From Pseudoalteromonas distincta (GTDB lineage: Bacteria; Pseudomonadota; Gammaproteobacteria; Enterobacterales; Alteromonadaceae): a stretch of 64,000 nucleotides of DNA. Both the position numbers and the translations under genes were made by a program. Below the pieces are notes generated by a model. The model saw only the letters and a program-made list of their open reading frames with translations, was not told the DNA's origin and did not search any database. Each line of letters begins with the position of its first letter. The first letter of the stretch is position 1. The DNA lies in NCBI RefSeq assembly GCF_000814675.1, contig NZ_JWIG01000001.1, positions 694,471-758,470 on the forward strand, given 5' to 3'. Below, piece by piece: positions 1 to 64,000 of the stretch.

Positions 1-1159
1 GTGTATTTCTTAGTCTACTAATATCACCTGAATTTGGAAGCATAAAAGGAAGCTCTTCAGCATTCGTAGTTTTACCTAGTAAGCGCTTTATAAAATTTAT
101 CACTTGTGTTTTATACATATATTTATCCGAAATATCAGACAGCTTATATTTTTTAATAAAAGCCTGCCCATATGTGCCAGTGTAACAAGAACGATAACTA
201 GAAAGGTAAAGTGCATTACAAATAGATTTATAAACCTCTGGTGCTTTGTGATCTATATAGTTCGCCACCCGATTAAAATCTTTTTCGCTTAACTTTTGAT
301 TTTTGTATAATTTTTGCTTCGCATTATGGACATCATCTAATAAGCCTTCAAACCCAAAGATACAGTGCTTACTTTGCAGCTTATTTAAAAAACACACAGC
401 TTGCTCTTTATATAGCTCATATGTTTTTGGCTCAATAAGAGAAAAAGGCCCTAAATCACTTTTAAAGTTTTGTAAAATTTTATCAGCTTTTAATGCTAAG
501 CTATGAGAGCAAAACTGGTTTATCCATCGCTTAAACTCTAAAGCTTCAAAGCTATAAGAAGGATTAATACTTTTACTCGTTATCAGTGGTGGAGTAACAT
601 TTAAAATACTATAAAAATCATCAATAATACTCCCTCCTACAAATGCACTTTTGCTATATGCACGTAAAATAAAATGGCTAGCGCCAATTTCATCTAAAAT
701 AGCCTCAAGTTTAGTTAAATAAAACTTAGGCAACTTGGGGAGGTTTTTAATAGGGTCGACTTTATGATGCCTTTTTACCGACTGGTTATATAAAGATTCA
801 AAACTATCTAGTGGGTTACGAATATAAGCTATAAATATCGCATTAGGGAACGCACAACTAACCTCTTTCATATTTTCAAAGAAAAACTCTGAACTTAAAA
901 GTAAGGTATGCATGCTCAGCTTTTCACAAAGGTTGATTAGCTTATCAACCTTACCTTTATTAATAGAGCGGCCTAAACTAGCTGTAACGTCATATATACT
1001 ATTTAAATTACCTGAACTGATCCCATTTACATCAGTAGTATGCTTTGGATAATAAATCCCATTTTCAGCTAAGCGTTGCCTATCATGCTGTAAACAATAC
1101 TGTATTGCAGAGGTCCCTGTTTTAGGAGGACCTATATGTATAACTACCTTAACTGACAT
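1..1159 (-). CDS. Sulfotransferase-family protein, C-terminus beyond window
   Basis: Open reading frame on the minus strand from an ATG at 1159 to the window edge, at least 386 codons without a stop. The N-terminus reads MSVKVVIHIGPPKTGTSAIQ, which contains the 5'-phosphosulfate-binding P-loop (PKTGTS) of PAPS-dependent sulfotransferases. A second conserved stretch, around LLLSSEFFFEN and AYIRNPLDSFESLY, matches the 3'-phosphate-binding Ser/Arg region of the family. It probably transfers sulfate from PAPS to a sugar hydroxyl in the cytoplasm during polysaccharide assembly; the acceptor cannot be read from sequence. It resembles the genes at 2547-3533 and 19123-20094 in its start. A ~210-bp gap holding a glycosyltransferase remnant separates it from the upstream gene. 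Confidence 0.82.
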   Translation of the reverse strand, partial: MSVKVVIHIGPPKTGTSAIQYCLQHDRQRLAENGIYYPKHTTDVNGISSGNLNSIYDVTASLGRSINKGKVDKLINLCEKLSMHTLLLSSEFFFENMKEVSCAFPNAIFIAYIRNPLDSFESLYNQSVKRHHKVDPIKNLPKLPKFYLTKLEAILDEIGASHFILRAYSKSAFVGGSIIDDFYSILNVTPPLITSKSINPSYSFEALEFKRWINQFCSHSLALKADKILQNFKSDLGPFSLIEPKTYELYKEQAVCFLNKLQSKHCIFGFEGLLDDVHNAKQKLYKNQKLSEKDFNRVANYIDHKAPEVYKSICNALYLSSYRSCYTGTYGQAFIKKYKLSDISDKYMYKTQVINFIKRLLGKTTNAEELPFMLPNSGDISRLRNT

Positions 1160-1179
1160 TAATAAACCTTAAACATAAA

Positions 1180-1370
1180 TTAAAAGCTAAATAGGTTAGC
1201 TCTTAACTCTTTTTTATCTTTGCTAATTAAATTCGAGATAATTTTTTCTTCTCTACCAACAATATAACTTTATAAGCACTGCATAATTGGTTTTTTAATG
1301 ACTCAACAACATGATGAACACTATTAATACGCTCCCCATAAGAGGTTAACGATATAATTACCTGATTCAT
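1180..1370 (-). pseudogene. Remnant of a glycosyltransferase, frameshifted
   Basis: The stop of the upstream gene and an ATG overlap as TGATG at 1368-1372, a typical coupled start. The frame opens with MNQVIISLTSYGERINSVHH and continues VVESLKNQ, much like the start of a family of polysaccharide-locus glycosyltransferases that begin VISLTSYxxRIxxVxxVIESL. It stops after 47 codons at 1227. In a second frame the same stretch continues GREEKIISNLISKDKKEL and ends at 1180, so one frameshift plus a large internal deletion would explain what is left. The family assignment rests on about 30 residues, and it is possible that the two parts came from different genes. No activity is expected. Confidence 0.5.
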
Positions 1371-2545
1371 CAGTCTGTATTTCTACTAATTTCTTTTTTA
1401 TATTGTGCGATTTTTTTAATAATAAACGGACCATTCGGTCTCAACTCGCTTGCAACTTCCATCATTTTTAGAGATTTATATAAATCTCTTTTCTCTAATA
1501 TTACAGCCGCATTCCTTAGATTGTCAGTGACATCACCTGACAAATGCTTACATACCTCCTGTAGATAAGTCGCAAAAGAGAAGTTTACTTCTGAAAGATT
1601 AATATTCCTCAGCACCTTTCTGATAACCTTGAATTCACTCAGAGAAGAAGACTCTATTAGACTTAATACATCATTAAATCTTTTTTCAATAAAAAGATGG
1701 GCCTTTATAAAATAACTGTTGGTAGTATATATCTTTAGAAAGCTTTCTTTTTGAAGGTTATATTCCTTAATTTTATCTATTGGTAACTGAATTGTCTTAA
1801 ATTCATATTCTAAAAAACAAAATCCATTGCGATTATCTTTGAAAACGCCTCCACCTCGAGGCCTACCTCTCCCTAAAAGAGAAACGTACTCAAGGCTACT
1901 TCGATACATTCGGTGTATAATAAGATAAGGCTTAATTTCTCCTACTTTTGATAACTGCTGGTTTCCATCAGAAAATATAGGCTTAGTACCATCAGCAAGA
2001 ACGTTAATAGCACCTTCAACCTCAATATTATGAATATCTAATTTCTCAGAATTTAAATTTAAGCTCATCAATGTTTTCACTAATCTATGATGCTCACCAG
2101 AAATTTTTGATTCTAAAGCAGGCGAGAACTTGTTATCTTCAAATTTATTAAGCCATTCAAATGAAATCACATCCGCCATAAGTAAGTTTAGACAATCTTT
2201 GATAGTAGTACTCATATCAAGAGGGGTCCAAAACTCATCAATATCTAAGAACATGATATGACTAAAGCCTTGTTCTTTTGCTTTAGTAAATGCACCACTA
2301 TAAACATTTTGCTGAGGAGTTTTTAGCCCGCTTAAAAAGTAGCTATCACCATCAATAAAACTTACTGACTCTAAAGGTGCGAGATACTGGCTTAATTCAT
2401 GAGTATTATCTGTTGTATTATTTACGTAAATATCGATTGCATCAAAACCAAAATATAGATGATGAAATATCCATTCAGGCAAGTAGGCGGCTTCATCTTT
2501 AGCTATAGCTACTAATTTTATTTTTAGTTCAAGCTGGGATTCCAT
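1370..2545 (-). CDS. Glycosyltransferase (GT2-like, Glyco_tranf_2_4 type) with C-terminal helical module
   Basis: The N-terminus (VAIAKDEAAYLPEWIFHHLY, then VNNTTDNT) and the central FLDIDEFW are the hallmarks of family-2-like glycosyltransferases annotated as Glyco_tranf_2_4; the DID motif would bind the nucleotide-sugar metal. It probably adds a sugar to the polysaccharide in the cytoplasm. The last ~48 residues are a separate predicted-helical segment (NAAVILEKRDLYKSLKMM, ELRPNGPFI) that recurs in the genes at 8047, 11176 and 28177. Translation can also begin at ATG 2569 or 2584 inside the upstream gene, but the ATG at 2545 starts MESQLELK one base after the upstream stop and leaves the expected N-terminus, so I chose it. 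Confidence 0.72.
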   Translation of the reverse strand: MESQLELKIKLVAIAKDEAAYLPEWIFHHLYFGFDAIDIYVNNTTDNTHELSQYLAPLESVSFIDGDSYFLSGLKTPQQNVYSGAFTKAKEQGFSHIMFLDIDEFWTPLDMSTTIKDCLNLLMADVISFEWLNKFEDNKFSPALESKISGEHHRLVKTLMSLNLNSEKLDIHNIEVEGAINVLADGTKPIFSDGNQQLSKVGEIKPYLIIHRMYRSSLEYVSLLGRGRPRGGGVFKDNRNGFCFLEYEFKTIQLPIDKIKEYNLQKESFLKIYTTNSYFIKAHLFIEKRFNDVLSLIESSSLSEFKVIRKVLRNINLSEVNFSFATYLQEVCKHLSGDVTDNLRNAAVILEKRDLYKSLKMMEVASELRPNGPFIIKKIAQYKKEISRNTD

Positions 2546-2546
2546 A

Positions 2547-3533
2547 TTAGTCACTTTTAACCTTCTCATGAAGTCTATCTGCAAGGTTATTTATCAATGT
2601 GATTGCTTCAGGGTTCATAAGCCAACTATCTTGTATCAATGTTATCGAGCTTTTATATTGTGCTTGCTCAAAATTTATGAAGTTTTCTTTAAACTTGCTA
2701 TACATTACCTTTTCAGTTTTTTTATCTATGAAGTAGTTACCAACAGGTAAGGTAGTTACTTGCGTATTCATTATTTGATGCAGTTCAGTAATGTCCAGCT
2801 CAGAGTAATGGGCTAGGTATGCTTCTCTCACATCATTACCATGCATTCCATACTTCGATGACATTATCTTGTTTAAGATCCGGATAGTCTCAGTATCAAA
2901 AGGGTTTAAAGAACGATTGCTAGATACTCGACTCTCAGACTTTTCAAGATACTTTGTCGAGTATTCGCAGTTTATTATTGAAAAAAATAGCTCTAATAAA
3001 TTTTTATCTTTAGCCGCTTTGTCATAGTCAATCAAATGTACTTTTTTAATTCCGAAAACCTTAGCAAAGCGCTCTATTTGGAGATCTGCTGACAGCATAT
3101 AGCTTTGTGCGGGTTTAGCTAAGTGCTCATGATAAAACTCAAAAAATGATACAGACTTACCATGCTTAATTAACTCTTGCCAAATTGAGTACATTTTTAA
3201 ACTAGCTCTTCGCCAGCTGTAAATAATATGAACTTCAAAATTACTAAACTGCTTTTTTAGATATTCAAAGTCTTTTACCGTAAAAGAAATAAAATCCTCA
3301 CTAGATAATAGAATATCTGAGTCTATCTCTTCAAAAAACTTTGAGTCAGTATCTGTCAGTTTTTGCTCTTTAATAAGATCACGAATTAAGTGATGACCAA
3401 AAATACGAACATAGTTTTTGGGATAAAACACACCATTATTTAATAATTCATTTTGATTATCTAAACACACTTTTTGAATTAAAGTTGTACCTGTTTTATG
3501 TGGCCCCACATGTAAAAATAATTTACGTTTCAT
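2547..3533 (-). CDS. Sulfotransferase-family protein
   Basis: A protein of 328 residues beginning MKRKLFLHVGPHKTGTTLIQ, the classic PAPS-binding P-loop (HKTGTT). Residues near 75-110 (LLSSEDFISF and IIYSWRRASLKMYS) correspond to the second co-substrate-binding region with its conserved Ser and Arg. It probably sulfates the capsule chain or an intermediate. It lies one base upstream of the glycosyltransferase at 1370-2545 and three bases after the frameshifted HAD fragment, so it is cotranscribed with them. Full length for this family and no disrupted motif; the sugar acceptor is unknown. Confidence 0.82.
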   Translation of the reverse strand: MKRKLFLHVGPHKTGTTLIQKVCLDNQNELLNNGVFYPKNYVRIFGHHLIRDLIKEQKLTDTDSKFFEEIDSDILLSSEDFISFTVKDFEYLKKQFSNFEVHIIYSWRRASLKMYSIWQELIKHGKSVSFFEFYHEHLAKPAQSYMLSADLQIERFAKVFGIKKVHLIDYDKAAKDKNLLELFFSIINCEYSTKYLEKSESRVSSNRSLNPFDTETIRILNKIMSSKYGMHGNDVREAYLAHYSELDITELHQIMNTQVTTLPVGNYFIDKKTEKVMYSKFKENFINFEQAQYKSSITLIQDSWLMNPEAITLINNLADRLHEKVKSD

Positions 3534-3536
3534 TTA

Positions 3537-3783
3537 CTACTCACCTAAAAACGGAAAACGGCCAAAATCACTGACCAGCGGCCCCCACTTGAGGATCTGC
3601 GCTTCATCTAAACTTGAATCACCCACAAATGGATTTTTAAACCCGCCTGCGTGCCACTTATCTAATGGGTTAAGAATATGCAAGTTTTGCAATCCAAAAT
3701 CGCCCGGTATTTGTGCATCAGCGACAGCATTATCACCAACGTGAATAAAACTTTGTTTTGCTGGTAGGCTCTCTTTATATATG
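3537..3783 (-). pseudogene. Out-of-frame C-terminal part of the RgpF-HAD gene
   Basis: In another frame, this segment continues the protein at 3775-5556. It reads IYKESLPAKQSFIHVGDNAV and then ADAQIPGDFG, which is motif IV of a HAD phosphatase (GDNxxAD), and ends FGRFPFLGE. The upstream frame ends WQHI at a stop in the short alternating stretch 3777-3783. Adding one TA pair there would restore WQHIYKESL without a gap. The segment has no start of its own that looks usable. Confidence 0.75.
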
Positions 3784-5556
3784 CTGCCAAAGAGTACCGT
3801 TGTCTTTACGCTTACCCAAGTTACTTGACACCAATAACTCAAACCCAACACTGACCCCCACTTTAGCAAGCATCAGCGACACCTGGTCTTGCGTATAGTA
3901 AGTATCTGAGGCAACCGTTACGTGTTTGCCACCTATTATAAGCTCATTAAATAGATCAACCATTTCGTCTTTAGGCACAATCATATCTAAATCATAGGCA
4001 AATTCTTGTTCGGCATACTGTACAGCTTGCTCTTTAGTCCAGCCTAGTTGGTTTGCCAAGTATTGATATGTTTCAAAAATATCAACGTCGCCAATAAAGT
4101 TTTTTTCTTTTCTAACTTCAAACTCAGCGTTATTGCGTGCTTTAACAAAGCTATGGGCATCACTTACTGTTTTACTTTTTACAAGAGACTTCCCGAGTAA
4201 TAACTTAGCATAATCTGGGGCGTGATACTTGCGCCTCACTAACGTATCAAATACGTCAAAGCTAATATGATCAAATGCACCAAGTTGGTGGCGTAAATTC
4301 TCTTGAGTGTTGACGTATTGGGCTAAAATAAAGCTATTATCAAACGTTAACTGTCCCGACTTTGGATAGTAATATAGTTGTTTAAAGCCGTTTTTCTCTA
4401 CCAGTAGACCAAGCATTCGCTCAAGCGCATGCAGTTCTGAACCATCATTAGAGAGCGGCTCGGCAGGGAAGTCATCATACTTATAACTTTTATCTAAAAG
4501 CTGCTTTAATGCATCAGGCCTTGCCCAAAACATGCCACCAGCAGGGTAAGATAAAAAGTCATCACTTAACTCTATGCCCCACTCTTTTGCTATTTTTTGT
4601 GCATGAGGCTTATTTTTCAGCCAATGATTAACCCAATCAGGCATCATCCAAAACGAGGTTGGGTAATACATACCACTTTTAGGGTTATCGTTAAAATGAT
4701 TAAGTACTTGCTTAATAACATGCTGGTCTTTTAACAAATACTCACCTAAGTAATCTGCCCATTGTGTTTGAGCTCGACCTGAGTACAGAGACTTTTTAGA
4801 GTGCATATGGCAAAACAAATCATAGCTTTGTAGCTCGCTTGCAAACTCAACAAGCATAGGTCCAAAATTTCGACCATGGTTAGGCACTACTTTTACCGTC
4901 ACGTTATTTACTTTTGCACAAGCTTCGAAATCGTTTGTTGCTTTTTTAGCAAGCTCATCACTAGCGACACTCACAAAAACATCTACTGATTGTGGAAATT
5001 TAGCCAAAGCATCACAGTAGTAATCAATAAACTCACCATAAAAAACATGGAAACACATTGCTATTTTTAATGAGGTAGCCTCACCGTCGGCAGTACTTTG
5101 TATTGCTTTTGGATGCCATTTTTGAGTGGCAGGTAGCGATGTACGTCCTTCTTGCTGACCGTGGTTTAAGTAATGGACTAATGCATGTTCGCCTTGTAAA
5201 TATATGTCTGTATTACATTTATAATAAAGCTCTGTATCAAAATTTGGACTTGGGTTAACACAGCTAAATTTTCCTTTATGTAAGTAATCTTCAAAGGCTT
5301 CAAGCTCACAGCTAAATGTACGACACTGCTGCGCGCTATACCAAGCGTAATCAAATAAACCGGCCTGCTTCGCTCTACTTAGCAAATATGAAATATCTTT
5401 AGCTGTATACCCTTTATCATTAGCGTTTAATTTAGCGTACTCACGGGTTTGTATCCGTTCATCAACTCGCTTTGCTAATTTAAATAATTGTGGCTGGTTT
5501 TTAACAAAGTTAAATACACCCGGCATCGTTTTTTTTATAAGTTGTTTATTTATCAT
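3775..5556 (-). CDS. RgpF-like rhamnan synthesis protein fused to a HAD domain, truncated by frameshift
   Basis: 593 residues. Residues ~60-140 carry short repeats of the FDYAWYSAQ / DYLHKGK / FDTELYYKCN type that often precede RgpF domains. Residues ~160-410 match the rhamnan synthesis F family (CFHVFYGEF, HMHSKKS, YYPTSFW, GGMFWARPDAL). From ~430 a HAD domain begins with its nucleophile motif FDVFDTL, followed by VASDTYYT. The frame ends at WQHI, before HAD motif IV, which is encoded out of frame at 3537-3783. The RgpF part may still work; the HAD part should not. Its start overlaps the upstream stop as TAATG at 5554-5558. The context (dTDP-rhamnose genes in the same locus) fits a role in rhamnose polymer synthesis. 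Confidence 0.72.
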   Translation of the reverse strand: MINKQLIKKTMPGVFNFVKNQPQLFKLAKRVDERIQTREYAKLNANDKGYTAKDISYLLSRAKQAGLFDYAWYSAQQCRTFSCELEAFEDYLHKGKFSCVNPSPNFDTELYYKCNTDIYLQGEHALVHYLNHGQQEGRTSLPATQKWHPKAIQSTADGEATSLKIAMCFHVFYGEFIDYYCDALAKFPQSVDVFVSVASDELAKKATNDFEACAKVNNVTVKVVPNHGRNFGPMLVEFASELQSYDLFCHMHSKKSLYSGRAQTQWADYLGEYLLKDQHVIKQVLNHFNDNPKSGMYYPTSFWMMPDWVNHWLKNKPHAQKIAKEWGIELSDDFLSYPAGGMFWARPDALKQLLDKSYKYDDFPAEPLSNDGSELHALERMLGLLVEKNGFKQLYYYPKSGQLTFDNSFILAQYVNTQENLRHQLGAFDHISFDVFDTLVRRKYHAPDYAKLLLGKSLVKSKTVSDAHSFVKARNNAEFEVRKEKNFIGDVDIFETYQYLANQLGWTKEQAVQYAEQEFAYDLDMIVPKDEMVDLFNELIIGGKHVTVASDTYYTQDQVSLMLAKVGVSVGFELLVSSNLGKRKDNGTLWQHI

Positions 5557-6638
5557 TATGCTAAACCAAAAAATTGTAGTGCATTGACGGTACCATTACC
5601 TGTCACGTCATCGTCAATATCAAATATATGTTTAGTGCTTCTAGGAATCATATTCGGCTTACTTAAATAATTATTTAGTAGCAGCTCTAACTCATCACTA
5701 TTAAACTCTATTTGATGCTTACCTGTATGGTGACAATACTCAAGTGCTCCAGCCATAACTTGCTCTAATTCATAAAAGTAACGTTGTGATGACACCTTGC
5801 GCCCATAGTAAAAATCAAACGTATTTTTATCAAATGTATTAAACCTAATACCTCTAAACTGCCCGAAAGGCGCTGTTAACAAAGATTCCAAAAACATAGA
5901 ACGGTCCAATGGCAAGTATCCCTCGCCTAATTTCACGCCTTCTTTTAAATAGCCTTTCATTGTTGCTGTGTTATCGGCTATGCGATGTTCTCCAGGTTTA
6001 GAAGATATTAGATAATGACCAACCGTGTCTTTATCCAATAAAATAGTCAGTAATGACTGAATAGTCCCTGAGTAACCTAAATCAACTAAATGAAGTGTAC
6101 TTTGAGCAGTAACACCTAATGATGCTAAATAAGCTAAATAGGGTTTTTTAATAGAAGAAATAACGTTATCAAGTAACTCTTTATGTTGAGTTAAAACGTC
6201 TATTATTTTTTTTCTGTCGTGAGGTAAATATAAAAGTTCCTGAATAATATCGTCACTAAACACTTGCCGTATTTCTGTATTTGAAAGTAAAAAACGCGTG
6301 CGCATTAAGTCAAAAAAAGAGCCATTAAAGTCACCTTTTAAAGAATACTCATAGCTTCTGCTATCACTCAAAAGTAATTTAAATAAAAAGGCGCGTGATG
6401 CTAGTAAATAACAACTATTACCTTGTTTGTCACTACCCGATAAATACTGTTGGTAAGCCTTTTCGAGCCAATACCCTTCTCTAGCAAGAAAGAAAAGTGG
6501 GGTGTTTTTAGGTGTACTTTTTGCTAAATTATGCGAAAAAAAGCTCAGCGTAGGACCCATAAACGAAGTGCCAAAAGACGAAAAACGAGCTTGTGAAATT
6601 TGCAGTTCTGCAATACTTTCCATTTTGATTAATACCAT
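5556..6638 (-). CDS. COG5610-like C-terminal domain protein as a separate gene
   Basis: About 360 residues without a HAD nucleophile. It contains GPTLSFFSHNLAK, then PLFFLAREGYWLEKAYQQYL, LASRAFLFKLL and HLVDLGYSGTIQSLL. These are the motifs usually found C-terminal to HAD domains in COG5610-type polysaccharide proteins, where FLAREG and VDLGYSG are the most conserved. Here the domain is a stand-alone gene placed upstream of the RgpF-HAD gene and coupled to it by a TAATG overlap. The biochemical role of this domain is not established. The open frame extends up to a TTG at 6674; ATG 6638 (MVLIKMESIAEL) or ATG 6623 are more likely starts, and neither has a strong Shine-Dalgarno sequence. Confidence 0.62.
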   Translation of the reverse strand: MVLIKMESIAELQISQARFSSFGTSFMGPTLSFFSHNLAKSTPKNTPLFFLAREGYWLEKAYQQYLSGSDKQGNSCYLLASRAFLFKLLLSDSRSYEYSLKGDFNGSFFDLMRTRFLLSNTEIRQVFSDDIIQELLYLPHDRKKIIDVLTQHKELLDNVISSIKKPYLAYLASLGVTAQSTLHLVDLGYSGTIQSLLTILLDKDTVGHYLISSKPGEHRIADNTATMKGYLKEGVKLGEGYLPLDRSMFLESLLTAPFGQFRGIRFNTFDKNTFDFYYGRKVSSQRYFYELEQVMAGALEYCHHTGKHQIEFNSDELELLLNNYLSKPNMIPRSTKHIFDIDDDVTGNGTVNALQFFGLA

Positions 6639-6774
6639 GATAGTTAAAACTAAAATATATTCACCGGAATTCAATAGCCACTTTAATTACAGCAACTTTT
6701 CATCCTTGAGTCGAGGGAGTTAGTTTATGTTATGTACTAAAAATAGTAAACCACAACTTAAACTAGCCAACGGT

Positions 6775-7617
6775 TTACTTATACCCTTTTAAAAATAATG
6801 TATAAATAATTTTAATAAAATCAAACTGTGTTAAAAAAGGGGTTGATACAGTTTCTCTAAATGGATTTAACTTTACTTCATCCGTAAATAACACTTGCCT
6901 ATTAGGCATATATTTTTTGCACATTCTAGCATTAGAACTTTCGTAATATGCCATAACTTCGTTGTATTTGCTCAATAGTCATTAAATGTGATGGCTGTGG
7001 ATTTAACTCAATATCAATTATCTCTTGGGCAAATGTTAAAAAGTCTAACCTCTGTTGGCCAGTAATATGCGTCATTCTTGCATTAGCTAATCGAGCAAAC
7101 TCTAACATTGGATTGCTCCATTTTTCGTTAAGCTTTGCCTTAGCTAAATCCAGTCCAGAAAGCTCTGTAACTCCAATAGCCGATAGGAAATTAAGCCTTA
7201 TATCATCACCAATAGATGATTTTTCATAGGGAATAATGTTAATTGAGTCTTTATTAAAAAAACTTGCCCAAAGATCAATAAGCTGTTCATAGTCATATCG
7301 CAAAGACTGTGACTGATACTGCTCCATAACCTTTTTAAAAACCTTAGGGCTACCTGCTTTAATTTCAGTTGAATATGATGATTCTATATAGTCAGCTTGA
7401 GGTCTAAGATATATTATTATCTGTAGCGTAATACTTAACTTTTCAAAAAAATCTCTTATGTATTTTAGTGCATGCTCTCTTAGCCTTGAACTAAAGTGCT
7501 CAGCACTCAAAACGATAGTTTTATTTGGGTGCTCATTAATACACTCTTCTAGTTTATTCCATAAAAAGTCAACCGGTTGAGTGACAGACCCTAAAAACTC
7601 CGGTGGTGAAACAATGT
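6775..7617 (-). pseudogene. Broken sulfotransferase, 5' end replaced by repeat array
   Basis: The frame open from about 7617 reads FLGSVTQPVDFLWNKLEECI, TIVLSAEHFSSRL and IIIYLRPQADYIESSYS, which correspond to the middle of the sulfotransferases in this window. The first ~50-60 residues, including the P-loop, are absent: the homology runs straight into the repeat array that starts at 7603. Near the 3' end, MTIEQIQ runs out of frame at ~6965 and the protein continues as EVMAYYESSNARMCKKY in the next frame to a stop at 6775, so one extra base is also present. Two independent lesions and loss of the PAPS loop make it a pseudogene. Confidence 0.75.
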
Positions 7618-7926
7618 CTTATTCACTTTACAAAAACAAAACTACCACCGAGGGCACAGAGGCGCTGCGCGCTACACCGAGAAGTTATTGGCTCTTCTCC
7701 TTCATTTCTCTGTGTTCTCTGTGGTGATAACAATGTCTTATTCACTTTACAAAAACAAAACTACCACCGAGGACACCGAGGCGCTGCGCGCTACACCGAG
7801 AAGTTATTGGCTCTTCTCCTTCATTTCTCTGTGTTCTCTGTGGTGATAACAATGTCTTATTCACTTTACAAAAAACAAAACTACCACCGAGGACACCGAG
7901 GCGCTGCGCTTCACCGAGGAGTTATA
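7603..7926. repeat. Array 1 of the ACCACCGAG palindromic repeat
   Basis: Nearly three units with a period of 119-120 bp, very similar to each other. Each unit has a left arm ACCACCGAGGGCACAGAG, a GC core GCGCTGCGCGC, an inner segment CACCGAGAAG, and a right arm CTCTGTGTTCTCTGTGGT that is the inverse of the left arm (15 of 18 Watson-Crick, two more as G-T). A linker CAATGTCTTATTCACTTTAC joins units. The first unit is cut: it starts at GGTGGTGAAAC inside the broken sulfotransferase. The plus-strand frame that crosses it is repeat sequence, not a gene. Confidence 0.9.
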
Positions 7927-8046
7927 AAATCTTTACGTCATCATGATGATACATATAGAATACGCCCATAAAAAGCTTTATGAAAAGGAGTCTGTAGTAC
8001 TTCTGTTCATACATAAAAAATATAATTGAACGTAAAGGGAGATACC

Positions 8047-9504
8047 GTGAAAATATTGGAAGTGCTAAAAAATGCTGATTTAAGTACAGTACACAATGGC
8101 CAAGATACTGTCGCAGACATGTATTACAAATACAGAATAAAAGACTTAAATAAGCCAATTGTAATCACTTTTCCCCCCAATAGAGAAACAATCAATAACA
8201 ATCCGAATATTGCCCCTTTTAATTTTAACTTTTTATGTCGATACGATATAAATATTGTATGTTTTGGTGTACTAGGAGCCCATAAAGATAACTATTTTAT
8301 GCATCCAGAATTTTCAGCATTTATAGAAAAGTTAGGGGTTGCATTAAAGCCTTTTAAAATACGGTTAGGGTACGCAAATAGTAAGGGCGGATTTGGAATT
8401 GGGGCTTATGCTAACGCGCTAAAATTAGATCATGCAATTTTATTTCATCCAGTCAGTACAAAAAATATAGCTCTAGTTCCGTGGGACAACCAAGCTACAA
8501 CTAAAGCTTCACAGCACCTAGATTGGTCAGGCCCTTACGGAGACGTAAATATGGGGGAGTGCAAGGGTTTTGTAATATACGACCCCCTCAATCCAATTGA
8601 CGTAAAACATGCAAATAGATTCCCTAATTTAAAACATATAAAAATGTATGGATACGGGCATAGCCAAGGATATTATTTTTTAGCACAGCATTCCGATCTA
8701 ATTAAAGAAATGTTAAATGACTTCATAAATAAACAAGAAGTAGATATAACAAACCTAAGAAAAAAAGGTAAATTGCTCAGAACAACTAGCTATTACTACA
8801 CTAAACTTTTAGTAAAAAAACCAAAAAATAAAACACTACTAAAAAGCCGAGAAAAACTTGAAAAACTTGTCACTTCACCACAAGTAAAACCCATAAAAAA
8901 GCAATCAGAAAAGAATATTAATACAATTAGAGATTCAGCTTTAGCTTTAGAAAAAATAAGCCTTGAAAAGGCACTAAACCTGATGAAAATTGCATTAGAG
9001 CTAAGCCCTAAAGACTCATTTATTATTAATAAAGTCAATGAATACACTCTAGGCTTTATGGAGTTATCACTAAAAAATAATTTAAAAGAAGAAAAATGTA
9101 AGCAAATAAAAAGTAAAGCTGGGAAAGCATTATATTTTGATCATATTAAAAATAAATGTACTACGGTAAATGAATCCAAGGCCCATAACGACAACCTATC
9201 ATTAGTTGCATTGAATATATCCGCTTCAAACCAAGTTTCGTTTTTTACTATAAAAAACAAAACTGATCTAGTTCCTTTATTTATATCAAAAAAAGGTCTT
9301 ACGAAAAGTGCTAATAATAACTTTAAAAGCCTTTCCGAATTAATTCATACCGATGACGGCTACTACCTAATAAAAACTGAAGAATGCTATTTGTGTGCAG
9401 AGCCTTCTGGTAAAGTTTTATCTAATCGTAAAGTCGCTAATAATTGGGAGCGTTTCAGTATTAATAATTTACCTAAAAACATTTTGGACCCTTTGGTAAA
9501 TTAA
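8047..9504 (+). CDS. Alpha/beta-hydrolase-like protein with helical module and C-terminal beta-trefoil-like domain
   Basis: 485 residues from GTG 8047, chosen because AAGGGA (8035-8040) lies six bases upstream; a TTG at 8026 lacks a ribosome site. A TATAAT box at 8021-8026 may be its promoter. Residues ~35-225 look like an alpha/beta hydrolase: nucleophile-type turn ANSKGGFG (Ser112), a strand FVIYDPLNPID (Asp179 or Asp185) and YGYGHSQG (His205). Residues ~291-337 are the shared helical module (RDSALALEKISLEKAL). Residues ~355-475 end CYLCAEPSGKVL and WERFSI, like fascin/beta-trefoil lectins. It is the only plus-strand gene in the capsule locus and lies between arrays 1 and 2a. Substrate unknown; an esterase acting on a decorated polysaccharide is a guess. 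Confidence 0.6.
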   Translation: MKILEVLKNADLSTVHNGQDTVADMYYKYRIKDLNKPIVITFPPNRETINNNPNIAPFNFNFLCRYDINIVCFGVLGAHKDNYFMHPEFSAFIEKLGVALKPFKIRLGYANSKGGFGIGAYANALKLDHAILFHPVSTKNIALVPWDNQATTKASQHLDWSGPYGDVNMGECKGFVIYDPLNPIDVKHANRFPNLKHIKMYGYGHSQGYYFLAQHSDLIKEMLNDFINKQEVDITNLRKKGKLLRTTSYYYTKLLVKKPKNKTLLKSREKLEKLVTSPQVKPIKKQSEKNINTIRDSALALEKISLEKALNLMKIALELSPKDSFIINKVNEYTLGFMELSLKNNLKEEKCKQIKSKAGKALYFDHIKNKCTTVNESKAHNDNLSLVALNISASNQVSFFTIKNKTDLVPLFISKKGLTKSANNNFKSLSELIHTDDGYYLIKTEECYLCAEPSGKVLSNRKVANNWERFSINNLPKNILDPLVN

Positions 9505-9561
9505 TCCAAAGCGGCTACTAGCTCTTCAAATAATTATATAAGATTTAGTAGAGATGGTTTA

Positions 9562-9582
9562 TGCACCAGTTAATCTGGTGCA
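9562..9582 (+). terminator. Hairpin after the hydrolase-like gene
   Basis: Perfect 8-bp stem TGCACCAG / CTGGTGCA with a 5-base loop, 58 bases after the stop of the gene at 8047-9504. No run of T follows, so it may be only a weak terminator or a stabilising 3' hairpin. Confidence 0.35.
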
Positions 9583-9650
9583 AACCTATGCTTATGCTTT
9601 GCCCCACTTCCCTTGTGTTGCCTTTGTAGTAATTAAAGTATTGTTACCAT

Positions 9651-9944
9651 CTAAGCGCTACACCGAGGAGTAATTAGAGCCTCTCTTTTTCTTCTCGGTG
9701 AGCTCTGTGTTCTCTGTGGTGATAACAATGTCTTAATTACTTTAAGAACTTTTAGCCCAAGACAAATCTACCACCGAGAGCACAGAGGCGCTGCGCGCTA
9801 CACCGAGAAGTTATTAGAACTTATCTTTACTTCTCTGTGCACTCTGTGGTGATAATAGTCTCTAAATCACTTTCGTTGTATATTTAAAAATAAATCTACC
9901 ACCGAGGGCACAGAGGCGCTGCGCACTACACCGAGGAGTAATTA
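9651..9944. repeat. Array 2a of the ACCACCGAG palindromic repeat
   Basis: A partial unit followed by two more of the same family as array 1, with cores at about 9653, 9787 and 9913. The linker differs (TTAAGAACTTTTAGCCCAAG or TCTCTAAATCACTTTCGTTG), so there are several linker subtypes. It ends eight bases before the stop codon of the GxxExxY gene. The remaining 9505-9650 holds only a hairpin and no gene. Confidence 0.88.
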
Positions 9945-9951
9945 AATGATG

Positions 9952-10320
9952 CTATACGCTAATTCGTTTAATGCCATCTAACAATTTAACTTGATTGAAG
10001 TTTATTAATAGCCCGGTTTTAATACCAGACAACTTTAAATATGTAATTAGTTGAGCGGAGTGGATTGGTAGTAGTTTATCAACAGCCTTCAATTCTATGA
10101 TTAATTCACCTGGTATTAAAATATCTAGCCGGTAACCAGCATCTATTGCTCTACCTTTATAATTTATTGGAAGAAGTACTTGGTTTTTAACTAGTAAGCC
10201 AGCATCGTGAAGCTCATACATAAAACAGCGCTCATAGGTAGACTCTAGGAGCCCTGGCCCCAGCGCTCTATGCACTTCTATTGCGCAACCAATTACTTTT
10301 CTAGTTAATAAGTCTTCCAT
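9952..10320 (-). CDS. GxxExxY protein (PDDEXK_3 family, PD-(D/E)XK nuclease-like)
   Basis: 122 residues, the usual length for the family. It has the naming motif GLLESTY (Gly23, Glu26, Tyr29) and, downstream, YRLDILIPGELIIELKA, in which Asp66 and Glu76-x-Lys78 form a PD-(D/E)XK-type metal site, followed by AQLITYLK. Pfam places this family in the PD-(D/E)XK nuclease superfamily; no function has been shown for it as far as I know. It has no link to polysaccharide synthesis. Repeat arrays of one family flank it on both sides (2a ending 8 bp after its stop, 2b starting ~130 bp before its start), which suggests that it travels with, or acts on, those repeats. Confidence 0.85.
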   Translation of the reverse strand: MEDLLTRKVIGCAIEVHRALGPGLLESTYERCFMYELHDAGLLVKNQVLLPINYKGRAIDAGYRLDILIPGELIIELKAVDKLLPIHSAQLITYLKLSGIKTGLLINFNQVKLLDGIKRISV

Positions 10321-10447
10321 AACTACCTTTTAATTTAGTATTGAAGCTATTTGTATTAATTCAGTAGATATAGATTAACTATTTGTTTTTAGCAATTTTT
10401 ACTGTTACGAGGTTTTAAAATCTAACTTAGCAGAAAAGCCAGCTCTA

Positions 10448-11140
10448 ACAGCTACACAGAGAAGTTATTAGAGCTTATCTTTACTTCTCTGTGCACTCTG
10501 TGTTCTCTGTGGTGATAAAATCACTTTAGTTTTTTACTTAAAAATAAATCTACCACCGAGAACACCGAGGCGCTGCGCACTACACCGAGGAGTTATCAGA
10601 TCTTACTCCTTCACTTCTCTGTGGTGATAACATGTTTTATTCACTTTATGAGCTTTAGCCAAAACAAATCTACCACCGAGAACACCGAGGCGCTGCGCGC
10701 TACACCGAGGAGTAATTAGAGCTTCTCTTTTACTTCTCTGTGAGCTCTGTGGTGATAAAATCACTTTAGTTTTTTACTTAAAAATAAATCTACCACCGAG
10801 AACACAGAGGCGCTGCGCGCTACACCGAGAAGTTATTAGAGCTTATCTTTACTTCTCTGTGCACTCTGTGTTCTCTGTGGTGATAACAATGTCTTAATTA
10901 CTTTATGAGCTTTAGCCAAAAACAATTTACCACCGAGGAGTTATTGGCTCTTCTCTTTTACTTCTCTGTGCACTCGGTGTTCTCTGTGGTGATAATAGTC
11001 TCTAAATCACTTTCGTTGTATATTTAAAAATAAATCTACCACCGAGGGCACAGAGGCGCTGCGCGCTACACCGAGAAAAAGTTCTTCTCTTTTACTTCTC
11101 TGTGCACTCGGTGTTCTCTGTGGTGATAACAATGTCTTAA
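10448..11140. repeat. Array 2b of the ACCACCGAG palindromic repeat
   Basis: The largest array: a 5' partial unit, then full units with GCGCTGCGC cores at about 10568, 10688, 10809 and 11054, and one shortened unit near 10930 that lacks the core. Linkers alternate between TCACTTTAGTTTTTTACTTA and CAATGTCTTAATTACTTTAT types, so the array is a mosaic and not a simple tandem expansion. Bases 10321-10447, between it and the GxxExxY start, show no other gene. Confidence 0.9.
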
Positions 11141-11175
11141 TCCCTTGTTTATAGGGTACAAAACCAAACATGTTA

Positions 11176-11820
11176 TTAGTTTGTGGTGGCTAGCTTGGCT
11201 TGGTAGGTCTTCACTTTATTATTAATTACCTTGCCATTAGGGCGAACTTTTTGAGCTAACAGCATTAATTGCAATGCTTTTTTCAAATCTGTACTTTCAA
11301 GCCTCATAGCTTCATCACGAATAAAATCCACATTAAGCGGATCAGTTAAATCACTATCTTTAATATTATGTATATCTAAACGCGGCGCTTTTTGGGGTTG
11401 TTTGTTCTTTATATTAAAAAACGAAAATAAATGGTTTGATATGCTTTCTAAGCGCTTTTCGTCAAGCGCATATAAGCTATTAGTTATAGCCTCTGCTAAG
11501 TTTGGCTCGCCCGTAACTTGTAGCTCATCGTTTTTTAGCGCGTTAATAATCACTTGTTTATCATTTAAGCTCATTGCTACATTAAGCTTAGTTTTTATTT
11601 CCGCGCTTACTTTACGCAACTTAGTAGCTTCAAAACCTGCATCGCCATAGCTTACAAACCAGCTTTTTTTTATATCAGTCACGTTTAGCTTAACAACTTG
11701 ACCTTTTAAGTTACCCAAAGGCGCACTTAAAAATAAATAATTTAACGCCTTGCACAAAGCTTTGTTTTGAAGTGTTTTAGGTATTAACCTAAGCGAGGTC
11801 GTAATCAGAGTTTTTTTCAT
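11176..11820 (-). CDS. SCP2-like (UbiT/UbiJ-type) domain protein with C-terminal helical module
   Basis: 214 residues. The N-terminal ~130 residues (SLRLIPKTLQNKALCKALNY, LKGQVVKLNVTDIKKSWFVS, LQVTGEPNLAEAITN) resemble the sterol-carrier-protein-2 fold of UbiT/YhbT, including the basic first helix, the middle GxxVxLxVTD strand pair and the late GE-L-A motif. SCP2 domains bind lipids such as isoprenoids. Residues ~165-212 are the shared helical module (RDEAMRLESTDLKKALQ, VRPNGKVI). It sits between array 2b and the sulfotransferase-TPR gene. In a capsule locus it could hold the lipid-linked chain, but this is inference. The similarity was judged by eye. Confidence 0.5.
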   Translation of the reverse strand: MKKTLITTSLRLIPKTLQNKALCKALNYLFLSAPLGNLKGQVVKLNVTDIKKSWFVSYGDAGFEATKLRKVSAEIKTKLNVAMSLNDKQVIINALKNDELQVTGEPNLAEAITNSLYALDEKRLESISNHLFSFFNIKNKQPQKAPRLDIHNIKDSDLTDPLNVDFIRDEAMRLESTDLKKALQLMLLAQKVRPNGKVINNKVKTYQAKLATTN

Positions 11821-11859
11821 AGTGATAGTTTTTCATTAATATAAAGGGTAAAAAATAAT

Positions 11860-13500
11860 TTACAGCTTCGCCCAATGCTTAAAACAGCGTACAACAAAAT
11901 CACGCTCTGCATTGGCGCAGCTGATATTACTTGTTATTTTGTTGAGCCAGCTAAACTTATTTTTTCCTTTAACTTGTTGAGCCATAAGTTCATAATAAGT
12001 ACTCACCCCTGATTTGTAATCGCGTGCTAATTTTAAGTGCGCAATCTTACTTAATACAGCAGGGTGTGTTTTTTCTGACTGTGCCAGCACTTCTAAAGCA
12101 AGTTCAATTTTGTCTTGCTGAACTAAAAACTCACTGTAATTTAGAGCGAGGGGTGCTAAGTAACCAAGTAGTTTAATCCCTATTAAAAATTCATTTTCTG
12201 CCAGTTCAGGCTTACTTAGCTTTATTAAACAGCCTGCTTTTTTCACATAAAATGTAGGATTTTTTAGGTTAGCGGCTATCGCTTTATCAAAATAGTACAA
12301 AGCGAGTTCATATTCTTCTATAGCTTGATAGCACTCCCCTAGTAACATATTTACATAAGGGTAATTAGTACCAAGCGCAATACACTTGTGATACACATGT
12401 ATAGCATCAATAAAACGTTTATTTACTTGAAGTAACCGTGCTAATTCAAGCTGCACTTTACCAACAGCCTCATTAAAATGCACCTTAACTTTATTTAAGC
12501 TTTGTTCATCAATTGATTGAGACCTAAGGTCAACTAAGTAATCAATGCATATGTTCTCATCTAATGTACTTAATAAAGATATATCAACCTCTTTTTTAAG
12601 TAGTGATTTATTAAAAACCGATGCTGTTACACTAAGCTTTGTTACCTTATCTTTATATTCTAAGTAATACTTTTCATCCTGCTCTGCAGAAAAAGAATAA
12701 GCTGGCAATTCATTCGCAGAACTAAAATTAGCAATATTAAGTAGCTCCTCCCAAACAGAATCAAGCTGTCTTTGTAATGCTAATGATAGTGAGTCTTTAA
12801 CATTTGTAGATGCGCTATCGTTAAATAAACTACTATCAAATGGCGGCTCTATATTAGTATCAAGTTCAAATCCAAAGCGTGTATTTATACTGTTTATTAT
12901 TGGGGCTCCCTCAAATAAAGCTCGTTGCGTACACAAAATCACTTTATCAGGGTGAGCTTTAGCAAATTTAAGCATTCGCTTATTATAAGCAAGCCATGCT
13001 TTTGCCGCAATGTCCGGTTGCGCCCAAATTTTTAAATGGAGGTTTTCGCCGGTAACATCCATCAGTCCGTAAGCAAGCTCACGGCTATGCCTATTAAGTA
13101 AAGATTCAATACAGCCGCTCCAATGGCGCACAATAAAAACGTAGCTGCCCAAGCTACCAAGCGCTTGCTCCCACTGCTCTAAAAACAAACAAACCCTTGG
13201 GTCCTTAACACTCCAACTATAACTTTTGGCCGAGCGTGCATTAATATATTCATATAAAAAATCAGGCCCTGGGTCTAGTACTACTTCATCATGGAACTGC
13301 CAATTACTACCAACAGCTTTTAGCTGCTCATCGTGTAACTTTACGGCCTTTAAATCTTCGTAGTGGCCTTTAACATTACTTATATGAGGGGCAACTAAGT
13401 CTTCGCCTAAATCTAGCCCAGCATTAGCTAGGTAATTGGCTAATGTTGAGGTGGCGCTCCTATGAAACCCCGTACACACAATAACAGGTTGACTTTGCAT
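11860..13500 (-). CDS. Sulfotransferase-family protein with C-terminal TPR repeats
   Basis: About 546 residues. VIVCTGFHRSATSTLANYL near the N-terminus is a sulfotransferase P-loop of the GFHRSGTS type; KDPRVCLFLEQW and VFIVRHWSGCIESLLNRH are the matching downstream motifs, with a conserved Arg-His. The last ~200 residues are tetratricopeptide-like (YVNMLLGECYQAIEEYELAL, YYFDKAIAANLKNP), a common layout in sulfotransferases of polysaccharide clusters. The open frame reaches TTG 13563, but ATG 13500 has AAGGATAAGG just upstream and puts the P-loop at the very N-terminus as usual. It probably acts on the polysaccharide; the TPR part may bind partner enzymes. Confidence 0.75.
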   Translation of the reverse strand: MQSQPVIVCTGFHRSATSTLANYLANAGLDLGEDLVAPHISNVKGHYEDLKAVKLHDEQLKAVGSNWQFHDEVVLDPGPDFLYEYINARSAKSYSWSVKDPRVCLFLEQWEQALGSLGSYVFIVRHWSGCIESLLNRHSRELAYGLMDVTGENLHLKIWAQPDIAAKAWLAYNKRMLKFAKAHPDKVILCTQRALFEGAPIINSINTRFGFELDTNIEPPFDSSLFNDSASTNVKDSLSLALQRQLDSVWEELLNIANFSSANELPAYSFSAEQDEKYYLEYKDKVTKLSVTASVFNKSLLKKEVDISLLSTLDENICIDYLVDLRSQSIDEQSLNKVKVHFNEAVGKVQLELARLLQVNKRFIDAIHVYHKCIALGTNYPYVNMLLGECYQAIEEYELALYYFDKAIAANLKNPTFYVKKAGCLIKLSKPELAENEFLIGIKLLGYLAPLALNYSEFLVQQDKIELALEVLAQSEKTHPAVLSKIAHLKLARDYKSGVSTYYELMAQQVKGKNKFSWLNKITSNISCANAERDFVVRCFKHWAKL

Positions 13501-13627
13501 AGACCTTATCCTTAATGAATCATCAAATATTTCTGGGTAACCGCTACTTTCTAAGTCACTCAAAGTGTCACCATTTATTAGTTTTTAATTTACTGAGATT
13601 ATTTTGCCTAGAAATAATACGGTAGTG

Positions 13628-14338
13628 CTAGCATATTAAATGCGCTTGTTTAATTTTTTCTTCAGTTAGTTGCTCATAAAAAGAATCAAGTTTACTTGGT
13701 TTTTTATCGACAGAATCGACTATGATAGCTGGAGTGCTAGAGTTTAGAGGGTGGTGGTCGAATATATTGGTAAATGATGCTGTTTTAAATATACATTTAA
13801 CCTCAATTTTTTCATACCTACAACGAAATTTAGATACCGTATGCGGGTGCTTAATATCGTGATTCCAACGCCAAACCTTAGCTTGTAGTATACTTTTTGG
13901 GTTAGAAATTGCTCCATTAGATGACATCATCACCCAGGGGATTTTTATACAATCAACTGCATAAAATTCAGTCTTTATTATATCAACTAACCTAAGTGAT
14001 TTATGTTTATTCGATGTAATAAATTCATCAACGTCTATATATGCAATCCATCCAAAAAGCTCTCGAATTTGCTTATAAACACAAGATGCAAAGTTACTTT
14101 TTATGATATTTTTTTCAAAAAAAATCGTTACGTTATTGTACTTTTCTACATCATTATAGATAGACTTATCATTACTATCATCATCAATGATATAAATATG
14201 GTCTACCCCTTCACAGAGATAATAGTCAACAAACTCTTTAATAAAAAATTCGTCTTTACAACGGGGTAATAATCGTTAAAAACAACCTACCTCTGCAATT
14301 ATAAAAAATTATGATAAAGGTCTGCACTTTAAATTCAT
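13628..14338 (-). pseudogene. Frameshifted glycosyltransferase (GT2/GT92-like)
   Basis: A reading frame without any start codon upstream of 13933 continues to about 14267 and reads CKDEFFIKEFVDYYLCEGVD, IYIIDDDSND, FGWIAYIDVDEFIT, IPWVMMSSNG, VWRWNHDIKHPH and a normal C-terminus. This matches the family-2/92-like glycosyltransferases with IDDDS and DVDEF motifs. At the GGGG run 14263-14266 the frame breaks: removing one G would give LTIITRCKDEFF, the expected N-terminus. The ATG at 14338 overlaps the upstream stop, so it was once coupled to that gene. With the frameshift, only fragments can be made. Confidence 0.68.
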
Positions 14339-15309
14339 TCAAAGAACTTCTTTTTCCATGTTTTATACCTTTGCGAGTTTCTAGGTAAAAAAACCATATT
14401 TATAGCTTCAGTATCTTCCGGGCTTAATTTAGACATATCGACTGTTGGGTTAATTAAACTTAAAAAGTAAGGCTTATCATCACGACTATCAGGAACATTA
14501 GCCAAGTACCTCTCAGCATTACCTGTAAGTATCACATCTGGCTTTAATTTATTAGAAAAATCCTGATCAACATAAGGTTTCCTGACATATATAACTTCTT
14601 CAAATAACGCACTTAGAATAGTTAAACACCCTACAAAAAAACTATCCCCAAACAGGAGTAGTCTTTCTTTATATACTGCATCATTATTAATTTTTATACG
14701 AAATTCACCTGTATTACCTTTCAAAGCAGCTAAATTCGAAAAACTTTGTATATTTTCATGACCAATGGCGCCGGAGATATACTTCCGCTTTATTGGTTGA
14801 GCACCAATCATTCGACCTAAGTCACCCAGTCTATTAGTTGTAACAAATTGAAAAACAATATCTTGAAAACTATAGCCTAATTTATTCAAAACAGGTTCTA
14901 CTATACTAAAGTACCCAATACAGGAGCAGTGATTACCATCCTTTACGTAATAATCCTTTTTTAAACTTGCTGCATTAGGATAATAGACTTTATAGGTTAG
15001 GTGTTCATCTTTGACAATAGGGTAAATGCTCAAACCTAAATTTGAAAAGTCAGCAATATAAGCCATAGCCTTTGTTGGGAAGATTATATGATGATACTTA
15101 CAGTTATTGGCTGTGGTAAAGCTTATATTACTCGCCATATTTTCTTGAAAATTTTCAATACTAGATTTGCTAAGTTTTATATTACCAAGCATATAATCAA
15201 ATTGTTTCTGGGCTTTATTTTTTTGTCGCAAAAATAAAGTACTATCATTAAGAATTACAACCCCATTTTCAACTTGTAAATCATTACAGTCCTCTAAAGT
15301 GATTTGCAT
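14335..15309 (-). CDS. SGNH/AlgX-AlgJ-like protein
   Basis: 324 residues without a signal peptide. IIFPTKAMAY in the first third and LLLFGDSFFVG in the last third recall AlgX/AlgJ-type SGNH proteins, in which GDS carries the catalytic Ser. The segment KDGNHCSCIGYFSIVEPVLN lies where those proteins have their Asp-x-His motif. AlgX and AlgJ work in O-acetylation of alginate in the periplasm; this protein seems cytoplasmic, so a direct equivalence is doubtful. It lies 13 bases downstream of a hexapeptide acyltransferase gene and may modify or cleave acyl groups on the same polysaccharide. The assignment is tentative. Confidence 0.45.
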   Translation of the reverse strand: MQITLEDCNDLQVENGVVILNDSTLFLRQKNKAQKQFDYMLGNIKLSKSSIENFQENMASNISFTTANNCKYHHIIFPTKAMAYIADFSNLGLSIYPIVKDEHLTYKVYYPNAASLKKDYYVKDGNHCSCIGYFSIVEPVLNKLGYSFQDIVFQFVTTNRLGDLGRMIGAQPIKRKYISGAIGHENIQSFSNLAALKGNTGEFRIKINNDAVYKERLLLFGDSFFVGCLTILSALFEEVIYVRKPYVDQDFSNKLKPDVILTGNAERYLANVPDSRDDKPYFLSLINPTVDMSKLSPEDTEAINMVFLPRNSQRYKTWKKKFFE

Positions 15310-15322
15310 CTATTATCTTCCT

Positions 15323-16069
15323 TTATTTGTCAATAGAGCTTACAGCAAGATAACTTTTAAGATTAGCAACTTTTTCTTCCCACCTAGCATTCCTAGCGGA
15401 GCTTTCCATCTCTTCTATACTACTTGCTGGCATTCTAGACCAAGTAATATTGCTTTTTAATTGCCGGGCTGGAACTCCTGCATAAATTGAATTTGAATTT
15501 ATACTACCGGTACATATTGAACCTTGAGCTATTACAGTATTAGCTCCTATAACTGTGCCCTTATTTATTACAACATTTCTACCAATCCAAACTTTCTCGT
15601 TTAATTTCACATCAGCATCTATATTAATTTTCAATCCTGTATCTAAATTATAAATAGAATGGTGATCAGAAGTATCAACTATTACCCCTGTTGAAAACAT
15701 ACAAAAAGGAGCAATATTTATACTTTTCCCTCCTATAGCTATTAACTTAGCACTTCCAATACTCGTAAAAGCACCTATAATTATCGTGTTATTATTTCCC
15801 TTTATCCGTATATCTAAATTACTCAAATCACAATAAGGCCCAAATATTACAGTATTCCCATTACCTGCGATTAAGGCTCGAGATTTTAAAATAGTACAAT
15901 TTTTACCAAAATAGATTTTGTTATCATTACCATGCTTTATATTGACAGAAAGCCCTTCAGTAATTGCGTCTAACTTAGAGTAATAATAAGAAACTCCTGT
16001 TTTAACGTCCTCAGAATAACAAACATCTTTTTCAAGTAAGAAAGTTTCGGATAAACTGTCATCTATCAT
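15323..16069 (-). CDS. Hexapeptide-repeat (LbH) acyltransferase
   Basis: 248 residues. A left-handed beta-helix is clear from the repeated hydrophobic-x-Gly pattern (KIYFGKNCTILKSRALIAGN, NTVIFGPY, NTIIIGAFTSIGS) and ends in the classic transferase tail VWIGRNVVINKGTVIGANTV, then IYAGVPARQLK. The DTSDHHSIYN stretch holds the His used for catalysis in acetyltransferases of this fold. It most likely O-acetylates a sugar from acetyl-CoA in the cytoplasm. Its start overlaps the upstream gene by 11 bases, so the two are translated together. Confidence 0.8.
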   Translation of the reverse strand: MIDDSLSETFLLEKDVCYSEDVKTGVSYYYSKLDAITEGLSVNIKHGNDNKIYFGKNCTILKSRALIAGNGNTVIFGPYCDLSNLDIRIKGNNNTIIIGAFTSIGSAKLIAIGGKSINIAPFCMFSTGVIVDTSDHHSIYNLDTGLKINIDADVKLNEKVWIGRNVVINKGTVIGANTVIAQGSICTGSINSNSIYAGVPARQLKSNITWSRMPASSIEEMESSARNARWEEKVANLKSYLAVSSIDK

Positions 16070-16736
16070 ATTTTAGATCAATTCCATTTATAAAGTTATT
16101 ATATTCAGTTAGTAAAATTCGCACGAATTTGGGTTTAAAATGATCACGATCAACAAGTAATTCTGAAGCATCATACTGTTCTAAAAAGATATTTGGGTTA
16201 AATAATGATAAACTGTCATATTTTTCAGACAATGACTTAAGCATTAAGTTTAAATTTACTCTATAAGGATCCAATTCGATTAAATTTTTGTCTCTTTCTA
16301 TATTACATACCAACACTATTTTCTTGAAATAACCAAATAGCCCCATTATTTCGGTTTCTAAATTTTCAAGAGGCATAATATAGTTCTCCGCGTCATTGAA
16401 TTTGGCCTTAGAAATACATGTACTATGTAACTGTACACCATCAAAAGTTCTATAGGCTAGAGTAGACACTTCAATTAGAGCAATACCAGGGAATTGAAAG
16501 CACTCTACGGAACTTAGACTAGAAGAGCAACTATCGCTATTTACAACTAAATGGTGTATGTCTTCTGGAATGCTCTTTTCCCCCGCCATTAAAGCTATTC
16601 TTTGATTTATTTCCAATATGTTATGAGCATACCAGGAAGAGTTTATATTGGCTAAGTCAACTTTACCTTGTCTATGCAAGTGCTTCATAGTAGCCATAAG
16701 CCGGCAAGTCCCCAAGGCAAATACTGTTCTTTTCAT
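16059..16736 (-). CDS. Unrecognised capsule-locus protein, possibly SGNH/WcbI-like
   Basis: 225 residues. It begins MKRTVFALGTCRLMATMKHL and ends with LLVDRDHFKPKFVRILLTEY. A Gly-x-Cys/Ser near the N-terminus together with a late Asp-x-x-His is the layout of SGNH-like and WcbI-like polysaccharide proteins, but the remaining sequence does not let me name a family. There is no signal peptide or membrane segment. It is translationally coupled to the hexapeptide acyltransferase through an 11-base overlap, which suggests a joint role in acyl decoration. Confidence 0.5.
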   Translation of the reverse strand: MKRTVFALGTCRLMATMKHLHRQGKVDLANINSSWYAHNILEINQRIALMAGEKSIPEDIHHLVVNSDSCSSSLSSVECFQFPGIALIEVSTLAYRTFDGVQLHSTCISKAKFNDAENYIMPLENLETEIMGLFGYFKKIVLVCNIERDKNLIELDPYRVNLNLMLKSLSEKYDSLSLFNPNIFLEQYDASELLVDRDHFKPKFVRILLTEYNNFINGIDLKYDR

Positions 16737-16839
16737 AATTAAATCCTATAATACTTATTGTGCGTTCAAAGTTTTCAGTTTGAGCATTAAAAACCTAAGA
16801 AGTATAACGACATTCACAATCATCAGCTTGCATAAATTC

Positions 16840-17997
16840 TTAACTAGCGTTAGCTAAGCTCGTCAAACTAGTAGAAGGATTAATATTATTTAACTTAAGA
16901 AACTCTTTAAATTGACGAGCTAACTTTACGCGTGAAATATCATAATCTTCGTAATTCCAATCATTAATTATTTGATTGATATTGCCTTGGTTTATTCCCT
17001 GTGGATAGTTTCTAGCATTTGCGTGTGGTATTTTCATTTTTTCACATAATTCTTTAGTTCTAGAGTCTATATATAAACAAATTGCTGGCACCCCAGCCTG
17101 AAGAGCAGATTGAACGCCGTGAATACGTGTACCAATAACAATATCCGAATATTGATGTTCGAGCATCCACTGGGTGGGATCTACAAATACTCTAAATTTA
17201 TTTTCAATCGATTCGACGAGCTCTTCTTCGGAAAAGCCAAGTTTTTGATAAAATGGTAAAATACGCTCAAAAGAGTGTTTAAAATCTTCTTTTGAGTAAT
17301 TAATAGTTACATTGATCAAATCCATAGGGTGTTGAACAATATAGCGGCCTTTATTATTGATTGCTAAATTTAGTAAAGATCCTTCAAGTTTTGAAAAATC
17401 TTTGTTATATGGACTCCCAGCTGCTATGGATATTTTTTTCATACCTGTGGAGTTGAATCTATCTATTATAGTTTTACCTAAATTAGCATTTGGGTTTATA
17501 AAATTTGTCTGGCAACCAATTGGTAATGCTTTATCAGCTAAACCCAACTTTTCTAAAATGGAGTAAGTATAATCGCCTCTTACAGTTAAATTTGGGGAAG
17601 AGCCTATAGACCGCTCTGTTAATTGTCTGATCCAATCAACCGTCCCCTGAGGAATAAAACTTAAATCTTCAGTTTGTTCTTTAATTTGCGCACCTAAGCC
17701 AAGCCCCACAACAGGAACGTCTAATTGTTCAAGCCTCATACCTCTTTTTCCAAGATCAGTATGAGAACCAAGTTGGTTTGCAAGAGAAAATACTAAACCA
17801 TTACCAATCTTATTAATAATTTCAGGCTTAGCGCCGAAGCCAAATTTTCGGTTGGAGAAAGCAATACAACAACGAGTGGCATAGTAATAAACTAAATTAC
17901 CTGTATTTCCAGTATATAGTCGCTGAAATTCACTACTGTTCTTTGGGTATATAGTCTGCCCATGATCTGGTCCAACATATGACCAATTAAGACTCAT
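16840..17997 (-). CDS. Polysaccharide pyruvyl transferase family protein
   Basis: 385 residues. The C-terminal half has VIGTRIHGVQSALQAGVPAI followed by DSRTKELCEKMKIPHA, the signature of the polysaccharide pyruvyl transferase family (PF04230; CsaB, ExoV, WcaK). Earlier motifs are VVGLGLGAQ and VRGDYTYSILEKLG. Members transfer pyruvate from phosphoenolpyruvate to a sugar to form a ketal, adding a negative charge. It overlaps the upstream paralogue by 11 bases. About 100 bases with no evident gene separate it from the next gene downstream. Confidence 0.85.
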   Translation of the reverse strand: MSLNWSYVGPDHGQTIYPKNSSEFQRLYTGNTGNLVYYYATRCCIAFSNRKFGFGAKPEIINKIGNGLVFSLANQLGSHTDLGKRGMRLEQLDVPVVGLGLGAQIKEQTEDLSFIPQGTVDWIRQLTERSIGSSPNLTVRGDYTYSILEKLGLADKALPIGCQTNFINPNANLGKTIIDRFNSTGMKKISIAAGSPYNKDFSKLEGSLLNLAINNKGRYIVQHPMDLINVTINYSKEDFKHSFERILPFYQKLGFSEEELVESIENKFRVFVDPTQWMLEHQYSDIVIGTRIHGVQSALQAGVPAICLYIDSRTKELCEKMKIPHANARNYPQGINQGNINQIINDWNYEDYDISRVKLARQFKEFLKLNNINPSTSLTSLANAS

Positions 17998-19126
17998 CGC
18001 TAAACTCCTTCAGAGCTGCTGTCACAGTTAAGCCCGTTGACTCTATAATTTCGACATACTTTTTAGCTAAAAATTTTCGATTCGTATCGTAATCGACGCC
18101 TGAAAAATTCAATTTTTTATATATCTCTTCGATCGAAGTGAATTCTAAATCTTTGATACTGCAATTAGGCAATTTCATTATATCGACCAGCTCACTTGTT
18201 CTGCTATCATGCGATAGGAAAACTGATGGTACGCCAGATTGGAACGCAAGCATATTGCCATGGAGTCTGGTACCAATAGATAAATCAAACTTTTTGGAAT
18301 ATTCCATCCAAGAGTTTGCACCAAAGAAAGTGACAAACTTGTCTGTTATAAATTGTTTAAACTTGCCTGATGTATATAAATTTTTCCATAGCTTTTCTTG
18401 AAATTGCATATGAGGACATGACTTATCATAATCATCACCCCTTGCTGCTTTAACTATCTCAAGTGGATTTTGGCACACAACGTTAAAGCTATTTTTGCAT
18501 ACTAGCTCAATTAACTTTCTGTACTCTGCATAAAACTTTTTACGGTGTGTATCAACATTAAGTAGGATACTTGGTTCAGGTATTTCGCCCTTTAAAACCT
18601 CTGTAAGCTTTTTCTCAATAGTAACCCCTAAATTGTTACTTAGATTTGTAAGGTTAGAAGGGCAACCTAAAGCCGTTACTTGCTTTACACCGTAGCTATG
18701 AAGTACTTCTGCGGTGTAGCTACCTCGGCACGTGATATGGAGGGCTTGATCTTTTAAAACAGAAATGAAACGCTCCGTACCTTCTTTTAGAGCTATTTTA
18801 GAGCCGGTAGCGGGGGCTTGTGCACCGATGCCAATAACGAGTAGAGGCAGCTTTGTTTTTTGCAACTTATCGGCTAAAGCACCAAGGTCACGATCAGGGT
18901 GTAAAAAATTAGAGGCAGGAATAACAATGATATCGAAATTATCACGGATATAGCTAGGATTAAAACCCCAATTATTTAAATATTCTCTCTCACCAATTAT
19001 ATGGCTATCTACAGCATTCCAAAAAGCATGGTTACCAACATTTAATCCAGAGCGTTTGTATGCATCTTCAGTTTCAACTAAAGCTGAACGGAAGTTAGGA
19101 TCTTCACCCAAAAAAGCTATTTTCAT
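17987..19126 (-). CDS. Polysaccharide pyruvyl transferase family protein (paralogue)
   Basis: 379 residues. It shares the family core with its downstream neighbour: LLVIGIGAQAPA, CRGSYTAEVLHSYG, LSIGTRLHGNMLAFQSGVPS and DSRTSELVDIMKLP. The N-terminus (MKIAFLGEDPNFRSALVETE) differs from that of the neighbour, so the two are diverged paralogues and not a recent copy. Its start overlaps the upstream sulfotransferase by four bases (ATGA). Two different pyruvylated positions, or one enzyme with another acceptor, are both possible. Confidence 0.85.
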   Translation of the reverse strand: MKIAFLGEDPNFRSALVETEDAYKRSGLNVGNHAFWNAVDSHIIGEREYLNNWGFNPSYIRDNFDIIVIPASNFLHPDRDLGALADKLQKTKLPLLVIGIGAQAPATGSKIALKEGTERFISVLKDQALHITCRGSYTAEVLHSYGVKQVTALGCPSNLTNLSNNLGVTIEKKLTEVLKGEIPEPSILLNVDTHRKKFYAEYRKLIELVCKNSFNVVCQNPLEIVKAARGDDYDKSCPHMQFQEKLWKNLYTSGKFKQFITDKFVTFFGANSWMEYSKKFDLSIGTRLHGNMLAFQSGVPSVFLSHDSRTSELVDIMKLPNCSIKDLEFTSIEEIYKKLNFSGVDYDTNRKFLAKKYVEIIESTGLTVTAALKEFSDES

Positions 19127-20094
19127 TTTGTTCCACTTGTATTTTTTTTTAATATAAATTCGAGTACATCCTCAACACCATTCAATGGGTTCCATGAAAA
19201 GCTATTTGGTGTATTAACCGGGCTCACATTATGGAAACTCAATTCACTATTAGTATTGTTTTGTAGGTACTTAGTTATAAACTTTTGGTTACTTTGTTTG
19301 TAATTTGCAGCTATTACCTTTTCGTAAGCTACAGGTAGTTTAAACTCTGTGCTTTTTTTCAGGTCCTTTCTAAACTCTTCAAGTAACTCTGTTTGATTCT
19401 CCATACCGTTACGGTTCATAGCTAATTTAAGTAATACCTCGCTATGGCTCAGAGAATAATTCGACGAGTTACTATCTGGGCTTACTAGTTTATTTTGAAT
19501 AGCTTTGTAATCAATTTTTAATATATTTAAAAAGCTAATTAACAGCCCTTCTTTTTCTTTTTTTACATAATCGTAATCTATTACCTTTACGTCTATGCTT
19601 TCAGCGCTCCATTTTTCACAGTACTCCCAGTAATCCATATGCTGGCTGCTTGTTTTATCCCATGTAAGATTAGAAGTTCTAGCTAGCGCTTTAACATCTT
19701 GATTAAAACCAGAGGCTATTAATTTATCCTGGCGTCTTACCGATATAACCACTTCAATACTTTCAAAAATACGGTTAAAGTATTCTTTTAATTTATTAAT
19801 GCCACATAAAATAAAATACTCTGATGAAATAACTACCGTTTCTGCGTTAGCTGATTGGGTTTTAAGCAATTCTTCAATGTCATTAGTGTATTGTTTTTTT
19901 AGCTCATTTATATCTGTTCTTATTCCCAAGCGGCTATCGTCAATTAAATAACAAGCTAGGAGGTGAGGCTTTATGCCCCCCAATATTCTAATATTGCCAT
20001 TTTCTTCAATAACTTTATGGTTTTTATTCAGTACGCCTTGAATATAACTACTACCCGTTTTAGGCATACCTACATGTAAAATGAGCTTGGCCAT
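19123..20094 (-). CDS. Sulfotransferase-family protein
   Basis: 323 residues starting MAKLILHVGMPKTGSSYIQG, the PAPS P-loop (PKTGSS). VVISSEYFILCG and VVISVRRQDKLIASGFNQ correspond to the second PAPS-binding part with conserved Ser and Arg. Length and motif order match the genes at 2547-3533 and 1-1159. It is coupled to both neighbours: one-base overlap with the glycosyltransferase upstream and four bases with the pyruvyl transferase downstream. It probably sulfates the growing chain. Confidence 0.83.
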   Translation of the reverse strand: MAKLILHVGMPKTGSSYIQGVLNKNHKVIEENGNIRILGGIKPHLLACYLIDDSRLGIRTDINELKKQYTNDIEELLKTQSANAETVVISSEYFILCGINKLKEYFNRIFESIEVVISVRRQDKLIASGFNQDVKALARTSNLTWDKTSSQHMDYWEYCEKWSAESIDVKVIDYDYVKKEKEGLLISFLNILKIDYKAIQNKLVSPDSNSSNYSLSHSEVLLKLAMNRNGMENQTELLEEFRKDLKKSTEFKLPVAYEKVIAANYKQSNQKFITKYLQNNTNSELSFHNVSPVNTPNSFSWNPLNGVEDVLEFILKKNTSGTK

Positions 20095-21329
20095 TAATAA
20101 ACCTCTTTTAAGTGAATGTCAGCACACTCTTCTATCGTGATAGGAACCTGTATATTATCAACATACTTTTTCCAACATGTGCTATTACTTACAACTTCCT
20201 TAATTTTACTTGCTAAGTCAACAGGGTTTTTAGTTCTAAATAGTATTCCTGTTTCTCCATCTTTAATTTTTTCGGCCATCCCACCAATATCACTACCAAT
20301 TAACGGGCGACCATGTTTATACGCTTCTTGAATTACCATAGGGGAGTTTTCCCACCATACCGAAGGAATAATAACCCAGTCGGTTTGTGCTAGTAAGCCT
20401 GGCATTTCATGTGGCTCATAAGAGCCATGCATAGTTACAGTACCTTCTAATTCCCCTAAGAGCTCTTTAACTTTTTCTTTAAACTCACCGGTTTGGTGCT
20501 CTAAGTTAGCGCCATGTATATCTAAGTGGACTTGCTGTTTTACCTTTTCTGGCAATGCACTAAACGCTTGCAGTAGCACATCAATCCCCTTAAAAGGATT
20601 TACTTGTCCAAAAAAAGCAAAACGGCCACGGCATTCGCCTTTAGCTAATTGCCTTGGTGGTAAAAAATCAGCCTTGGGTTGACCATTTTCTATCATGGTT
20701 ATTTTTTCTTTTGGCAGCCCCCAGTCAACATAGCGGTCAACTAAAAAGTCACTTGGAGATACAAATTTATCTACATTATCAAATACAGACTTTATGTATT
20801 TTTCTCGTAGGAAAAAGTCTGCTGCAGAGCGCTCAGGAAAACAGGTTGCACAGTCGCTCGGCGCTGCTTTATAACACAGCTTCATTTGTGGACCCGGCTT
20901 CACCATTTGGCCGTTATTTCCGCAAATTGCTAAATATTCATGCAGGGTAACGATTATTTTGGCATCTGGTAACGAGTTTTTTACCTGCTGTATCATTTCT
21001 AACCCCATATGAATATAGTGATGAAAATGAACAACGGTCGGTTTAAAGCTCTCTAATAACAACTTAAAGTCTTGCCAAATATGCTTTTTATAAGCCGACT
21101 GAAACAAGAAAAAATCGCCCATAGCAGTATGGTACAGCACTTCGTTTTCATCATTTCGAGTAGAGAATGTAGAGCCGCCATGCGCTTGTATATCTGTTCG
21201 GGCTAAAAATAGGCTTTCAATTCCTCTTTTTTTATATTCACTATACAGATTATAAGCAGCAACTTCTGCTCCGCCTTTACTTAAATCTGGGTGCCCGTGT
21301 GAGACTACTAAAACTTTACTGTTAGACAT
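20094..21329 (-). CDS. Glycosyltransferase family 4
   Basis: 411 residues in the GT-B fold. The N-terminus VVSHGHPDLSKGGAEVAAYN holds the Gly-rich acceptor loop, HFHHYIHMGL and VTLHEYLAICGN follow, and the C-terminal donor domain has FFGQVNPFKGIDVLL and the EX7E-like stretch PSVWWENSPMVIQEAYKHG. LCYKAAPSDCATC (residues ~150-163) has three cysteines and occurs in many glycosyltransferases of this type. It should add a sugar with retention. It overlaps the next upstream gene by eight bases. Confidence 0.87.
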   Translation of the reverse strand: MSNSKVLVVSHGHPDLSKGGAEVAAYNLYSEYKKRGIESLFLARTDIQAHGGSTFSTRNDENEVLYHTAMGDFFLFQSAYKKHIWQDFKLLLESFKPTVVHFHHYIHMGLEMIQQVKNSLPDAKIIVTLHEYLAICGNNGQMVKPGPQMKLCYKAAPSDCATCFPERSAADFFLREKYIKSVFDNVDKFVSPSDFLVDRYVDWGLPKEKITMIENGQPKADFLPPRQLAKGECRGRFAFFGQVNPFKGIDVLLQAFSALPEKVKQQVHLDIHGANLEHQTGEFKEKVKELLGELEGTVTMHGSYEPHEMPGLLAQTDWVIIPSVWWENSPMVIQEAYKHGRPLIGSDIGGMAEKIKDGETGILFRTKNPVDLASKIKEVVSNSTCWKKYVDNIQVPITIEECADIHLKEVY

Positions 21330-23718
21330 TTTTTTCTCTTAATTCGTTAATCATATTATTCCAGCGTGCAGTATGCTGCCAACCATTAAATAAAGTAAGT
21401 TTGAATTTCCAATCGCCTTGGTCAACTAACGATTGCGATTGCCTTTCTAAATGGTAAAGTTTTTCAGAACCTAACACGTAGTTTTCATATCCCTGCTCAA
21501 CTAGTTTTAAGCATAGGTCAGAGTCTTCAAAGTCACCCAATATATAACGCGTTTCAAAGCCCCCTACTTGTTCAAATTTTTCTTTGTCTATTAATAAACA
21601 TGCTGCGGTAACAGTGTCTGATTTATTAAATTCAAATTTGGGAGCTAAGTTTGCAGGCATTCCTTTGTATTGGTGCTCATTTAGCCATATTCCACCAAAC
21701 TCGCGGCTTTGGTTAAATTGCATACCAATGTGCTGAATGGTTTCATCTTCATAAACTAATTTAACACCCATCGCACCGATGTTGTTTGTAGTACTGTACT
21801 TAGTTAGCATTCGCTGTAACCAGCCAGACTCTGAAGGAATAACATCTGAATTTAATAATAATAACCTTTTTCCCTTTGCCTGGGTCACGCCAAAGTTGTT
21901 GGCACCAGAAAAACCAAGGTTTCGTCCGCATGTTATAACTTTAAAAGGAGTTGAATAAAGTTTCGAAACATCTTCACACAATAGCAGTAACTCATGCTCT
22001 ATGCGGGGGTCATCTAATACATAAATTAATTCTACATTATTAAATGTACTGTCTTTTTCAAATTGACTTATTTGGTGTAACACAAAATCGTACCGCCCGT
22101 ATAGTGGTACAATTATTGTGCATTCTGGGTCAGTGTTTAAGCTACCAAATTCATAAGTTTTAATTTCTGAAGGTTCTGGTAGCGCTACTCTATCAGCCCA
22201 AATTCCTTTTAATGCAGGCATTATGTGATCTTGATAGCATGCAACAACATTGTTGTTAGTTGGCTCTACGTCTACTAATACGTGCTGAGTAGCCATTACC
22301 TCGTTATCACTCACTGTCATAACTGATAACGGGATACGTACTATCGCGCCAGATTTTTCGAACAACAAAATTGCAAGCTCTGATGATTCCTTTTTAATCG
22401 CGCTATAGCAATAAAAGCCGCCTTTATAATTACTTGGTAAGTGTTCAAAAGCATCATTAACATCTGGTCTTACTTTTAGGCATAATAGTGGCAGTAAGTT
22501 TTCGCTAATTTTAGTACCATTGCTTACGCAAATTGCAGATAAAGTATTAAAGTGATTATCTATCCAGCCACGAAAAAAAGTACCATTTTGTCCGCATGTT
22601 ATTGCAGACTCTACCTGTATGTTTGTTGTCACTTCATTTATATCAACAAACTCTTTTTTAACCTCTGAAAAATAGCTTGCTCCTAAGTTTTCTATCAACC
22701 ACCTTCTAGCTTCAATTAAGCTAAAGTTATTTGTATCTAACAGCTTATTTTCTAGTTCTTTGTGGTCAAACACATTAGCAACGTCTAAGTCTGTCACTTT
22801 TTCTGATTGAAGGCTTTCAAACTTTAATTCTAAATTGTTATTTGTTGGGGTATTTAGCTCTACTATTAATAAAAAGCCGTGCTTTTCTTTCGTGCCTGTT
22901 AGTTTTAAGCTTTGTGCTACATCTAACCTTTCTCGCTTAATACATGTAAGCACCCTTAAAGGAGAGTCTAGTAGCTTAACCGAAAAAACAATTTCAGAGT
23001 CTTTTACTGTATCTGCACACCAACCTTTAATAATTACAAACTTATTTTTAAAAGTCCCTACTCGTTCTATATAATGTACTATGTCGGAAGGTTCTTCTTC
23101 TACTTTATCTTGATGAGCTGCTGTTAAACTCATTTCTACGTCGTCCATTTCTACTTCATGCATTTGTATTTCGTCTGTTTCATCTATTTCGTTAAAATCA
23201 TCACTTAGGTTACCTAAGTTACTATTTGGTTGAAGTGATAAAAACTCATTATATGTATTAGCTAGCTTTTCTTCACTAACCTCTGTCATATCTAAAGGGA
23301 GCGTTAATTCATTTTTATCACTTTTAAGCTGCAAGTAAAATTGGCCTGTTAATAACTCGCAATCGTACAATTGAAAAAAGCCTGGGGTTAAATCTCTGCT
23401 TTTTAAGTTTAAATGACTTAAAACATCTTCACGGTCTTCACGCACAGAACTTTGCAAATAGACTGGTATTTTGTCTTCACCAAGTAATGAAATTGATACC
23501 GAGCTTTCTTGATCTATGGCCCAGCCGCGAATAAGTAATTGCTCATTCTCTACAAAGCCGCAAATATCTATCCAATACTGGATAGGTGATTCAATAGTTT
23601 CAGTCAGTTCGTTTACTTCAGTATCGTTAGTAACAACAGATTTGTCTGAAGTATCTGCAGGTGTCTCTTTGCGTGTAGATATACCTTTGCTTTTATTATG
23701 TGCACTTTTAAACCACAT
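21322..23718 (-). CDS. Multi-domain glycosyltransferase family 2 with three N-terminal repeats
   Basis: 798 residues. The last ~260 residues form a GT2 domain: CTIIVPLYGRYDFVLHQI, VLDDPRIEHELL, RNLGFSGANNFG, RLLLLNSDVIPS, and GGFETRYILGDFEDSDLC, which is the usual ED base motif. The first ~460 residues hold three related beta-rich units marked by LLIRGWAID, VIIKGWCAD and TFFRGWID, each followed ~40 residues later by a charged R-x-DV motif (REDREDV, RERLDV, RPDVND). Such units occur in front of other bacterial GT2 domains; their function is unknown to me. It may be the gene for a main-chain sugar transfer. No membrane segment. Confidence 0.82.
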   Translation of the reverse strand: MWFKSAHNKSKGISTRKETPADTSDKSVVTNDTEVNELTETIESPIQYWIDICGFVENEQLLIRGWAIDQESSVSISLLGEDKIPVYLQSSVREDREDVLSHLNLKSRDLTPGFFQLYDCELLTGQFYLQLKSDKNELTLPLDMTEVSEEKLANTYNEFLSLQPNSNLGNLSDDFNEIDETDEIQMHEVEMDDVEMSLTAAHQDKVEEEPSDIVHYIERVGTFKNKFVIIKGWCADTVKDSEIVFSVKLLDSPLRVLTCIKRERLDVAQSLKLTGTKEKHGFLLIVELNTPTNNNLELKFESLQSEKVTDLDVANVFDHKELENKLLDTNNFSLIEARRWLIENLGASYFSEVKKEFVDINEVTTNIQVESAITCGQNGTFFRGWIDNHFNTLSAICVSNGTKISENLLPLLCLKVRPDVNDAFEHLPSNYKGGFYCYSAIKKESSELAILLFEKSGAIVRIPLSVMTVSDNEVMATQHVLVDVEPTNNNVVACYQDHIMPALKGIWADRVALPEPSEIKTYEFGSLNTDPECTIIVPLYGRYDFVLHQISQFEKDSTFNNVELIYVLDDPRIEHELLLLCEDVSKLYSTPFKVITCGRNLGFSGANNFGVTQAKGKRLLLLNSDVIPSESGWLQRMLTKYSTTNNIGAMGVKLVYEDETIQHIGMQFNQSREFGGIWLNEHQYKGMPANLAPKFEFNKSDTVTAACLLIDKEKFEQVGGFETRYILGDFEDSDLCLKLVEQGYENYVLGSEKLYHLERQSQSLVDQGDWKFKLTLFNGWQHTARWNNMINELREKNV

Positions 23719-23737
23719 TTGCAGCTTCCTTAAATTA

Positions 23738-24832
23738 TTAAGCTATTTTTTTGGTTAACAATTCCGACCACCAAGCTTCATTATCTAAATACCAATTAAG
23801 GGTTTTAGCAAACCCTGTTTCAAAGCTTTCGGCTGGTACATAACCTAATTCGTTGTTTGTTTTAGTTGCATCAATAGCATAACGGCGGTCGTGGCCTGCG
23901 CGGTCTGTTACGTAAGTAATTAGCTGTTCAACGTTATTAGCAATGGCCGATTTTGCATTAGGAAAACGCTTTGCAAGCTCTGGGTTGGTTGCAAACTTTT
24001 CGCCCATAACTTTACACACTAGTTTTACAATATCTATATTGGCCCATTCGTTGTTGCCGCCAATATTGTAGTTTTCGCCTATGCGGCCTTTTTTAAGCAC
24101 TAGCTCTATACCACGGGCGTGATCTTCTACGTATAGCCAATCACGAATTTGCTGGCCATCGCCGTAAACAGGTAGTGGTTTGTCGTTTAATATGTTAGTT
24201 ACAATTAAAGGGATTAACTTTTCAGGAAAGTGGAACGGGCCATAGTTGTTTGAACAGTTTGATGTTGTAACCTCAAGCCCGTACGTATGGTGATACGCAC
24301 GTACTAAGTGGTCGCTCGCTGCTTTTGACGCAGAATAAGGTGAGTTTGGTGCGTACGCTGTTTCTTCGGTAAAGGCAGGATCGGTTGCGCTTAGTGTACC
24401 GTATACTTCGTCGGTACTTACATGGTGAAAGCGATGCTCTAATGGCTCATTACCTGCAGCTTTTGGCTCGTCTATCCACTTTTTTTTAGCTGCTTTTAAT
24501 AAGCTATATGTACCAAGTATGTTTGTTTCAATAAAGGCATCTGGCCCTGTAATTGAGCGGTCTACATGCGACTCTGCTGCAAAGTGTACAATGGTATTTA
24601 ATTGATGAGTGTCGATTAGGTTTTCGATTAACGCTGTGTCGCAAATGTCGCCATGTACAAAGGTCATATTTGGGTTGTTTGCTACTGAGTCTAAGTTAGC
24701 TTTGTTACCTGCATAGGTCAGTGCGTCTAGCACTATTACTTTATCTTGTGGGTTTTGCGCTAACCAATAGTGCACAAAGTTTGCACCTATAAAACCTGCA
24801 CCGCCTGTTACTAATAAGTTTTTAACTGTCAT
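23738..24832 (-). CDS. rfbB: dTDP-glucose 4,6-dehydratase
   Basis: 364 residues, normal length. NAD-binding GGAGFIGANFVHYWL at the N-terminus, DALTYAGNKANL, SHVDRSITGP, STDEVYG and YSASKAASDHLVRAYHHTYG (Tyr-x-x-x-Lys) are diagnostic of RfbB/RmlB. It makes dTDP-4-keto-6-deoxyglucose in the dTDP-L-rhamnose pathway. The other three genes of the pathway lie upstream, but array 3 (25037-25705) separates it from them, so it may rely on read-through or on its own promoter. Confidence 0.96.
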   Translation of the reverse strand: MTVKNLLVTGGAGFIGANFVHYWLAQNPQDKVIVLDALTYAGNKANLDSVANNPNMTFVHGDICDTALIENLIDTHQLNTIVHFAAESHVDRSITGPDAFIETNILGTYSLLKAAKKKWIDEPKAAGNEPLEHRFHHVSTDEVYGTLSATDPAFTEETAYAPNSPYSASKAASDHLVRAYHHTYGLEVTTSNCSNNYGPFHFPEKLIPLIVTNILNDKPLPVYGDGQQIRDWLYVEDHARGIELVLKKGRIGENYNIGGNNEWANIDIVKLVCKVMGEKFATNPELAKRFPNAKSAIANNVEQLITYVTDRAGHDRRYAIDATKTNNELGYVPAESFETGFAKTLNWYLDNEAWWSELLTKKIA

Positions 24833-25036
24833 CTGTTATTCCATTTTACAAATTTTGGCTTTAAGTCTTATGTCACCGGGACGAGTCATAAGCTGTAAAC
24901 CGTAAGACTACAAATTTTTACAAAAGAGTAAAACAGTAAAGGTAATTTATTTTTACCTTTAATGCGCTCTCTTTAATACTGATAATTACTTTACTTACTT
25001 TTAAAGCGAGGTATAAATTCTCACCTACAAAATAAT

Positions 25037-25705
25037 TTTACCACAGAGCCGCTTCGCGCTACACCGAGAAAAAGATCATCTCCTTCTCTGTGGTGAGAAC
25101 AATCTCTTAATCACTTTATGAGCTTTAGCCCAATACAATTTTACCACAGAGGGCACCGAGGCGCTGCGCGCTACACCGAAAAGTAATTAGCTCTTCTCCT
25201 TCACTTCTCTGTGAATTCTGTGTTCTCTGTGGTGATAAAATCACTTTAGTTTTTACTTAAAAATAAACCTACCACCGAGGGCACCGAGGCGCTGCGCGCT
25301 ACACCGAGAAGTAATTAGCTCTTCTCTTTCACTTCTCTGTGTCCTCTGTGTTCTCTGTGGTGATTACAATGTCTTAATCACTTTATAACCTTTAGCTCAA
25401 TACAATTTTACCACCGAGGGCACCGAGGCGCTGCGCGCTACACCGAGAAGTAATTAGATCTTCTCCTTCACTTCTCTGTGTCCTCTGTGTTCTCTGTGGT
25501 GATTACAATCTCTTAATCACTTTATGAGCTTTAGCCCAAGACAATTTTACCACCGAGGGCACAGAGGCGCTGCGCGCTTCACCGAGAAGTAATTAGATCT
25601 TCTCCTTCACTTCTCTGTGTTCTCGGTGGTGATAACAATGTCTTAATCACTTTATATAATCTTTAGCCCAAGACAATTTCGCCACAGAGGCGCTGCTCGC
25701 CTATA
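25037..25705. repeat. Array 3 of the ACCACCGAG palindromic repeat, inside the rml gene set
   Basis: Four full units plus partial ones at each end, with cores near 25055, 25161, 25288, 25430, 25568 and 25690 and a period of ~105-140 bp. The arms are those of the other arrays (ACCACCGAGGGCACCGAG / CTCTGTGTTCTCTGTGGTG), and the linkers contain CTTTATGAGCTTTAGCCCA. The 3' partial unit ends just before the rfbD stop codon. Bases 24833-25036 hold an AT-rich hairpin (AAAGGTAA / TTACCTTT, 24938-24960) but no gene. Confidence 0.9.
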
Positions 25706-25713
25706 TATGTAAT

Positions 25714-26622
25714 TTAAGCTTGCGCTTTTAACTCTGTTAGCATTGCTTTTAACTGTGCACGCCAGTGCACCGTTTTTACACCGCTTAGCTCTTCTGCTTG
25801 TGCTTTATTAAGCACACTAAATGCTGGGCGTTTAGCCGGTGTTGGGTAGCTTGCCGCAGGTATTGCACTAATAGGTATCGCTTTACTTAATAACCCTTGC
25901 TCTACCGCGAGCTCTTGTATTGCTACAGCAAAGTCGTACCACGAGGCTACACCTGCATCGGTCCAATTAAGTATTAACGAATTATTAGCGCTACTGTGCT
26001 GCTCATTAATTGTATTATCACTTGTTTTAGCAACCAATGCCCAAAGCATGTCAGCCAAACCAGCGGCCCATGTTGGTGTGCCAACTTGGTCGCCCACTAT
26101 ACCTAATTGCTCTTTTTCGCTCATTAAGCGCAGCATTGTTTTAACAAAGTTATTACCAAAAACTGAGTACACCCATGCTGTACGCACTATGATTGCTTGC
26201 GACCCTAAAGCCTCGTTAATAGCTTGTTCACCAGCTAGTTTAGACGCACCATAAACACCCAATGGGTTTGTTGCATCGCTTGCGGTATAAGGCAAAGTGC
26301 TCGTGCCATCAAACACAAAGTCGGTCGATATGTGCAAAAGCTTAGCGTTAATATGCTTGCATGTACTTGCTAAATTAGCTGCACCTTGCTTATTTACTGC
26401 ATATGCTTGGCCAACATCAGTTTCTGCTTTATCAACCGCAGTATATGCAGCAGCATTAATAACTATATCTGGCGAATGGCTTATTAATAGCTCGTTTACT
26501 TGCTCTACATTACTAATATCGAGATCTTTAGACCCAAAGCATATTAGCTCTATATTGCTTGGGCAGGTTTTTTGTAACTCTGAGCCTAATTGCCCATTTT
26601 TACCTGTTATTAATACTTTCAT
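25714..26622 (-). CDS. rfbD: dTDP-4-dehydrorhamnose reductase
   Basis: 302 residues. NADPH-binding MKVLITGKNGQLGSELQKTC, AYTAVDKAE, STDFVFDG and the catalytic YGASKLAGEQAI (Tyr-x-x-x-Lys) identify RfbD/RmlD, with RTAWVYSVFGNNFVKTM following. It reduces dTDP-4-keto-L-rhamnose to dTDP-L-rhamnose, the last step. It is 24 bases downstream of rfbC. Repeat array 3 begins about nine bases after its stop. Confidence 0.96.
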   Translation of the reverse strand: MKVLITGKNGQLGSELQKTCPSNIELICFGSKDLDISNVEQVNELLISHSPDIVINAAAYTAVDKAETDVGQAYAVNKQGAANLASTCKHINAKLLHISTDFVFDGTSTLPYTASDATNPLGVYGASKLAGEQAINEALGSQAIIVRTAWVYSVFGNNFVKTMLRLMSEKEQLGIVGDQVGTPTWAAGLADMLWALVAKTSDNTINEQHSSANNSLILNWTDAGVASWYDFAVAIQELAVEQGLLSKAIPISAIPAASYPTPAKRPAFSVLNKAQAEELSGVKTVHWRAQLKAMLTELKAQA

Positions 26623-26646
26623 GATGGCTACTTAATTTATTGAATA

Positions 26647-27192
26647 TTAAAATGCTGGGGCGTTTTTAAAGCTAAGGCCAGCTTCGTCTTTGGCAGACAG
26701 CTGTGGTAACTTACCTTCCACTAATGGCCAGTCAATATTTAGAGTTGGGTCATCCCATTTTATTGATACTTCAACATTTGGGTTATAAACATCAGTACAT
26801 TTATATACAAACTCAGCGCTCTCGGTGGTTACATAAAAACCATGTGCAAAACCTTCTGGCACCCAAAGCTGGCGTTTGTTTTCAGCCGACAATAACACTC
26901 CTACCCACTGCCCAAATGTTGGCGAGCTTTTACGCATGTCAACTGCAACATCAAAAACCTCGCCCTGAGTTACGCGTACTAACTTACCTTGGGTATTTTG
27001 AGTTTGGTAGTGCAGGCCGCGTAATATGCCATGTGCAGATTTACTGTGGTTTTCTTGCACGAAAGTGCGCTCGCCGCAGTGTTGGTTAAATAGTTCTGTG
27101 CGAAAGGTTTCCATAAAAAAACCGCGCTCGTCACCAAATACTTGAGGTTCGATTATTTTTACATCGGGGATGCTAGTTTCAATAAATTTCAT
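26647..27192 (-). CDS. rfbC: dTDP-4-dehydrorhamnose 3,5-epimerase
   Basis: 181 residues, the standard size. DERGFFMETFRTE, FVQENHSKSAHGILRGLHYQ with the catalytic His region, VFDVAVDMRKSSPTFG and PEGFAHGFYV are RmlC hallmarks. It epimerises C3 and C5 of dTDP-4-keto-6-deoxyglucose. It lies 12 bases after rfbA in one operon. Confidence 0.97.
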   Translation of the reverse strand: MKFIETSIPDVKIIEPQVFGDERGFFMETFRTELFNQHCGERTFVQENHSKSAHGILRGLHYQTQNTQGKLVRVTQGEVFDVAVDMRKSSPTFGQWVGVLLSAENKRQLWVPEGFAHGFYVTTESAEFVYKCTDVYNPNVEVSIKWDDPTLNIDWPLVEGKLPQLSAKDEAGLSFKNAPAF

Positions 27193-27204
27193 TATTACTG
27201 CCTA

Positions 27205-28116
27205 TTAAAATACAGTTTGATCTAAAAGCGATAGTAAATACTTACCATAACCCGACTTTTTAAGCGGCTTTGCTAGCTTTTTAAGTTGATCTGCATTTAT
27301 GTAACCCATGCGATAGGCTATTTCTTCTGGGCAGTTAATTTTTAAGCCTTGGCGTTTTTCTATCGCGCGAATAAAGTTAGCAGCATCTAGTAAATCATCT
27401 AATGTGCCGGTATCTAACCAGGCTGTACCGCGTCCCATTATTTCAACGTTTAGTTCTTTTTTGGCCAGGTATTGTTCTATTACGTCGGTAATTTCAAGCT
27501 CGCCACGTTCAGAGGGTTTTACATTTTTAGCAAACTCCACTACGCGGCTATCAAAAAAGTATAACCCTGGTACAGCATAGTTTGATTTAGGTTTGTCTGG
27601 TTTTTCTTCTATTGAAATGGCTTTGCCGCTTTCGTCAAATTCAACCACACCATACGATTTAGGGTTAGCAACATGGTAGCCAAATACTGTAGCGCCTTGC
27701 TCACAACTTGTTGCATTTTGCAGTGATAACGATAAATCGTGACCGTAAAACAGGTTATCGCCTAATACTAGGGCTGCACATTGGCCTTGTAAAAAGTCTT
27801 CAGCTAATAAAAACGCTTGTGCTAGGCCATCTGGGCTTGGTTGTTCTTTGTATTCAAATGTAATACCCCATGCACTGCCATCGCCTAATAGCTCTTTAAA
27901 ACGAGGTAATTCAGCAGGTGTTGATATAATTAATATTTCGGTAATACCGGCCATCATTAAGGTAGATACCGGGTAAAATATCATTGGTTTATCGTATACC
28001 GGCATTAGTTGTTTACTTACTACTTTGGTAAGTGGGTATAAGCGAGTGCCTGAACCACCGGCTAAAATGATCCCTTTACGCGCTGACTTATTTACAGGGG
28101 CTTTTAATGAATACAT
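27205..28116 (-). CDS. rfbA: Glucose-1-phosphate thymidylyltransferase
   Basis: 303 residues. The nucleotidyltransferase signature [20 protein letters not shown] is followed by [26 protein letters not shown] and [19 protein letters not shown], all typical of RfbA/RmlA. It forms dTDP-glucose from dTTP and glucose-1-phosphate, the entry step to dTDP-rhamnose. It is the first gene of the rml set and lies 60 bases downstream of the KpsE-like gene. Confidence 0.97.
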
Positions 28117-28176
28117 GTAGAGTCCTATCTATCAATTTTAATTAAATACTTTTTAAGCTGTGTAGCTTTTATTAGT

Positions 28177-29643
28177 TTATCTTAGCTCTTTTACTGTAGC
28201 TAAAACTATTTTGCCAATACCAAACAGCATTAGCTGTAACGCTGCGAATAATAAAATATTATATAAAGTAGTTGGATATTTGTTGTCTTGCGGCAGTGTT
28301 GCCGACTCTACAACTACTAAATATTTTAACTGCCTATAAGCTTCTATTCTAGCTTTATCTAAAGATACCTCAGAAGATGTATAGCCTTTAAGCGCCAGCT
28401 CTAACTCTATTTTTAAATCAGAAAATTGCGCAAGCACTTCGCTTACTGAGGTTCCATTGTTTTTAATATTATTGTTAGTGCCCTGCTGGGTAGATAGCCT
28501 GTCTCGCTCCAGTTCTAGTTGCTTTTTAAGCGCACTAAGCTCAGAGGCTAGCATAACTACTTGCGGGGCTTTTTCGGTCATGGTTGAACGCAAGCCTTTT
28601 AGCTGCGCACTTTTAGTCGCAATTTGCCCTTCAAGCCCGTAAGTTATTTGCTGAAGTGCTAAACCTTCGGCTTCTGGGTCGAGTAAGTTATTTTTTTGCT
28701 GAAAAGCTAGGGTGTTTTTTTGCGCATCGCGTAAGCGCTGCTCAACTTTTGCATGCTCTAACCTTATAAACTGTAACTGCGCGTCAGCTAATTGGTGGCC
28801 TATCGAGTTTATATACCACTCTGCGCGGTTAACAATTGCTTGCGTTAAGGTGTTAGCAAATTCGGGGGTAAAGCCCTGTACTAAAATTTTAATTACACCA
28901 GACGCTTCGTCAATCTCTACTGTGGTGTGATCTATATAAAACTTTAGTAAATCTTCTATGCTGGCGTCGCTGCTTAAACGTGAAAATACATCGCCACCAT
29001 TTTGGTAATGTTCTTTTAAGTTATTGTGTGTTTGTAAGTAATTTAGCATGTCTTCTGAGTGAATATACGCTTTTGCTATTTCGGTATCAGCTGTTGAGTT
29101 ACCGCCTACACCCAAACCGCTCAGTAGCGCCATTGACGGGTCCATTGTTGCCATGCCATCTGGCTGCTGAATTATTAATTGCGCGCGGCTTTCAAACCGT
29201 GGTGCAGCCCAAACTAACTGGTAAAATGCAAATAGCACAAACGGTACAGCTAGTAACAAAACCCAAGGCTGGGCCCACTTTTTTGAGCTGAAATTATTAT
29301 TTAATTTACTGAAAAAGTTATCCAATTTATTATTTTTTTCTTCGCTGTTTTTTTTATTTTCACTTTGCTTTGTACTTGGCTCAGTAGAAGTGCTAGTTTG
29401 CGTTTGTTTAGCATGTAAGGCCACTTCGTCACTTAATCGCTTTAAGTGCATTTTTATTTTTGGTCTATCTGGCTGTAAAATGCGCACACGCTGCATAACT
29501 CTGCGAGCTAGATAAATGTCTGTTTTCTCTAATTGTTGAGAAAGCTTAAATAGCTCATCGGCGTTATTCCAAACTTCTGGACTCGTTTTTTTGTGTAGTT
29601 CGCTAAAGCGTTTTTCTATTGTATTAACTGCTTGTTGACTCAT
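28177..29643 (-). CDS. kpsE: KpsE/CtrB-like capsule export inner-membrane protein with N-terminal helical module
   Basis: 488 residues. Two membrane segments (about 126-146, PWVLLLAVPFVLFAFYQLVW, and the C-terminal YNILLFAALQLMLFGIGKIV) enclose a large periplasmic region with coiled coil, the layout of KpsE/CtrB/BexC proteins that join KpsMT to the outer-membrane exporter. ESRAQLIIQQPDG begins the conserved periplasmic domain. Most relatives start close to the first membrane helix; here ~120 cytoplasmic residues come first, and residues ~25-70 (NADELFKLSQQLEKTDIYLA, ILQPDRPKI) match the helical module at the C-termini of three enzymes in the locus. It lies two bases after kpsT. Confidence 0.85.
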   Translation of the reverse strand: MSQQAVNTIEKRFSELHKKTSPEVWNNADELFKLSQQLEKTDIYLARRVMQRVRILQPDRPKIKMHLKRLSDEVALHAKQTQTSTSTEPSTKQSENKKNSEEKNNKLDNFFSKLNNNFSSKKWAQPWVLLLAVPFVLFAFYQLVWAAPRFESRAQLIIQQPDGMATMDPSMALLSGLGVGGNSTADTEIAKAYIHSEDMLNYLQTHNNLKEHYQNGGDVFSRLSSDASIEDLLKFYIDHTTVEIDEASGVIKILVQGFTPEFANTLTQAIVNRAEWYINSIGHQLADAQLQFIRLEHAKVEQRLRDAQKNTLAFQQKNNLLDPEAEGLALQQITYGLEGQIATKSAQLKGLRSTMTEKAPQVVMLASELSALKKQLELERDRLSTQQGTNNNIKNNGTSVSEVLAQFSDLKIELELALKGYTSSEVSLDKARIEAYRQLKYLVVVESATLPQDNKYPTTLYNILLFAALQLMLFGIGKIVLATVKELR

Positions 29644-29645
29644 AA

Positions 29646-30296
29646 TTATAATGCCTGGTAATGAGCAATTCCTTGCTCTAAATCGTTGTAAAAAGTGAGT
29701 TCACCTTTGTGTAATACTATGGCGCTGTCGCAAAAATGTCTTAACTCATCCATTTCGTGACTAACCATTATAACATTGGCATTTTTACTCTTTTGTGTAA
29801 GCGCTCGGCGAGTTTTATTTCTAAATTTTGCATCGCCTACTGAGGTAACCTCATCTATAAGATACACATCAAAATCTATACCTATTGAGCACGCAAATGC
29901 TAAACGCGGCTTCATACCGCTTGAGTATGTATTTACTGGCAGGTCGAACTTACGGCCTAACTCTGCAAATTTACGAACACGTTGTACATATGTGTCTAAA
30001 TCGGCCACACCGTTAATTGTACCAATAAAACGGGCGTTTTCGGCGCCACTCATTTGTGGGTGAATCCCCGTAGTTAATGCCACCGGCCACGACAAATGAA
30101 GATCAGTTATAATTTTACCTTTGTTTGGGTACTCACTGCCAGCCAACATCCTAAATAGCGTAGATTTACCCGCACCATTAGAGCCTAAAATAGCAATATT
30201 GTGGCCTGATGGAATTTCAAAATTTAAGTTTTTAAAAATATACTGATTCCCCAATGCTGAGGGGTAATATTTTGTGACGTTTTGTAGTTTTATCAA
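29646..30296 (-). CDS. kpsT: Capsule polysaccharide ABC transporter ATPase
   Basis: 216 residues, typical KpsT size. Walker A GSNGAGKST, signature YSSGMKPRLAFA, Walker B VYLIDEVTS and the H-loop VSHEMDEL are all present. With KpsM it moves lipid-linked polysaccharide across the inner membrane. The start is TTG at 30296; AAGGA lies eight bases upstream and the protein then begins MIKLQNVTKYYPS, as expected for the family. Confidence 0.94.
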   Translation of the reverse strand: MIKLQNVTKYYPSALGNQYIFKNLNFEIPSGHNIAILGSNGAGKSTLFRMLAGSEYPNKGKIITDLHLSWPVALTTGIHPQMSGAENARFIGTINGVADLDTYVQRVRKFAELGRKFDLPVNTYSSGMKPRLAFACSIGIDFDVYLIDEVTSVGDAKFRNKTRRALTQKSKNANVIMVSHEMDELRHFCDSAIVLHKGELTFYNDLEQGIAHYQAL

Positions 30297-30320
30297 CGCT
30301 ATATTCCTTGTTGCATTTAC

Positions 30321-31106
30321 TTACCTGCTTATAGCCTGTTTCCACGAGATGTGGTAAATACTTGCTGCAAAAAACAGGGCAACTAAGGCTGAAAAAAACA
30401 GATAAAACTCGCTTACAGCCTCTGTGCTGTACGTGTTATAAGCTGCATGGCGGGTTAGCTCTATTGCGTGTAAAATAGGATTCCAGTCGAGGTATGGCCA
30501 ATACTCTTTAGGTACATCTTGCATAGAAAAAAACACTGCCGATATAAAAAACATTGGCCGAGATAACACACTTTGTATTTTACTTATCTCAGGTACGTAG
30601 CACTGGGCTATTGCAAACATTAGCCCAAGCGATAAGGCAAACATCCAAAGTGTAACTATGTTTAGTAGTATAAATAGTGGATCGTCTAATTTAAAATCCA
30701 TTTTTAAAAAGTACATAATCAAAAATATTAATGCAAAAACCGATAGCTTAATTAATAAACTAAATAAGGCAGATGCCAAAACACTACTTATTGGTTGCAC
30801 TTGCCTAAAAGCAAATAACGATTTATTTTTTTTAATAGCCGCGGCACAGTTTGTGAGTGTTTCTAAAAACAGCTGTATTAGCAACATGCCATACATCATA
30901 AATTCGAATGTTGGGATTGTATGCGTATCGCCACCATCCATTTTACCGCGTAAAAAAGACAGCAAAAAAATGAAGCTTAACGGCTGAAATATAGCCCATG
31001 CCAGCCCTAATCTATCGTTAAAGCCGGTGCGAATTTCACGGACAAAAAGGGCAAATATAACGTCGCGCCATATTGCCCAATTACTACGTTTAAGTACGGT
31101 AGTCAT
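30321..31106 (-). CDS. kpsM: Capsule polysaccharide ABC transporter permease
   Basis: 261 residues with six predicted membrane helices. IFALFVREIRTGFNDRLGLA near the N-terminus and FQPLSFIFLLSFLRG match the ABC-2 permeases of KpsM type, and YLDWNPILHAIELTRHAAYN near the C-terminus is the conserved family loop. It forms the channel for KpsT-driven export. It lies two bases after the outer-membrane exporter gene, inside the export operon. Confidence 0.93.
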   Translation of the reverse strand: MTTVLKRSNWAIWRDVIFALFVREIRTGFNDRLGLAWAIFQPLSFIFLLSFLRGKMDGGDTHTIPTFEFMMYGMLLIQLFLETLTNCAAAIKKNKSLFAFRQVQPISSVLASALFSLLIKLSVFALIFLIMYFLKMDFKLDDPLFILLNIVTLWMFALSLGLMFAIAQCYVPEISKIQSVLSRPMFFISAVFFSMQDVPKEYWPYLDWNPILHAIELTRHAAYNTYSTEAVSEFYLFFSALVALFFAASIYHISWKQAISR

Positions 31107-31108
31107 AA

Positions 31109-32836
31109 TTAAGTTGCTACATTTGCCGCAATAGCAATTTGGTAAATTATTTGCGTTATATCTTTAACCGATTGCAAAAACTTAGTGTCGACTTTTGGTA
31201 ATACTAATATTTGATCCCCTGGTTTTAAGTTGCCGTAGGCGTCTACGTCTATCATGCCGTTAGGGTGTATTACCATTATTTGCTCATAATTAGCGCGTTC
31301 GCTATAACCTCCAGCCCATGCGATGTAGTCATCTATTGTTGCATTTGGGTTATACACTAGCGCTTGCGGCATAAGTACTTCGCCGCCTATGTGTATTAGG
31401 TCTGTTTTGGCTGGTATGTAAACTACATCACCCTGCTCTAAACGAATATTAGCTACTTGGCCTTGATCTGAAATTACAACCTTGCCAAGCGGAATCGCTT
31501 TACGGGCACGTTCTGTAAATTCTAAAATCATTTTGCCTTCTTCGGCTCTTATTTTGGCTTCTCCGTCGGAAGATGCAGGTGCTGTAAAGATGCTGCGTTC
31601 TAATCGGTCCAACGCTTGGTCAATCATCTCTTTTTGTTTTTTAGCTACGCTTTTACGCTGAATATAAATTGATTGATAATCGGCAAGATCTTTATCTATT
31701 TGTATGTTGGCAAGTAGATCGTGCAAGCGGGTGTTGTTTTTTACCGCAAAGTACGATGGTCCTAAGTAACTACCCGCTACTTGAATATCGAGCACTTGTG
31801 CACGTATATCGTCGTTAAAAATAAGGCGGTCGCCGTCTTTAAGTGTAAAGCTTTTAAACTCATTGTAAGGTAAGTAAACCGAAAATGGGCCTGTTTTACG
31901 ATCGCCTACAATTCCTACGTGGCTTACTTTAGCAAGTGGCAAAGCAAACTTTGCGAGTTGTTCACCCGTTGCTTGATTCTCTTTAAACTCAAACCTAAAC
32001 GGTGCTCTTACACTTCCTGATACAACAACTGTTGCCTTTTGGCGCTCAACTAAAATTACGTCGTTATCTTTAAAGTTAAATTTAGGGAGGTAGCCACTTA
32101 AAATAAAGTCGTATAGGTCTATATTTTGAATTACTTTGTCGTCACGCAATACTTTTATAGAGCGATAGCTGCCTCGCTCAGAGTCAATTCCGCCGGCACG
32201 CTTTAGGTAATACAAAATACTGTCGGAAGCTATACCTGCATATTGCCCTGGGCGAACAATACTGCCACTTATGTAGATACTCACTGGTGTTGCTGTCAGT
32301 AAGTTTACGTATATTTGTACACTACTTTTGTACACTTCTTTTATTTTATTACTTACATAGCTGTTTAGCTGGCTTGCTTTAACATCGGCCACGTATACAG
32401 GGCCTACATTCGTTATAAATAAATTTCCTTGGTTATCAACAGTAATAACTTCTGACTGATTTATTGCTCCCCATAACCAAATAGAAACTTTGTCGCCGGG
32501 GGCTATTGTGTAATCGTCGTTTAAGCCGTCTTGACGCTCGCTTTCGTAGCCGCCTGCAAATAAGTTTGCACCATACGGTGGTGGTAAACCTAACTCTGAA
32601 GTAGGCAGCAATTCGGCTGCTGACATTTCGCCTGGTAATAGTGTTCCTGAACGCCCTTGTTTATTGTATGTCCCATTTTGTAATGAAGCATTAGGTAGTT
32701 GCGTTTGGGTTGTACCTGCGTTTTCAAGCTGGCTTAAAGATATTTGCTCTGCAGCGATAGCGCTATTACTAAATGAGCTTACTGCAAAACAGGTTAATAT
32801 TAAAAATGCTTTAAATGCGTTGCTTAACATGTTCAT
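31109..32836 (-). CDS. kpsD: Polysaccharide export outer-membrane protein, KpsD/Wza-type with SLBB domains
   Basis: About 575 residues. A signal peptide (MNMLSNAFKAFLILTCFAVS, ending near SAIAAEQ) precedes the polysaccharide-export domain: YTIAPGDKVSIWLWGAINQ, VDNQGNLFITNVGPVYVADV, then SLBB units (VYISGSIVRPGQYAG, VVVSGSVRAPFRFEF, IQVAGSYLGPSYFAV, IHIGGEVLMPQALVYN). Length and order match KpsD. It carries polysaccharide through the periplasm and outer membrane with KpsE. The frame reaches TTG 32881 inside the lipoprotein gene; ATG 32836 begins the signal peptide, lies seven bases after that gene's stop and has GGAG upstream. Confidence 0.88.
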   Translation of the reverse strand: MNMLSNAFKAFLILTCFAVSSFSNSAIAAEQISLSQLENAGTTQTQLPNASLQNGTYNKQGRSGTLLPGEMSAAELLPTSELGLPPPYGANLFAGGYESERQDGLNDDYTIAPGDKVSIWLWGAINQSEVITVDNQGNLFITNVGPVYVADVKASQLNSYVSNKIKEVYKSSVQIYVNLLTATPVSIYISGSIVRPGQYAGIASDSILYYLKRAGGIDSERGSYRSIKVLRDDKVIQNIDLYDFILSGYLPKFNFKDNDVILVERQKATVVVSGSVRAPFRFEFKENQATGEQLAKFALPLAKVSHVGIVGDRKTGPFSVYLPYNEFKSFTLKDGDRLIFNDDIRAQVLDIQVAGSYLGPSYFAVKNNTRLHDLLANIQIDKDLADYQSIYIQRKSVAKKQKEMIDQALDRLERSIFTAPASSDGEAKIRAEEGKMILEFTERARKAIPLGKVVISDQGQVANIRLEQGDVVYIPAKTDLIHIGGEVLMPQALVYNPNATIDDYIAWAGGYSERANYEQIMVIHPNGMIDVDAYGNLKPGDQILVLPKVDTKFLQSVKDITQIIYQIAIAANVAT

Positions 32837-32843
32837 AAAAGGC

Positions 32844-33230
32844 TTAAGCTCCAAAGCTAATTTGGTTGTTTTTATTTTCAATTACCTGAGGCGTAATTAC
32901 CCATTGTTGATTAGCATTTTTACATGCAGCTCTGCGCTCTTGTTTGGCTAATTGCTCTGATTTTTTTAGGTATACTACTGTGCATAATTCACCGAGTGCT
33001 GACGTATATTGCTGGCCTAATATAAACTCAATATTATTATATTGCCCTGTATAGCCTTGTTGCTGAGTTTCTAATACTTCGCTTAGTTGTTGTGGTACTA
33101 CGCTCGTATCAGCAGACTTTATTGGCTCGTCTATTAAAGCCCGTGTTGCATGAAGAACTGGAGGTGCTGTAGCACAGCCTGTTAAAATAAGAAAAGGGAC
33201 AAGTGATAGTATAACTTTATTTTTTTTCAT
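32844..33230 (-). CDS. Small lipoprotein of the capsule export operon
   Basis: 128 residues. The start MKKNKVILSLVPFLILTGCA has a lipobox (LTGC) with the lipidated Cys at residue 19. The mature part includes a Gln-rich stretch, GQQYTSALGELCTVV and RRAACKNANQQWVI, so two further cysteines could form a disulfide. I do not recognise a family. Its place seven bases ahead of the outer-membrane exporter gene suggests that it is an accessory to that exporter at the outer membrane. Confidence 0.7.
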   Translation of the reverse strand: MKKNKVILSLVPFLILTGCATAPPVLHATRALIDEPIKSADTSVVPQQLSEVLETQQQGYTGQYNNIEFILGQQYTSALGELCTVVYLKKSEQLAKQERRAACKNANQQWVITPQVIENKNNQISFGA

Positions 33231-33283
33231 TATTTATTTTCTAATCTATTGGTAAGTAACAAAATAAAATTCCTTTGATGCAG

Positions 33284-34315
33284 CTAAATTTGCGTTAACT
33301 TTTTCCATGCATGTCTAGTAAGTGCCGAATAGCACATAAAAAACAATAAAAAAGACACTAGCATTATCCACTCAGCTACAGCATAAACTTCAGCTAGACA
33401 ACCTAGTGCGGCTAGTATACTTGCACCAGCAGAAATAACAATAAGCGAAAAACGATGGCTGTAACCAGCAGATTCAAACAAATGATGCAAATGCTGTCTG
33501 TCAGCCTGAAAAGGGGATGTTCCTGATTTAACTCTACGCATTATTACTGTTGCCATGTCCATTAAAGGCACTGCAATTATGTACAAAGCGGTTACAGGTC
33601 TTAATGCTGGCGCATCTAATTCTATTCCTATTACCATGAGCCAAACTAGAGTTAAGCCTATGAGCATATTGCCAGAGTCACCCATAAATATTTTTGTGAC
33701 TGAACTATGCAGCTTGAGATTAAATATTAAATAACCCAATAAGGCGGCAATAAATAAAAAAGGTAGCAAATACCATGCATTAGTAACTCGACTTAGTAAA
33801 AAAGCTAAAGCAGTAAATGCGACTAAGCTGAGTAAACCGACTAACCCGTCCATGCCATCCATCATGTTAATAGCATTTATTCCCGCTATTATTGCAATGA
33901 TCGTTAATATTACCCCAAACCCTGCTAGTTTTAGTTCAAACCAACCTAAAATATACCCTAAGCTGTGTAAATATATCTCTGTTCCAAATATAACTAACGA
34001 GGCTACAAGTACCTGTGCAACAAGGCGAATTTTTACCGAGAGTTGATAACGGTCATCGAGGGTACCCAAAAAAAGTACCAACGCTGATGCAACTAAATAA
34101 ATATTTAAGTTTCGGCTGTGCTCTATAAATAACATTGAAGTAATTAATACAGCTAAATAAATTGCAATTCCGCCAACTAAAGGAATGTTTCCTTTATGTA
34201 TTTTTCGATCGCAAGGGAAATCAACCAACCCTGTTTTTATAGCTATGGGGTTAATCACTTTTATGGCAACAAGTGAGATAGTGAATGTAATTAAGAGAGG
34301 GAACCAAAAGTCCAT
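33284..34315 (-). CDS. wecA: Undecaprenyl-phosphate GlcNAc-1-phosphate transferase family (WecA-like)
   Basis: 343 residues with about ten membrane helices. DFPCDRKIHKGNIPLVGGIA, GTLDDRYQLSVKIRLVAQ, INMMDGMDGLVGLLSL, KIFMGDSGNMLIGL and ADRQHLHHLF are the conserved loops of the MraY/WecA family, including the catalytic Asp pair and the His motif specific to WecA. It transfers a sugar-1-phosphate to undecaprenyl phosphate. It is the first gene of the ABC-type locus. Such an initiator is not typical of KpsMT systems that use a diacyl-glycerol-linked Kdo primer, so here the primer may be polyprenyl-linked, or the gene may serve the Wzy-type locus or O-antigen. Confidence 0.88.
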   Translation of the reverse strand: MDFWFPLLITFTISLVAIKVINPIAIKTGLVDFPCDRKIHKGNIPLVGGIAIYLAVLITSMLFIEHSRNLNIYLVASALVLFLGTLDDRYQLSVKIRLVAQVLVASLVIFGTEIYLHSLGYILGWFELKLAGFGVILTIIAIIAGINAINMMDGMDGLVGLLSLVAFTALAFLLSRVTNAWYLLPFLFIAALLGYLIFNLKLHSSVTKIFMGDSGNMLIGLTLVWLMVIGIELDAPALRPVTALYIIAVPLMDMATVIMRRVKSGTSPFQADRQHLHHLFESAGYSHRFSLIVISAGASILAALGCLAEVYAVAEWIMLVSFLLFFMCYSALTRHAWKKLTQI

Positions 34316-34695
34316 TATTTATCCATCAATGTAAATAGGGGGAAATACTTAGGCATACTTATCATCCATAACCATGCAAAAACCTTATATTTATATGCAG
34401 TTAATTATAACTATGTTCCCAATAAATAAATACCAAAAAAAACTTAGAATAATTTATTGCGCCAAAAAGGGTATCACAAATAATAGCTCAATGCGCGATA
34501 CACGCTAATCTGATCAGTACCAGCACATAAGATAGATAAGCATACTTAAACACAACCTGAACACTATGTAATTCTAGTTATACCTATACTTTACCTTTAT
34601 CGTAAGATAACAGCGCTGTAACTTACCTTGAATATTTATACTTTAGCTCCTACCTTAAATGCCAATATAATAAATACGTGTCAATAAGGAAAATA
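34316..34695. other. Divergent intergenic region (380 bp)
   Basis: AT-rich and without a credible gene. It separates the minus-strand capsule locus from the plus-strand nuclease gene and should hold both promoters. On the plus strand a TATAAT box at 34666-34671 lies 25 bases before ATG 34696, with only a weak -35. On the minus strand a TATAAT lies at 34404-34409, also without a good -35. I looked for the JUMPstart/ops element GGCGGTAG on both strands and did not find it. Confidence 0.5.
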
Positions 34696-36066
34696 ATGCA
34701 AATACTTCATCACGGAGCGGTTAGTGGGGTTACAGGTTCGTGTCACGAGCTGGTAATTGACGAGCAAACAAGTGTACTTATTGACTGCGGATTATTTCAG
34801 GGTGAGGATTCTAAAGCAGATCTTTCAATTGAATTTGATATTACCCATGTAACTGCGCTTATTGTTACCCATTGCCATATTGACCATGTTGGTCGAATTC
34901 CTTACTTATTAGCAGCAGGTTTTAAAGGCCCTATTTTTACAAGTATTGCATCGGCCAGCTTATTACCTTTAGTAATTGAAGATGCTTTAAAAGTAGGTGT
35001 AACCCGCGACCCTAAAATTATAGCTGCCTGCTTAAGCTTATTAAATAAACGCATAGTTGCTGTTGATTATAAAACGTGGTTTGAACTGCCTTGCAAAGCG
35101 CCCGATAAAGCTAAGGCGAGATTACAGCGTGCTGGGCATATATTAGGTTCTGCCTACGTTGAAATTGACGTTACAAATAATGATAACAACAAACATCGCG
35201 TTGTGTTTTCAGGAGACTTAGGCGCACCGTATACCCCGCTACTTCCTTCACCTAAAGCGCCCTATAAAGCCGACACCCTCGTTATTGAATCAACCTACGG
35301 TGATAAAAATCATCAAGGCCGTAAAGAGCGTACACAAACGCTAAAAAACATTATTGAACGCGCCGTAGCCGACAACGGCGTTGTTTTAGTTCCTGCTTTT
35401 AGTATTGGCCGCACACAAGAGCTACTATATGAGCTTGAGCAGCTCATACATAGCTCATCTAAAAAGTCTAAGTGGCGAGACATTCACGTAATACTCGACT
35501 CCCCCATGGCAGCCAATTTTACTGAGCAATACAAAAACTTTAAACACTTATGGGACAGCGAAGCTAAACGCAAAGTTGCAAACGGTAGGCACCCGCTCGA
35601 TTTTAAAAACCTAACTACGGTTGATTCACACAAAGAGCACATGGCTGTTATTAACTATTTAAGTTCACGGCAAACGCCAGCCATAATATTAGCGGCAAGT
35701 GGTATGTGTACTGGTGGGCGAATAGTTAATTATCTTGAGCGATTTTTAAATGACAAAACCACCGATGTATTGTTTGTAGGTTACCAAGGAAACAAAACGC
35801 TAGGCCGTGAAATTCAAAAATATGGCCCACGTAATGGATATGTTTTTATAAATGATGCCCGCATTACTATAAACGCCAAAGTACATACAATTAGTGGCTA
35901 TAGCGCCCACGCCGATCAAAACGGATTAGTTAAGTTTGTAACGGGTATGCATAAAAAGCCAAGTCATATAAAAATTGTGCATGGCGATGATGATGCAAAA
36001 AGCGCGTTAGCAGCAAAGTACAAGGAAGTGTTAAGTAGTGAAGTTAAAATTGAGATAGGTAAATAA
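34696..36066 (+). CDS. Beta-CASP metallo-beta-lactamase nuclease (CPSF73/YSH1-like)
   Basis: 456 residues. The metal-binding motif THCHIDHVGRIPYLLAAGF, LQRAGHILGSAYVEI, FSGDLGAPYTPLL and STYGDKNHQGR are metallo-beta-lactamase motifs. The beta-CASP cap (PAFSIGRTQELLYEL, DSPMAANFTEQY, LAASGMCTGGRIVNYLERFL) and the C-terminal SGYSAHADQNGL motif complete an RNA-processing exonuclease of the COG1236 type. Its role in bacteria of this group is not settled. GTG 34678 is in frame, but ATG 34696 has AAGGA at 34686-34690 and is preferred. It appears to be transcribed alone, away from the capsule genes. Confidence 0.88.
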   Translation: MQILHHGAVSGVTGSCHELVIDEQTSVLIDCGLFQGEDSKADLSIEFDITHVTALIVTHCHIDHVGRIPYLLAAGFKGPIFTSIASASLLPLVIEDALKVGVTRDPKIIAACLSLLNKRIVAVDYKTWFELPCKAPDKAKARLQRAGHILGSAYVEIDVTNNDNNKHRVVFSGDLGAPYTPLLPSPKAPYKADTLVIESTYGDKNHQGRKERTQTLKNIIERAVADNGVVLVPAFSIGRTQELLYELEQLIHSSSKKSKWRDIHVILDSPMAANFTEQYKNFKHLWDSEAKRKVANGRHPLDFKNLTTVDSHKEHMAVINYLSSRQTPAIILAASGMCTGGRIVNYLERFLNDKTTDVLFVGYQGNKTLGREIQKYGPRNGYVFINDARITINAKVHTISGYSAHADQNGLVKFVTGMHKKPSHIKIVHGDDDAKSALAAKYKEVLSSEVKIEIGK

Positions 36067-36250
36067 CCTCAAGTATAGCAACTTAGCGCACTCTAACAGT
36101 CATTAAGCAAAGGAAAACACTTTTACCGGTATCTTCTTCCCAAAAACTTTAATATTTGGAGTAATAACAAAATAAAATTACACTCCATACCCCTTACGCT
36201 GTTGTACAATGTTGCACTTTAGCTCCAATATATAAACTAGGAAGCAAGCT

Positions 36251-37393
36251 TTGCAAACTACATTAAACGTAACAATACCGATAATATCATTTTTAATATG
36301 TATTTTGACCGCTTACATTTTAGGTAAAACTCCCGCATTTAATTTTCTCAATGCAAGAGAAAACCGTTTTAAGAGCCTTGATGGTATAAGGGGGTTTTTA
36401 GCGTTATCAGTATTTTTTCATCATTTTGTAATCACTTATTATTGGAAAAAAAACGATATTTGGGCATCACCTCCCGAAAAGATGTTTGATAACTTCGGCA
36501 GTGTTGGTGTCGCTATTTTTTTTATTATAACTGGCTTCCTATTCATATCTAAAATAACTAAAAAAAGCACAACTAACTGGGTATCCCTTTATAAATCTAG
36601 GTTTTTTAGAATCGTTCCTTTGTATGGATTTACTTTGGTAGTTATTTCATTAGTTGTATTTGCCAGTTCTAAATTTAATTTGCACGTGTCTATCCCGATG
36701 CTTATTAAAGACTACATAAAATGGGGACTATTTCACGGGGGGAGTTTGAATGGGTTTACAGATACTCGAAAAATTATTGCCGGTGTAGATTGGACCCTTA
36801 AGTACGAATGGCTTTTTTACATCTGTTTACCTCTAATATCACTATGCATAAGCAAACTTAAAAAAGTTGGTATATATTTATTAGTAGCAGCTACCCTAAT
36901 ATTATTTTTTCAACCGTTCTATATTTTTTCATTTAAAACAAGTTATTTCATTTTCTTTTGTATTGGTGGCTTTGCTTCCTACTTAATAAAAAACTACAAA
37001 CCCAATTTTAAGATAACAGGTAAAATAGCTTCAACCATTAATCTTCTGTTTATTATCATTGCAATGCTTTACCCAAATACATTAGATATTTTTCACGTTT
37101 TTACTATAGCTATTGTTTTTTTACTAACGCTATTAGGCAACGATCTTTTTGGAATATTTACATTGCGTTCTTCTATTATCTTAGGTGAAATTAGCTATAG
37201 TATTTACTTACTCCATGGAGTTATTTTATATCTCTTATTCACGGTAGCATTTCCTCTTGAAGCTTCAAGTAGCCTGTTAAGTGACTTTTTACTACTCATG
37301 CCTTTGACTTCAGTAGCCGTAGTTTTAATATCAGCAGCTACTTTTTTATTGATTGAAAAGCCTTGTATGAGTATTGGTAAAAAATCAACTTAG
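36251..37393 (+). CDS. Membrane acyltransferase family 3 (OafA/YrhL-like)
   Basis: 380 residues, mostly membrane helices (~10). FKSLDGIRGFLALSVFFHHF holds the paired His of acyltransferase family 3, and YKSRFFRIVPLYGFTLV is the following Arg motif; SYSIYLLHGVILYLL near the C-terminus is also conserved. It should transfer an acyl group, commonly acetyl, to a polysaccharide at the inner membrane. The start is TTG 36251, nine bases after AGGAAG; no ATG in frame precedes the first helix. Bases 36067-36250 hold no gene. It converges with the minus-strand locus that follows. Confidence 0.85.
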   Translation: MQTTLNVTIPIISFLICILTAYILGKTPAFNFLNARENRFKSLDGIRGFLALSVFFHHFVITYYWKKNDIWASPPEKMFDNFGSVGVAIFFIITGFLFISKITKKSTTNWVSLYKSRFFRIVPLYGFTLVVISLVVFASSKFNLHVSIPMLIKDYIKWGLFHGGSLNGFTDTRKIIAGVDWTLKYEWLFYICLPLISLCISKLKKVGIYLLVAATLILFFQPFYIFSFKTSYFIFFCIGGFASYLIKNYKPNFKITGKIASTINLLFIIIAMLYPNTLDIFHVFTIAIVFLLTLLGNDLFGIFTLRSSIILGEISYSIYLLHGVILYLLFTVAFPLEASSSLLSDFLLLMPLTSVAVVLISAATFLLIEKPCMSIGKKST

Positions 37394-37429
37394 ACGTTTA
37401 TTTTAAAAGGAAAAATTAATTTCTTAAAG

Positions 37430-38296
37430 CTATTTTTCATTCCTATAATGGGAACCAGATATAAATGCTTTTAATGTGTAACTTAGGTTGAGTGGACCTT
37501 TTTTGATTTTCAATACTCTAAGGAGATTAATTGCTACCAACTTTGAAATTTTATAAAAGGCTATATGAAGGGGATAGTAATACCTCCATTGTAAACCCAC
37601 ATCGTAGCCTCTCTCTTTTACCCGAAACCTACTTATTCCACCCGACTCTGACTCCAACCTTGATAATGAGTGAGATAGCGGAGGAAGAATGGTTACTCTT
37701 TCATTTTTTTCTAGTCTATTCAGCCTAAAACAAAAAGCCGTATCTACACCATATAAATAAAAATTATTATCAAATACAGAACCGTATACCTCTTTTATTT
37801 CGTCGCATATGTTTTTTCCAATAACTAGCCCGCTTCCTATGGCAAAAATTTTATCTTTAGATTTACATACATACTTATGATCTTGAATAATTGTGAGATT
37901 TATTATTGGACCTTCAGTTTTATTATCAAATTGAATTGTAGGAATGCCTACCTCTGATTCGCCTAGATTTAGCGCTTCAGATAAATATTGATCGTTTAAA
38001 TCTGTATCGTCATCTAAAATAATATAACTTTTTGAATCAAACTGAGATATGAATAAATTATATATTTTTGCTAGTGATTCGTTTTTAATAGTTTCTTGTA
38101 TTTCAACGTTAAAACCTCGAGATATTAACTGGCTAACATTACGATTATCTAATGAAAATGGGCCATTATTCCAAATTACTAACTGACAGTTACTAAAAGA
38201 CAATTTAGATTGGGCAAGCCTGTTTAACGTTTTTGACTGGTGAATTTCTTTATTATAAATAATTACAATAATAGCTGAATTAAATATCTTTAGCAT
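37430..38296 (-). CDS. Glycosyltransferase family 2
   Basis: 288 residues. IIVIIYNKEIHQSKTLNRL, VIWNNGPFSLDNRN, YIILDDDTDLNDQYLSEAL (the metal-binding DDD) and SGLVIGKNICDEIKE are GT2 motifs close to those of rhamnosyltransferase-like proteins. It is the last gene of the Wzy-type locus. GTG 38311 is in frame, but ATG 38296 has GGAAAG six bases upstream and lies one base beyond the stop of the flippase gene, so I chose it. Sugar specificity cannot be assigned. Confidence 0.8.
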   Translation of the reverse strand: MLKIFNSAIIVIIYNKEIHQSKTLNRLAQSKLSFSNCQLVIWNNGPFSLDNRNVSQLISRGFNVEIQETIKNESLAKIYNLFISQFDSKSYIILDDDTDLNDQYLSEALNLGESEVGIPTIQFDNKTEGPIINLTIIQDHKYVCKSKDKIFAIGSGLVIGKNICDEIKEVYGSVFDNNFYLYGVDTAFCFRLNRLEKNERVTILPPLSHSLSRLESESGGISRFRVKERGYDVGLQWRYYYPLHIAFYKISKLVAINLLRVLKIKKGPLNLSYTLKAFISGSHYRNEK

Positions 38297-38297
38297 C

Positions 38298-39617
38298 TCA
38301 CACTTTCCCACTTAACATTGCTAAACTCATTAGTGTAGCAGCCAGAAATATTGGTAGCATTTTTACAAAAAACAAAATAGCTGATTGATTAAACACTTTT
38401 TTATACATTAATAAATATGTTTGAACGAAATTAATATGCATCGCAATTACTAAGTACCATGAGATTGATAAAATATCTCTTTCAAAAATCCCTATTACGA
38501 TAGCTGCAATCATTAGTACCGCAGATAAACAACCGCTTAAAAATAGTACACCGGCTTTATCCATTGCTTGAAAAAAGCTTCCACTCGTTGAAGCAACAAC
38601 TTGGACTGGTATTGAAATCGCTAATATTTTTATAATAGGAATTACCTCCTTCCACTGCTCTCCCAGCATTATTAGTACTATAAATTCGGATAAAAAAAAC
38701 ATTGCGATGCCAGCAGCAATAGCAACCATAGACAGTTTAAAAGTAAATGCCATATGAATTTTTTCTACTTTATCTTTGTCATCTCTATTTTGACGTATAA
38801 CAGGCTGTATTGCTGGTGTCATAGCAAATGTTAATAACATTAATGGGTATTTCATCAACTGATATGATTTATCATAAATTCCTAGTGATGCTGCACCTAA
38901 AAATTTACCAATCAAAATATTATCTAAGTTCCTAGAAAAGAAATTTATAAAGTTGAAACCGAACTGGTAAAGTGAAAAAGAAAGCAAAGGCTTTATGGCT
39001 GATAGTTGACTTCCTATTTTAGGTCTACCGAAATCCGTATTAGCAGAAAAATAAAATTGCATTAAGAATGATATACATGCACTTGCTAAATATTTAGCAG
39101 ATAGAGCATAGACCGCATCTATATAATAGTTTAATAGAAAAGCTATAGAGGTAGATGTAATTTCTGCAATCGTACCTGATATCGCAATCTTATAAAACGA
39201 TTGCTCACGAAGCAGTAAAGCGTTTGGCACAATCGTGATAGCAAACAAGATTAGAGACACTGAGACAAATGGGACAACTTGCTCAATCCCCTTAATTTGG
39301 TAAAAAGAGACTAAAAAGTCAGAGGACAATAAAAAAAGTCCGGCTAGGATAACCCCAATAATTAAAGTTAGAGTAAATATACCATCTCTCTCTTTATTGG
39401 ATAATTGAGTAAGGTTTATTATTGCTGGCCCTAAGCCCGCCTCAGCCATCAACTGAAAAAAAAGATAAAAAACCATTATTGCAGCAATTATACCAAAGAC
39501 TTCAGGAGTGAAGACACGAGCCAAAATCATCATTGATATTAGATTTACTAAGTAAACCGAATATCTACCTAAAACACTTTTTCCAATTGCTTTATACAAT
39601 AATTTATTTTCTTTCAT
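38298..39617 (-). CDS. wzx: Wzx-type polysaccharide flippase
   Basis: About 439 residues with 12-14 predicted membrane helices (SVYLVNLISMMILARVFTPE, FGIIAAIMVFYLFFQLMAEA, and others). ARVFTPEVFGIIAAI and AEAGLGPAII near the N-terminus, and NLDNILIGKFLGAASLGIYD in the middle, are typical of the MOP/MVF exporters called Wzx or WzxC. It flips lipid-linked repeat units to the periplasm for the polymerase at 41141. ATG 39653 is in frame but has no ribosome site; ATG 39617 (MKENKLLYKAIGKS) begins the conserved sequence. Confidence 0.85.
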   Translation of the reverse strand: MKENKLLYKAIGKSVLGRYSVYLVNLISMMILARVFTPEVFGIIAAIMVFYLFFQLMAEAGLGPAIINLTQLSNKERDGIFTLTLIIGVILAGLFLLSSDFLVSFYQIKGIEQVVPFVSVSLILFAITIVPNALLLREQSFYKIAISGTIAEITSTSIAFLLNYYIDAVYALSAKYLASACISFLMQFYFSANTDFGRPKIGSQLSAIKPLLSFSLYQFGFNFINFFSRNLDNILIGKFLGAASLGIYDKSYQLMKYPLMLLTFAMTPAIQPVIRQNRDDKDKVEKIHMAFTFKLSMVAIAAGIAMFFLSEFIVLIMLGEQWKEVIPIIKILAISIPVQVVASTSGSFFQAMDKAGVLFLSGCLSAVLMIAAIVIGIFERDILSISWYLVIAMHINFVQTYLLMYKKVFNQSAILFFVKMLPIFLAATLMSLAMLSGKV

Positions 39618-39962
39618 TAATTTTAATCGCCTATCTAAAGCCAAAATTTGCATTATTTAAAATGAACTATTTATGACTCGTTAAATTTTATTGTGTAAAT
39701 AATGGTGACAATGATATAACTAAAATAGTTGTATAAAGAAATTTATACTCTTTGGGTGGTTGTACGAAGTCAAAAGTAGCACTTATATACAACCTTGATC
39801 TTTAATGATTACAGAATAATACTAAACCAATTTAAGGGATTAAACCTGTCGTTAACTGTGTTAAAAATTTCTGATAAAGAACAACTGAATAACGAAATTT
39901 TTTCTTGTTATCGATAAATTTTTCTTACCTAAGAATAGACCACACGACTAAGAAAATTGAGA
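39618..39962. other. Intergenic region inside the Wzy-type locus (345 bp)
   Basis: Very AT-rich and without a reading frame of interest on either strand. All genes around it are on the minus strand, so it may carry a promoter for the flippase and the glycosyltransferase after it. Short copies of CTTAG/CTAAG occur near 39927-39953. I see no gene remnant that I can name. Confidence 0.4.
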
Positions 39963-41135
39963 TTACTTAGCGATTAAAGACTTTAAAAAATCGATCCAAT
40001 AATGTTGACTTGAATAAACTGACATTTTTTTAGCTTCAGCCTGTAGTTGACTATATAAAACTTCGTCCGTAGCAAGTTTATTAACTGAATCACTTAATTC
40101 TTGCATGTTCCCAGGACTAAATATCAGTCCATTTACGTTATGCTTAACAAAAGCTTTAACGCCTCCTGTATTTGAAACGATAACTGGTTTATTGAAGGCC
40201 CAACCTTCCATAATTACCCTAGGAAAGCCTTCATAATGATTATTTGAAGGCACGACTACAACGTCTGTTTGATTGTAGTATTCGCTAAGTTCACTATTGG
40301 GTAATAACCCTGTAAACGTAACAGTTTCTTGTAGTGAAAGTGAATCAACTAATTGCTTAGCCTCATCTAAATCAGCACCATCACCTATAATAGTTAGCTC
40401 TACTTTTTCTTTTAGTTGATTCGCAACCTGAATTAAATCAAATACCCCCTTGTCTTTAACTATACGTCCAAGAAACAGCATCTTAAATAATGTTTTCCTT
40501 TTCAATGTAGGCGCTATATTTCCCGGCTTTTTAGCCATTAAATCAACAAACTGATATGTGTTTTTAGGTGAGTATTTAGCACTGAAAGTCTCTAAAACAT
40601 CCCCTGTGCATAAGTTAATTGTATTTTTATGTTCGCATATTTTCTTGAGTTTAATACGTAAATACTTTGAAAAAAGAAATCCAAAAACTTTTTCTGAAAA
40701 TGAATACTTTGGATCTTTCCAAGTACTAGAAGAATCAGCACACATATGGTGTAAAACTTTTTCGCCTGCATTTAAAGCTTGAATACCAAAAAGTAAGCTT
40801 CCCATTGATGGTGACCTAATCCAAAAGTATGCGCCACTATGCTCTGCGATCACTTTATCAGCATTTAGTTTATAGCTTTTAATATAACCTCGTTGAAAAA
40901 GACTCTTAATCGCAAAGTCTTTCGTAGAAGAATAGCTTGGGAATGGATAAAAATGACTTTCATTAACCTCTGTACTATAACTAAGCGGCAATGAAGCAAC
41001 TTTTTTTACCGGTGAGCATACATATACAGACTCAGTGCCTATCGCATCTTGCAAAAATGCAGCTGAAGTTTGTTTGGTATAATAATTACCATTATACGAA
41101 TCGAAGGTCTCACCTACGAATGCAACTATTTTCAT
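39963..41135 (-). CDS. Glycosyltransferase family 4
   Basis: 390 residues. The donor-domain signature is clear: LFLGRIVKDKGVFDLIQVAN, TIIGDGADLDEAKQL, VTFTGLLPNSELSEYYNQTD and VPSNNHYEGFPRVIMEGWAF with the EX7E motif, then VVSNTGGVKAFVKHNVNG. It is a GT-B retaining enzyme that extends the repeat unit in the cytoplasm. It lies five bases downstream of the polymerase gene. Confidence 0.87.
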   Translation of the reverse strand: MKIVAFVGETFDSYNGNYYTKQTSAAFLQDAIGTESVYVCSPVKKVASLPLSYSTEVNESHFYPFPSYSSTKDFAIKSLFQRGYIKSYKLNADKVIAEHSGAYFWIRSPSMGSLLFGIQALNAGEKVLHHMCADSSSTWKDPKYSFSEKVFGFLFSKYLRIKLKKICEHKNTINLCTGDVLETFSAKYSPKNTYQFVDLMAKKPGNIAPTLKRKTLFKMLFLGRIVKDKGVFDLIQVANQLKEKVELTIIGDGADLDEAKQLVDSLSLQETVTFTGLLPNSELSEYYNQTDVVVVPSNNHYEGFPRVIMEGWAFNKPVIVSNTGGVKAFVKHNVNGLIFSPGNMQELSDSVNKLATDEVLYSQLQAEAKKMSVYSSQHYWIDFLKSLIAK

Positions 41136-41140
41136 GAAAA

Positions 41141-42085
41141 TTAAACCTTGAAGTCAACGGTAATTAGCTTTATGTAACAAATCACGCAGTAAAGAATAAA
41201 GATAGGAAAGAAGTACTTTTTCTTACCTATATTTTGATAGAAGTAATACAAAACAAATGGCTCAAGCATTGTGTAAACCAAAGTAAAACGTCCCGAAATA
41301 ACTGACGATTTCGAAAAAATCAAGCTAAAGACCACTATAACAAAACCAAAGTAGATGTACTCAGAATATTGAGCGTTGCTTTTTCTACATAATAAAAAAA
41401 GCAGTAAAAGCATGGAAATGAAAAGATAAATCAGAGATGAGATTGACTTGCCTTCTTGATATTTTGTACCGACATAATAATAGTAACCAGTGGCCATAAG
41501 AATATGATTCATTAATATACTTATACCTACTGATGCAACAATAAAAATTCCTAGCCAAAATAGGTTATTTTTCAAAAATATCTTTCTTTTGTCATTCAAT
41601 AAATACCTAACCGAATTAGATAAAAAATAAACAACAATTATCGCATTGTGAAATAAAATGGGAAAAAGTGAAATCAACCAGAAATGTTTTTTCTTATAAA
41701 AAAAAGAAAAAACGACTAAAAATAGTGATATAGCCAAACCAAATCTGATTTGTGTACCCAAAAAACCTTGAGAGATGAAAATGAGGTTTGGGAAGGCAAA
41801 CAAAAATATTGCGTTATTTCTATATAAAAACGCTATTAGTATAACCTCTAGAACTAAAATAAAGATCCAAAAGCTCAAAAATTCAGACTTAAATACTTTA
41901 AAAGGATAGGCTATAGACTCGAAACCTAACTCAAATTGCCACCAATCGTTTTTATAGTTTGCTAGATAGTTTGGATAATCAACATTCAATGCTTTGTCGA
42001 AATTCATAAATAAAAATAAAACGATCAATAAAACTAATTTTAGAGAAAATAAGTAAAAGTCTCTTTTTTTTATATGCCAGCTCAT
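41141..42085 (-). CDS. wzy: EpsG/Wzy-like polysaccharide polymerase
   Basis: 314 residues, almost all membrane helices (about nine), with little sequence identity expected in this class. The early periplasmic loop NVDYPNYLANYKNDWWQFEL followed by GFESIAYPFK matches the EpsG-family pattern (D-Y-x-x-Y ... E-x-G-Y). Position between glycosyltransferase genes and in the same locus as Wzx and Wzz supports a polymerase. It would link repeat units on the periplasmic side. Confidence 0.75.
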   Translation of the reverse strand: MSWHIKKRDFYLFSLKLVLLIVLFLFMNFDKALNVDYPNYLANYKNDWWQFELGFESIAYPFKVFKSEFLSFWIFILVLEVILIAFLYRNNAIFLFAFPNLIFISQGFLGTQIRFGLAISLFLVVFSFFYKKKHFWLISLFPILFHNAIIVVYFLSNSVRYLLNDKRKIFLKNNLFWLGIFIVASVGISILMNHILMATGYYYYVGTKYQEGKSISSLIYLFISMLLLLFLLCRKSNAQYSEYIYFGFVIVVFSLIFSKSSVISGRFTLVYTMLEPFVLYYFYQNIGKKKYFFPIFILYCVICYIKLITVDFKV

Positions 42086-42087
42086 TG

Positions 42088-42951
42088 TTATTTAATTACT
42101 CTAAATGTTTTAAGTAATTGTTTCGCAAATTTTAAACATATCGCTTTAATAAACTTAGCCAAAAGTTTGTGTTTTAAGGAAAAGACTAACGCTCTTTTAT
42201 AGTGTTTATGGGATATCATTGAGCGTAAAATAACTAAATAATAAAAACCTGTTGTGGCATCATTACTTAATAAATCTTTATACATATTTAGCCATTCCAA
42301 TGAAAAATTATAATCATTTAATTTAGGAATTTGTATAAACTCATATGCAACGCTTTCTAGCAGAACAAACTTTGCACCACACTCCTCTAGTGATAAACAA
42401 AATTGATAATCTTGATGCCTTTTTAAGTTATGAAATGGTGCTATTTTTGCTAAAGCTGTAGGAAGTAATATGCCACTAGTTTGGATTATTTGTTGTGCTT
42501 TAAATAAGTATTCACCAACAGTTTCACCTTCTTGAATTTTACGTGTAGGGCGGATTATTTCTCGAGATCCATCAATAATCTTACATGTAGAATAAATAAC
42601 AATATCTTTCCCTAGATAAACTGACTTTTGTTCGTATAACTCTAACTGCTTTTCTAATTTGGTTGGGTACCAAATATCGTCATAATCCAAAAACGCAACA
42701 AACTGCCCTTCAGCATTTCTTACACCCACATTTCTCGATAGCCCACCATGTAGGTTATATTCGTTGCGTATGATTTTTATACGAGGGTCAGTAATAGATT
42801 TGAGTTCACATTTAGCTTCAAGTGGAGAGCAATCATCAACAATTATGACCTGAATGTTATTAATTGTCTGCTTAAGCGCACTCTGCACCGCTTTTATTAA
42901 CAATCCAGGGATAGTTGAGTAGAAAGGTATTACCACTGTTACATGTGTCAT
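42088..42951 (-). CDS. Glycosyltransferase family 2
   Basis: 287 residues. VTVVIPFYSTIPGLLIKAV, VIIVDDCSPLEAKCEL, NLHGGLSRNVGVRNAEG, FVAFLDYDDIWYPTKLEKQL are standard GT2 motifs; DYDD binds the donor metal. RHQDYQFCLSLEECG carries the likely catalytic acid region. It lies two bases upstream of the polymerase gene in transcript order. About 125 bases without a gene precede it (42952-43075). Confidence 0.87.
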   Translation of the reverse strand: MTHVTVVIPFYSTIPGLLIKAVQSALKQTINNIQVIIVDDCSPLEAKCELKSITDPRIKIIRNEYNLHGGLSRNVGVRNAEGQFVAFLDYDDIWYPTKLEKQLELYEQKSVYLGKDIVIYSTCKIIDGSREIIRPTRKIQEGETVGEYLFKAQQIIQTSGILLPTALAKIAPFHNLKRHQDYQFCLSLEECGAKFVLLESVAYEFIQIPKLNDYNFSLEWLNMYKDLLSNDATTGFYYLVILRSMISHKHYKRALVFSLKHKLLAKFIKAICLKFAKQLLKTFRVIK

Positions 42952-43075
42952 AGGTCTATAATCTTATTTAAGTTCGTGCTTTATCCGGCATACTTTATAA
43001 CGTTCAATCAGCATCATACTTTTACGAAAATAGTATAATCCTACAAACTTTAAAGATAAAAATAGCGCATAGTAC

Positions 43076-43822
43076 TTATTTTTTATTTTTAAAAAAGCCG
43101 TTAAAAGCATAAAAAAAGAAATAATAAGAAGATTGAAAGATGTCAAATTTTAAAACATCTCTATAAAAAGCCCACTGCCATTTCAGTATCTTAAATTTAT
43201 TTTTCGTCATACCTGAATCATGCCGATATGACGCTAAAACATCAGAAAGCCCCTCAGCATGTGGTATGTCTTTTAGGATATCAAGCCAAAGTCCCATATC
43301 TTGACGCTTTCTTATTGTAGGCATATATTTTTTACCTACAATTGCGGTGTCGTAAATTGCAGTTAAACAACCAATTACATTCCCATATAATAATTTAGAA
43401 TACGTGGTTTGCTTTGGAGGAGTAATAATACCTTGAGAATTCCCCTGGCTGTCTATCTTTTGATAGGCCGTATAGGATAGACCTATTTTATTAGCTTTCA
43501 TGAATTCAATTTGTAATTCTAATTTTTTAGGTGCCCACATATCGTCGGAATCTAGAAAAGCTATAAAGCGTCCTTTAGCCTCTGCAATTGAGTTATTTCT
43601 AGCACAACCAGCACCACCATTAACCTTACTCGTAAATAATTTTATTCTTGAATCTATTTGCTGAAATTGCTTAATTAATTCACGTGTATTGTCTTGTGAG
43701 CAATCATCTGTAATTAATAACTCCCAGTGTAGATATGTTTGCCGCCTTACAGACTCGATACTCTGAGTAATATACCGACTAGAATTATAAGTCGGCATAA
43801 TAATAGAAACCATTGGGTCCAT
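43076..43822 (-). CDS. Glycosyltransferase family 2
   Basis: 248 residues. VSIIMPTYNSSRYITQSIES, LLITDDCSQDNTREL, NGGAGCARNNSIAEAKG and FIAFLDSDDMWAPKKLELQI are GT2 hallmarks of the TuaG/WfgS-like group, and RKRQDMGLWLDIL is the conserved motif nearer the C-terminus. It directly follows the initiating transferase gene without a gap, so it probably adds the second sugar. Confidence 0.88.
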   Translation of the reverse strand: MDPMVSIIMPTYNSSRYITQSIESVRRQTYLHWELLITDDCSQDNTRELIKQFQQIDSRIKLFTSKVNGGAGCARNNSIAEAKGRFIAFLDSDDMWAPKKLELQIEFMKANKIGLSYTAYQKIDSQGNSQGIITPPKQTTYSKLLYGNVIGCLTAIYDTAIVGKKYMPTIRKRQDMGLWLDILKDIPHAEGLSDVLASYRHDSGMTKNKFKILKWQWAFYRDVLKFDIFQSSYYFFFYAFNGFFKNKK

Positions 43823-44779
43823 TTAACGCCCCAGACCAAACAAAACTACTTTAATCGTTTTAAACATTATTTTTAAATCACCAAAAGTACTATGATGTTT
43901 AATATAGTGAATATCGTATTTATGTTTCCATATAGCATCATCTACTGAAGCACCATAAGGATAACTTATCTGCGCAAGCCCAGTTACACCCGGCTTTACC
44001 GCGTGTCTAAACCTATAATACGGTATTTCTTTTTCGAGCTCTGTAATGAACACTTCCCGTTCAGGTCTAGGTCCTACCATTGACATTTCACCACGCAGTA
44101 CATTGATAAACTGTGGTAGCTCATCGATTCTTGTCTTCCTAATAAACCTACCAACTTTAGTGACTCTTGAATCATTTGCTTGAGCCCACTGAGCTCCATC
44201 GGCTTCGGCATCACGAGACATCGAACGAAATTTTATTACTTCAAACTCTTCATTATATTGCCCTGTTCTGGTTTGCTTATAAAAAATAGGACCTCTACTC
44301 TCCAATTTTATTAAAATCGCAAATAAGATACCAATAGGTAATGTAAGTAAAATTAATAGTATTGCACTCAGCACATCAATAAATCGTTTTGCTACCTGCG
44401 TTTTTTTCACTGATAAGATAGAAAATGCTTTTTGATGTAAAAAATAGTTACTTTGGAGAAGCTGTACCTCAGTAAAACCCAGCCTATTATCTAAATAACT
44501 AACTAATGGCTCTACCCACGCACCAAGCTCAGTTGCTTTAACTAAATAGTCTTTTTGAGTTTTACTCAAATTTGTACTTTCAAAGTGACAAATAACTTTT
44601 AAACTAAAGTCTTTTATTGAATAATCATTAAAAACCAGCTCAAATTCATATTCTTTAAGTATGCTTTGAAGCTCTTCAGTTCTATTTTCGGGACAAAAAA
44701 TGAAAATAGTATTTTGTTTTAAAACTTCTTTTTTTGATTTAAATCGTTTCACTGAAAAGTTACCCATTAGTGTGTTCAT
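43823..44779 (-). CDS. Initiating sugar-phosphate transferase (bacterial sugar transferase, PHPT family)
   Basis: 318 residues. The C-terminal ~190 residues contain the membrane-embedded helix VLSAILLILLTLPIGILFAI and the catalytic core GPIFYKQTRTGQ, FEVIKFRSMSRDAE, RKTRIDELPQFINVLRGEMS and VGPRPERE. KPGVTGLAQI follows. This is the WbaP/WcaJ/ExoY catalytic domain, which loads a sugar-1-phosphate onto undecaprenyl phosphate. The N-terminal part is short and lacks the four extra helices of WbaP. It overlaps the Wzz gene by 20 bases. Confidence 0.9.
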   Translation of the reverse strand: MNTLMGNFSVKRFKSKKEVLKQNTIFIFCPENRTEELQSILKEYEFELVFNDYSIKDFSLKVICHFESTNLSKTQKDYLVKATELGAWVEPLVSYLDNRLGFTEVQLLQSNYFLHQKAFSILSVKKTQVAKRFIDVLSAILLILLTLPIGILFAILIKLESRGPIFYKQTRTGQYNEEFEVIKFRSMSRDAEADGAQWAQANDSRVTKVGRFIRKTRIDELPQFINVLRGEMSMVGPRPEREVFITELEKEIPYYRFRHAVKPGVTGLAQISYPYGASVDDAIWKHKYDIHYIKHHSTFGDLKIMFKTIKVVLFGLGR

Positions 44780-45737
44780 TAATAGATTCTTCTGGATTAG
44801 AACTTAAGTACATAACTGAAACGATAAATAGCGATAGTAATAGTCCAGCTAAAAATCCCAAAATGCATATTAAAGATCGTCTTGGTTTAAATTTTTTTTC
44901 GGGAACGATCGCGGGATCGACCGTTTTAAATACATATTCAGTTCTAACGTTTGCAAACATTATTATTTTTGCTTGCTCTTCTAATAGGGTAAATAAAATT
45001 GATTTCATATTTGATATTTCAGTGTTTTGAATCTGCTGGGTTAAAAACAAGGTGCTTTTTTGTGCTTCATCAACATCTCTAATTCGCATAACCTCATTTA
45101 TATCTGTCACTAACCAGTCAACCCAATTCTTAGCAATATATGGCGAGTAATGCTCTACAGATAGTTTAATCATGCCTGTATCAGGATCTAACTCCACACT
45201 CATGGCTTCTTGTAATTTGATATATGCTTCTTGCATAGATGGCTTAGCTTTAAAAGGGAGCTTAACTTCTCTTACCCACTCTTGAGTCTCGGTATTAAAT
45301 ATTTCTTTATCGTATGTAATTTTATTTTGATATAAGTCCCATTCTTTAACTGCCATCAAGTCTTTAAGAATGTCGTGCTGCTCTATAAATTTACTACTGA
45401 ACTTTCTTGATTTTAAAACTTCAATTGCCAAACCTGTTTTACTCGAACTACTCGAACCACCTAAATCTACTCCAGCAAGGTTAGCGATACCACCAAACTG
45501 TCCAGCTAAGGAAGCTAAACCGTTATTTTGTTGCTGCTCAGCTGGAGATAATAGAGCCTCAGCCTTATAGATATTTGGCAACTGTAGTGCGTATATAACT
45601 ACTGCAATACTAATTATTGAAGTTATTAATGCTATTAATAGCTTTTTAGACCATATAAAGATGAAGAGCTCTCTGAGATCAACTTCATCATTTTTAACTA
45701 AGCCTTCCTTGGACTGAATATAGCTGCTATTTTCCAT
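44760..45737 (-). CDS. wzz: Wzz-type polysaccharide co-polymerase without kinase domain
   Basis: 325 residues with one helix near the N-terminus (LLIALITSIISIAVVIYALQ) and one near the C-terminus (ICILGFLAGLLLSLFIVSVM). LPNIYKAEALLSPAEQQQNN and AIVPEKKFKPRRSLICIL, with the Pro-rich motif before the second helix, are Wzz signatures. It controls chain length of the Wzy product. There is no C-terminal tyrosine kinase and no separate Wzc kinase or Wzb phosphatase gene in this window, so the locus is of the O-antigen-like kind in that respect. Confidence 0.88.
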   Translation of the reverse strand: MENSSYIQSKEGLVKNDEVDLRELFIFIWSKKLLIALITSIISIAVVIYALQLPNIYKAEALLSPAEQQQNNGLASLAGQFGGIANLAGVDLGGSSSSSKTGLAIEVLKSRKFSSKFIEQHDILKDLMAVKEWDLYQNKITYDKEIFNTETQEWVREVKLPFKAKPSMQEAYIKLQEAMSVELDPDTGMIKLSVEHYSPYIAKNWVDWLVTDINEVMRIRDVDEAQKSTLFLTQQIQNTEISNMKSILFTLLEEQAKIIMFANVRTEYVFKTVDPAIVPEKKFKPRRSLICILGFLAGLLLSLFIVSVMYLSSNPEESINEHTNG

Positions 45738-45801
45738 GACTTAATGAAACCTTTTTAGTATTGCTACGTAATTTAAAGTATTTGTAATGTAAAAATACAT
45801 A

Positions 45802-48480
45802 TCACAAACTTCCAATAGCAGCGACAGCCACACCTAACTGATAAAGAATCTGCGTTGCTGTGCTCCAAAGCGTTAGCTTATCCATGTGCCCTGCATCCAT
45901 TGGTATTACTATTGTGTCACCGGGTTCTAACTGTTCAGCATTATTAGCTGCAAACCAGCCACCTGTACTTGGTATTTTCACTGAACCATTGGCTTTAATA
46001 ATGTAAATTCTATCTTCAGCAGCACGCTCTTTAAGGCCACCACTTAGCGCAATATAATCATCAACACTAACACCTGATTTATAAAGATGTGATGTTGAGT
46101 AGTTAACTTCACCTATTACACTGATTGAATCGCGCTTACTTGGTACATAAAGTGTATCGCCATCTTGTAATACTAAGTTTTGTTGATTATTTACAATTAA
46201 AGGTAAGTCAATTACTAAACGCCCTACAGCTTCAACACTTGCGAGGTCGTTTAACAGCATGTTCATTTCTTCATAAGAAAGTGTGCTGCTACTCACCGAG
46301 TTTTGGAAGCTTTTAGAAGCTATATCGCGGCGAAGCTCTGTAGATAAACGCGCTAGTTGTTTTTGTTCTTGTTCTTTAATTGATGTACGGGTAAATACAG
46401 CTGCTTTTTGCTCTGCAAATTGTGAAAAACCACCCGCGCGTTCCAGTAATTCAGTTAGCGTTTCACCTCGGCGTATCGTGTACGTACCTGGAAATTTAAG
46501 CTCACCTTTTAATTCTACTTTTACGTTTTCTTGCCAGTTTGGAATAGCGAAAACGTTTATGCTGTCTTTACTTTGTAACGTAATATTACTTTGAAGATCG
46601 CCCTTCATGGCGCTTTCAAGATCAAATCGTAAGTGTTCTATTTTAGAACCATCGCTGGCTACAATACGTGTAATTTCAGCTTGTTTTACGTAGGCAGACT
46701 CCAATAAACCACCGGCTGCAGTTATTAAGTCTTTTACCTCACCACCAATCATTAGTGGATAAATACCAGGGAAAGTAACATTCCCGCTGATTTCAACTAA
46801 TTGCATTGCTTGTTGCACTGATGCTTGCTGTTTAAATTTAGCAATAATCGGCGCTAATAAGTTATGGCGGCTAAATAATGCGTAATCTTCAGGTTTGAGT
46901 TCTTGGTCTTCTTCTTCTTTTGCTTTGCGTTTAGAAATTTCAGCAATTGTTAGTATTTTATTGTCTTCAAGAACAAGCTCTTCGTCTTCTTGATTAACAC
47001 CAATATATTTTTCGAACTCTTTTTGCTCAAACTTGTGCCATTGCTCTGCTTTTTGTTGCTGCTCTTGTTGCTCTTGGCTAAGGGCCATATTTGCTAGAGC
47101 TGATTGCTCTGCTTCTTTTTCTTCAAAACGACTAAATACAACTATCTTGTCATTAGCTTTAAGTTGTAAGTTGTTTTCAGGATTTTTAATAATCGCTTGA
47201 GCAACGTCGAACTGATGCGCTTCTATATCACCGTTTACATTTATTTCGCGGATTACGAGGCCGTAGCTTAAATCGGCTTGCGGTAGTAGGTCACCGCGTA
47301 TAGATTTAAGTACATCTGAAATACGCTTGCCTTGGTGCCATTGATAATTACCTGGGCGTGCTACTGCACCAATTAAGCTAATTGAATTTTGATATTGCGA
47401 GCTAACTGAATTAAAGCGAATACGGTCGCCATCTTGCGGGATATAGTTAATTTGTGGTTTTGAAAAATCGACCGAGAGTACTTCTTTACGGTCGAAGTTG
47501 AAGCGCTCTACCACTGCATTTTTAGCATAGGCATTTGGTTTGAGGCCTCCGGCCATTGCTAATAACTGCTTAGCAGATTCACCTTTTTTAAGTTCAAAAA
47601 TAGCGGGACGTTTAACTGCACCTTCAACTTTTACTTGAGCGCCAACTGATGGTATAAATACGACATCACCCGGCTTTAATACGATATCGTTGCTGCTATC
47701 GCCTTTAATAAGTAAGTCATAAAGGTCAAAATTTGCTACAACCTTGCCTGCGCGTTTAACTTGAATATTACGTAGAGAAGCAATATCAGACACACCACCA
47801 CTTACAAATAATGCGTGCGAAACGGTTGTTAATGATGAAACACTGTAGCTACCAGGCTTGTAAGCCTCACCTAGCACTAAAATACGCATGCTACGAAGCT
47901 GACCAAGTGATACAAACGCTTTTACACCTATTACCTCTTGCTCTACTTTTACTTTTATTAGTTCTTTAATTTCAGCAAAGGTTAAACCAGCCACTTCCAC
48001 AGGGCTTAAGTCTGGAATACTAATACGTCCTTCACGGTCAACTATAACTTCAAAACTTTCACTTTCTTTACCGTAAAAGTTTATTTTTAATTGATCGCCA
48101 GGGCCCACAATATATGTATCTGGTACTGCGGCATTTTCGCTTGGCATAAACGTAGTAGGTTCACCTGCAAACAACTCATAGCCATATGGCTTAAGTTCGT
48201 CTATTTTTGGTTTAAAGCGCTCTTCATCTGTAAGCTCTTCTTTTTCAGGCTCGGTACGCTCACCAATACTACTTTGCTGCTGTGTATTATTTTGAGTATT
48301 AGATTGGTTTGCACCAGTGATCGTTGATATATCAACACCATACTGTTTTGCTAGCGCTTCTTGTTGAGCTTTTGGTAGCTTTTTAAACTGCTCAAGTTGA
48401 GACGCTGTTGGCGTAAAAGCCAAAGTACTAAAACTACAAAGTAGAATAAAAGCACTAATAAATTGTGTAAAAACTTTCAC
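45802..48480 (-). CDS. wza: Large Wza-like polysaccharide export protein with several SLBB domains
   Basis: About 892 residues, more than twice the size of E. coli Wza. A signal peptide (KVFTQFISAFILLCSFSTLA) precedes TYIVGPGDQLKINFYGK (polysaccharide-export domain). At least five SLBB-like units follow (ILVLGEAYKPGSYS, VKVEGAVKRPAIFEL, ISLIGAVARPGNYQW, VEISGNVTFPGIYPL, VELKGELKFPGTYTI, ISVIGEVNYSTSHLY). A charged Gln/Glu-rich segment lies near residues 480-530. Such long forms are usual in Alteromonadales and Vibrio. TTG 48510 is in frame; GTG 48480 starts a clean signal peptide, with AGGG 12 bases upstream. It is the first gene of the Wzy-type locus. Confidence 0.87.
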   Translation of the reverse strand: MKVFTQFISAFILLCSFSTLAFTPTASQLEQFKKLPKAQQEALAKQYGVDISTITGANQSNTQNNTQQQSSIGERTEPEKEELTDEERFKPKIDELKPYGYELFAGEPTTFMPSENAAVPDTYIVGPGDQLKINFYGKESESFEVIVDREGRISIPDLSPVEVAGLTFAEIKELIKVKVEQEVIGVKAFVSLGQLRSMRILVLGEAYKPGSYSVSSLTTVSHALFVSGGVSDIASLRNIQVKRAGKVVANFDLYDLLIKGDSSNDIVLKPGDVVFIPSVGAQVKVEGAVKRPAIFELKKGESAKQLLAMAGGLKPNAYAKNAVVERFNFDRKEVLSVDFSKPQINYIPQDGDRIRFNSVSSQYQNSISLIGAVARPGNYQWHQGKRISDVLKSIRGDLLPQADLSYGLVIREINVNGDIEAHQFDVAQAIIKNPENNLQLKANDKIVVFSRFEEKEAEQSALANMALSQEQQEQQQKAEQWHKFEQKEFEKYIGVNQEDEELVLEDNKILTIAEISKRKAKEEEDQELKPEDYALFSRHNLLAPIIAKFKQQASVQQAMQLVEISGNVTFPGIYPLMIGGEVKDLITAAGGLLESAYVKQAEITRIVASDGSKIEHLRFDLESAMKGDLQSNITLQSKDSINVFAIPNWQENVKVELKGELKFPGTYTIRRGETLTELLERAGGFSQFAEQKAAVFTRTSIKEQEQKQLARLSTELRRDIASKSFQNSVSSSTLSYEEMNMLLNDLASVEAVGRLVIDLPLIVNNQQNLVLQDGDTLYVPSKRDSISVIGEVNYSTSHLYKSGVSVDDYIALSGGLKERAAEDRIYIIKANGSVKIPSTGGWFAANNAEQLEPGDTIVIPMDAGHMDKLTLWSTATQILYQLGVAVAAIGSL

Positions 48481-48547
48481 GAGTAGGCATATCCCTAGGT
48501 CTACAACCAAAATTGGCCGCTATAATACCTTAATTATAAGCAAATAA

Positions 48548-48569
48548 AAAAGGGACTTTCGTCCCTTTT
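48548..48569 (-). terminator. Intrinsic terminator after the DUF481 gene
   Basis: A 9-bp stem AAAAGGGAC / GTCCCTTTT with loop TTTC. Read on the minus strand it is followed by TTTTTT, the form of a strong factor-independent terminator for the gene at 48603-49385. It lies upstream of the Wza-like gene, so that locus must start from a promoter between 48481 and 48547; a TATAAT/TATTAT-like pair is present there, without a clear -35. Confidence 0.85.
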
Positions 48570-48602
48570 GTCACTTAAATGTCATTAACTTAACTACATT
48601 GG

Positions 48603-49385
48603 TTAAAAACTGTAAACCAACGTGAATGACGTTTCTGTGTCAGTGCTTTCTTTGTCGTCAGCAACATCTGAGTTGTTAGTGACATTAAAAGCGACTTTCA
48701 TTTGTAACGAGCCGTTTATTTTTGCAAGTAATGCAGTTTCAGAACGGGTTTTAGTGTTTGTATCACCGTACTCAACAGCAACTAATTGAGTAAAACGTGC
48801 ATTCTCAGAAATTTGCCAGTTGTAATCTAGCTTACCTAAGGCAATTACTTCGCCTTCAAATTCACCAGCAAGAGAGTTACCGTTGTCATCAACTTCAGTG
48901 CTGTCATCTGGGTATTCAAAGTATTTATAACCAGGACCAATTTCAGCACTTAACCACATAGTTTTTTCGTTTAATAAACGTAAACCGTAACCTGCATAAA
49001 TTACTGACTCACTTCTATACGCTCCAAAATAATCTGAAACGTGTGAACCATAAATGAATAAATGAGAATGATCTTCATTTAATTTGTAATTACCTTGTGC
49101 AGAAATTGAATACTTCTCGTTAGTGCGCTGCTTGTTTTTGTCACCATTAGCATTTTCAACTTCATATTCTTTGTAGATGCCGTCTAGCTTGTATTCGTTG
49201 TTCCAGTGTTCAAGGTTGTGCTGAACTTTAATGCCACCTTTAAGTGTGGTCGTTTCTGTATTACCACTTGTGACAATAGCACCTAATTCACTGGTAACTT
49301 CCCATGTTCTTTGTTCTGCGTCTGCAGCAAATGCGTTTGTTGCAGCAGAAGCCGCAACTAAAACTGATAAAAGCTTTAATTTCAT
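48603..49385 (-). CDS. DUF481 outer-membrane protein (YdiY-like)
   Basis: 260 residues. The signal peptide MKLKLLSVLVAASAATNAFA is followed by WEVTSELGAIVTSGNTETTT, the DUF481 opening, then alternating amphipathic beta strands (YKLDGIYKEYEV, HLFIYGSHVSDYFGAYRSE, LSAEIGPGYKYFEY) and a C-terminal TSFTLVYSF ending in Phe, as outer-membrane barrels do. Members of this family are described as salt-induced outer-membrane proteins. It is monocistronic, with a terminator on each side. Confidence 0.88.
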   Translation of the reverse strand: MKLKLLSVLVAASAATNAFAADAEQRTWEVTSELGAIVTSGNTETTTLKGGIKVQHNLEHWNNEYKLDGIYKEYEVENANGDKNKQRTNEKYSISAQGNYKLNEDHSHLFIYGSHVSDYFGAYRSESVIYAGYGLRLLNEKTMWLSAEIGPGYKYFEYPDDSTEVDDNGNSLAGEFEGEVIALGKLDYNWQISENARFTQLVAVEYGDTNTKTRSETALLAKINGSLQMKVAFNVTNNSDVADDKESTDTETSFTLVYSF

Positions 49386-49471
49386 TAAAAAATAACCTTT
49401 GTATAAATGTACATCTATTTTATTAAAGCATTACTTGTTAGAGCAAGCTAAACAACTAAGTAATGATGTAA

Positions 49472-49507
49472 AAAATTTTCATGCAGCAAATACCGCATGA
49501 AAATTTT
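49472..49507 (-). terminator. Intrinsic terminator after mscS
   Basis: Perfect 13-bp stem AAAATTTTCATGC / GCATGAAAATTTT with a 10-base loop. On the minus strand it is followed by a T run, and it lies 65 bases after the stop of the MscS gene. Confidence 0.82.
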
Positions 49508-49571
49508 ATGTTTAATAGCTCTTTAGCACTATAACAATTAAAGATAACTTTAATTAAATAACTATTTAAAA

Positions 49572-50390
49572 TTAGTCTTGCTTGTGAAAGTGAACATCCA
49601 TTTGTGGAAATGGGATAGTAATATCTGCATCATCTAATGCGATTTTAATATTTTCCATTAATGACCAGTAAGTAGGCCAATAATCAGCAGCGTTAACCCA
49701 AGGACGAACAATAAAGTTAACACTTGAATCGCCTAACTCATTTACAGATACATTGTAAGCTGGATCTTTAAGTATGCGTGTTTCTGCATCTAATACAGAT
49801 TTTAATACTTCTTTTGCGTGACGTAAATCAGCATCGTAGCCAACACCAATAACTAAATCGATACGACGAGTAGACTCTCGTGAGAAGTTAGTAATAGCAC
49901 CAGACATTATTTGAGAGTTTGGTACGATAATTACTTTGTTATCTGGAGTACGTAGTTCAGTTGAGAATATTTCGATTTTTTTAACCGTACCCATTTTATT
50001 ACCTGCTTCAACAAAGTCACCAGACTTAAATGGACGAAGTAAAATAATTAGTACGCCTGATGCGAAGTTAGATAATGAACCTTGCAATGCTAAACCCACA
50101 GCTAAACCGGCAGCACCTAAAATAGCAATGAACGAAGTTGTTTCAATGCCAATTTGCGAAAGTGCCATTAAAATAGTTACAGCAAATACAAGTGTGTACA
50201 CAATACTTGAAACAAATGAACCGACAGCTTTATCTACTTTCTTTTTAGCAAAACCTTTTTCAGTTAAGTTAGAACAAAACTTAGCAACACGACTACCAAG
50301 TAAAAAGATAACAAGCGCAACAACTGCTTGAATACCATAGTGTAAAATTAGGCCTGAGTTATCGTTAAGCCAATTAAGTACTGAATCCAT
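49572..50390 (-). CDS. mscS: Small-conductance mechanosensitive channel
   Basis: 272 residues, close to E. coli MscS (286). Three membrane helices: about 15-33, 60-80 and the pore helix with AILGAAGLAVGLALQGSLSN and FASGVLIILLRPFKSGDFVE. The beta domain has VEIFSTELRTPDNKVIIVPN, and the C-terminal domain ends ITIPFPQMDVHF, all typical of the family. It opens under membrane tension to release solutes after osmotic downshock. It ends before its own terminator and is independent of the surrounding surface loci. Confidence 0.95.
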   Translation of the reverse strand: MDSVLNWLNDNSGLILHYGIQAVVALVIFLLGSRVAKFCSNLTEKGFAKKKVDKAVGSFVSSIVYTLVFAVTILMALSQIGIETTSFIAILGAAGLAVGLALQGSLSNFASGVLIILLRPFKSGDFVEAGNKMGTVKKIEIFSTELRTPDNKVIIVPNSQIMSGAITNFSRESTRRIDLVIGVGYDADLRHAKEVLKSVLDAETRILKDPAYNVSVNELGDSSVNFIVRPWVNAADYWPTYWSLMENIKIALDDADITIPFPQMDVHFHKQD

Positions 50391-50614
50391 ATTTACTCCA
50401 AATGTTTTTTATTAAGCGTTTTCGGGCATTATTATACATTAATTTACAATTTATTCTCATGGAATAATGAATTAATACTATTAAATGCAAGTATATTCGA
50501 TTTTTTAGAGGCAATTATCCGATAAAATGTAGCCTACTTTGGAAAAATATTAACGACTAAATACTAATTATACTTGCCTGATTTAAATTATTTTAATTTA
50601 TTTCACTTTTAGGC

Positions 50615-50643
50615 TTCACAACAATTATTATTTTATGTATTAT
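50615..50643 (+). promoter_or_regulatory. Promoter of tRNA-His
   Basis: TTCACA (50615-50620) and TATTAT (50638-50643) with a 17-base spacer, followed by the GC-rich discriminator GCGCGCC typical of stable-RNA promoters under stringent control. It lies ~29 bases before the mature tRNA. Confidence 0.7.
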
Positions 50644-50671
50644 GCGCGCCACACCAAACGAGGTGTGTAGT

Positions 50672-50748
50672 GGCGGTTGTAGCTCAGTTGGTAGAGCCCC
50701 GGATTGTGATTCCGGTTGTCGCGGGTTCAAGCCCCGTCAATCGCCCCA
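50672..50748 (+). tRNA. tRNA-His (GTG)
   Basis: A full cloverleaf: acceptor GGCGGTTG paired with CAATCGCC, where the first G is the extra G-1 of tRNA-His facing C73; D arm with AGCTCAGTTGGTAGAGC; anticodon loop TTGTGAT (anticodon GTG) on stem CCGGA/TCCGG; T arm GCGGGTTCAAGCCCCGT; CCA encoded at 50746-50748. A run of T follows at 50750-50755 and probably ends transcription. Confidence 0.97.
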
Positions 50749-50971
50749 CTTTTTTCCTAGTAAGCCTCATATTTATACCCTATTAATTATCCTATTATAT
50801 AAATTCTAAAACCTCTTACTATATTAAGATTACAACACAATTATTCATACTCTAGTTAAACCCACTAATTTGTAAATCTCACGCAGCGATTAAATCATCC
50901 CTAGATTAAAAAATTTCAACCCACAAAGCTCAACACCCCCTAATTAGTAATAATATTTAATAAACAAGTAT

Positions 50972-51183
50972 TTATACCAATTCGCTTAATTAAGTGTTCT
51001 ATTTTGAGGATGGAAAAACATGTTGATAGCTAGGCAAAAAATTCGCTATTTCATTGTTCTCGGCAATTGCTCCTGCATTGCTCTACCTTCTGCATCCATG
51101 CAGTCGTATATGAGAATTTTTAACACAGGTAGCGACACGTTTAGCCCCGCAAAATGACTAAGTATTATCGCGGATTGGTATAA
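50972..51183. mobile_element. MITE-like inverted-repeat element
   Basis: A 212-bp element with terminal inverted repeats TTATACCAATTCGC (left) and, on the other strand, TTATACCAATCCGC (right): 13 of 14 match. It holds no transposase. Inside is a 45-codon open frame (51020-51157) and a palindrome CTGCATCCATGCAG near 51090. The TATACCAAT ends resemble a repeat type I associate with Alteromonadales genomes. It lies 134 bases upstream of the TPR/barrel gene, so it may affect the promoter of that operon. The rest of 50749-51316 (50749-50971 and 51184-51316) shows no gene. Confidence 0.65.
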
Positions 51184-51316
51184 CTCATTACTTATCTACA
51201 ATTAATTAACCAATGTGACTGTATTAACTATACTTAGCTACAAAAAGTGGTAGGTTTCTAATGTTGGCATCACTTTTTACAAAACATCAAACTTCTACTG
51301 GGATATAAAATTAAGC

Positions 51317-52642
51317 ATGATTAAACAGGTTTTAGGAAATTTACTGTGTAGTTGTTTAGCTGTAATGAGCTTTAACTCATTGGCTCAAAGCAATGATGAA
51401 TTCAATAAGCTATTGATTGAGCTTCAAAAATTAGTTTCTGAAAAAAAATACACTCAGGCTTATCAAAAAAGTAATAGCGAATATCAGTACCTAGGCGAAC
51501 CCGTATACGACTTTTTATTAGGGGTCAGTGCACTTAAAACAGGGCATGCGGCGCCAGCTGTATTTGCCTTTGAACGCGTGGTTGAAAATAATCCTAGATG
51601 GTATGAAGCTCGCTTATACTTAGTTCGCGCTTATTTAACAGTTAATAATTTACCTGCTGCCGATACTCAAGCTTTAATACTAATTAACTCACCTGACACA
51701 CCTAATAATATAAAGTCTTCAGCACAGTCATTGCTAGAAACTGCTGCACTTAAGCAACAAGAGGCTGGACGCTCTTATAAACAAAATATTGAGCTTGCGC
51801 TTGGCGTAGATGGCAACGTAAACGCAGGTACTGCAGAAAATACGATTATAATTCCTAATATTGGTGAATTTTTGTTATCGCCAGAAAGTAAAAGTACGCA
51901 GGACAACTATGCACGACTTAATTACAGAGGAAAGTACTCTCACCCTATTGACCAAAAAAGCTTAATCACTTTAAGTATTGATACCGGGTGGTACAAGTTT
52001 GATGAACTCAGTCAATACGATCGTGTAAATGCGAACATTAATGCCGCCTATCAATATAAACAAAATGACATAAGTTGGTTTGCACGAGTTGCTACCACTC
52101 CACTGATGCTTGACGGTAAACTTTATCGTACTGAATCAGCTTTAACGGCCGGAGCTAATTTTACGCTAAATAAACAAGTTAATTTATTTAGCTCTTTGAC
52201 TGCGGGTGTTTTAAACAATAGATTTGATGAAAAGCTCGATAACTCATTTTATGCGATAAATGCAGGTGCTAGCTATGCAGCTAAAAATTGGTTTCAAAGC
52301 TTAAGCATTAACGCTAAAAGCGAGGAAGCTGACATTACAGAGGGTGAATTTAATAGCCGTAATATTACGAGCTTGTACTACCAAGTGAACACTCAGTTGG
52401 CTCAACATTGGCAGTTGTTATCTCTTGCTGGATACCAATGGATTAATTATAAAGATGATCACCCTTTATTTTTACAAGAACGTGCCGATAACCTCTTTAT
52501 GCTCTCAACTTCTGTTCGCTACTTAGTTAATCGCGATTTAGCCATACAGTTGGCTGCCAACTATCAAGATAAATCCAGTAATATTTCTTTATTCGAATAT
52601 GACCGTTTAGATATAAATTTAAGCGCTTCTTACTCATTTTAA
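51317..52642 (+). CDS. TPR and beta-barrel outer-membrane protein
   Basis: 441 residues with a signal peptide ending about SFNSLAQS. Residues ~25-150 are tetratricopeptide-like (VYDFLLGVSALKTGHAAPAV, FAFERVVENNPRWYEARLYL). From ~160 to the end the sequence alternates like a beta-barrel (NIELALGVDGNVNAG, YARLNYRGKYSHPI, SLSINAKSE, ending INLSASYSF with a C-terminal Phe). The layout resembles outer-membrane proteins next to FecR and adhesin genes and may help to export or anchor the giant lipoprotein encoded two genes later. It starts a run of six plus-strand genes. Confidence 0.7.
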   Translation: MIKQVLGNLLCSCLAVMSFNSLAQSNDEFNKLLIELQKLVSEKKYTQAYQKSNSEYQYLGEPVYDFLLGVSALKTGHAAPAVFAFERVVENNPRWYEARLYLVRAYLTVNNLPAADTQALILINSPDTPNNIKSSAQSLLETAALKQQEAGRSYKQNIELALGVDGNVNAGTAENTIIIPNIGEFLLSPESKSTQDNYARLNYRGKYSHPIDQKSLITLSIDTGWYKFDELSQYDRVNANINAAYQYKQNDISWFARVATTPLMLDGKLYRTESALTAGANFTLNKQVNLFSSLTAGVLNNRFDEKLDNSFYAINAGASYAAKNWFQSLSINAKSEEADITEGEFNSRNITSLYYQVNTQLAQHWQLLSLAGYQWINYKDDHPLFLQERADNLFMLSTSVRYLVNRDLAIQLAANYQDKSSNISLFEYDRLDINLSASYSF

Positions 52643-52654
52643 TTTAAGGTATTT

Positions 52655-53776
52655 ATGAAACATTTACTCCCTGTAATTACCACTTTACTTTGTGTAAGTT
52701 TTTATACACAAGCAAACGACCCTGCTGGTAAAACTATTTTAGCACGAGGCTCTGTACTCGCGCTTGATGGAAGCAATGAACAACAACGACAATTGCAGCG
52801 CAGAGATACTGTTTTTGGCATAGATCGTATTACGACTGGAGAGAAAAGCAAAGCGCAATTTTCGATGTTGGATGGTGGTTTAATAGCCTTAAAAGAAAAC
52901 TCAGAATTAAATATTGCTAACTACGAATTTAATGACAATACCCAACAGGGCTCTGCTTCTATTGAGTTACTTAAAGGCGGTTTGCGCTCTATTTCCGGCG
53001 CAATTAAAAAAAATGGCGGCTCTTATAGTGTAAAAACTCCCGTAGGCTCTATTGGCATACGCGGAACGCATTTTGAAGTTCAGCTGGTTAAAGGCGATGT
53101 ATTTTTAGCGGTATGGGATGGCGCAATAGATTTAACGTTAGAAAATAATAACGTGGTTTCTTTGGGTGATAACGAGGCATTTTCGTTTGCACAAATTACA
53201 GCCACTGGTGAAGTATTTAAAACGACACGTGCGGCACGTGTGTTTGATCAAAATATAGTAGCAATTGATCCTAAAGGCGACAACGAAGAAGAAACTGAGC
53301 AAGCATCGGTAACTGAAGTTGAAGTAAATGCTTTTGAAGCAGATACAGGTGTTATGGATATATATTCTGAACAACAATTTCAAACTGTTAGCAGCGCATC
53401 TTTAGTCGATCAAATAGCTCAGCGCCAAGGTGTATTTAACTATGAGGCATCAAGCTTTAATGTAAATTCGAGTGTGGGTGCTGTTACTGACTTTGCTATG
53501 ACTATGGCAGTTGATTTTGATAATGGCACCGTGCCTGATGGCGAAATTAGTTTTAATGACGCCGGTGGAAATTGGTATGCAGCTTACAGCGGCTTAATAA
53601 ATTTAAGCGAACTTGAGCTGGCCGTTACATTTGCATCCCATGGTAACAATAAAGCCGAGGGCGATGTTGATGCAATATTTTTGAATGACTTAGACAACAT
53701 TACTGGCAACTTTAATCTTAACGAAATAAATAATCCTGATGTAAATGCTAGCGGTTCTTTTAAATTAGAACCATAA
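52655..53776 (+). CDS. Secreted FecR-domain protein
   Basis: 373 residues with a signal peptide (LLPVITTLLCVSFYTQANDP). Residues ~30-165 form a FecR domain: RDTVFGIDRITTGEKSKAQF, LKENSELNIANYEF, and YSVKTPVGSIGIRGTHFEVQ followed by VWDGAIDL. The last ~200 residues are acidic and without a known domain. In this class FecR domains sit in the periplasm or at the surface, not as sigma regulators; no sigma factor or TonB receptor is nearby. It lies 12 bases after the barrel gene and 39 before the adhesin-like gene. Confidence 0.85.
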   Translation: MKHLLPVITTLLCVSFYTQANDPAGKTILARGSVLALDGSNEQQRQLQRRDTVFGIDRITTGEKSKAQFSMLDGGLIALKENSELNIANYEFNDNTQQGSASIELLKGGLRSISGAIKKNGGSYSVKTPVGSIGIRGTHFEVQLVKGDVFLAVWDGAIDLTLENNNVVSLGDNEAFSFAQITATGEVFKTTRAARVFDQNIVAIDPKGDNEEETEQASVTEVEVNAFEADTGVMDIYSEQQFQTVSSASLVDQIAQRQGVFNYEASSFNVNSSVGAVTDFAMTMAVDFDNGTVPDGEISFNDAGGNWYAAYSGLINLSELELAVTFASHGNNKAEGDVDAIFLNDLDNITGNFNLNEINNPDVNASGSFKLEP

Positions 53777-53815
53777 ACACATTGGATACAAAGCTTTTAT
53801 TATGGAGTATTTAAA

Positions 53816-56800
53816 ATGACAGCAAAAAATATATTTTTGCTTGGTTCTATGGTGTTTTTGTTAAGTGCCTGTGGAGGCTCAGAAGAAAGCCCCACTCAAG
53901 AGGCAATACAATCACCTACGGCTGAAGTAATACCGCCAACGGTGACTAGCTATATTAATTTGGCTGGTGTTATAGCGAGTAATCAAACCAAGAGTACAAA
54001 AGTTTTAGGTGCTGTCACTTCAAGTAGAGGAGTTGTTGGAGCAAGTTTAGCTAATACTCGCGCTAATATTGTTTTTTCACAAACAAACGACACCGTACAA
54101 GGTAATGTTTCTTTTTTGCTTGAAGCTTCGGATACTGATGGCATTGCTGAAGTTAATTTAGTACTCCCTAGCGTTAATAAAAGCATATCACTTTGTTCTT
54201 CTGATTGTGGTGTTGACTACGAAAAGTCAATTATAGGCCTCAGTCCTGCGCTTTATGGCGTAACTCCAGGGGAAATACGCCTTGAAATATGGATAACTGA
54301 CACTTTAAATAATCAAGTACTTGCTGATGCAATCACTTTTAACTGGCAACCATATCAAATTGAAGGTGTTACAGCACAACGAGACGAAGATAATATTAAT
54401 CTTTCGTGGCAGGCCAACCCCGAACTTAATCGTTACAACGTTTATATTGCAACTCAAGCTGGAGTCTCATCTACTAATATTAATGAATTAGAGAATGGGC
54501 AACAATTTTTAAGTATTCAAGATACTGCATTAAGCATTACCGAGTCACTTACAGATAAAAGTTATCAAGTACTTATTACCGGTGTTGATGGCAGTGGTGA
54601 AAGTGGTTTTGCTAATATAATAAACATAGCGCCAATGGGTGGAGAGCTTGCATTTGCACCAGAGGCAAATGCCGATCAGTTTCAGATAAATGAAGATCAA
54701 ACTCTGCAAGGTAACGTACTAACAAACGATACGAATCAATACAGTGGCGATTTACGTGTAAATGCAGATGCATTAATTCTACCGCAGCATGGCACTCTTA
54801 ATATAAATGAAAATGGGGATTTTACTTATATCCCTATTGCAAACTTTAATGGTGAAGATGCCTTTAGCTATCAAGTTGCTAACGAGCTAGGTATGACTGA
54901 CACCGCAGTTGTAGAGATAACCATTTTAGCTGTTAACGACGCTCCTATTGCGCTTGATAATACTTACAGCATTACAAACAATGGAACCTTAGTTGTCCTA
55001 TCGCCAGGCTTACTTATAAACGATAGCGATATAGACTTAGATGACTTAACTGTTGATACAACGCCGGTTAGCGAACCAACAAGAGGACAGTTAACCCTTT
55101 TTGATAATGGTGGCTTTGAATACCAAGGCGAGCAAAATATGCAAGGCCAAGACAGCTTTCAGTATAGAGTTGTTGATGCACAAGGTGCTCAGGCTATTGC
55201 AAATGTAACCATTGTAAGTTCAAACACTAACGTAGCCCCTGTAACAAAAAATGATAGCTATAGTTTAAGCGAAGATGAAACACTTGTGGTTACAGCAGCC
55301 AATGGTGTGCTTAGTAACGATACTGACCCAAATAATGACAGTTTTTCAGTTGATGAAACGTTTATGGTGGCACCCACACATGGTCAACTATTATTAGCAA
55401 CTGACGGCAGCTTTAGTTATGTGCCGGATGCTAATTTTAATGGTGTTGATCAATTTCAATACCAAGCTATAGACTCATTAGGTGCAACCTCTACAGCCAC
55501 AGTAACTTTAGTAATAAACAGCGAACCCGATAACCCTGTTGCACAAAATGATGCCTATCAATTTAGCAAAAATAAACTATTTGAAGTAACAGTACAAAAT
55601 GGCTTATTAATTAACGACTTTAATATTGAGGCTGGCGATTTATCTGTTAATACCACGGCAATTAATGCAACTCAAAATGGCGAACTTACATTAAAAGTTG
55701 ATGGCTCATTTACCTATCAGCCAGACTTAGGTTTTGTTGGTGTAGATAGCTTTACCTATTCAATTTCAAATGAGCAAGGCTTAACTGCAACAGCTCAAGT
55801 AACCTTAAGTGAAAGCGGCGTTAATACTTTTCCACAAGCCAATGACGATCAATATACGTTAGACGAAGACAGCTCTGCATCTTTATTCGATGTGCTAGCT
55901 AACGACACTGATGCAGATGGCGATACAATAAGTATTTCTAATATAGAAAATACTGCTGGTGAAGCGACTATTGTCGCCGGAAAAATACAGTTTACTCCAC
56001 CAGCAAATTTTTCAGGTGAAATAGTACTAACTTACACCATTACTGATGGTTATAGCACTGGTAATGAAGGTATAAACGACAGAACAGCAAGTGTGACGAT
56101 TACTGTTACACCCGTTAATGATGCCCCGACTGCAAATGCTGATTCAGCAACGATGAACGAAGATGCTCCTGCGTTATTAGTTAACGTATTAGCTAACGAC
56201 TCCGACATTGACGGCGATACTCTTGTGATAACAGCAGCTACTGCAGATAGAGGTTCTGCATCTGTTGTTGATAATAAAATCCAATATACGCCTGCTGCTA
56301 ATACAAATGGAACAGCAATTATTAACTACACAATAAGTGATGGTAACGGCGGTACTGCAACTATTAACTTAACAATTACTATTATTCCCGTAAACGATGC
56401 TCCAATAGCAAACGCAGACTCAGCTACAATAGATGAAGATGCAGCGCCAATACTAATAAACGTATTAGCCAATGACTCAGACGTGGATGGCGACAGCCTT
56501 ACCATAAGCGCAGCATCAGCTGATATTGGCTCTGTATCAGTGGTTGGCAATCAAATTCAATATACACCGGCAGCCGACGACAACGGCTTAGCAACAGTTA
56601 CTTATACTGTAAGCGATAGCAACGGCGGCGCCAGTACAGCAACGTTAACTATCACTATTACACCTATAAATGATGCTCCAATAGCAAATGCTGACACGGC
56701 AACTATGGATGAAGATGCAGCGCCAATACTAATAAACGTATTAGCCAATGACTCAGATGAGGATGGCGACAGCCTTACCATAAGCGCAGTCTCAGCTGAT

Positions 56801-59800
56801 ATTGGCTCAGTCTCAGTGGTTGGCAATCAAATTCAATACACACCGGCAGCCGACGACAACGGCTCAGCAACAGTTACTTATACTGTAAGCGATAGCAACG
56901 GCGGTGCCAGTACAACAACGTTAACTATCACTATTACACCTGTAAATGATGCTCCAATAGCAAATGCTGACACGGCAACGATGGATGAAGATGCAGTACC
57001 GCTACTCATTGATGTGTTGATTAATGATATAGACGCTGATAGTGATAGCCTAAGCATAACAGCAGCGTCAGCCGATAGCGGTTCAGTATCCGTTGTTGAT
57101 AACAAACTACAGTACACACCGGCTGCAAATACCAACGGTATTGTTGTTGTCAGTTATACTGTTGATGATGGGAATAACGCTACAGATACTGGTAGTTTGT
57201 CAATTACGATTGCTCCTATTAACGATGCTCCAGTTGCGTCAAACCAAGGTTTTAATATTAGGGAAAACGCAACCGATGGCGACACTATTGGGACTGTTAG
57301 TGCCTCAGACATTGAGAACCAAAATTTAAGTTACACCCTGCTCAGTGGTGCCCCCATATTCGAAATAAATAATGATTCTGGCTTATTAACTGTAAAAGGA
57401 GAAAGCCCGTTTGATTTTGAAACAACTCCTCAGTACATATTGAGCCTAGCTATTACTGATGATGGTACGCCTAACGAAACAACTACTATTAATATAATAA
57501 TTGATATCACTGATGATACGGAGCCTCTAGTTCCTGTTGAAGATGAAACATTTGGTCGCCCTATAACAGGTGAACTTGATCTTTCTGGAGTTTTTTCAAG
57601 CGGTGAATTTAATGACAGTATTGAGCTAAATAATAACCTTTACTTTGTAGGTTTTAGTAATAACAGCGACAAAGATATCGTTATTGCATCGTATACAACG
57701 AGTGGTGTGATAAATACAGCATTTAATGGTGATGGCGTTAAAGTATTAGATTTAGAAAATGATGAACAAGCAACAGCTATCATCTCTGATGGTACAAGCC
57801 TCTTTGTTGCTTACACTAGTTTTGATGGCACAAATACCGAAGCATGTTTGTTGAAAATGAATACCGCTGGCGTATTAAGTAATAACTCTGGAGATAATAA
57901 TTCAGGTATTCACTGTACCGCATTAGCAAGCACCCTCGTGATTAATGACCTTGAATTTAGCGACAATAAAATTCAGGCTGTTGGTAAGTCATTTAATGGT
58001 AACGACAGCGATAGCTTATGGATAAAATACGATATATCTACGCTCGCTTATGAAGCCGGAAGCCCTAAAATTGTCGATGTGAGCGGCGCTAGTAGAGATG
58101 ACGAAGCGTTTGCTATTAAAAACTTTAATAGCTCTGATCTTATGGTTGTTGGCAGTGTCACAAGTGCAACTGGTGATAAAGACGTACTTATTCGTTATTT
58201 AATTTCTGATGGTGAAAACAATGGAAGTTTTAATGGTAGCGCAGCATTATCGCTCGACTTGTCCAAGAATAATAAAGATGACGAACTATTTGCAATTGGC
58301 GGCGCTAAAAACACCGACTTTACAGCTTTTGTAGGTGGTTACATAACTCGTAATAGTGGTGAAAAAGAAGCCGTGGTTTTGGCTATTGATAAAACGGGTA
58401 CTCTTATAACGAGTTTTGGTGATGCAGGTACTGCTATTTACGATATTGATAGTGATAGTGGTAGTGGTGATGGTGGCGCGAGTGTAACCGGCGTAAAATA
58501 TGAGCAAATTAAAAATGGAATTACGTTATCTGGCACTACTGGAGTTTCTGCTAGTGAAAAACTATTTTCTGCCCGTATTTTAATGTCTGATGGTTCACTT
58601 GATAGTACTTATGGTGCATCAGGTATTAATATTATTTCAGGTATCAATGGTAAGCAATTTGCCAAATCGGCAACTATAGATGCGAATGATACAGTATGGG
58701 TATCGGGTGTTATTGACGACTCAACCACTAAACCATTTGTTGCAGCAATTGACGAGCAAGCCACATTATTCAGTAACTTTGCAGACGTTGGTTATCTTGC
58801 TTTTGATACTATAAGCGCAGAATCTGACGATCAATCAATGCACGTTTTACAACTGAGCAATGGCCCTCAGGTCGGTAAGTATATTCTTGCATCAACGGCT
58901 AAATCGAACTCAATTACTAAGTTAGTATTAACACGCTTTACGAGTACGGGTGCTATAGATACTAGCTTTAGCGAAAGTGGTCATAAAGAAATTGCCATAG
59001 ATTTGAGCGTACCTAATATAGCGTTGGTTGAACACAATAGCGGCAGCTTATTTATTGCGGGATCTAAAAGCAAAACTGACGGTGAAGAGGGCTTTATAGC
59101 TAAAGTTGATCAAAATGGTGATTTAGATACCTCATTCGCCAGTGATGGTATTTACTCTACTTCTATTTCAGGTGCTGAAAAGCTTAACTTAACTGATTTA
59201 GCACTACATGATGGCAACGTTGTAGCAGTTGGCTCTGTAGTTATAGCCGATACTCCTAGTTCGTTTATCATGATGCTAGATTCTGACGGTACACTTGACG
59301 ATGACTTTGGTAGCAATGGAAAAATTATAGGAACACCTTTTGAATATTATGAAAGTGTTTTTATCAGTGATGATAGTATTTTTATTGGTGGTAAATCTGT
59401 ATCAGGTGCCAGTTCAGAATTAATAGCATTAAAGCTCGACTCTGACGGTGAGCAAACCTACAAATACATAGGTGAAACAACCATTGATTCCGAGAATAAA
59501 ATGGTAAAAGTATTAGTCGACGAATCAAATAAATTATATTTAATTGCAAACGTTGTAGATACGCCTAATAAAGCTAGTATTACGCGATTACTCGCATCTG
59601 GAGTAATTGATGACAGCTACCCGTTAGACCAATATACATTAGCTTCAACGGGAGATACCGAAGTAAAAAGTGCCGTTTTTGATACCAACAACAATATTGT
59701 TTTAGTTGGTATGGGCAACAATAAAGGCATGTTAGCGCGCATTTTAACTGACGGTACTTTGGATAATACGTTTGGAGCCAGTGGTGCCGGCTTTTATGAA

Positions 59801-59944
59801 GCAAGCCAATGTGTCAGTACACATGTGTTTACTTCAATCATCCTGCAAAATGATACCCAAGTTGTTGTAAGTAGCACCTGTAATGACACTAACTCTAACA
59901 ATGTTAGTATTTCTAAATTCAATTTTGAAGCAGATGGAGCTTAG
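53816..59944 (+). CDS. Giant lipoprotein with cadherin-like repeats and a delta-60-like propeller
   Basis: 2042 residues. Lipobox LLSACGGS with Cys19. Residues ~180-270 resemble a fibronectin type III domain (DNINLSWQANPELNRYNVYI). From ~275 to ~1140 there are nine Ig/cadherin-like units of the NDxxxxxEDxxxxxxVLxNDxD type (for example FDVLANDTDADGD), then one true cadherin-like unit (FNIRENATDGDTIG, FDFETTPQYILSLAI). From ~1185 to the end are repeats of the delta-60 sort (LDTSFASDGIYS, LDDDFGSNGKI, LDNTFGASGAGF), likely a beta-propeller. The calcium-binding DxD-rich loops suit adhesion or matrix binding. It is probably anchored in the outer membrane. No C-terminal type I secretion signal is seen. 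Confidence 0.85.
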   Translation: MTAKNIFLLGSMVFLLSACGGSEESPTQEAIQSPTAEVIPPTVTSYINLAGVIASNQTKSTKVLGAVTSSRGVVGASLANTRANIVFSQTNDTVQGNVSFLLEASDTDGIAEVNLVLPSVNKSISLCSSDCGVDYEKSIIGLSPALYGVTPGEIRLEIWITDTLNNQVLADAITFNWQPYQIEGVTAQRDEDNINLSWQANPELNRYNVYIATQAGVSSTNINELENGQQFLSIQDTALSITESLTDKSYQVLITGVDGSGESGFANIINIAPMGGELAFAPEANADQFQINEDQTLQGNVLTNDTNQYSGDLRVNADALILPQHGTLNINENGDFTYIPIANFNGEDAFSYQVANELGMTDTAVVEITILAVNDAPIALDNTYSITNNGTLVVLSPGLLINDSDIDLDDLTVDTTPVSEPTRGQLTLFDNGGFEYQGEQNMQGQDSFQYRVVDAQGAQAIANVTIVSSNTNVAPVTKNDSYSLSEDETLVVTAANGVLSNDTDPNNDSFSVDETFMVAPTHGQLLLATDGSFSYVPDANFNGVDQFQYQAIDSLGATSTATVTLVINSEPDNPVAQNDAYQFSKNKLFEVTVQNGLLINDFNIEAGDLSVNTTAINATQNGELTLKVDGSFTYQPDLGFVGVDSFTYSISNEQGLTATAQVTLSESGVNTFPQANDDQYTLDEDSSASLFDVLANDTDADGDTISISNIENTAGEATIVAGKIQFTPPANFSGEIVLTYTITDGYSTGNEGINDRTASVTITVTPVNDAPTANADSATMNEDAPALLVNVLANDSDIDGDTLVITAATADRGSASVVDNKIQYTPAANTNGTAIINYTISDGNGGTATINLTITIIPVNDAPIANADSATIDEDAAPILINVLANDSDVDGDSLTISAASADIGSVSVVGNQIQYTPAADDNGLATVTYTVSDSNGGASTATLTITITPINDAPIANADTATMDEDAAPILINVLANDSDEDGDSLTISAVSADIGSVSVVGNQIQYTPAADDNGSATVTYTVSDSNGGASTTTLTITITPVNDAPIANADTATMDEDAVPLLIDVLINDIDADSDSLSITAASADSGSVSVVDNKLQYTPAANTNGIVVVSYTVDDGNNATDTGSLSITIAPINDAPVASNQGFNIRENATDGDTIGTVSASDIENQNLSYTLLSGAPIFEINNDSGLLTVKGESPFDFETTPQYILSLAITDDGTPNETTTINIIIDITDDTEPLVPVEDETFGRPITGELDLSGVFSSGEFNDSIELNNNLYFVGFSNNSDKDIVIASYTTSGVINTAFNGDGVKVLDLENDEQATAIISDGTSLFVAYTSFDGTNTEACLLKMNTAGVLSNNSGDNNSGIHCTALASTLVINDLEFSDNKIQAVGKSFNGNDSDSLWIKYDISTLAYEAGSPKIVDVSGASRDDEAFAIKNFNSSDLMVVGSVTSATGDKDVLIRYLISDGENNGSFNGSAALSLDLSKNNKDDELFAIGGAKNTDFTAFVGGYITRNSGEKEAVVLAIDKTGTLITSFGDAGTAIYDIDSDSGSGDGGASVTGVKYEQIKNGITLSGTTGVSASEKLFSARILMSDGSLDSTYGASGINIISGINGKQFAKSATIDANDTVWVSGVIDDSTTKPFVAAIDEQATLFSNFADVGYLAFDTISAESDDQSMHVLQLSNGPQVGKYILASTAKSNSITKLVLTRFTSTGAIDTSFSESGHKEIAIDLSVPNIALVEHNSGSLFIAGSKSKTDGEEGFIAKVDQNGDLDTSFASDGIYSTSISGAEKLNLTDLALHDGNVVAVGSVVIADTPSSFIMMLDSDGTLDDDFGSNGKIIGTPFEYYESVFISDDSIFIGGKSVSGASSELIALKLDSDGEQTYKYIGETTIDSENKMVKVLVDESNKLYLIANVVDTPNKASITRLLASGVIDDSYPLDQYTLASTGDTEVKSAVFDTNNNIVLVGMGNNKGMLARILTDGTLDNTFGASGAGFYEASQCVSTHVFTSIILQNDTQVVVSSTCNDTNSNNVSISKFNFEADGA
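56123..57226 (+). repeat. Four tandem 276-bp coding repeats in the giant lipoprotein
   Basis: Units start at 56123, 56399, 56675 and 56951, exactly 92 codons apart, each opening GAYGCYCCR (Asn-Asp-Ala-Pro). The second and third units are nearly identical at the DNA level, also at third codon positions, while units further upstream in the gene are diverged. The antisense open frames spaced 276 bp apart here are products of the repeat. Confidence 0.88.
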
Positions 59945-59953
59945 CCTTAAATT

Positions 59954-60787
59954 ATGAAAGTTGAATTTTTTGGTGTTAGAGGCTCGATGCCTTCAGCTGG
60001 AAGTAATACACACATTTTTGGGGGAAATACCTCGTGTGTGTACATTGAACAAAACAACGGTAAAGATCTTATTTTAGACTCTGGTACCGGTATTGTAGAA
60101 CTCGGTGCACGTTTACTAGAAACACAAAGTCCTATCAATATTTTGCTAACGCACAATCATTGGGATCATATTCAAGGGTTTCCTTTTTTTAAGCCTATCT
60201 ACCAGCCCAACCGCAATATAACCATTGTAGCTGGCAACGTTGATGATAAAAAAAGCCAAGATGCCATATTAAAGCAAATGAGTGGTTCGTACTTTCCTGT
60301 GTGTTATCAGGATTTACCTGCCAGCATTACGCTAAATACTGATTTATCGTCTCAAAAGCAGTTTACACTTAACGGTTTTTTGGTTTCGACAGCCCCACTG
60401 AATCACCCTGGTGGCGGTACTGCTTATTGCATTAAAGCAGATGAAAAAAAGATAGCCTACGTTACCGACAATGAGCTAAACCCGCCAGACAAGGTAAACA
60501 CAAGTATTTGCGAATGGAGCAATTTTATTGAAGGCGCCGATTTACTAATTCACGATGCTCAATTTATAGATGCAGACTTGCCTCTAAAGCATGGTTGGGG
60601 TCATAGCACCATAGATCAGGTTGCTGAGCTTGCTATAAAAGCGAGTATTAAAAATGTGATTATTATTAGCCACGATCCATCAAGAACCGATGAACAGTTA
60701 GTCGCTATAGAAAAATATTTACACACGCAGTACGCTCAACAGCTAAAAATAGAATGCGGCCGAGAAGGACGAGTTTTTGATTTTTAG
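59954..60787 (+). CDS. Metallo-beta-lactamase-fold protein
   Basis: 277 residues. KVEFFGVRGSMPSAG opens the protein, LILDSGTGIVELG follows, and LLTHNHWDHIQGFPFFKP is the zinc-binding HxHxDH-like motif (HNHWDH). APLNHPGGGTAYCI, VTDNE and IIISHDPSRTD provide the other ligands. The group is related to tRNase Z and phosphodiesterases such as PhnP, and such genes are often next to cyclase or response-regulator genes. A phosphodiesterase is likely; the substrate is unknown. It lies nine bases after the adhesin-like gene and ~20 before the cyclase. Confidence 0.85.
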   Translation: MKVEFFGVRGSMPSAGSNTHIFGGNTSCVYIEQNNGKDLILDSGTGIVELGARLLETQSPINILLTHNHWDHIQGFPFFKPIYQPNRNITIVAGNVDDKKSQDAILKQMSGSYFPVCYQDLPASITLNTDLSSQKQFTLNGFLVSTAPLNHPGGGTAYCIKADEKKIAYVTDNELNPPDKVNTSICEWSNFIEGADLLIHDAQFIDADLPLKHGWGHSTIDQVAELAIKASIKNVIIISHDPSRTDEQLVAIEKYLHTQYAQQLKIECGREGRVFDF

Positions 60788-60793
60788 TCTATC

Positions 60794-60810
60794 AAGGAGC
60801 GTTACTCATT
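60794..60810 (+). promoter_or_regulatory. Ribosome site AAGGAG with an ATT start
   Basis: AAGGAG at 60794-60799 is followed, eight bases later, by ATT at 60808-60810, which opens the cyclase frame. The last in-frame stop is TGA at 60778-60780, and no ATG, GTG or TTG occurs between it and ATG 61027. Confidence 0.6.
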
Positions 60811-63027
60811 AGCTTCTTAAAACCCATTACCTCAAAGCATTTTTTTATTGGCACTGTTATTACATTATTAATTGCATCAATAGAGTTATTTTCAACTGGG
60901 TCGCTTGCAAAGTTAGTTAACCGTGTAGAAGGTATAATATACGACTCTCGGTTATTACTGACGCTTTCAGAGACGCCTAGGCGCATAGATGAAACCGTTG
61001 TAATAATTGATATCGATGAAAAGAGCATGCAAGAACAAGGACGCTTTCCTTGGAGTCGCTCAAAATTAGCAGACCTTGTTACAAAGCTTAGCGATGCAGG
61101 TGTTATTGTTATTGCATTCGATATATTTTTTTCTGAACAGGAAGAAAACCCTGTTACAAAAATTATGTCTGAAATTCCTGATTTATCAAAAAAGTACACC
61201 ATCCCCTTTGCTGAAATTACTAAACAAGTCGATGCAGACACAAAACTAGCAAGCGCATTATCTAAAAATGATACTGTTCTTGGTTTTTTACTAATTGATG
61301 AACAACTAACTAATCAAAACTTGCCAGCTAAAAACAGTGTTGTATGGGCAAGCGAAGAGCACGCTAATTCACAAATAAACCAGTTTCCTGGTGCTATTGT
61401 AAATATTCCACAGTTACAAAATGCTGCAACGGGCACCGGCTTTATTAATGCACATATTGACGAAGATGGCTTTATACGTAAAGCAGCTCTTATAAATCGA
61501 GTTGGCGATAAGCTTTATCCGTCTTTAGCACTTGAAGTTGCTCGACTTTATACTCTTGCTGAAAACATAGAAACCCGTTCCAATAGGTTAGATGGTATAA
61601 CCTTATTCGAAGGTATAAAGTTTCAAAATAAGTGGATTCAAACTGATGAGTATGGGCAAATATTAATTCCTTACAAAGGGCGTGCGCATAGCTTTCCCTA
61701 TTATTCGGCTACCGATATTTTGACCAAAAAAATTGGTTTAGATGAATTAGAAGGCACAGTAGCCTTTATTGGTACTTCCGCCGTAGGGCTTGCTGATTTA
61801 AGATCAACACCTGTTGGTTTGCAATACCCTGGTGTGGAGGTTCATGCCAATATATTTGAAGGGTTAATGCACCCAGAGCTACTGCCATCTAAACCTAATT
61901 GGTCACAGGGAGCAAGCTTACTAATTATTGCATTGACGGGTTGCGTACTGTCGTTTTTTAGCCACGCTAAGAGCGCACGTTTTATTATTGTTTTGTCTCT
62001 TACAGTCACAAGTGTCGTTATATTTTTAAACGTTTATTTATGGTCAGTACAAAAAATTAGTTTACCTTTATTAATGCCTCTTTTACTCATCATTATATTA
62101 GCCGGTTATTACATCATTGTAGGCTCTATCGCTGAAATGAAACACAGCCGAAAAATAAAATCTATGTTTGACCAATATGTTCCTCCTGAGCGTATAAACC
62201 AAATGATACTGCAAGGTAAAAGTTTATCTCAAAAAAGTGAGCGAAAAAATATGACGGTGTTGTTTGCCGACATACGTAGCTTCACTTCACTATCAGAAAG
62301 TATGTCGCCTCATCAGTTAAGTGAATATTTAAACGAATATCTTACAGCTATTACCAAAATCATATTTGATCATCACGGAACTATTGATAAGTACGTAGGC
62401 GATATGGTGATGGCATTTTGGAATGCCCCACTGAAAGATGAAAACCACGCTCGCCATGGTGTTGAAGCCGCAATGTCTATGATCCACGGGTTAACGAAAA
62501 TAAATCAGTTATTTGCAGAAAACAACCAGCCTGCAATAAAAATAGGTATCGGTTTAAGTACTGGTGACATGAATGTAGGTGATATGGGTTCGGTTTATCG
62601 TAAAGCCTATACAGTTCTTGGTGATACTGTTAATTTAGGTGCTAGAGTAGAAAGCTTGACCAAATTTTATGGCGTAGCTATTCTTGTTACAGAAGAGACA
62701 ATGAAAAAATGCCCTCATATTTCATTTCGTTTAATAGATAAAGTGCAAGTTGTTGGTAAAACAGCTGCTGTACAGTTGTTTGAGCCTATAAACTTTACAG
62801 ATAAGCTCAATGAAGAGCAGTTAAATGAAGTTAAAAAGTCGCAGCAGGCCATGACGCTTTTTTATAATAAAAACTGGCCACAAGCACTTAGCTTATTTAA
62901 AGAACTACACAGTACAACCGTATTTAGCCCCAACATTTATGCCATTTTTATTGAACGTATTAAGGGCTCTGATTTGCAAACACTAGCTAAGGATTGGAAT
63001 GGTGCCTTCAAACATACTCAAAAGTAG
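60808..63027 (+). CDS. CHASE2-domain class III adenylate/guanylate cyclase
   Basis: 739 residues from ATT 60808. The N-terminus has a membrane helix (FFIGTVITLLIASIELF) and then a CHASE2 sensor: YDSRLLLTLSETP, VVIIDIDEKSMQEQGRFPWS, and FIGTSAVGLADLRSTPVG, VEVHANIFEGL. Three membrane helices lie at ~370-440. The cyclase domain begins MTVLFADIRSFTS (metal Asp488), with DKYVGDMVMAFWNAP (Asp532), IGIGLSTGDMNVGDMGS and YTVLGDTVNLGARVES. Both metal aspartates are present, so it should be active, most likely making cAMP. Starting at the first normal codon, ATG 61027, would remove the helix and 73 residues of the sensor, including DIDEKS. Confidence 0.85.
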   Translation: MSFLKPITSKHFFIGTVITLLIASIELFSTGSLAKLVNRVEGIIYDSRLLLTLSETPRRIDETVVIIDIDEKSMQEQGRFPWSRSKLADLVTKLSDAGVIVIAFDIFFSEQEENPVTKIMSEIPDLSKKYTIPFAEITKQVDADTKLASALSKNDTVLGFLLIDEQLTNQNLPAKNSVVWASEEHANSQINQFPGAIVNIPQLQNAATGTGFINAHIDEDGFIRKAALINRVGDKLYPSLALEVARLYTLAENIETRSNRLDGITLFEGIKFQNKWIQTDEYGQILIPYKGRAHSFPYYSATDILTKKIGLDELEGTVAFIGTSAVGLADLRSTPVGLQYPGVEVHANIFEGLMHPELLPSKPNWSQGASLLIIALTGCVLSFFSHAKSARFIIVLSLTVTSVVIFLNVYLWSVQKISLPLLMPLLLIIILAGYYIIVGSIAEMKHSRKIKSMFDQYVPPERINQMILQGKSLSQKSERKNMTVLFADIRSFTSLSESMSPHQLSEYLNEYLTAITKIIFDHHGTIDKYVGDMVMAFWNAPLKDENHARHGVEAAMSMIHGLTKINQLFAENNQPAIKIGIGLSTGDMNVGDMGSVYRKAYTVLGDTVNLGARVESLTKFYGVAILVTEETMKKCPHISFRLIDKVQVVGKTAAVQLFEPINFTDKLNEEQLNEVKKSQQAMTLFYNKNWPQALSLFKELHSTTVFSPNIYAIFIERIKGSDLQTLAKDWNGAFKHTQK

Positions 63028-64000
63028 TAAACATATGCGACAGCACATTAAAGACAAAACAAATCTTCAACACTTTATCGATATTAGCATTAGACTAACA
63101 ACCGAAAAAAACTCGTCTAAGTTACTTGATGAAATACTGCAAGTTGTAATGTCGATAGCAAATTCTGATGCTGGCAGCATTTACTCTATTACCTCAAACA
63201 AACAACTAAAGTTTGAAACAGTAATAAACAAATCATTGAATCTTTATTTAGGCGGCACATTAGGTGGTCCTGTTGATTTTCCTAATATAGATCTTTTTAT
63301 TGATGGCAAACCAAATGACACCGCTATTGTTGCGCATTCTGTTAATACAGGGGAAGTAATAAATATTCCTGACGTGTATGATGCCTTGCCTTTTGATATG
63401 AGCGCTGCACGCAAAATGGATGCTCGCACGGGTTATCGTTCTGAGTCCATGCTAACAATTCCTTTAAAAGATCATGAAGATGACATTATTGGTGTAATCC
63501 AGCTTATAAATGTAAAAGATGCGCAAAATAAAAACATTCCTTTTAGTGAAGAGCTCGTCACTCTAATTCGATCTTTTGCCTCTTTAGGCGCTATTTCACT
63601 AACTAACTCTACTTTAGTTAAAGATATGGAAGTGCTTTTTTCAACGTTTGCCGAAGCTATCGCAATGGCAATAGATGAAAAGTCTCCTCACACGGGCGGC
63701 CACTGTAAGCGGGTACCAGCACTGACGTTAATGCTTGCTGATGCAGTGCATAAAATAGATAAAGGTCCACTAGCAGATTTTATAATGAGCCCAGAGGATC
63801 GCCATGAACTAAGTGTTGCGGGATGGCTACATGACTGTGGGAAAATTGCTACTCCTGATCATATTATGGAAAAGTCGACCAAGTTAGAGACTATTTTCGA
63901 TCGCATAGAGTTTATTGATGCTAAGTTTGAAATAATTAGTCGAGATTTAGAACTCTCTTATCAGCAGCAAATTATTTCAGCAATAAAACAGAATAAGTCG
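63002..64000 (+). CDS. GAF and HD-GYP domain protein, C-terminus beyond window
   Basis: The frame is open to the window end. Residues ~30-200 form a GAF domain (SIANSDAGSIYSITSN, NIPDVYDA, TGYRSESMLTIPLKDHEDD, IIGVIQLINVKD). Then FAEAIAMAIDEKSPHTGGHC and KRVPALTLMLADAV begin an HD-GYP domain, with VAGWLHDCGKIATPDHIMEK as the metal-binding HD motif. HD-GYP proteins degrade cyclic di-GMP; the GYP part lies beyond the window. GTG 63002 has AAGGA eight bases upstream and overlaps the cyclase by 26 bases; ATG 63035 (MRQHIKDK) is the other choice and has no ribosome site. Confidence 0.82.
   Translation, partial: MPSNILKSSKHMRQHIKDKTNLQHFIDISIRLTTEKNSSKLLDEILQVVMSIANSDAGSIYSITSNKQLKFETVINKSLNLYLGGTLGGPVDFPNIDLFIDGKPNDTAIVAHSVNTGEVINIPDVYDALPFDMSAARKMDARTGYRSESMLTIPLKDHEDDIIGVIQLINVKDAQNKNIPFSEELVTLIRSFASLGAISLTNSTLVKDMEVLFSTFAEAIAMAIDEKSPHTGGHCKRVPALTLMLADAVHKIDKGPLADFIMSPEDRHELSVAGWLHDCGKIATPDHIMEKSTKLETIFDRIEFIDAKFEIISRDLELSYQQQIISAIKQNKS

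Follow-up and report, generated by a model that had tools for sequence, protein, structure and literature searches.

A conserved six-gene set of Pseudoalteromonas distincta that joins a Slam-related barrel and a FecR protein to a CHASE2 adenylate cyclase, and may form a surface-sensing unit

Six genes at the locus and their conservation

The genes described here lie at positions 51317–64000 of the window, a 64,000-nucleotide stretch of the 4.5-Mb P. distincta genome. Six open reading frames follow one another on the plus strand from 51317 to 64660, the last of which, encoding the HD-GYP protein, extends 660 nucleotides beyond the end of the window. Their Pfam domains read, in order: weak TPR and barrel, FecR, Ig/cadherin with delta-60 repeats, metallo-β-lactamase (MBL), CHASE2 with a class III cyclase, and GAF with HD.

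51317-52642, plus strand: gene 1, TPR-barrel protein, 441 aa
52655-53776, plus strand: gene 2, FecR-domain protein, 373 aa, signal peptide, PF04773 (E = 7e-17)
53393-53773, plus strand: TbpB/NHBA/fHbp-type eight-stranded barrel at the C-terminus of the FecR protein (residues 247–373)
53816-59944, plus strand: gene 3, giant lipoprotein, 2042 aa
59954-60787, plus strand: gene 4, MBL-fold hydrolase, 277 aa, PF12706 (E = 1.3e-12)
60795-60810, plus strand: AAGGAG and apparent ATT start codon of the cyclase (ATT at 60808)
60808-63027, plus strand: gene 5, CHASE2 class III adenylate cyclase, 739 aa
~60880-61944, plus strand: CHASE2 domain, PF05226 (E = 4e-58)
~62236-62766, plus strand: cyclase domain, PF00211 (E = 5e-21)
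62999-64660 (window ends at 64000), plus strand: gene 6, GAF-HD-GYP protein, 553 aa

The six co-directional frames, as well as the gaps of 12 (52642/52655), 39 (53776/53816), 9 (59944/59954) and about 20 nucleotides (MBL to cyclase), agree with the original prediction, which was made from the DNA letters alone. It also had the series end in an overlap: this holds if gene 6 begins at ATG 62999 (29 nucleotides shared with the cyclase gene), but not if ATG 63035 is used, which leaves a 7-nucleotide gap. A terminator scan showed no plus-strand terminator-like sites at the five junctions. The set is flanked by tRNA-His upstream and by a convergent aldehyde dehydrogenase gene downstream of the HD-GYP gene. 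TGTGA-N6-TAACT at 51214, ahead of the first gene, was considered as a CRP-binding site and rejected: such matches number 19 compared with 24.9 in shuffled sequences, and the orthologue alignment does not clearly show the site.

No ATG, GTG or TTG codon for the cyclase is found between the MBL stop (60787) and 61027, and its translation appears to begin at the ATT (AUU) codon. ATT occupies the same junction in the six closest orthologues (L034, L036–L040), among which L036 alone has a usual start (TTG) nearby; farther orthologues carry an ATG start that overlaps the MBL stop. AUU start codons are rare (infC is a known case), so this one may keep cyclase expression low.

Seventeen other genomes of the genus have the complete order barrel-FecR-lipoprotein-MBL-cyclase-HD, the genes overlapping or lying a few tens of bases apart, and one more genome of the genus carries its two halves on two contigs. 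These loci occupy at least two chromosomal settings. Among 79 genomes searched, the MBL and FecR proteins mostly occur together, and almost all of the genomes that carry them belong to this genus. Outside the genus, the complete order is present in Rheinheimera faecalis (L064), Rheinheimera soli (L073), Alteromonas sp. a30 (L066), Thalassomonas sp. (L089) and a gammaproteobacterial MAG (L067); it persists down to about 25–50% protein identity, with differing flanks. Two genomes (L055/L054 and L056/L052) keep the barrel, FecR, lipoprotein and cyclase genes together and have the MBL gene elsewhere, with or without HD, and L057 has MBL-HD alone. The six-gene set is a real conserved unit. The original prediction, which had placed surface proteins, a cyclase and an HD-GYP enzyme in one unit and had proposed a search for the same order in other genomes, is thus borne out within the genus and beyond it. 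Where other genomes carry MBL alone or MBL-HD, L060 has an MBL remnant with stop codons (11250-11522 onward).

A search of 369 genomes of the class with the C-terminal domain of the FecR protein yielded four more cases. Three of these (L158, L160, L161), together with L059 and L162, contain a TPR-barrel, a FecR protein of 468–1334 aa and a CHASE2 cyclase, whereas the contig of the fourth is too short. These triads come from other gammaproteobacterial families, and their genes are co-directional, divergent or convergent. On Paracoccus and Shinella plasmids (Alphaproteobacteria), the triad takes the form of three consecutive genes, the TPR protein of which weakly matches both barrel profiles. 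As the triad is found in other gene orders and in Alphaproteobacteria, the ancestral core is an exporter-like barrel, a FecR/TbpB cargo and a CHASE2 adenylate cyclase; the other three genes are add-ons that can be absent or located elsewhere, and the six-gene operon is an elaborated form.

CHASE2 is present in 154 of 274 sampled gammaproteobacterial genomes. In these 274 genomes, at least 33 of 149 CHASE2 genes among the matches listed lie less than 4 kb from a FecR gene, compared with 0.45 expected from random placement; the count, taken over best-scoring matches, is a lower bound. In two alphaproteobacterial loci (L166, L164), the FecR and CHASE2-cyclase genes have as neighbours a cyclic-nucleotide-binding protein and genes for NHLP-type bacteriocin export.

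The TPR-barrel, the FecR protein and the giant lipoprotein

The AlphaFold2 model of the TPR-barrel, built with 21 orthologues (pLDDT 90.5), consists of helices followed by 14 long strands. In a profile-profile alignment (hhalign), the family matches five bona fide Slams over its full length (393 columns, Prob 98.5, E = 1.5e-15), and the Slam (SlipAM) layout of an N-terminal TPR followed by a 14-stranded barrel is present in the window protein. As a control, 47 outer-membrane-protein-like ORFs were ranked with the Slam profile, and the operon-type barrels came out ahead of the rest with few exceptions. PF04575 (SlipAM, the Slam family) matches 6 of 21 members of the barrel family; in a search of whole genomes, the operon barrels of G045 and G008 pass its curated cut-off and several others fall just below it with full-length matches. 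The window's own barrel has no such match, which counts against a T11SS-type reading, and no Slam appears among the structural matches listed for it, which are porins, BcsC and TPR proteins, an absence that proves nothing. Gene 1 most likely encodes a distant relative of the T11SS/Slam exporters.

The protein encoded next to it has the FecR domain that had been assigned to it from the start (PF04773), and the fold of this domain matches PupR (Z 14.4). Its C-terminal 127 residues form a helix and eight strands, for which the fold matches (VIA-align) are almost exclusively NHBA, TbpB, fHbp and HphA/haemophores at Z of about 10–12 (NHBA 12.2, TbpB 11.2, HphA 10.4). Direct sequence routes to this link failed. 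PF01298 (TbpB_B_D) does not match the window's own FecR protein, a search of PDB sequences with the C-terminal domain returned nothing useful, and comparison of its profile with five local Slam cargoes gave no link; the missing PF01298 match and the failed cargo comparison count against a T11SS-type reading. The link was therefore drawn from the fold search and from sister proteins. In the sister FecR protein of L161 (12549-15668), the A4 profile, built from the window domain and its orthologues, matches residues 908–1030 and PF01298 matches residues 912–1030 (29.0 bits, cut-off 26); PF01298 matches 4 of 15 sister FecR proteins in total.

The window FecR protein thus combines two features of T11SS cargo, a signal peptide and a TbpB-type eight-stranded C-terminal barrel, and it lies downstream of a Slam-like exporter gene. 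For these reasons, the original description of a periplasmic FecR sensor falls short, and the protein is most likely a FecR-TbpB cargo that the barrel would export.

The giant lipoprotein, originally described as a repeat lipoprotein, has a lipobox (LSAC19), Ig/cadherin repeats and C-terminal delta-60 repeats that probably fold into a β-propeller. It may act as an adhesin. A second set in one genome (L162, 8604-17469) comprises a barrel, a FecR protein, a lipoprotein with PKD repeats and a PQQ-type propeller, and a CHASE2 cyclase; the combination of an Ig stalk and a terminal propeller may be a design that recurs.

Enzymes of cyclic nucleotide metabolism

The nearest solved chains to the cyclase domain of gene 5 are adenylate cyclases. 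An active class III cyclase of the adenylate type is marked by a metal-binding Asp pair, an adenine-type Lys/Thr pair and the transition-state Asn/Arg pair. All of these residues are present in gene 5, in addition to CHASE2, and the motifs FADIRSF, DKYVGD and YTVLGDTVNLGARVE are largely intact in 22 orthologues, so that the initial call of a CHASE2 protein with a cAMP-type cyclase was correct. In both Gamma- and Alphaproteobacteria, cyclases linked to the triad end in a common C-terminal tail, W(D/N)G(V/A)(Y/F)xxxxK (~62990-63024 in the window); those of L059, L160–L162, L164, L166 and L167 are among them. The tail is absent from CyaD1 and CyaK and makes a useful search handle.

The MBL fold of gene 4 had been recognised but left without a role, its similarity to phosphodiesterases (PDEs) having been missed. 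Residues H67-H69-D71-H72, H151, D172 and H240 are invariant. The protein resembles RNase Z, PhnP and a cyclic-nucleotide PDE model, which matches 21 of 23 members of the family, and it gives a weak but full-length match to YhfI (6kns), the template used for the cAMP phosphodiesterase Rv1339 (PMC9293780). Like this atypical class II PDE (PMC9293780), gene 4, a putative PDE, has the PF12706 MBL fold and metal-binding motif; the similarity between the two is low. A relative of gene 4 adjoins a CHASE2 cyclase in Ensifer, and relatives in Gemmatimonadetes lie beside a gene that reads as Crp-like, with HD-GYP relatives nearby in three loci. Two results count against a cyclic-nucleotide PDE: the score with NF041851 (atypical class II cyclic-nucleotide PDE) is 28.9 bits, the equivalog cut-off being 400, and RNase Z scores higher. 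Nevertheless, gene 4 most likely encodes a cyclic-nucleotide phosphodiesterase. The PF12706 fold, the similarity to the PDE model and YhfI, and the CHASE2 cyclase, Crp-like and HD-GYP genes that neighbour its relatives make cAMP the likeliest substrate, in which case cAMP synthesis and breakdown would be encoded side by side in the operon. A phage anti-Pycsar origin of this gene was considered and set aside: it has no phage match, and no such enzyme is found among the PDB sequence matches, an absence that proves little.

With the motifs HDCGK and HHEKLDGTGYP (HD and HHExxDGxGYP, respectively), gene 6 is an HD-GYP enzyme. It matches PmGH (4mcw, E = 3e-33) and also 5z7c, in accord with its initial description as a GAF and HD-GYP protein. 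Some HD-GYP enzymes prefer cGAMP; this one probably degrades c-di-GMP. The operon may control both second messengers.

Related systems and the function of the operon

In Sinorhizobium meliloti, external uL2 protein raises cAMP via the outer-membrane barrel NsrA and CHASE2 cyclases (PMC7529298, PMC13001267). The pSymB replicon of strain 1021 carries one CHASE2 gene and one FecR gene. The latter is an ORF of 1219 aa with FecR (85–179), TPR (~390–610) and a C-terminal region fitting the reported NsrA barrel (residues 600–1200), and it overlaps the start of the CHASE2 cyclase gene cyaK by 1 nucleotide. Judging by its size, layout and position, this ORF is very probably NsrA. NsrA-CyaK (and CyaD1/CyaD2) and our operon both place FecR, TPR and an outer-membrane barrel next door to a CHASE2 adenylate cyclase, but these parts are fused in S. 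meliloti and split over two genes here. Furthermore, no TbpB-type domain is seen in NsrA-CyaK, and its operon has no MBL, lipoprotein or HD-GYP gene.

Other known systems share further subsets of these parts. Clusters of a CHASE2 cyclase, a cAMP phosphodiesterase, a FecR outer-membrane protein and a TPR protein have been described in Campylobacterota by genome comparison; the parts of that description available to us do not mention a T11SS/TbpB link, a giant lipoprotein or an HD-GYP protein (PMC9239204). T11SS/Slam systems with TbpB-domain cargo (PMC8406197, PMC12282271) have a TPR plus 14-stranded barrel beside a gene for TbpB-type cargo, as does our operon. What sets the operon apart is the FecR domain of its cargo and the association of these genes with a CHASE2 cyclase; these two surveys contain neither FecR nor CHASE2 as a term. 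The biofilm-linked BiofilmReg operon pairs a LysM-FecR protein with a CHASE2 sensor, which is a histidine kinase and not a cyclase, and contains no exporter (PMC5192318). The parts of the operon were thus known already; the new element is a FecR-TbpB cargo tied to a CHASE2 cyclase, of which no description was found in the open-licence literature searched.

Combining these findings, we somewhat favour a model in which the operon encodes an envelope-spanning, T11SS-like surface-sensing unit that feeds cAMP and is equipped with a probable phosphodiesterase of its own as well as a c-di-GMP-type arm. The TPR-barrel would act in the outer membrane as an exporter or receptor of the T11SS/Slam kind. 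As cargo it would take the FecR protein, whose TbpB-type C-terminal barrel it would recognise, and the giant lipoprotein, with its long Ig stalk and propeller tip, may be a second cargo. The FecR part, facing the periplasm or retracting to it, would report how the surface complex stands to the adenylate cyclase in the inner membrane, whose CHASE2 domain would receive the signal. The MBL enzyme would remove the cyclic nucleotide, and the GAF-HD-GYP protein would link the unit to a cyclic dinucleotide, probably through breakdown of c-di-GMP. This model draws together the conserved order, the triad core, the Slam-homologous barrel, the TbpB-type C-terminus, the linkage of CHASE2 to FecR, the family context of the MBL protein and the NsrA precedent. 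The barrel of NsrA bears no profile similarity to that of the window (E = 0.09), which counts against it.

The same precedent, in which FecR, TPR and barrel form one protein with TPR and FecR facing the periplasm, suggests another possibility, to which we give appreciable but minor weight: the barrel, TPR and FecR parts would form a fixed NsrA-like outer-membrane receptor that exports nothing. This receptor would bind a ligand from outside and transmit the signal through the periplasm to CHASE2, and its TbpB-type domain would be no more than a structural or ligand-binding piece. The Slam-like character of the barrel over its full length argues against this, as does the domain typical of Slam cargo in its constant neighbour. 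We regard as unlikely that the barrel exports the lipoprotein and the FecR protein as an adhesin or fibre while the cyclase, MBL and HD-GYP enzymes regulate the operon and do not sense its products. The lipoprotein is indeed the largest gene, and two relatives hold barrel-FecR-lipoprotein-cyclase with MBL(-HD) elsewhere, but the cyclase stays with the barrel and FecR genes even where the lipoprotein, MBL and HD-GYP genes are missing. A chance neighbourhood of separate transcription units is very improbable, as the order persists from genus to genus although the flanks change, and the genes overlap or are separated by short gaps.

Returning to the surface-sensing unit, a bolder and rather doubtful extension is that a T11SS-like exporter and a FecR-TbpB cargo together provide CHASE2 adenylate cyclases with their physical input: the CHASE2 domain would read whether the cargo has stayed in the periplasm or is exposed at the cell surface, and export or ligand capture at the surface would be converted directly to cAMP. 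FecR domains would then be the general protein ligand of CHASE2. Earlier work on another S. meliloti FecR protein, SMc02177, saw no need for it in signal perception (PMC5498481), which calls for caution here. CHASE2 is a widespread sensor domain whose input has been described as unknown (PMC5192318), and the parts of this operon make that input testable: the class-wide linkage to FecR, the adjacent T11SS-type exporter and cargo, and the S. meliloti precedent open it to direct binding and genetics experiments. A surface-sensing unit of this kind would also take T11SS cargo beyond nutrient capture and adhesion into signalling.

The operon is adjoined by a long minus-strand cluster, which ends with the gene for a polysaccharide-export-like protein (45802-48510) in which repeated SLBB-type segments can be made out by eye; exopolysaccharide could be a target of the operon's cyclic-nucleotide signals.
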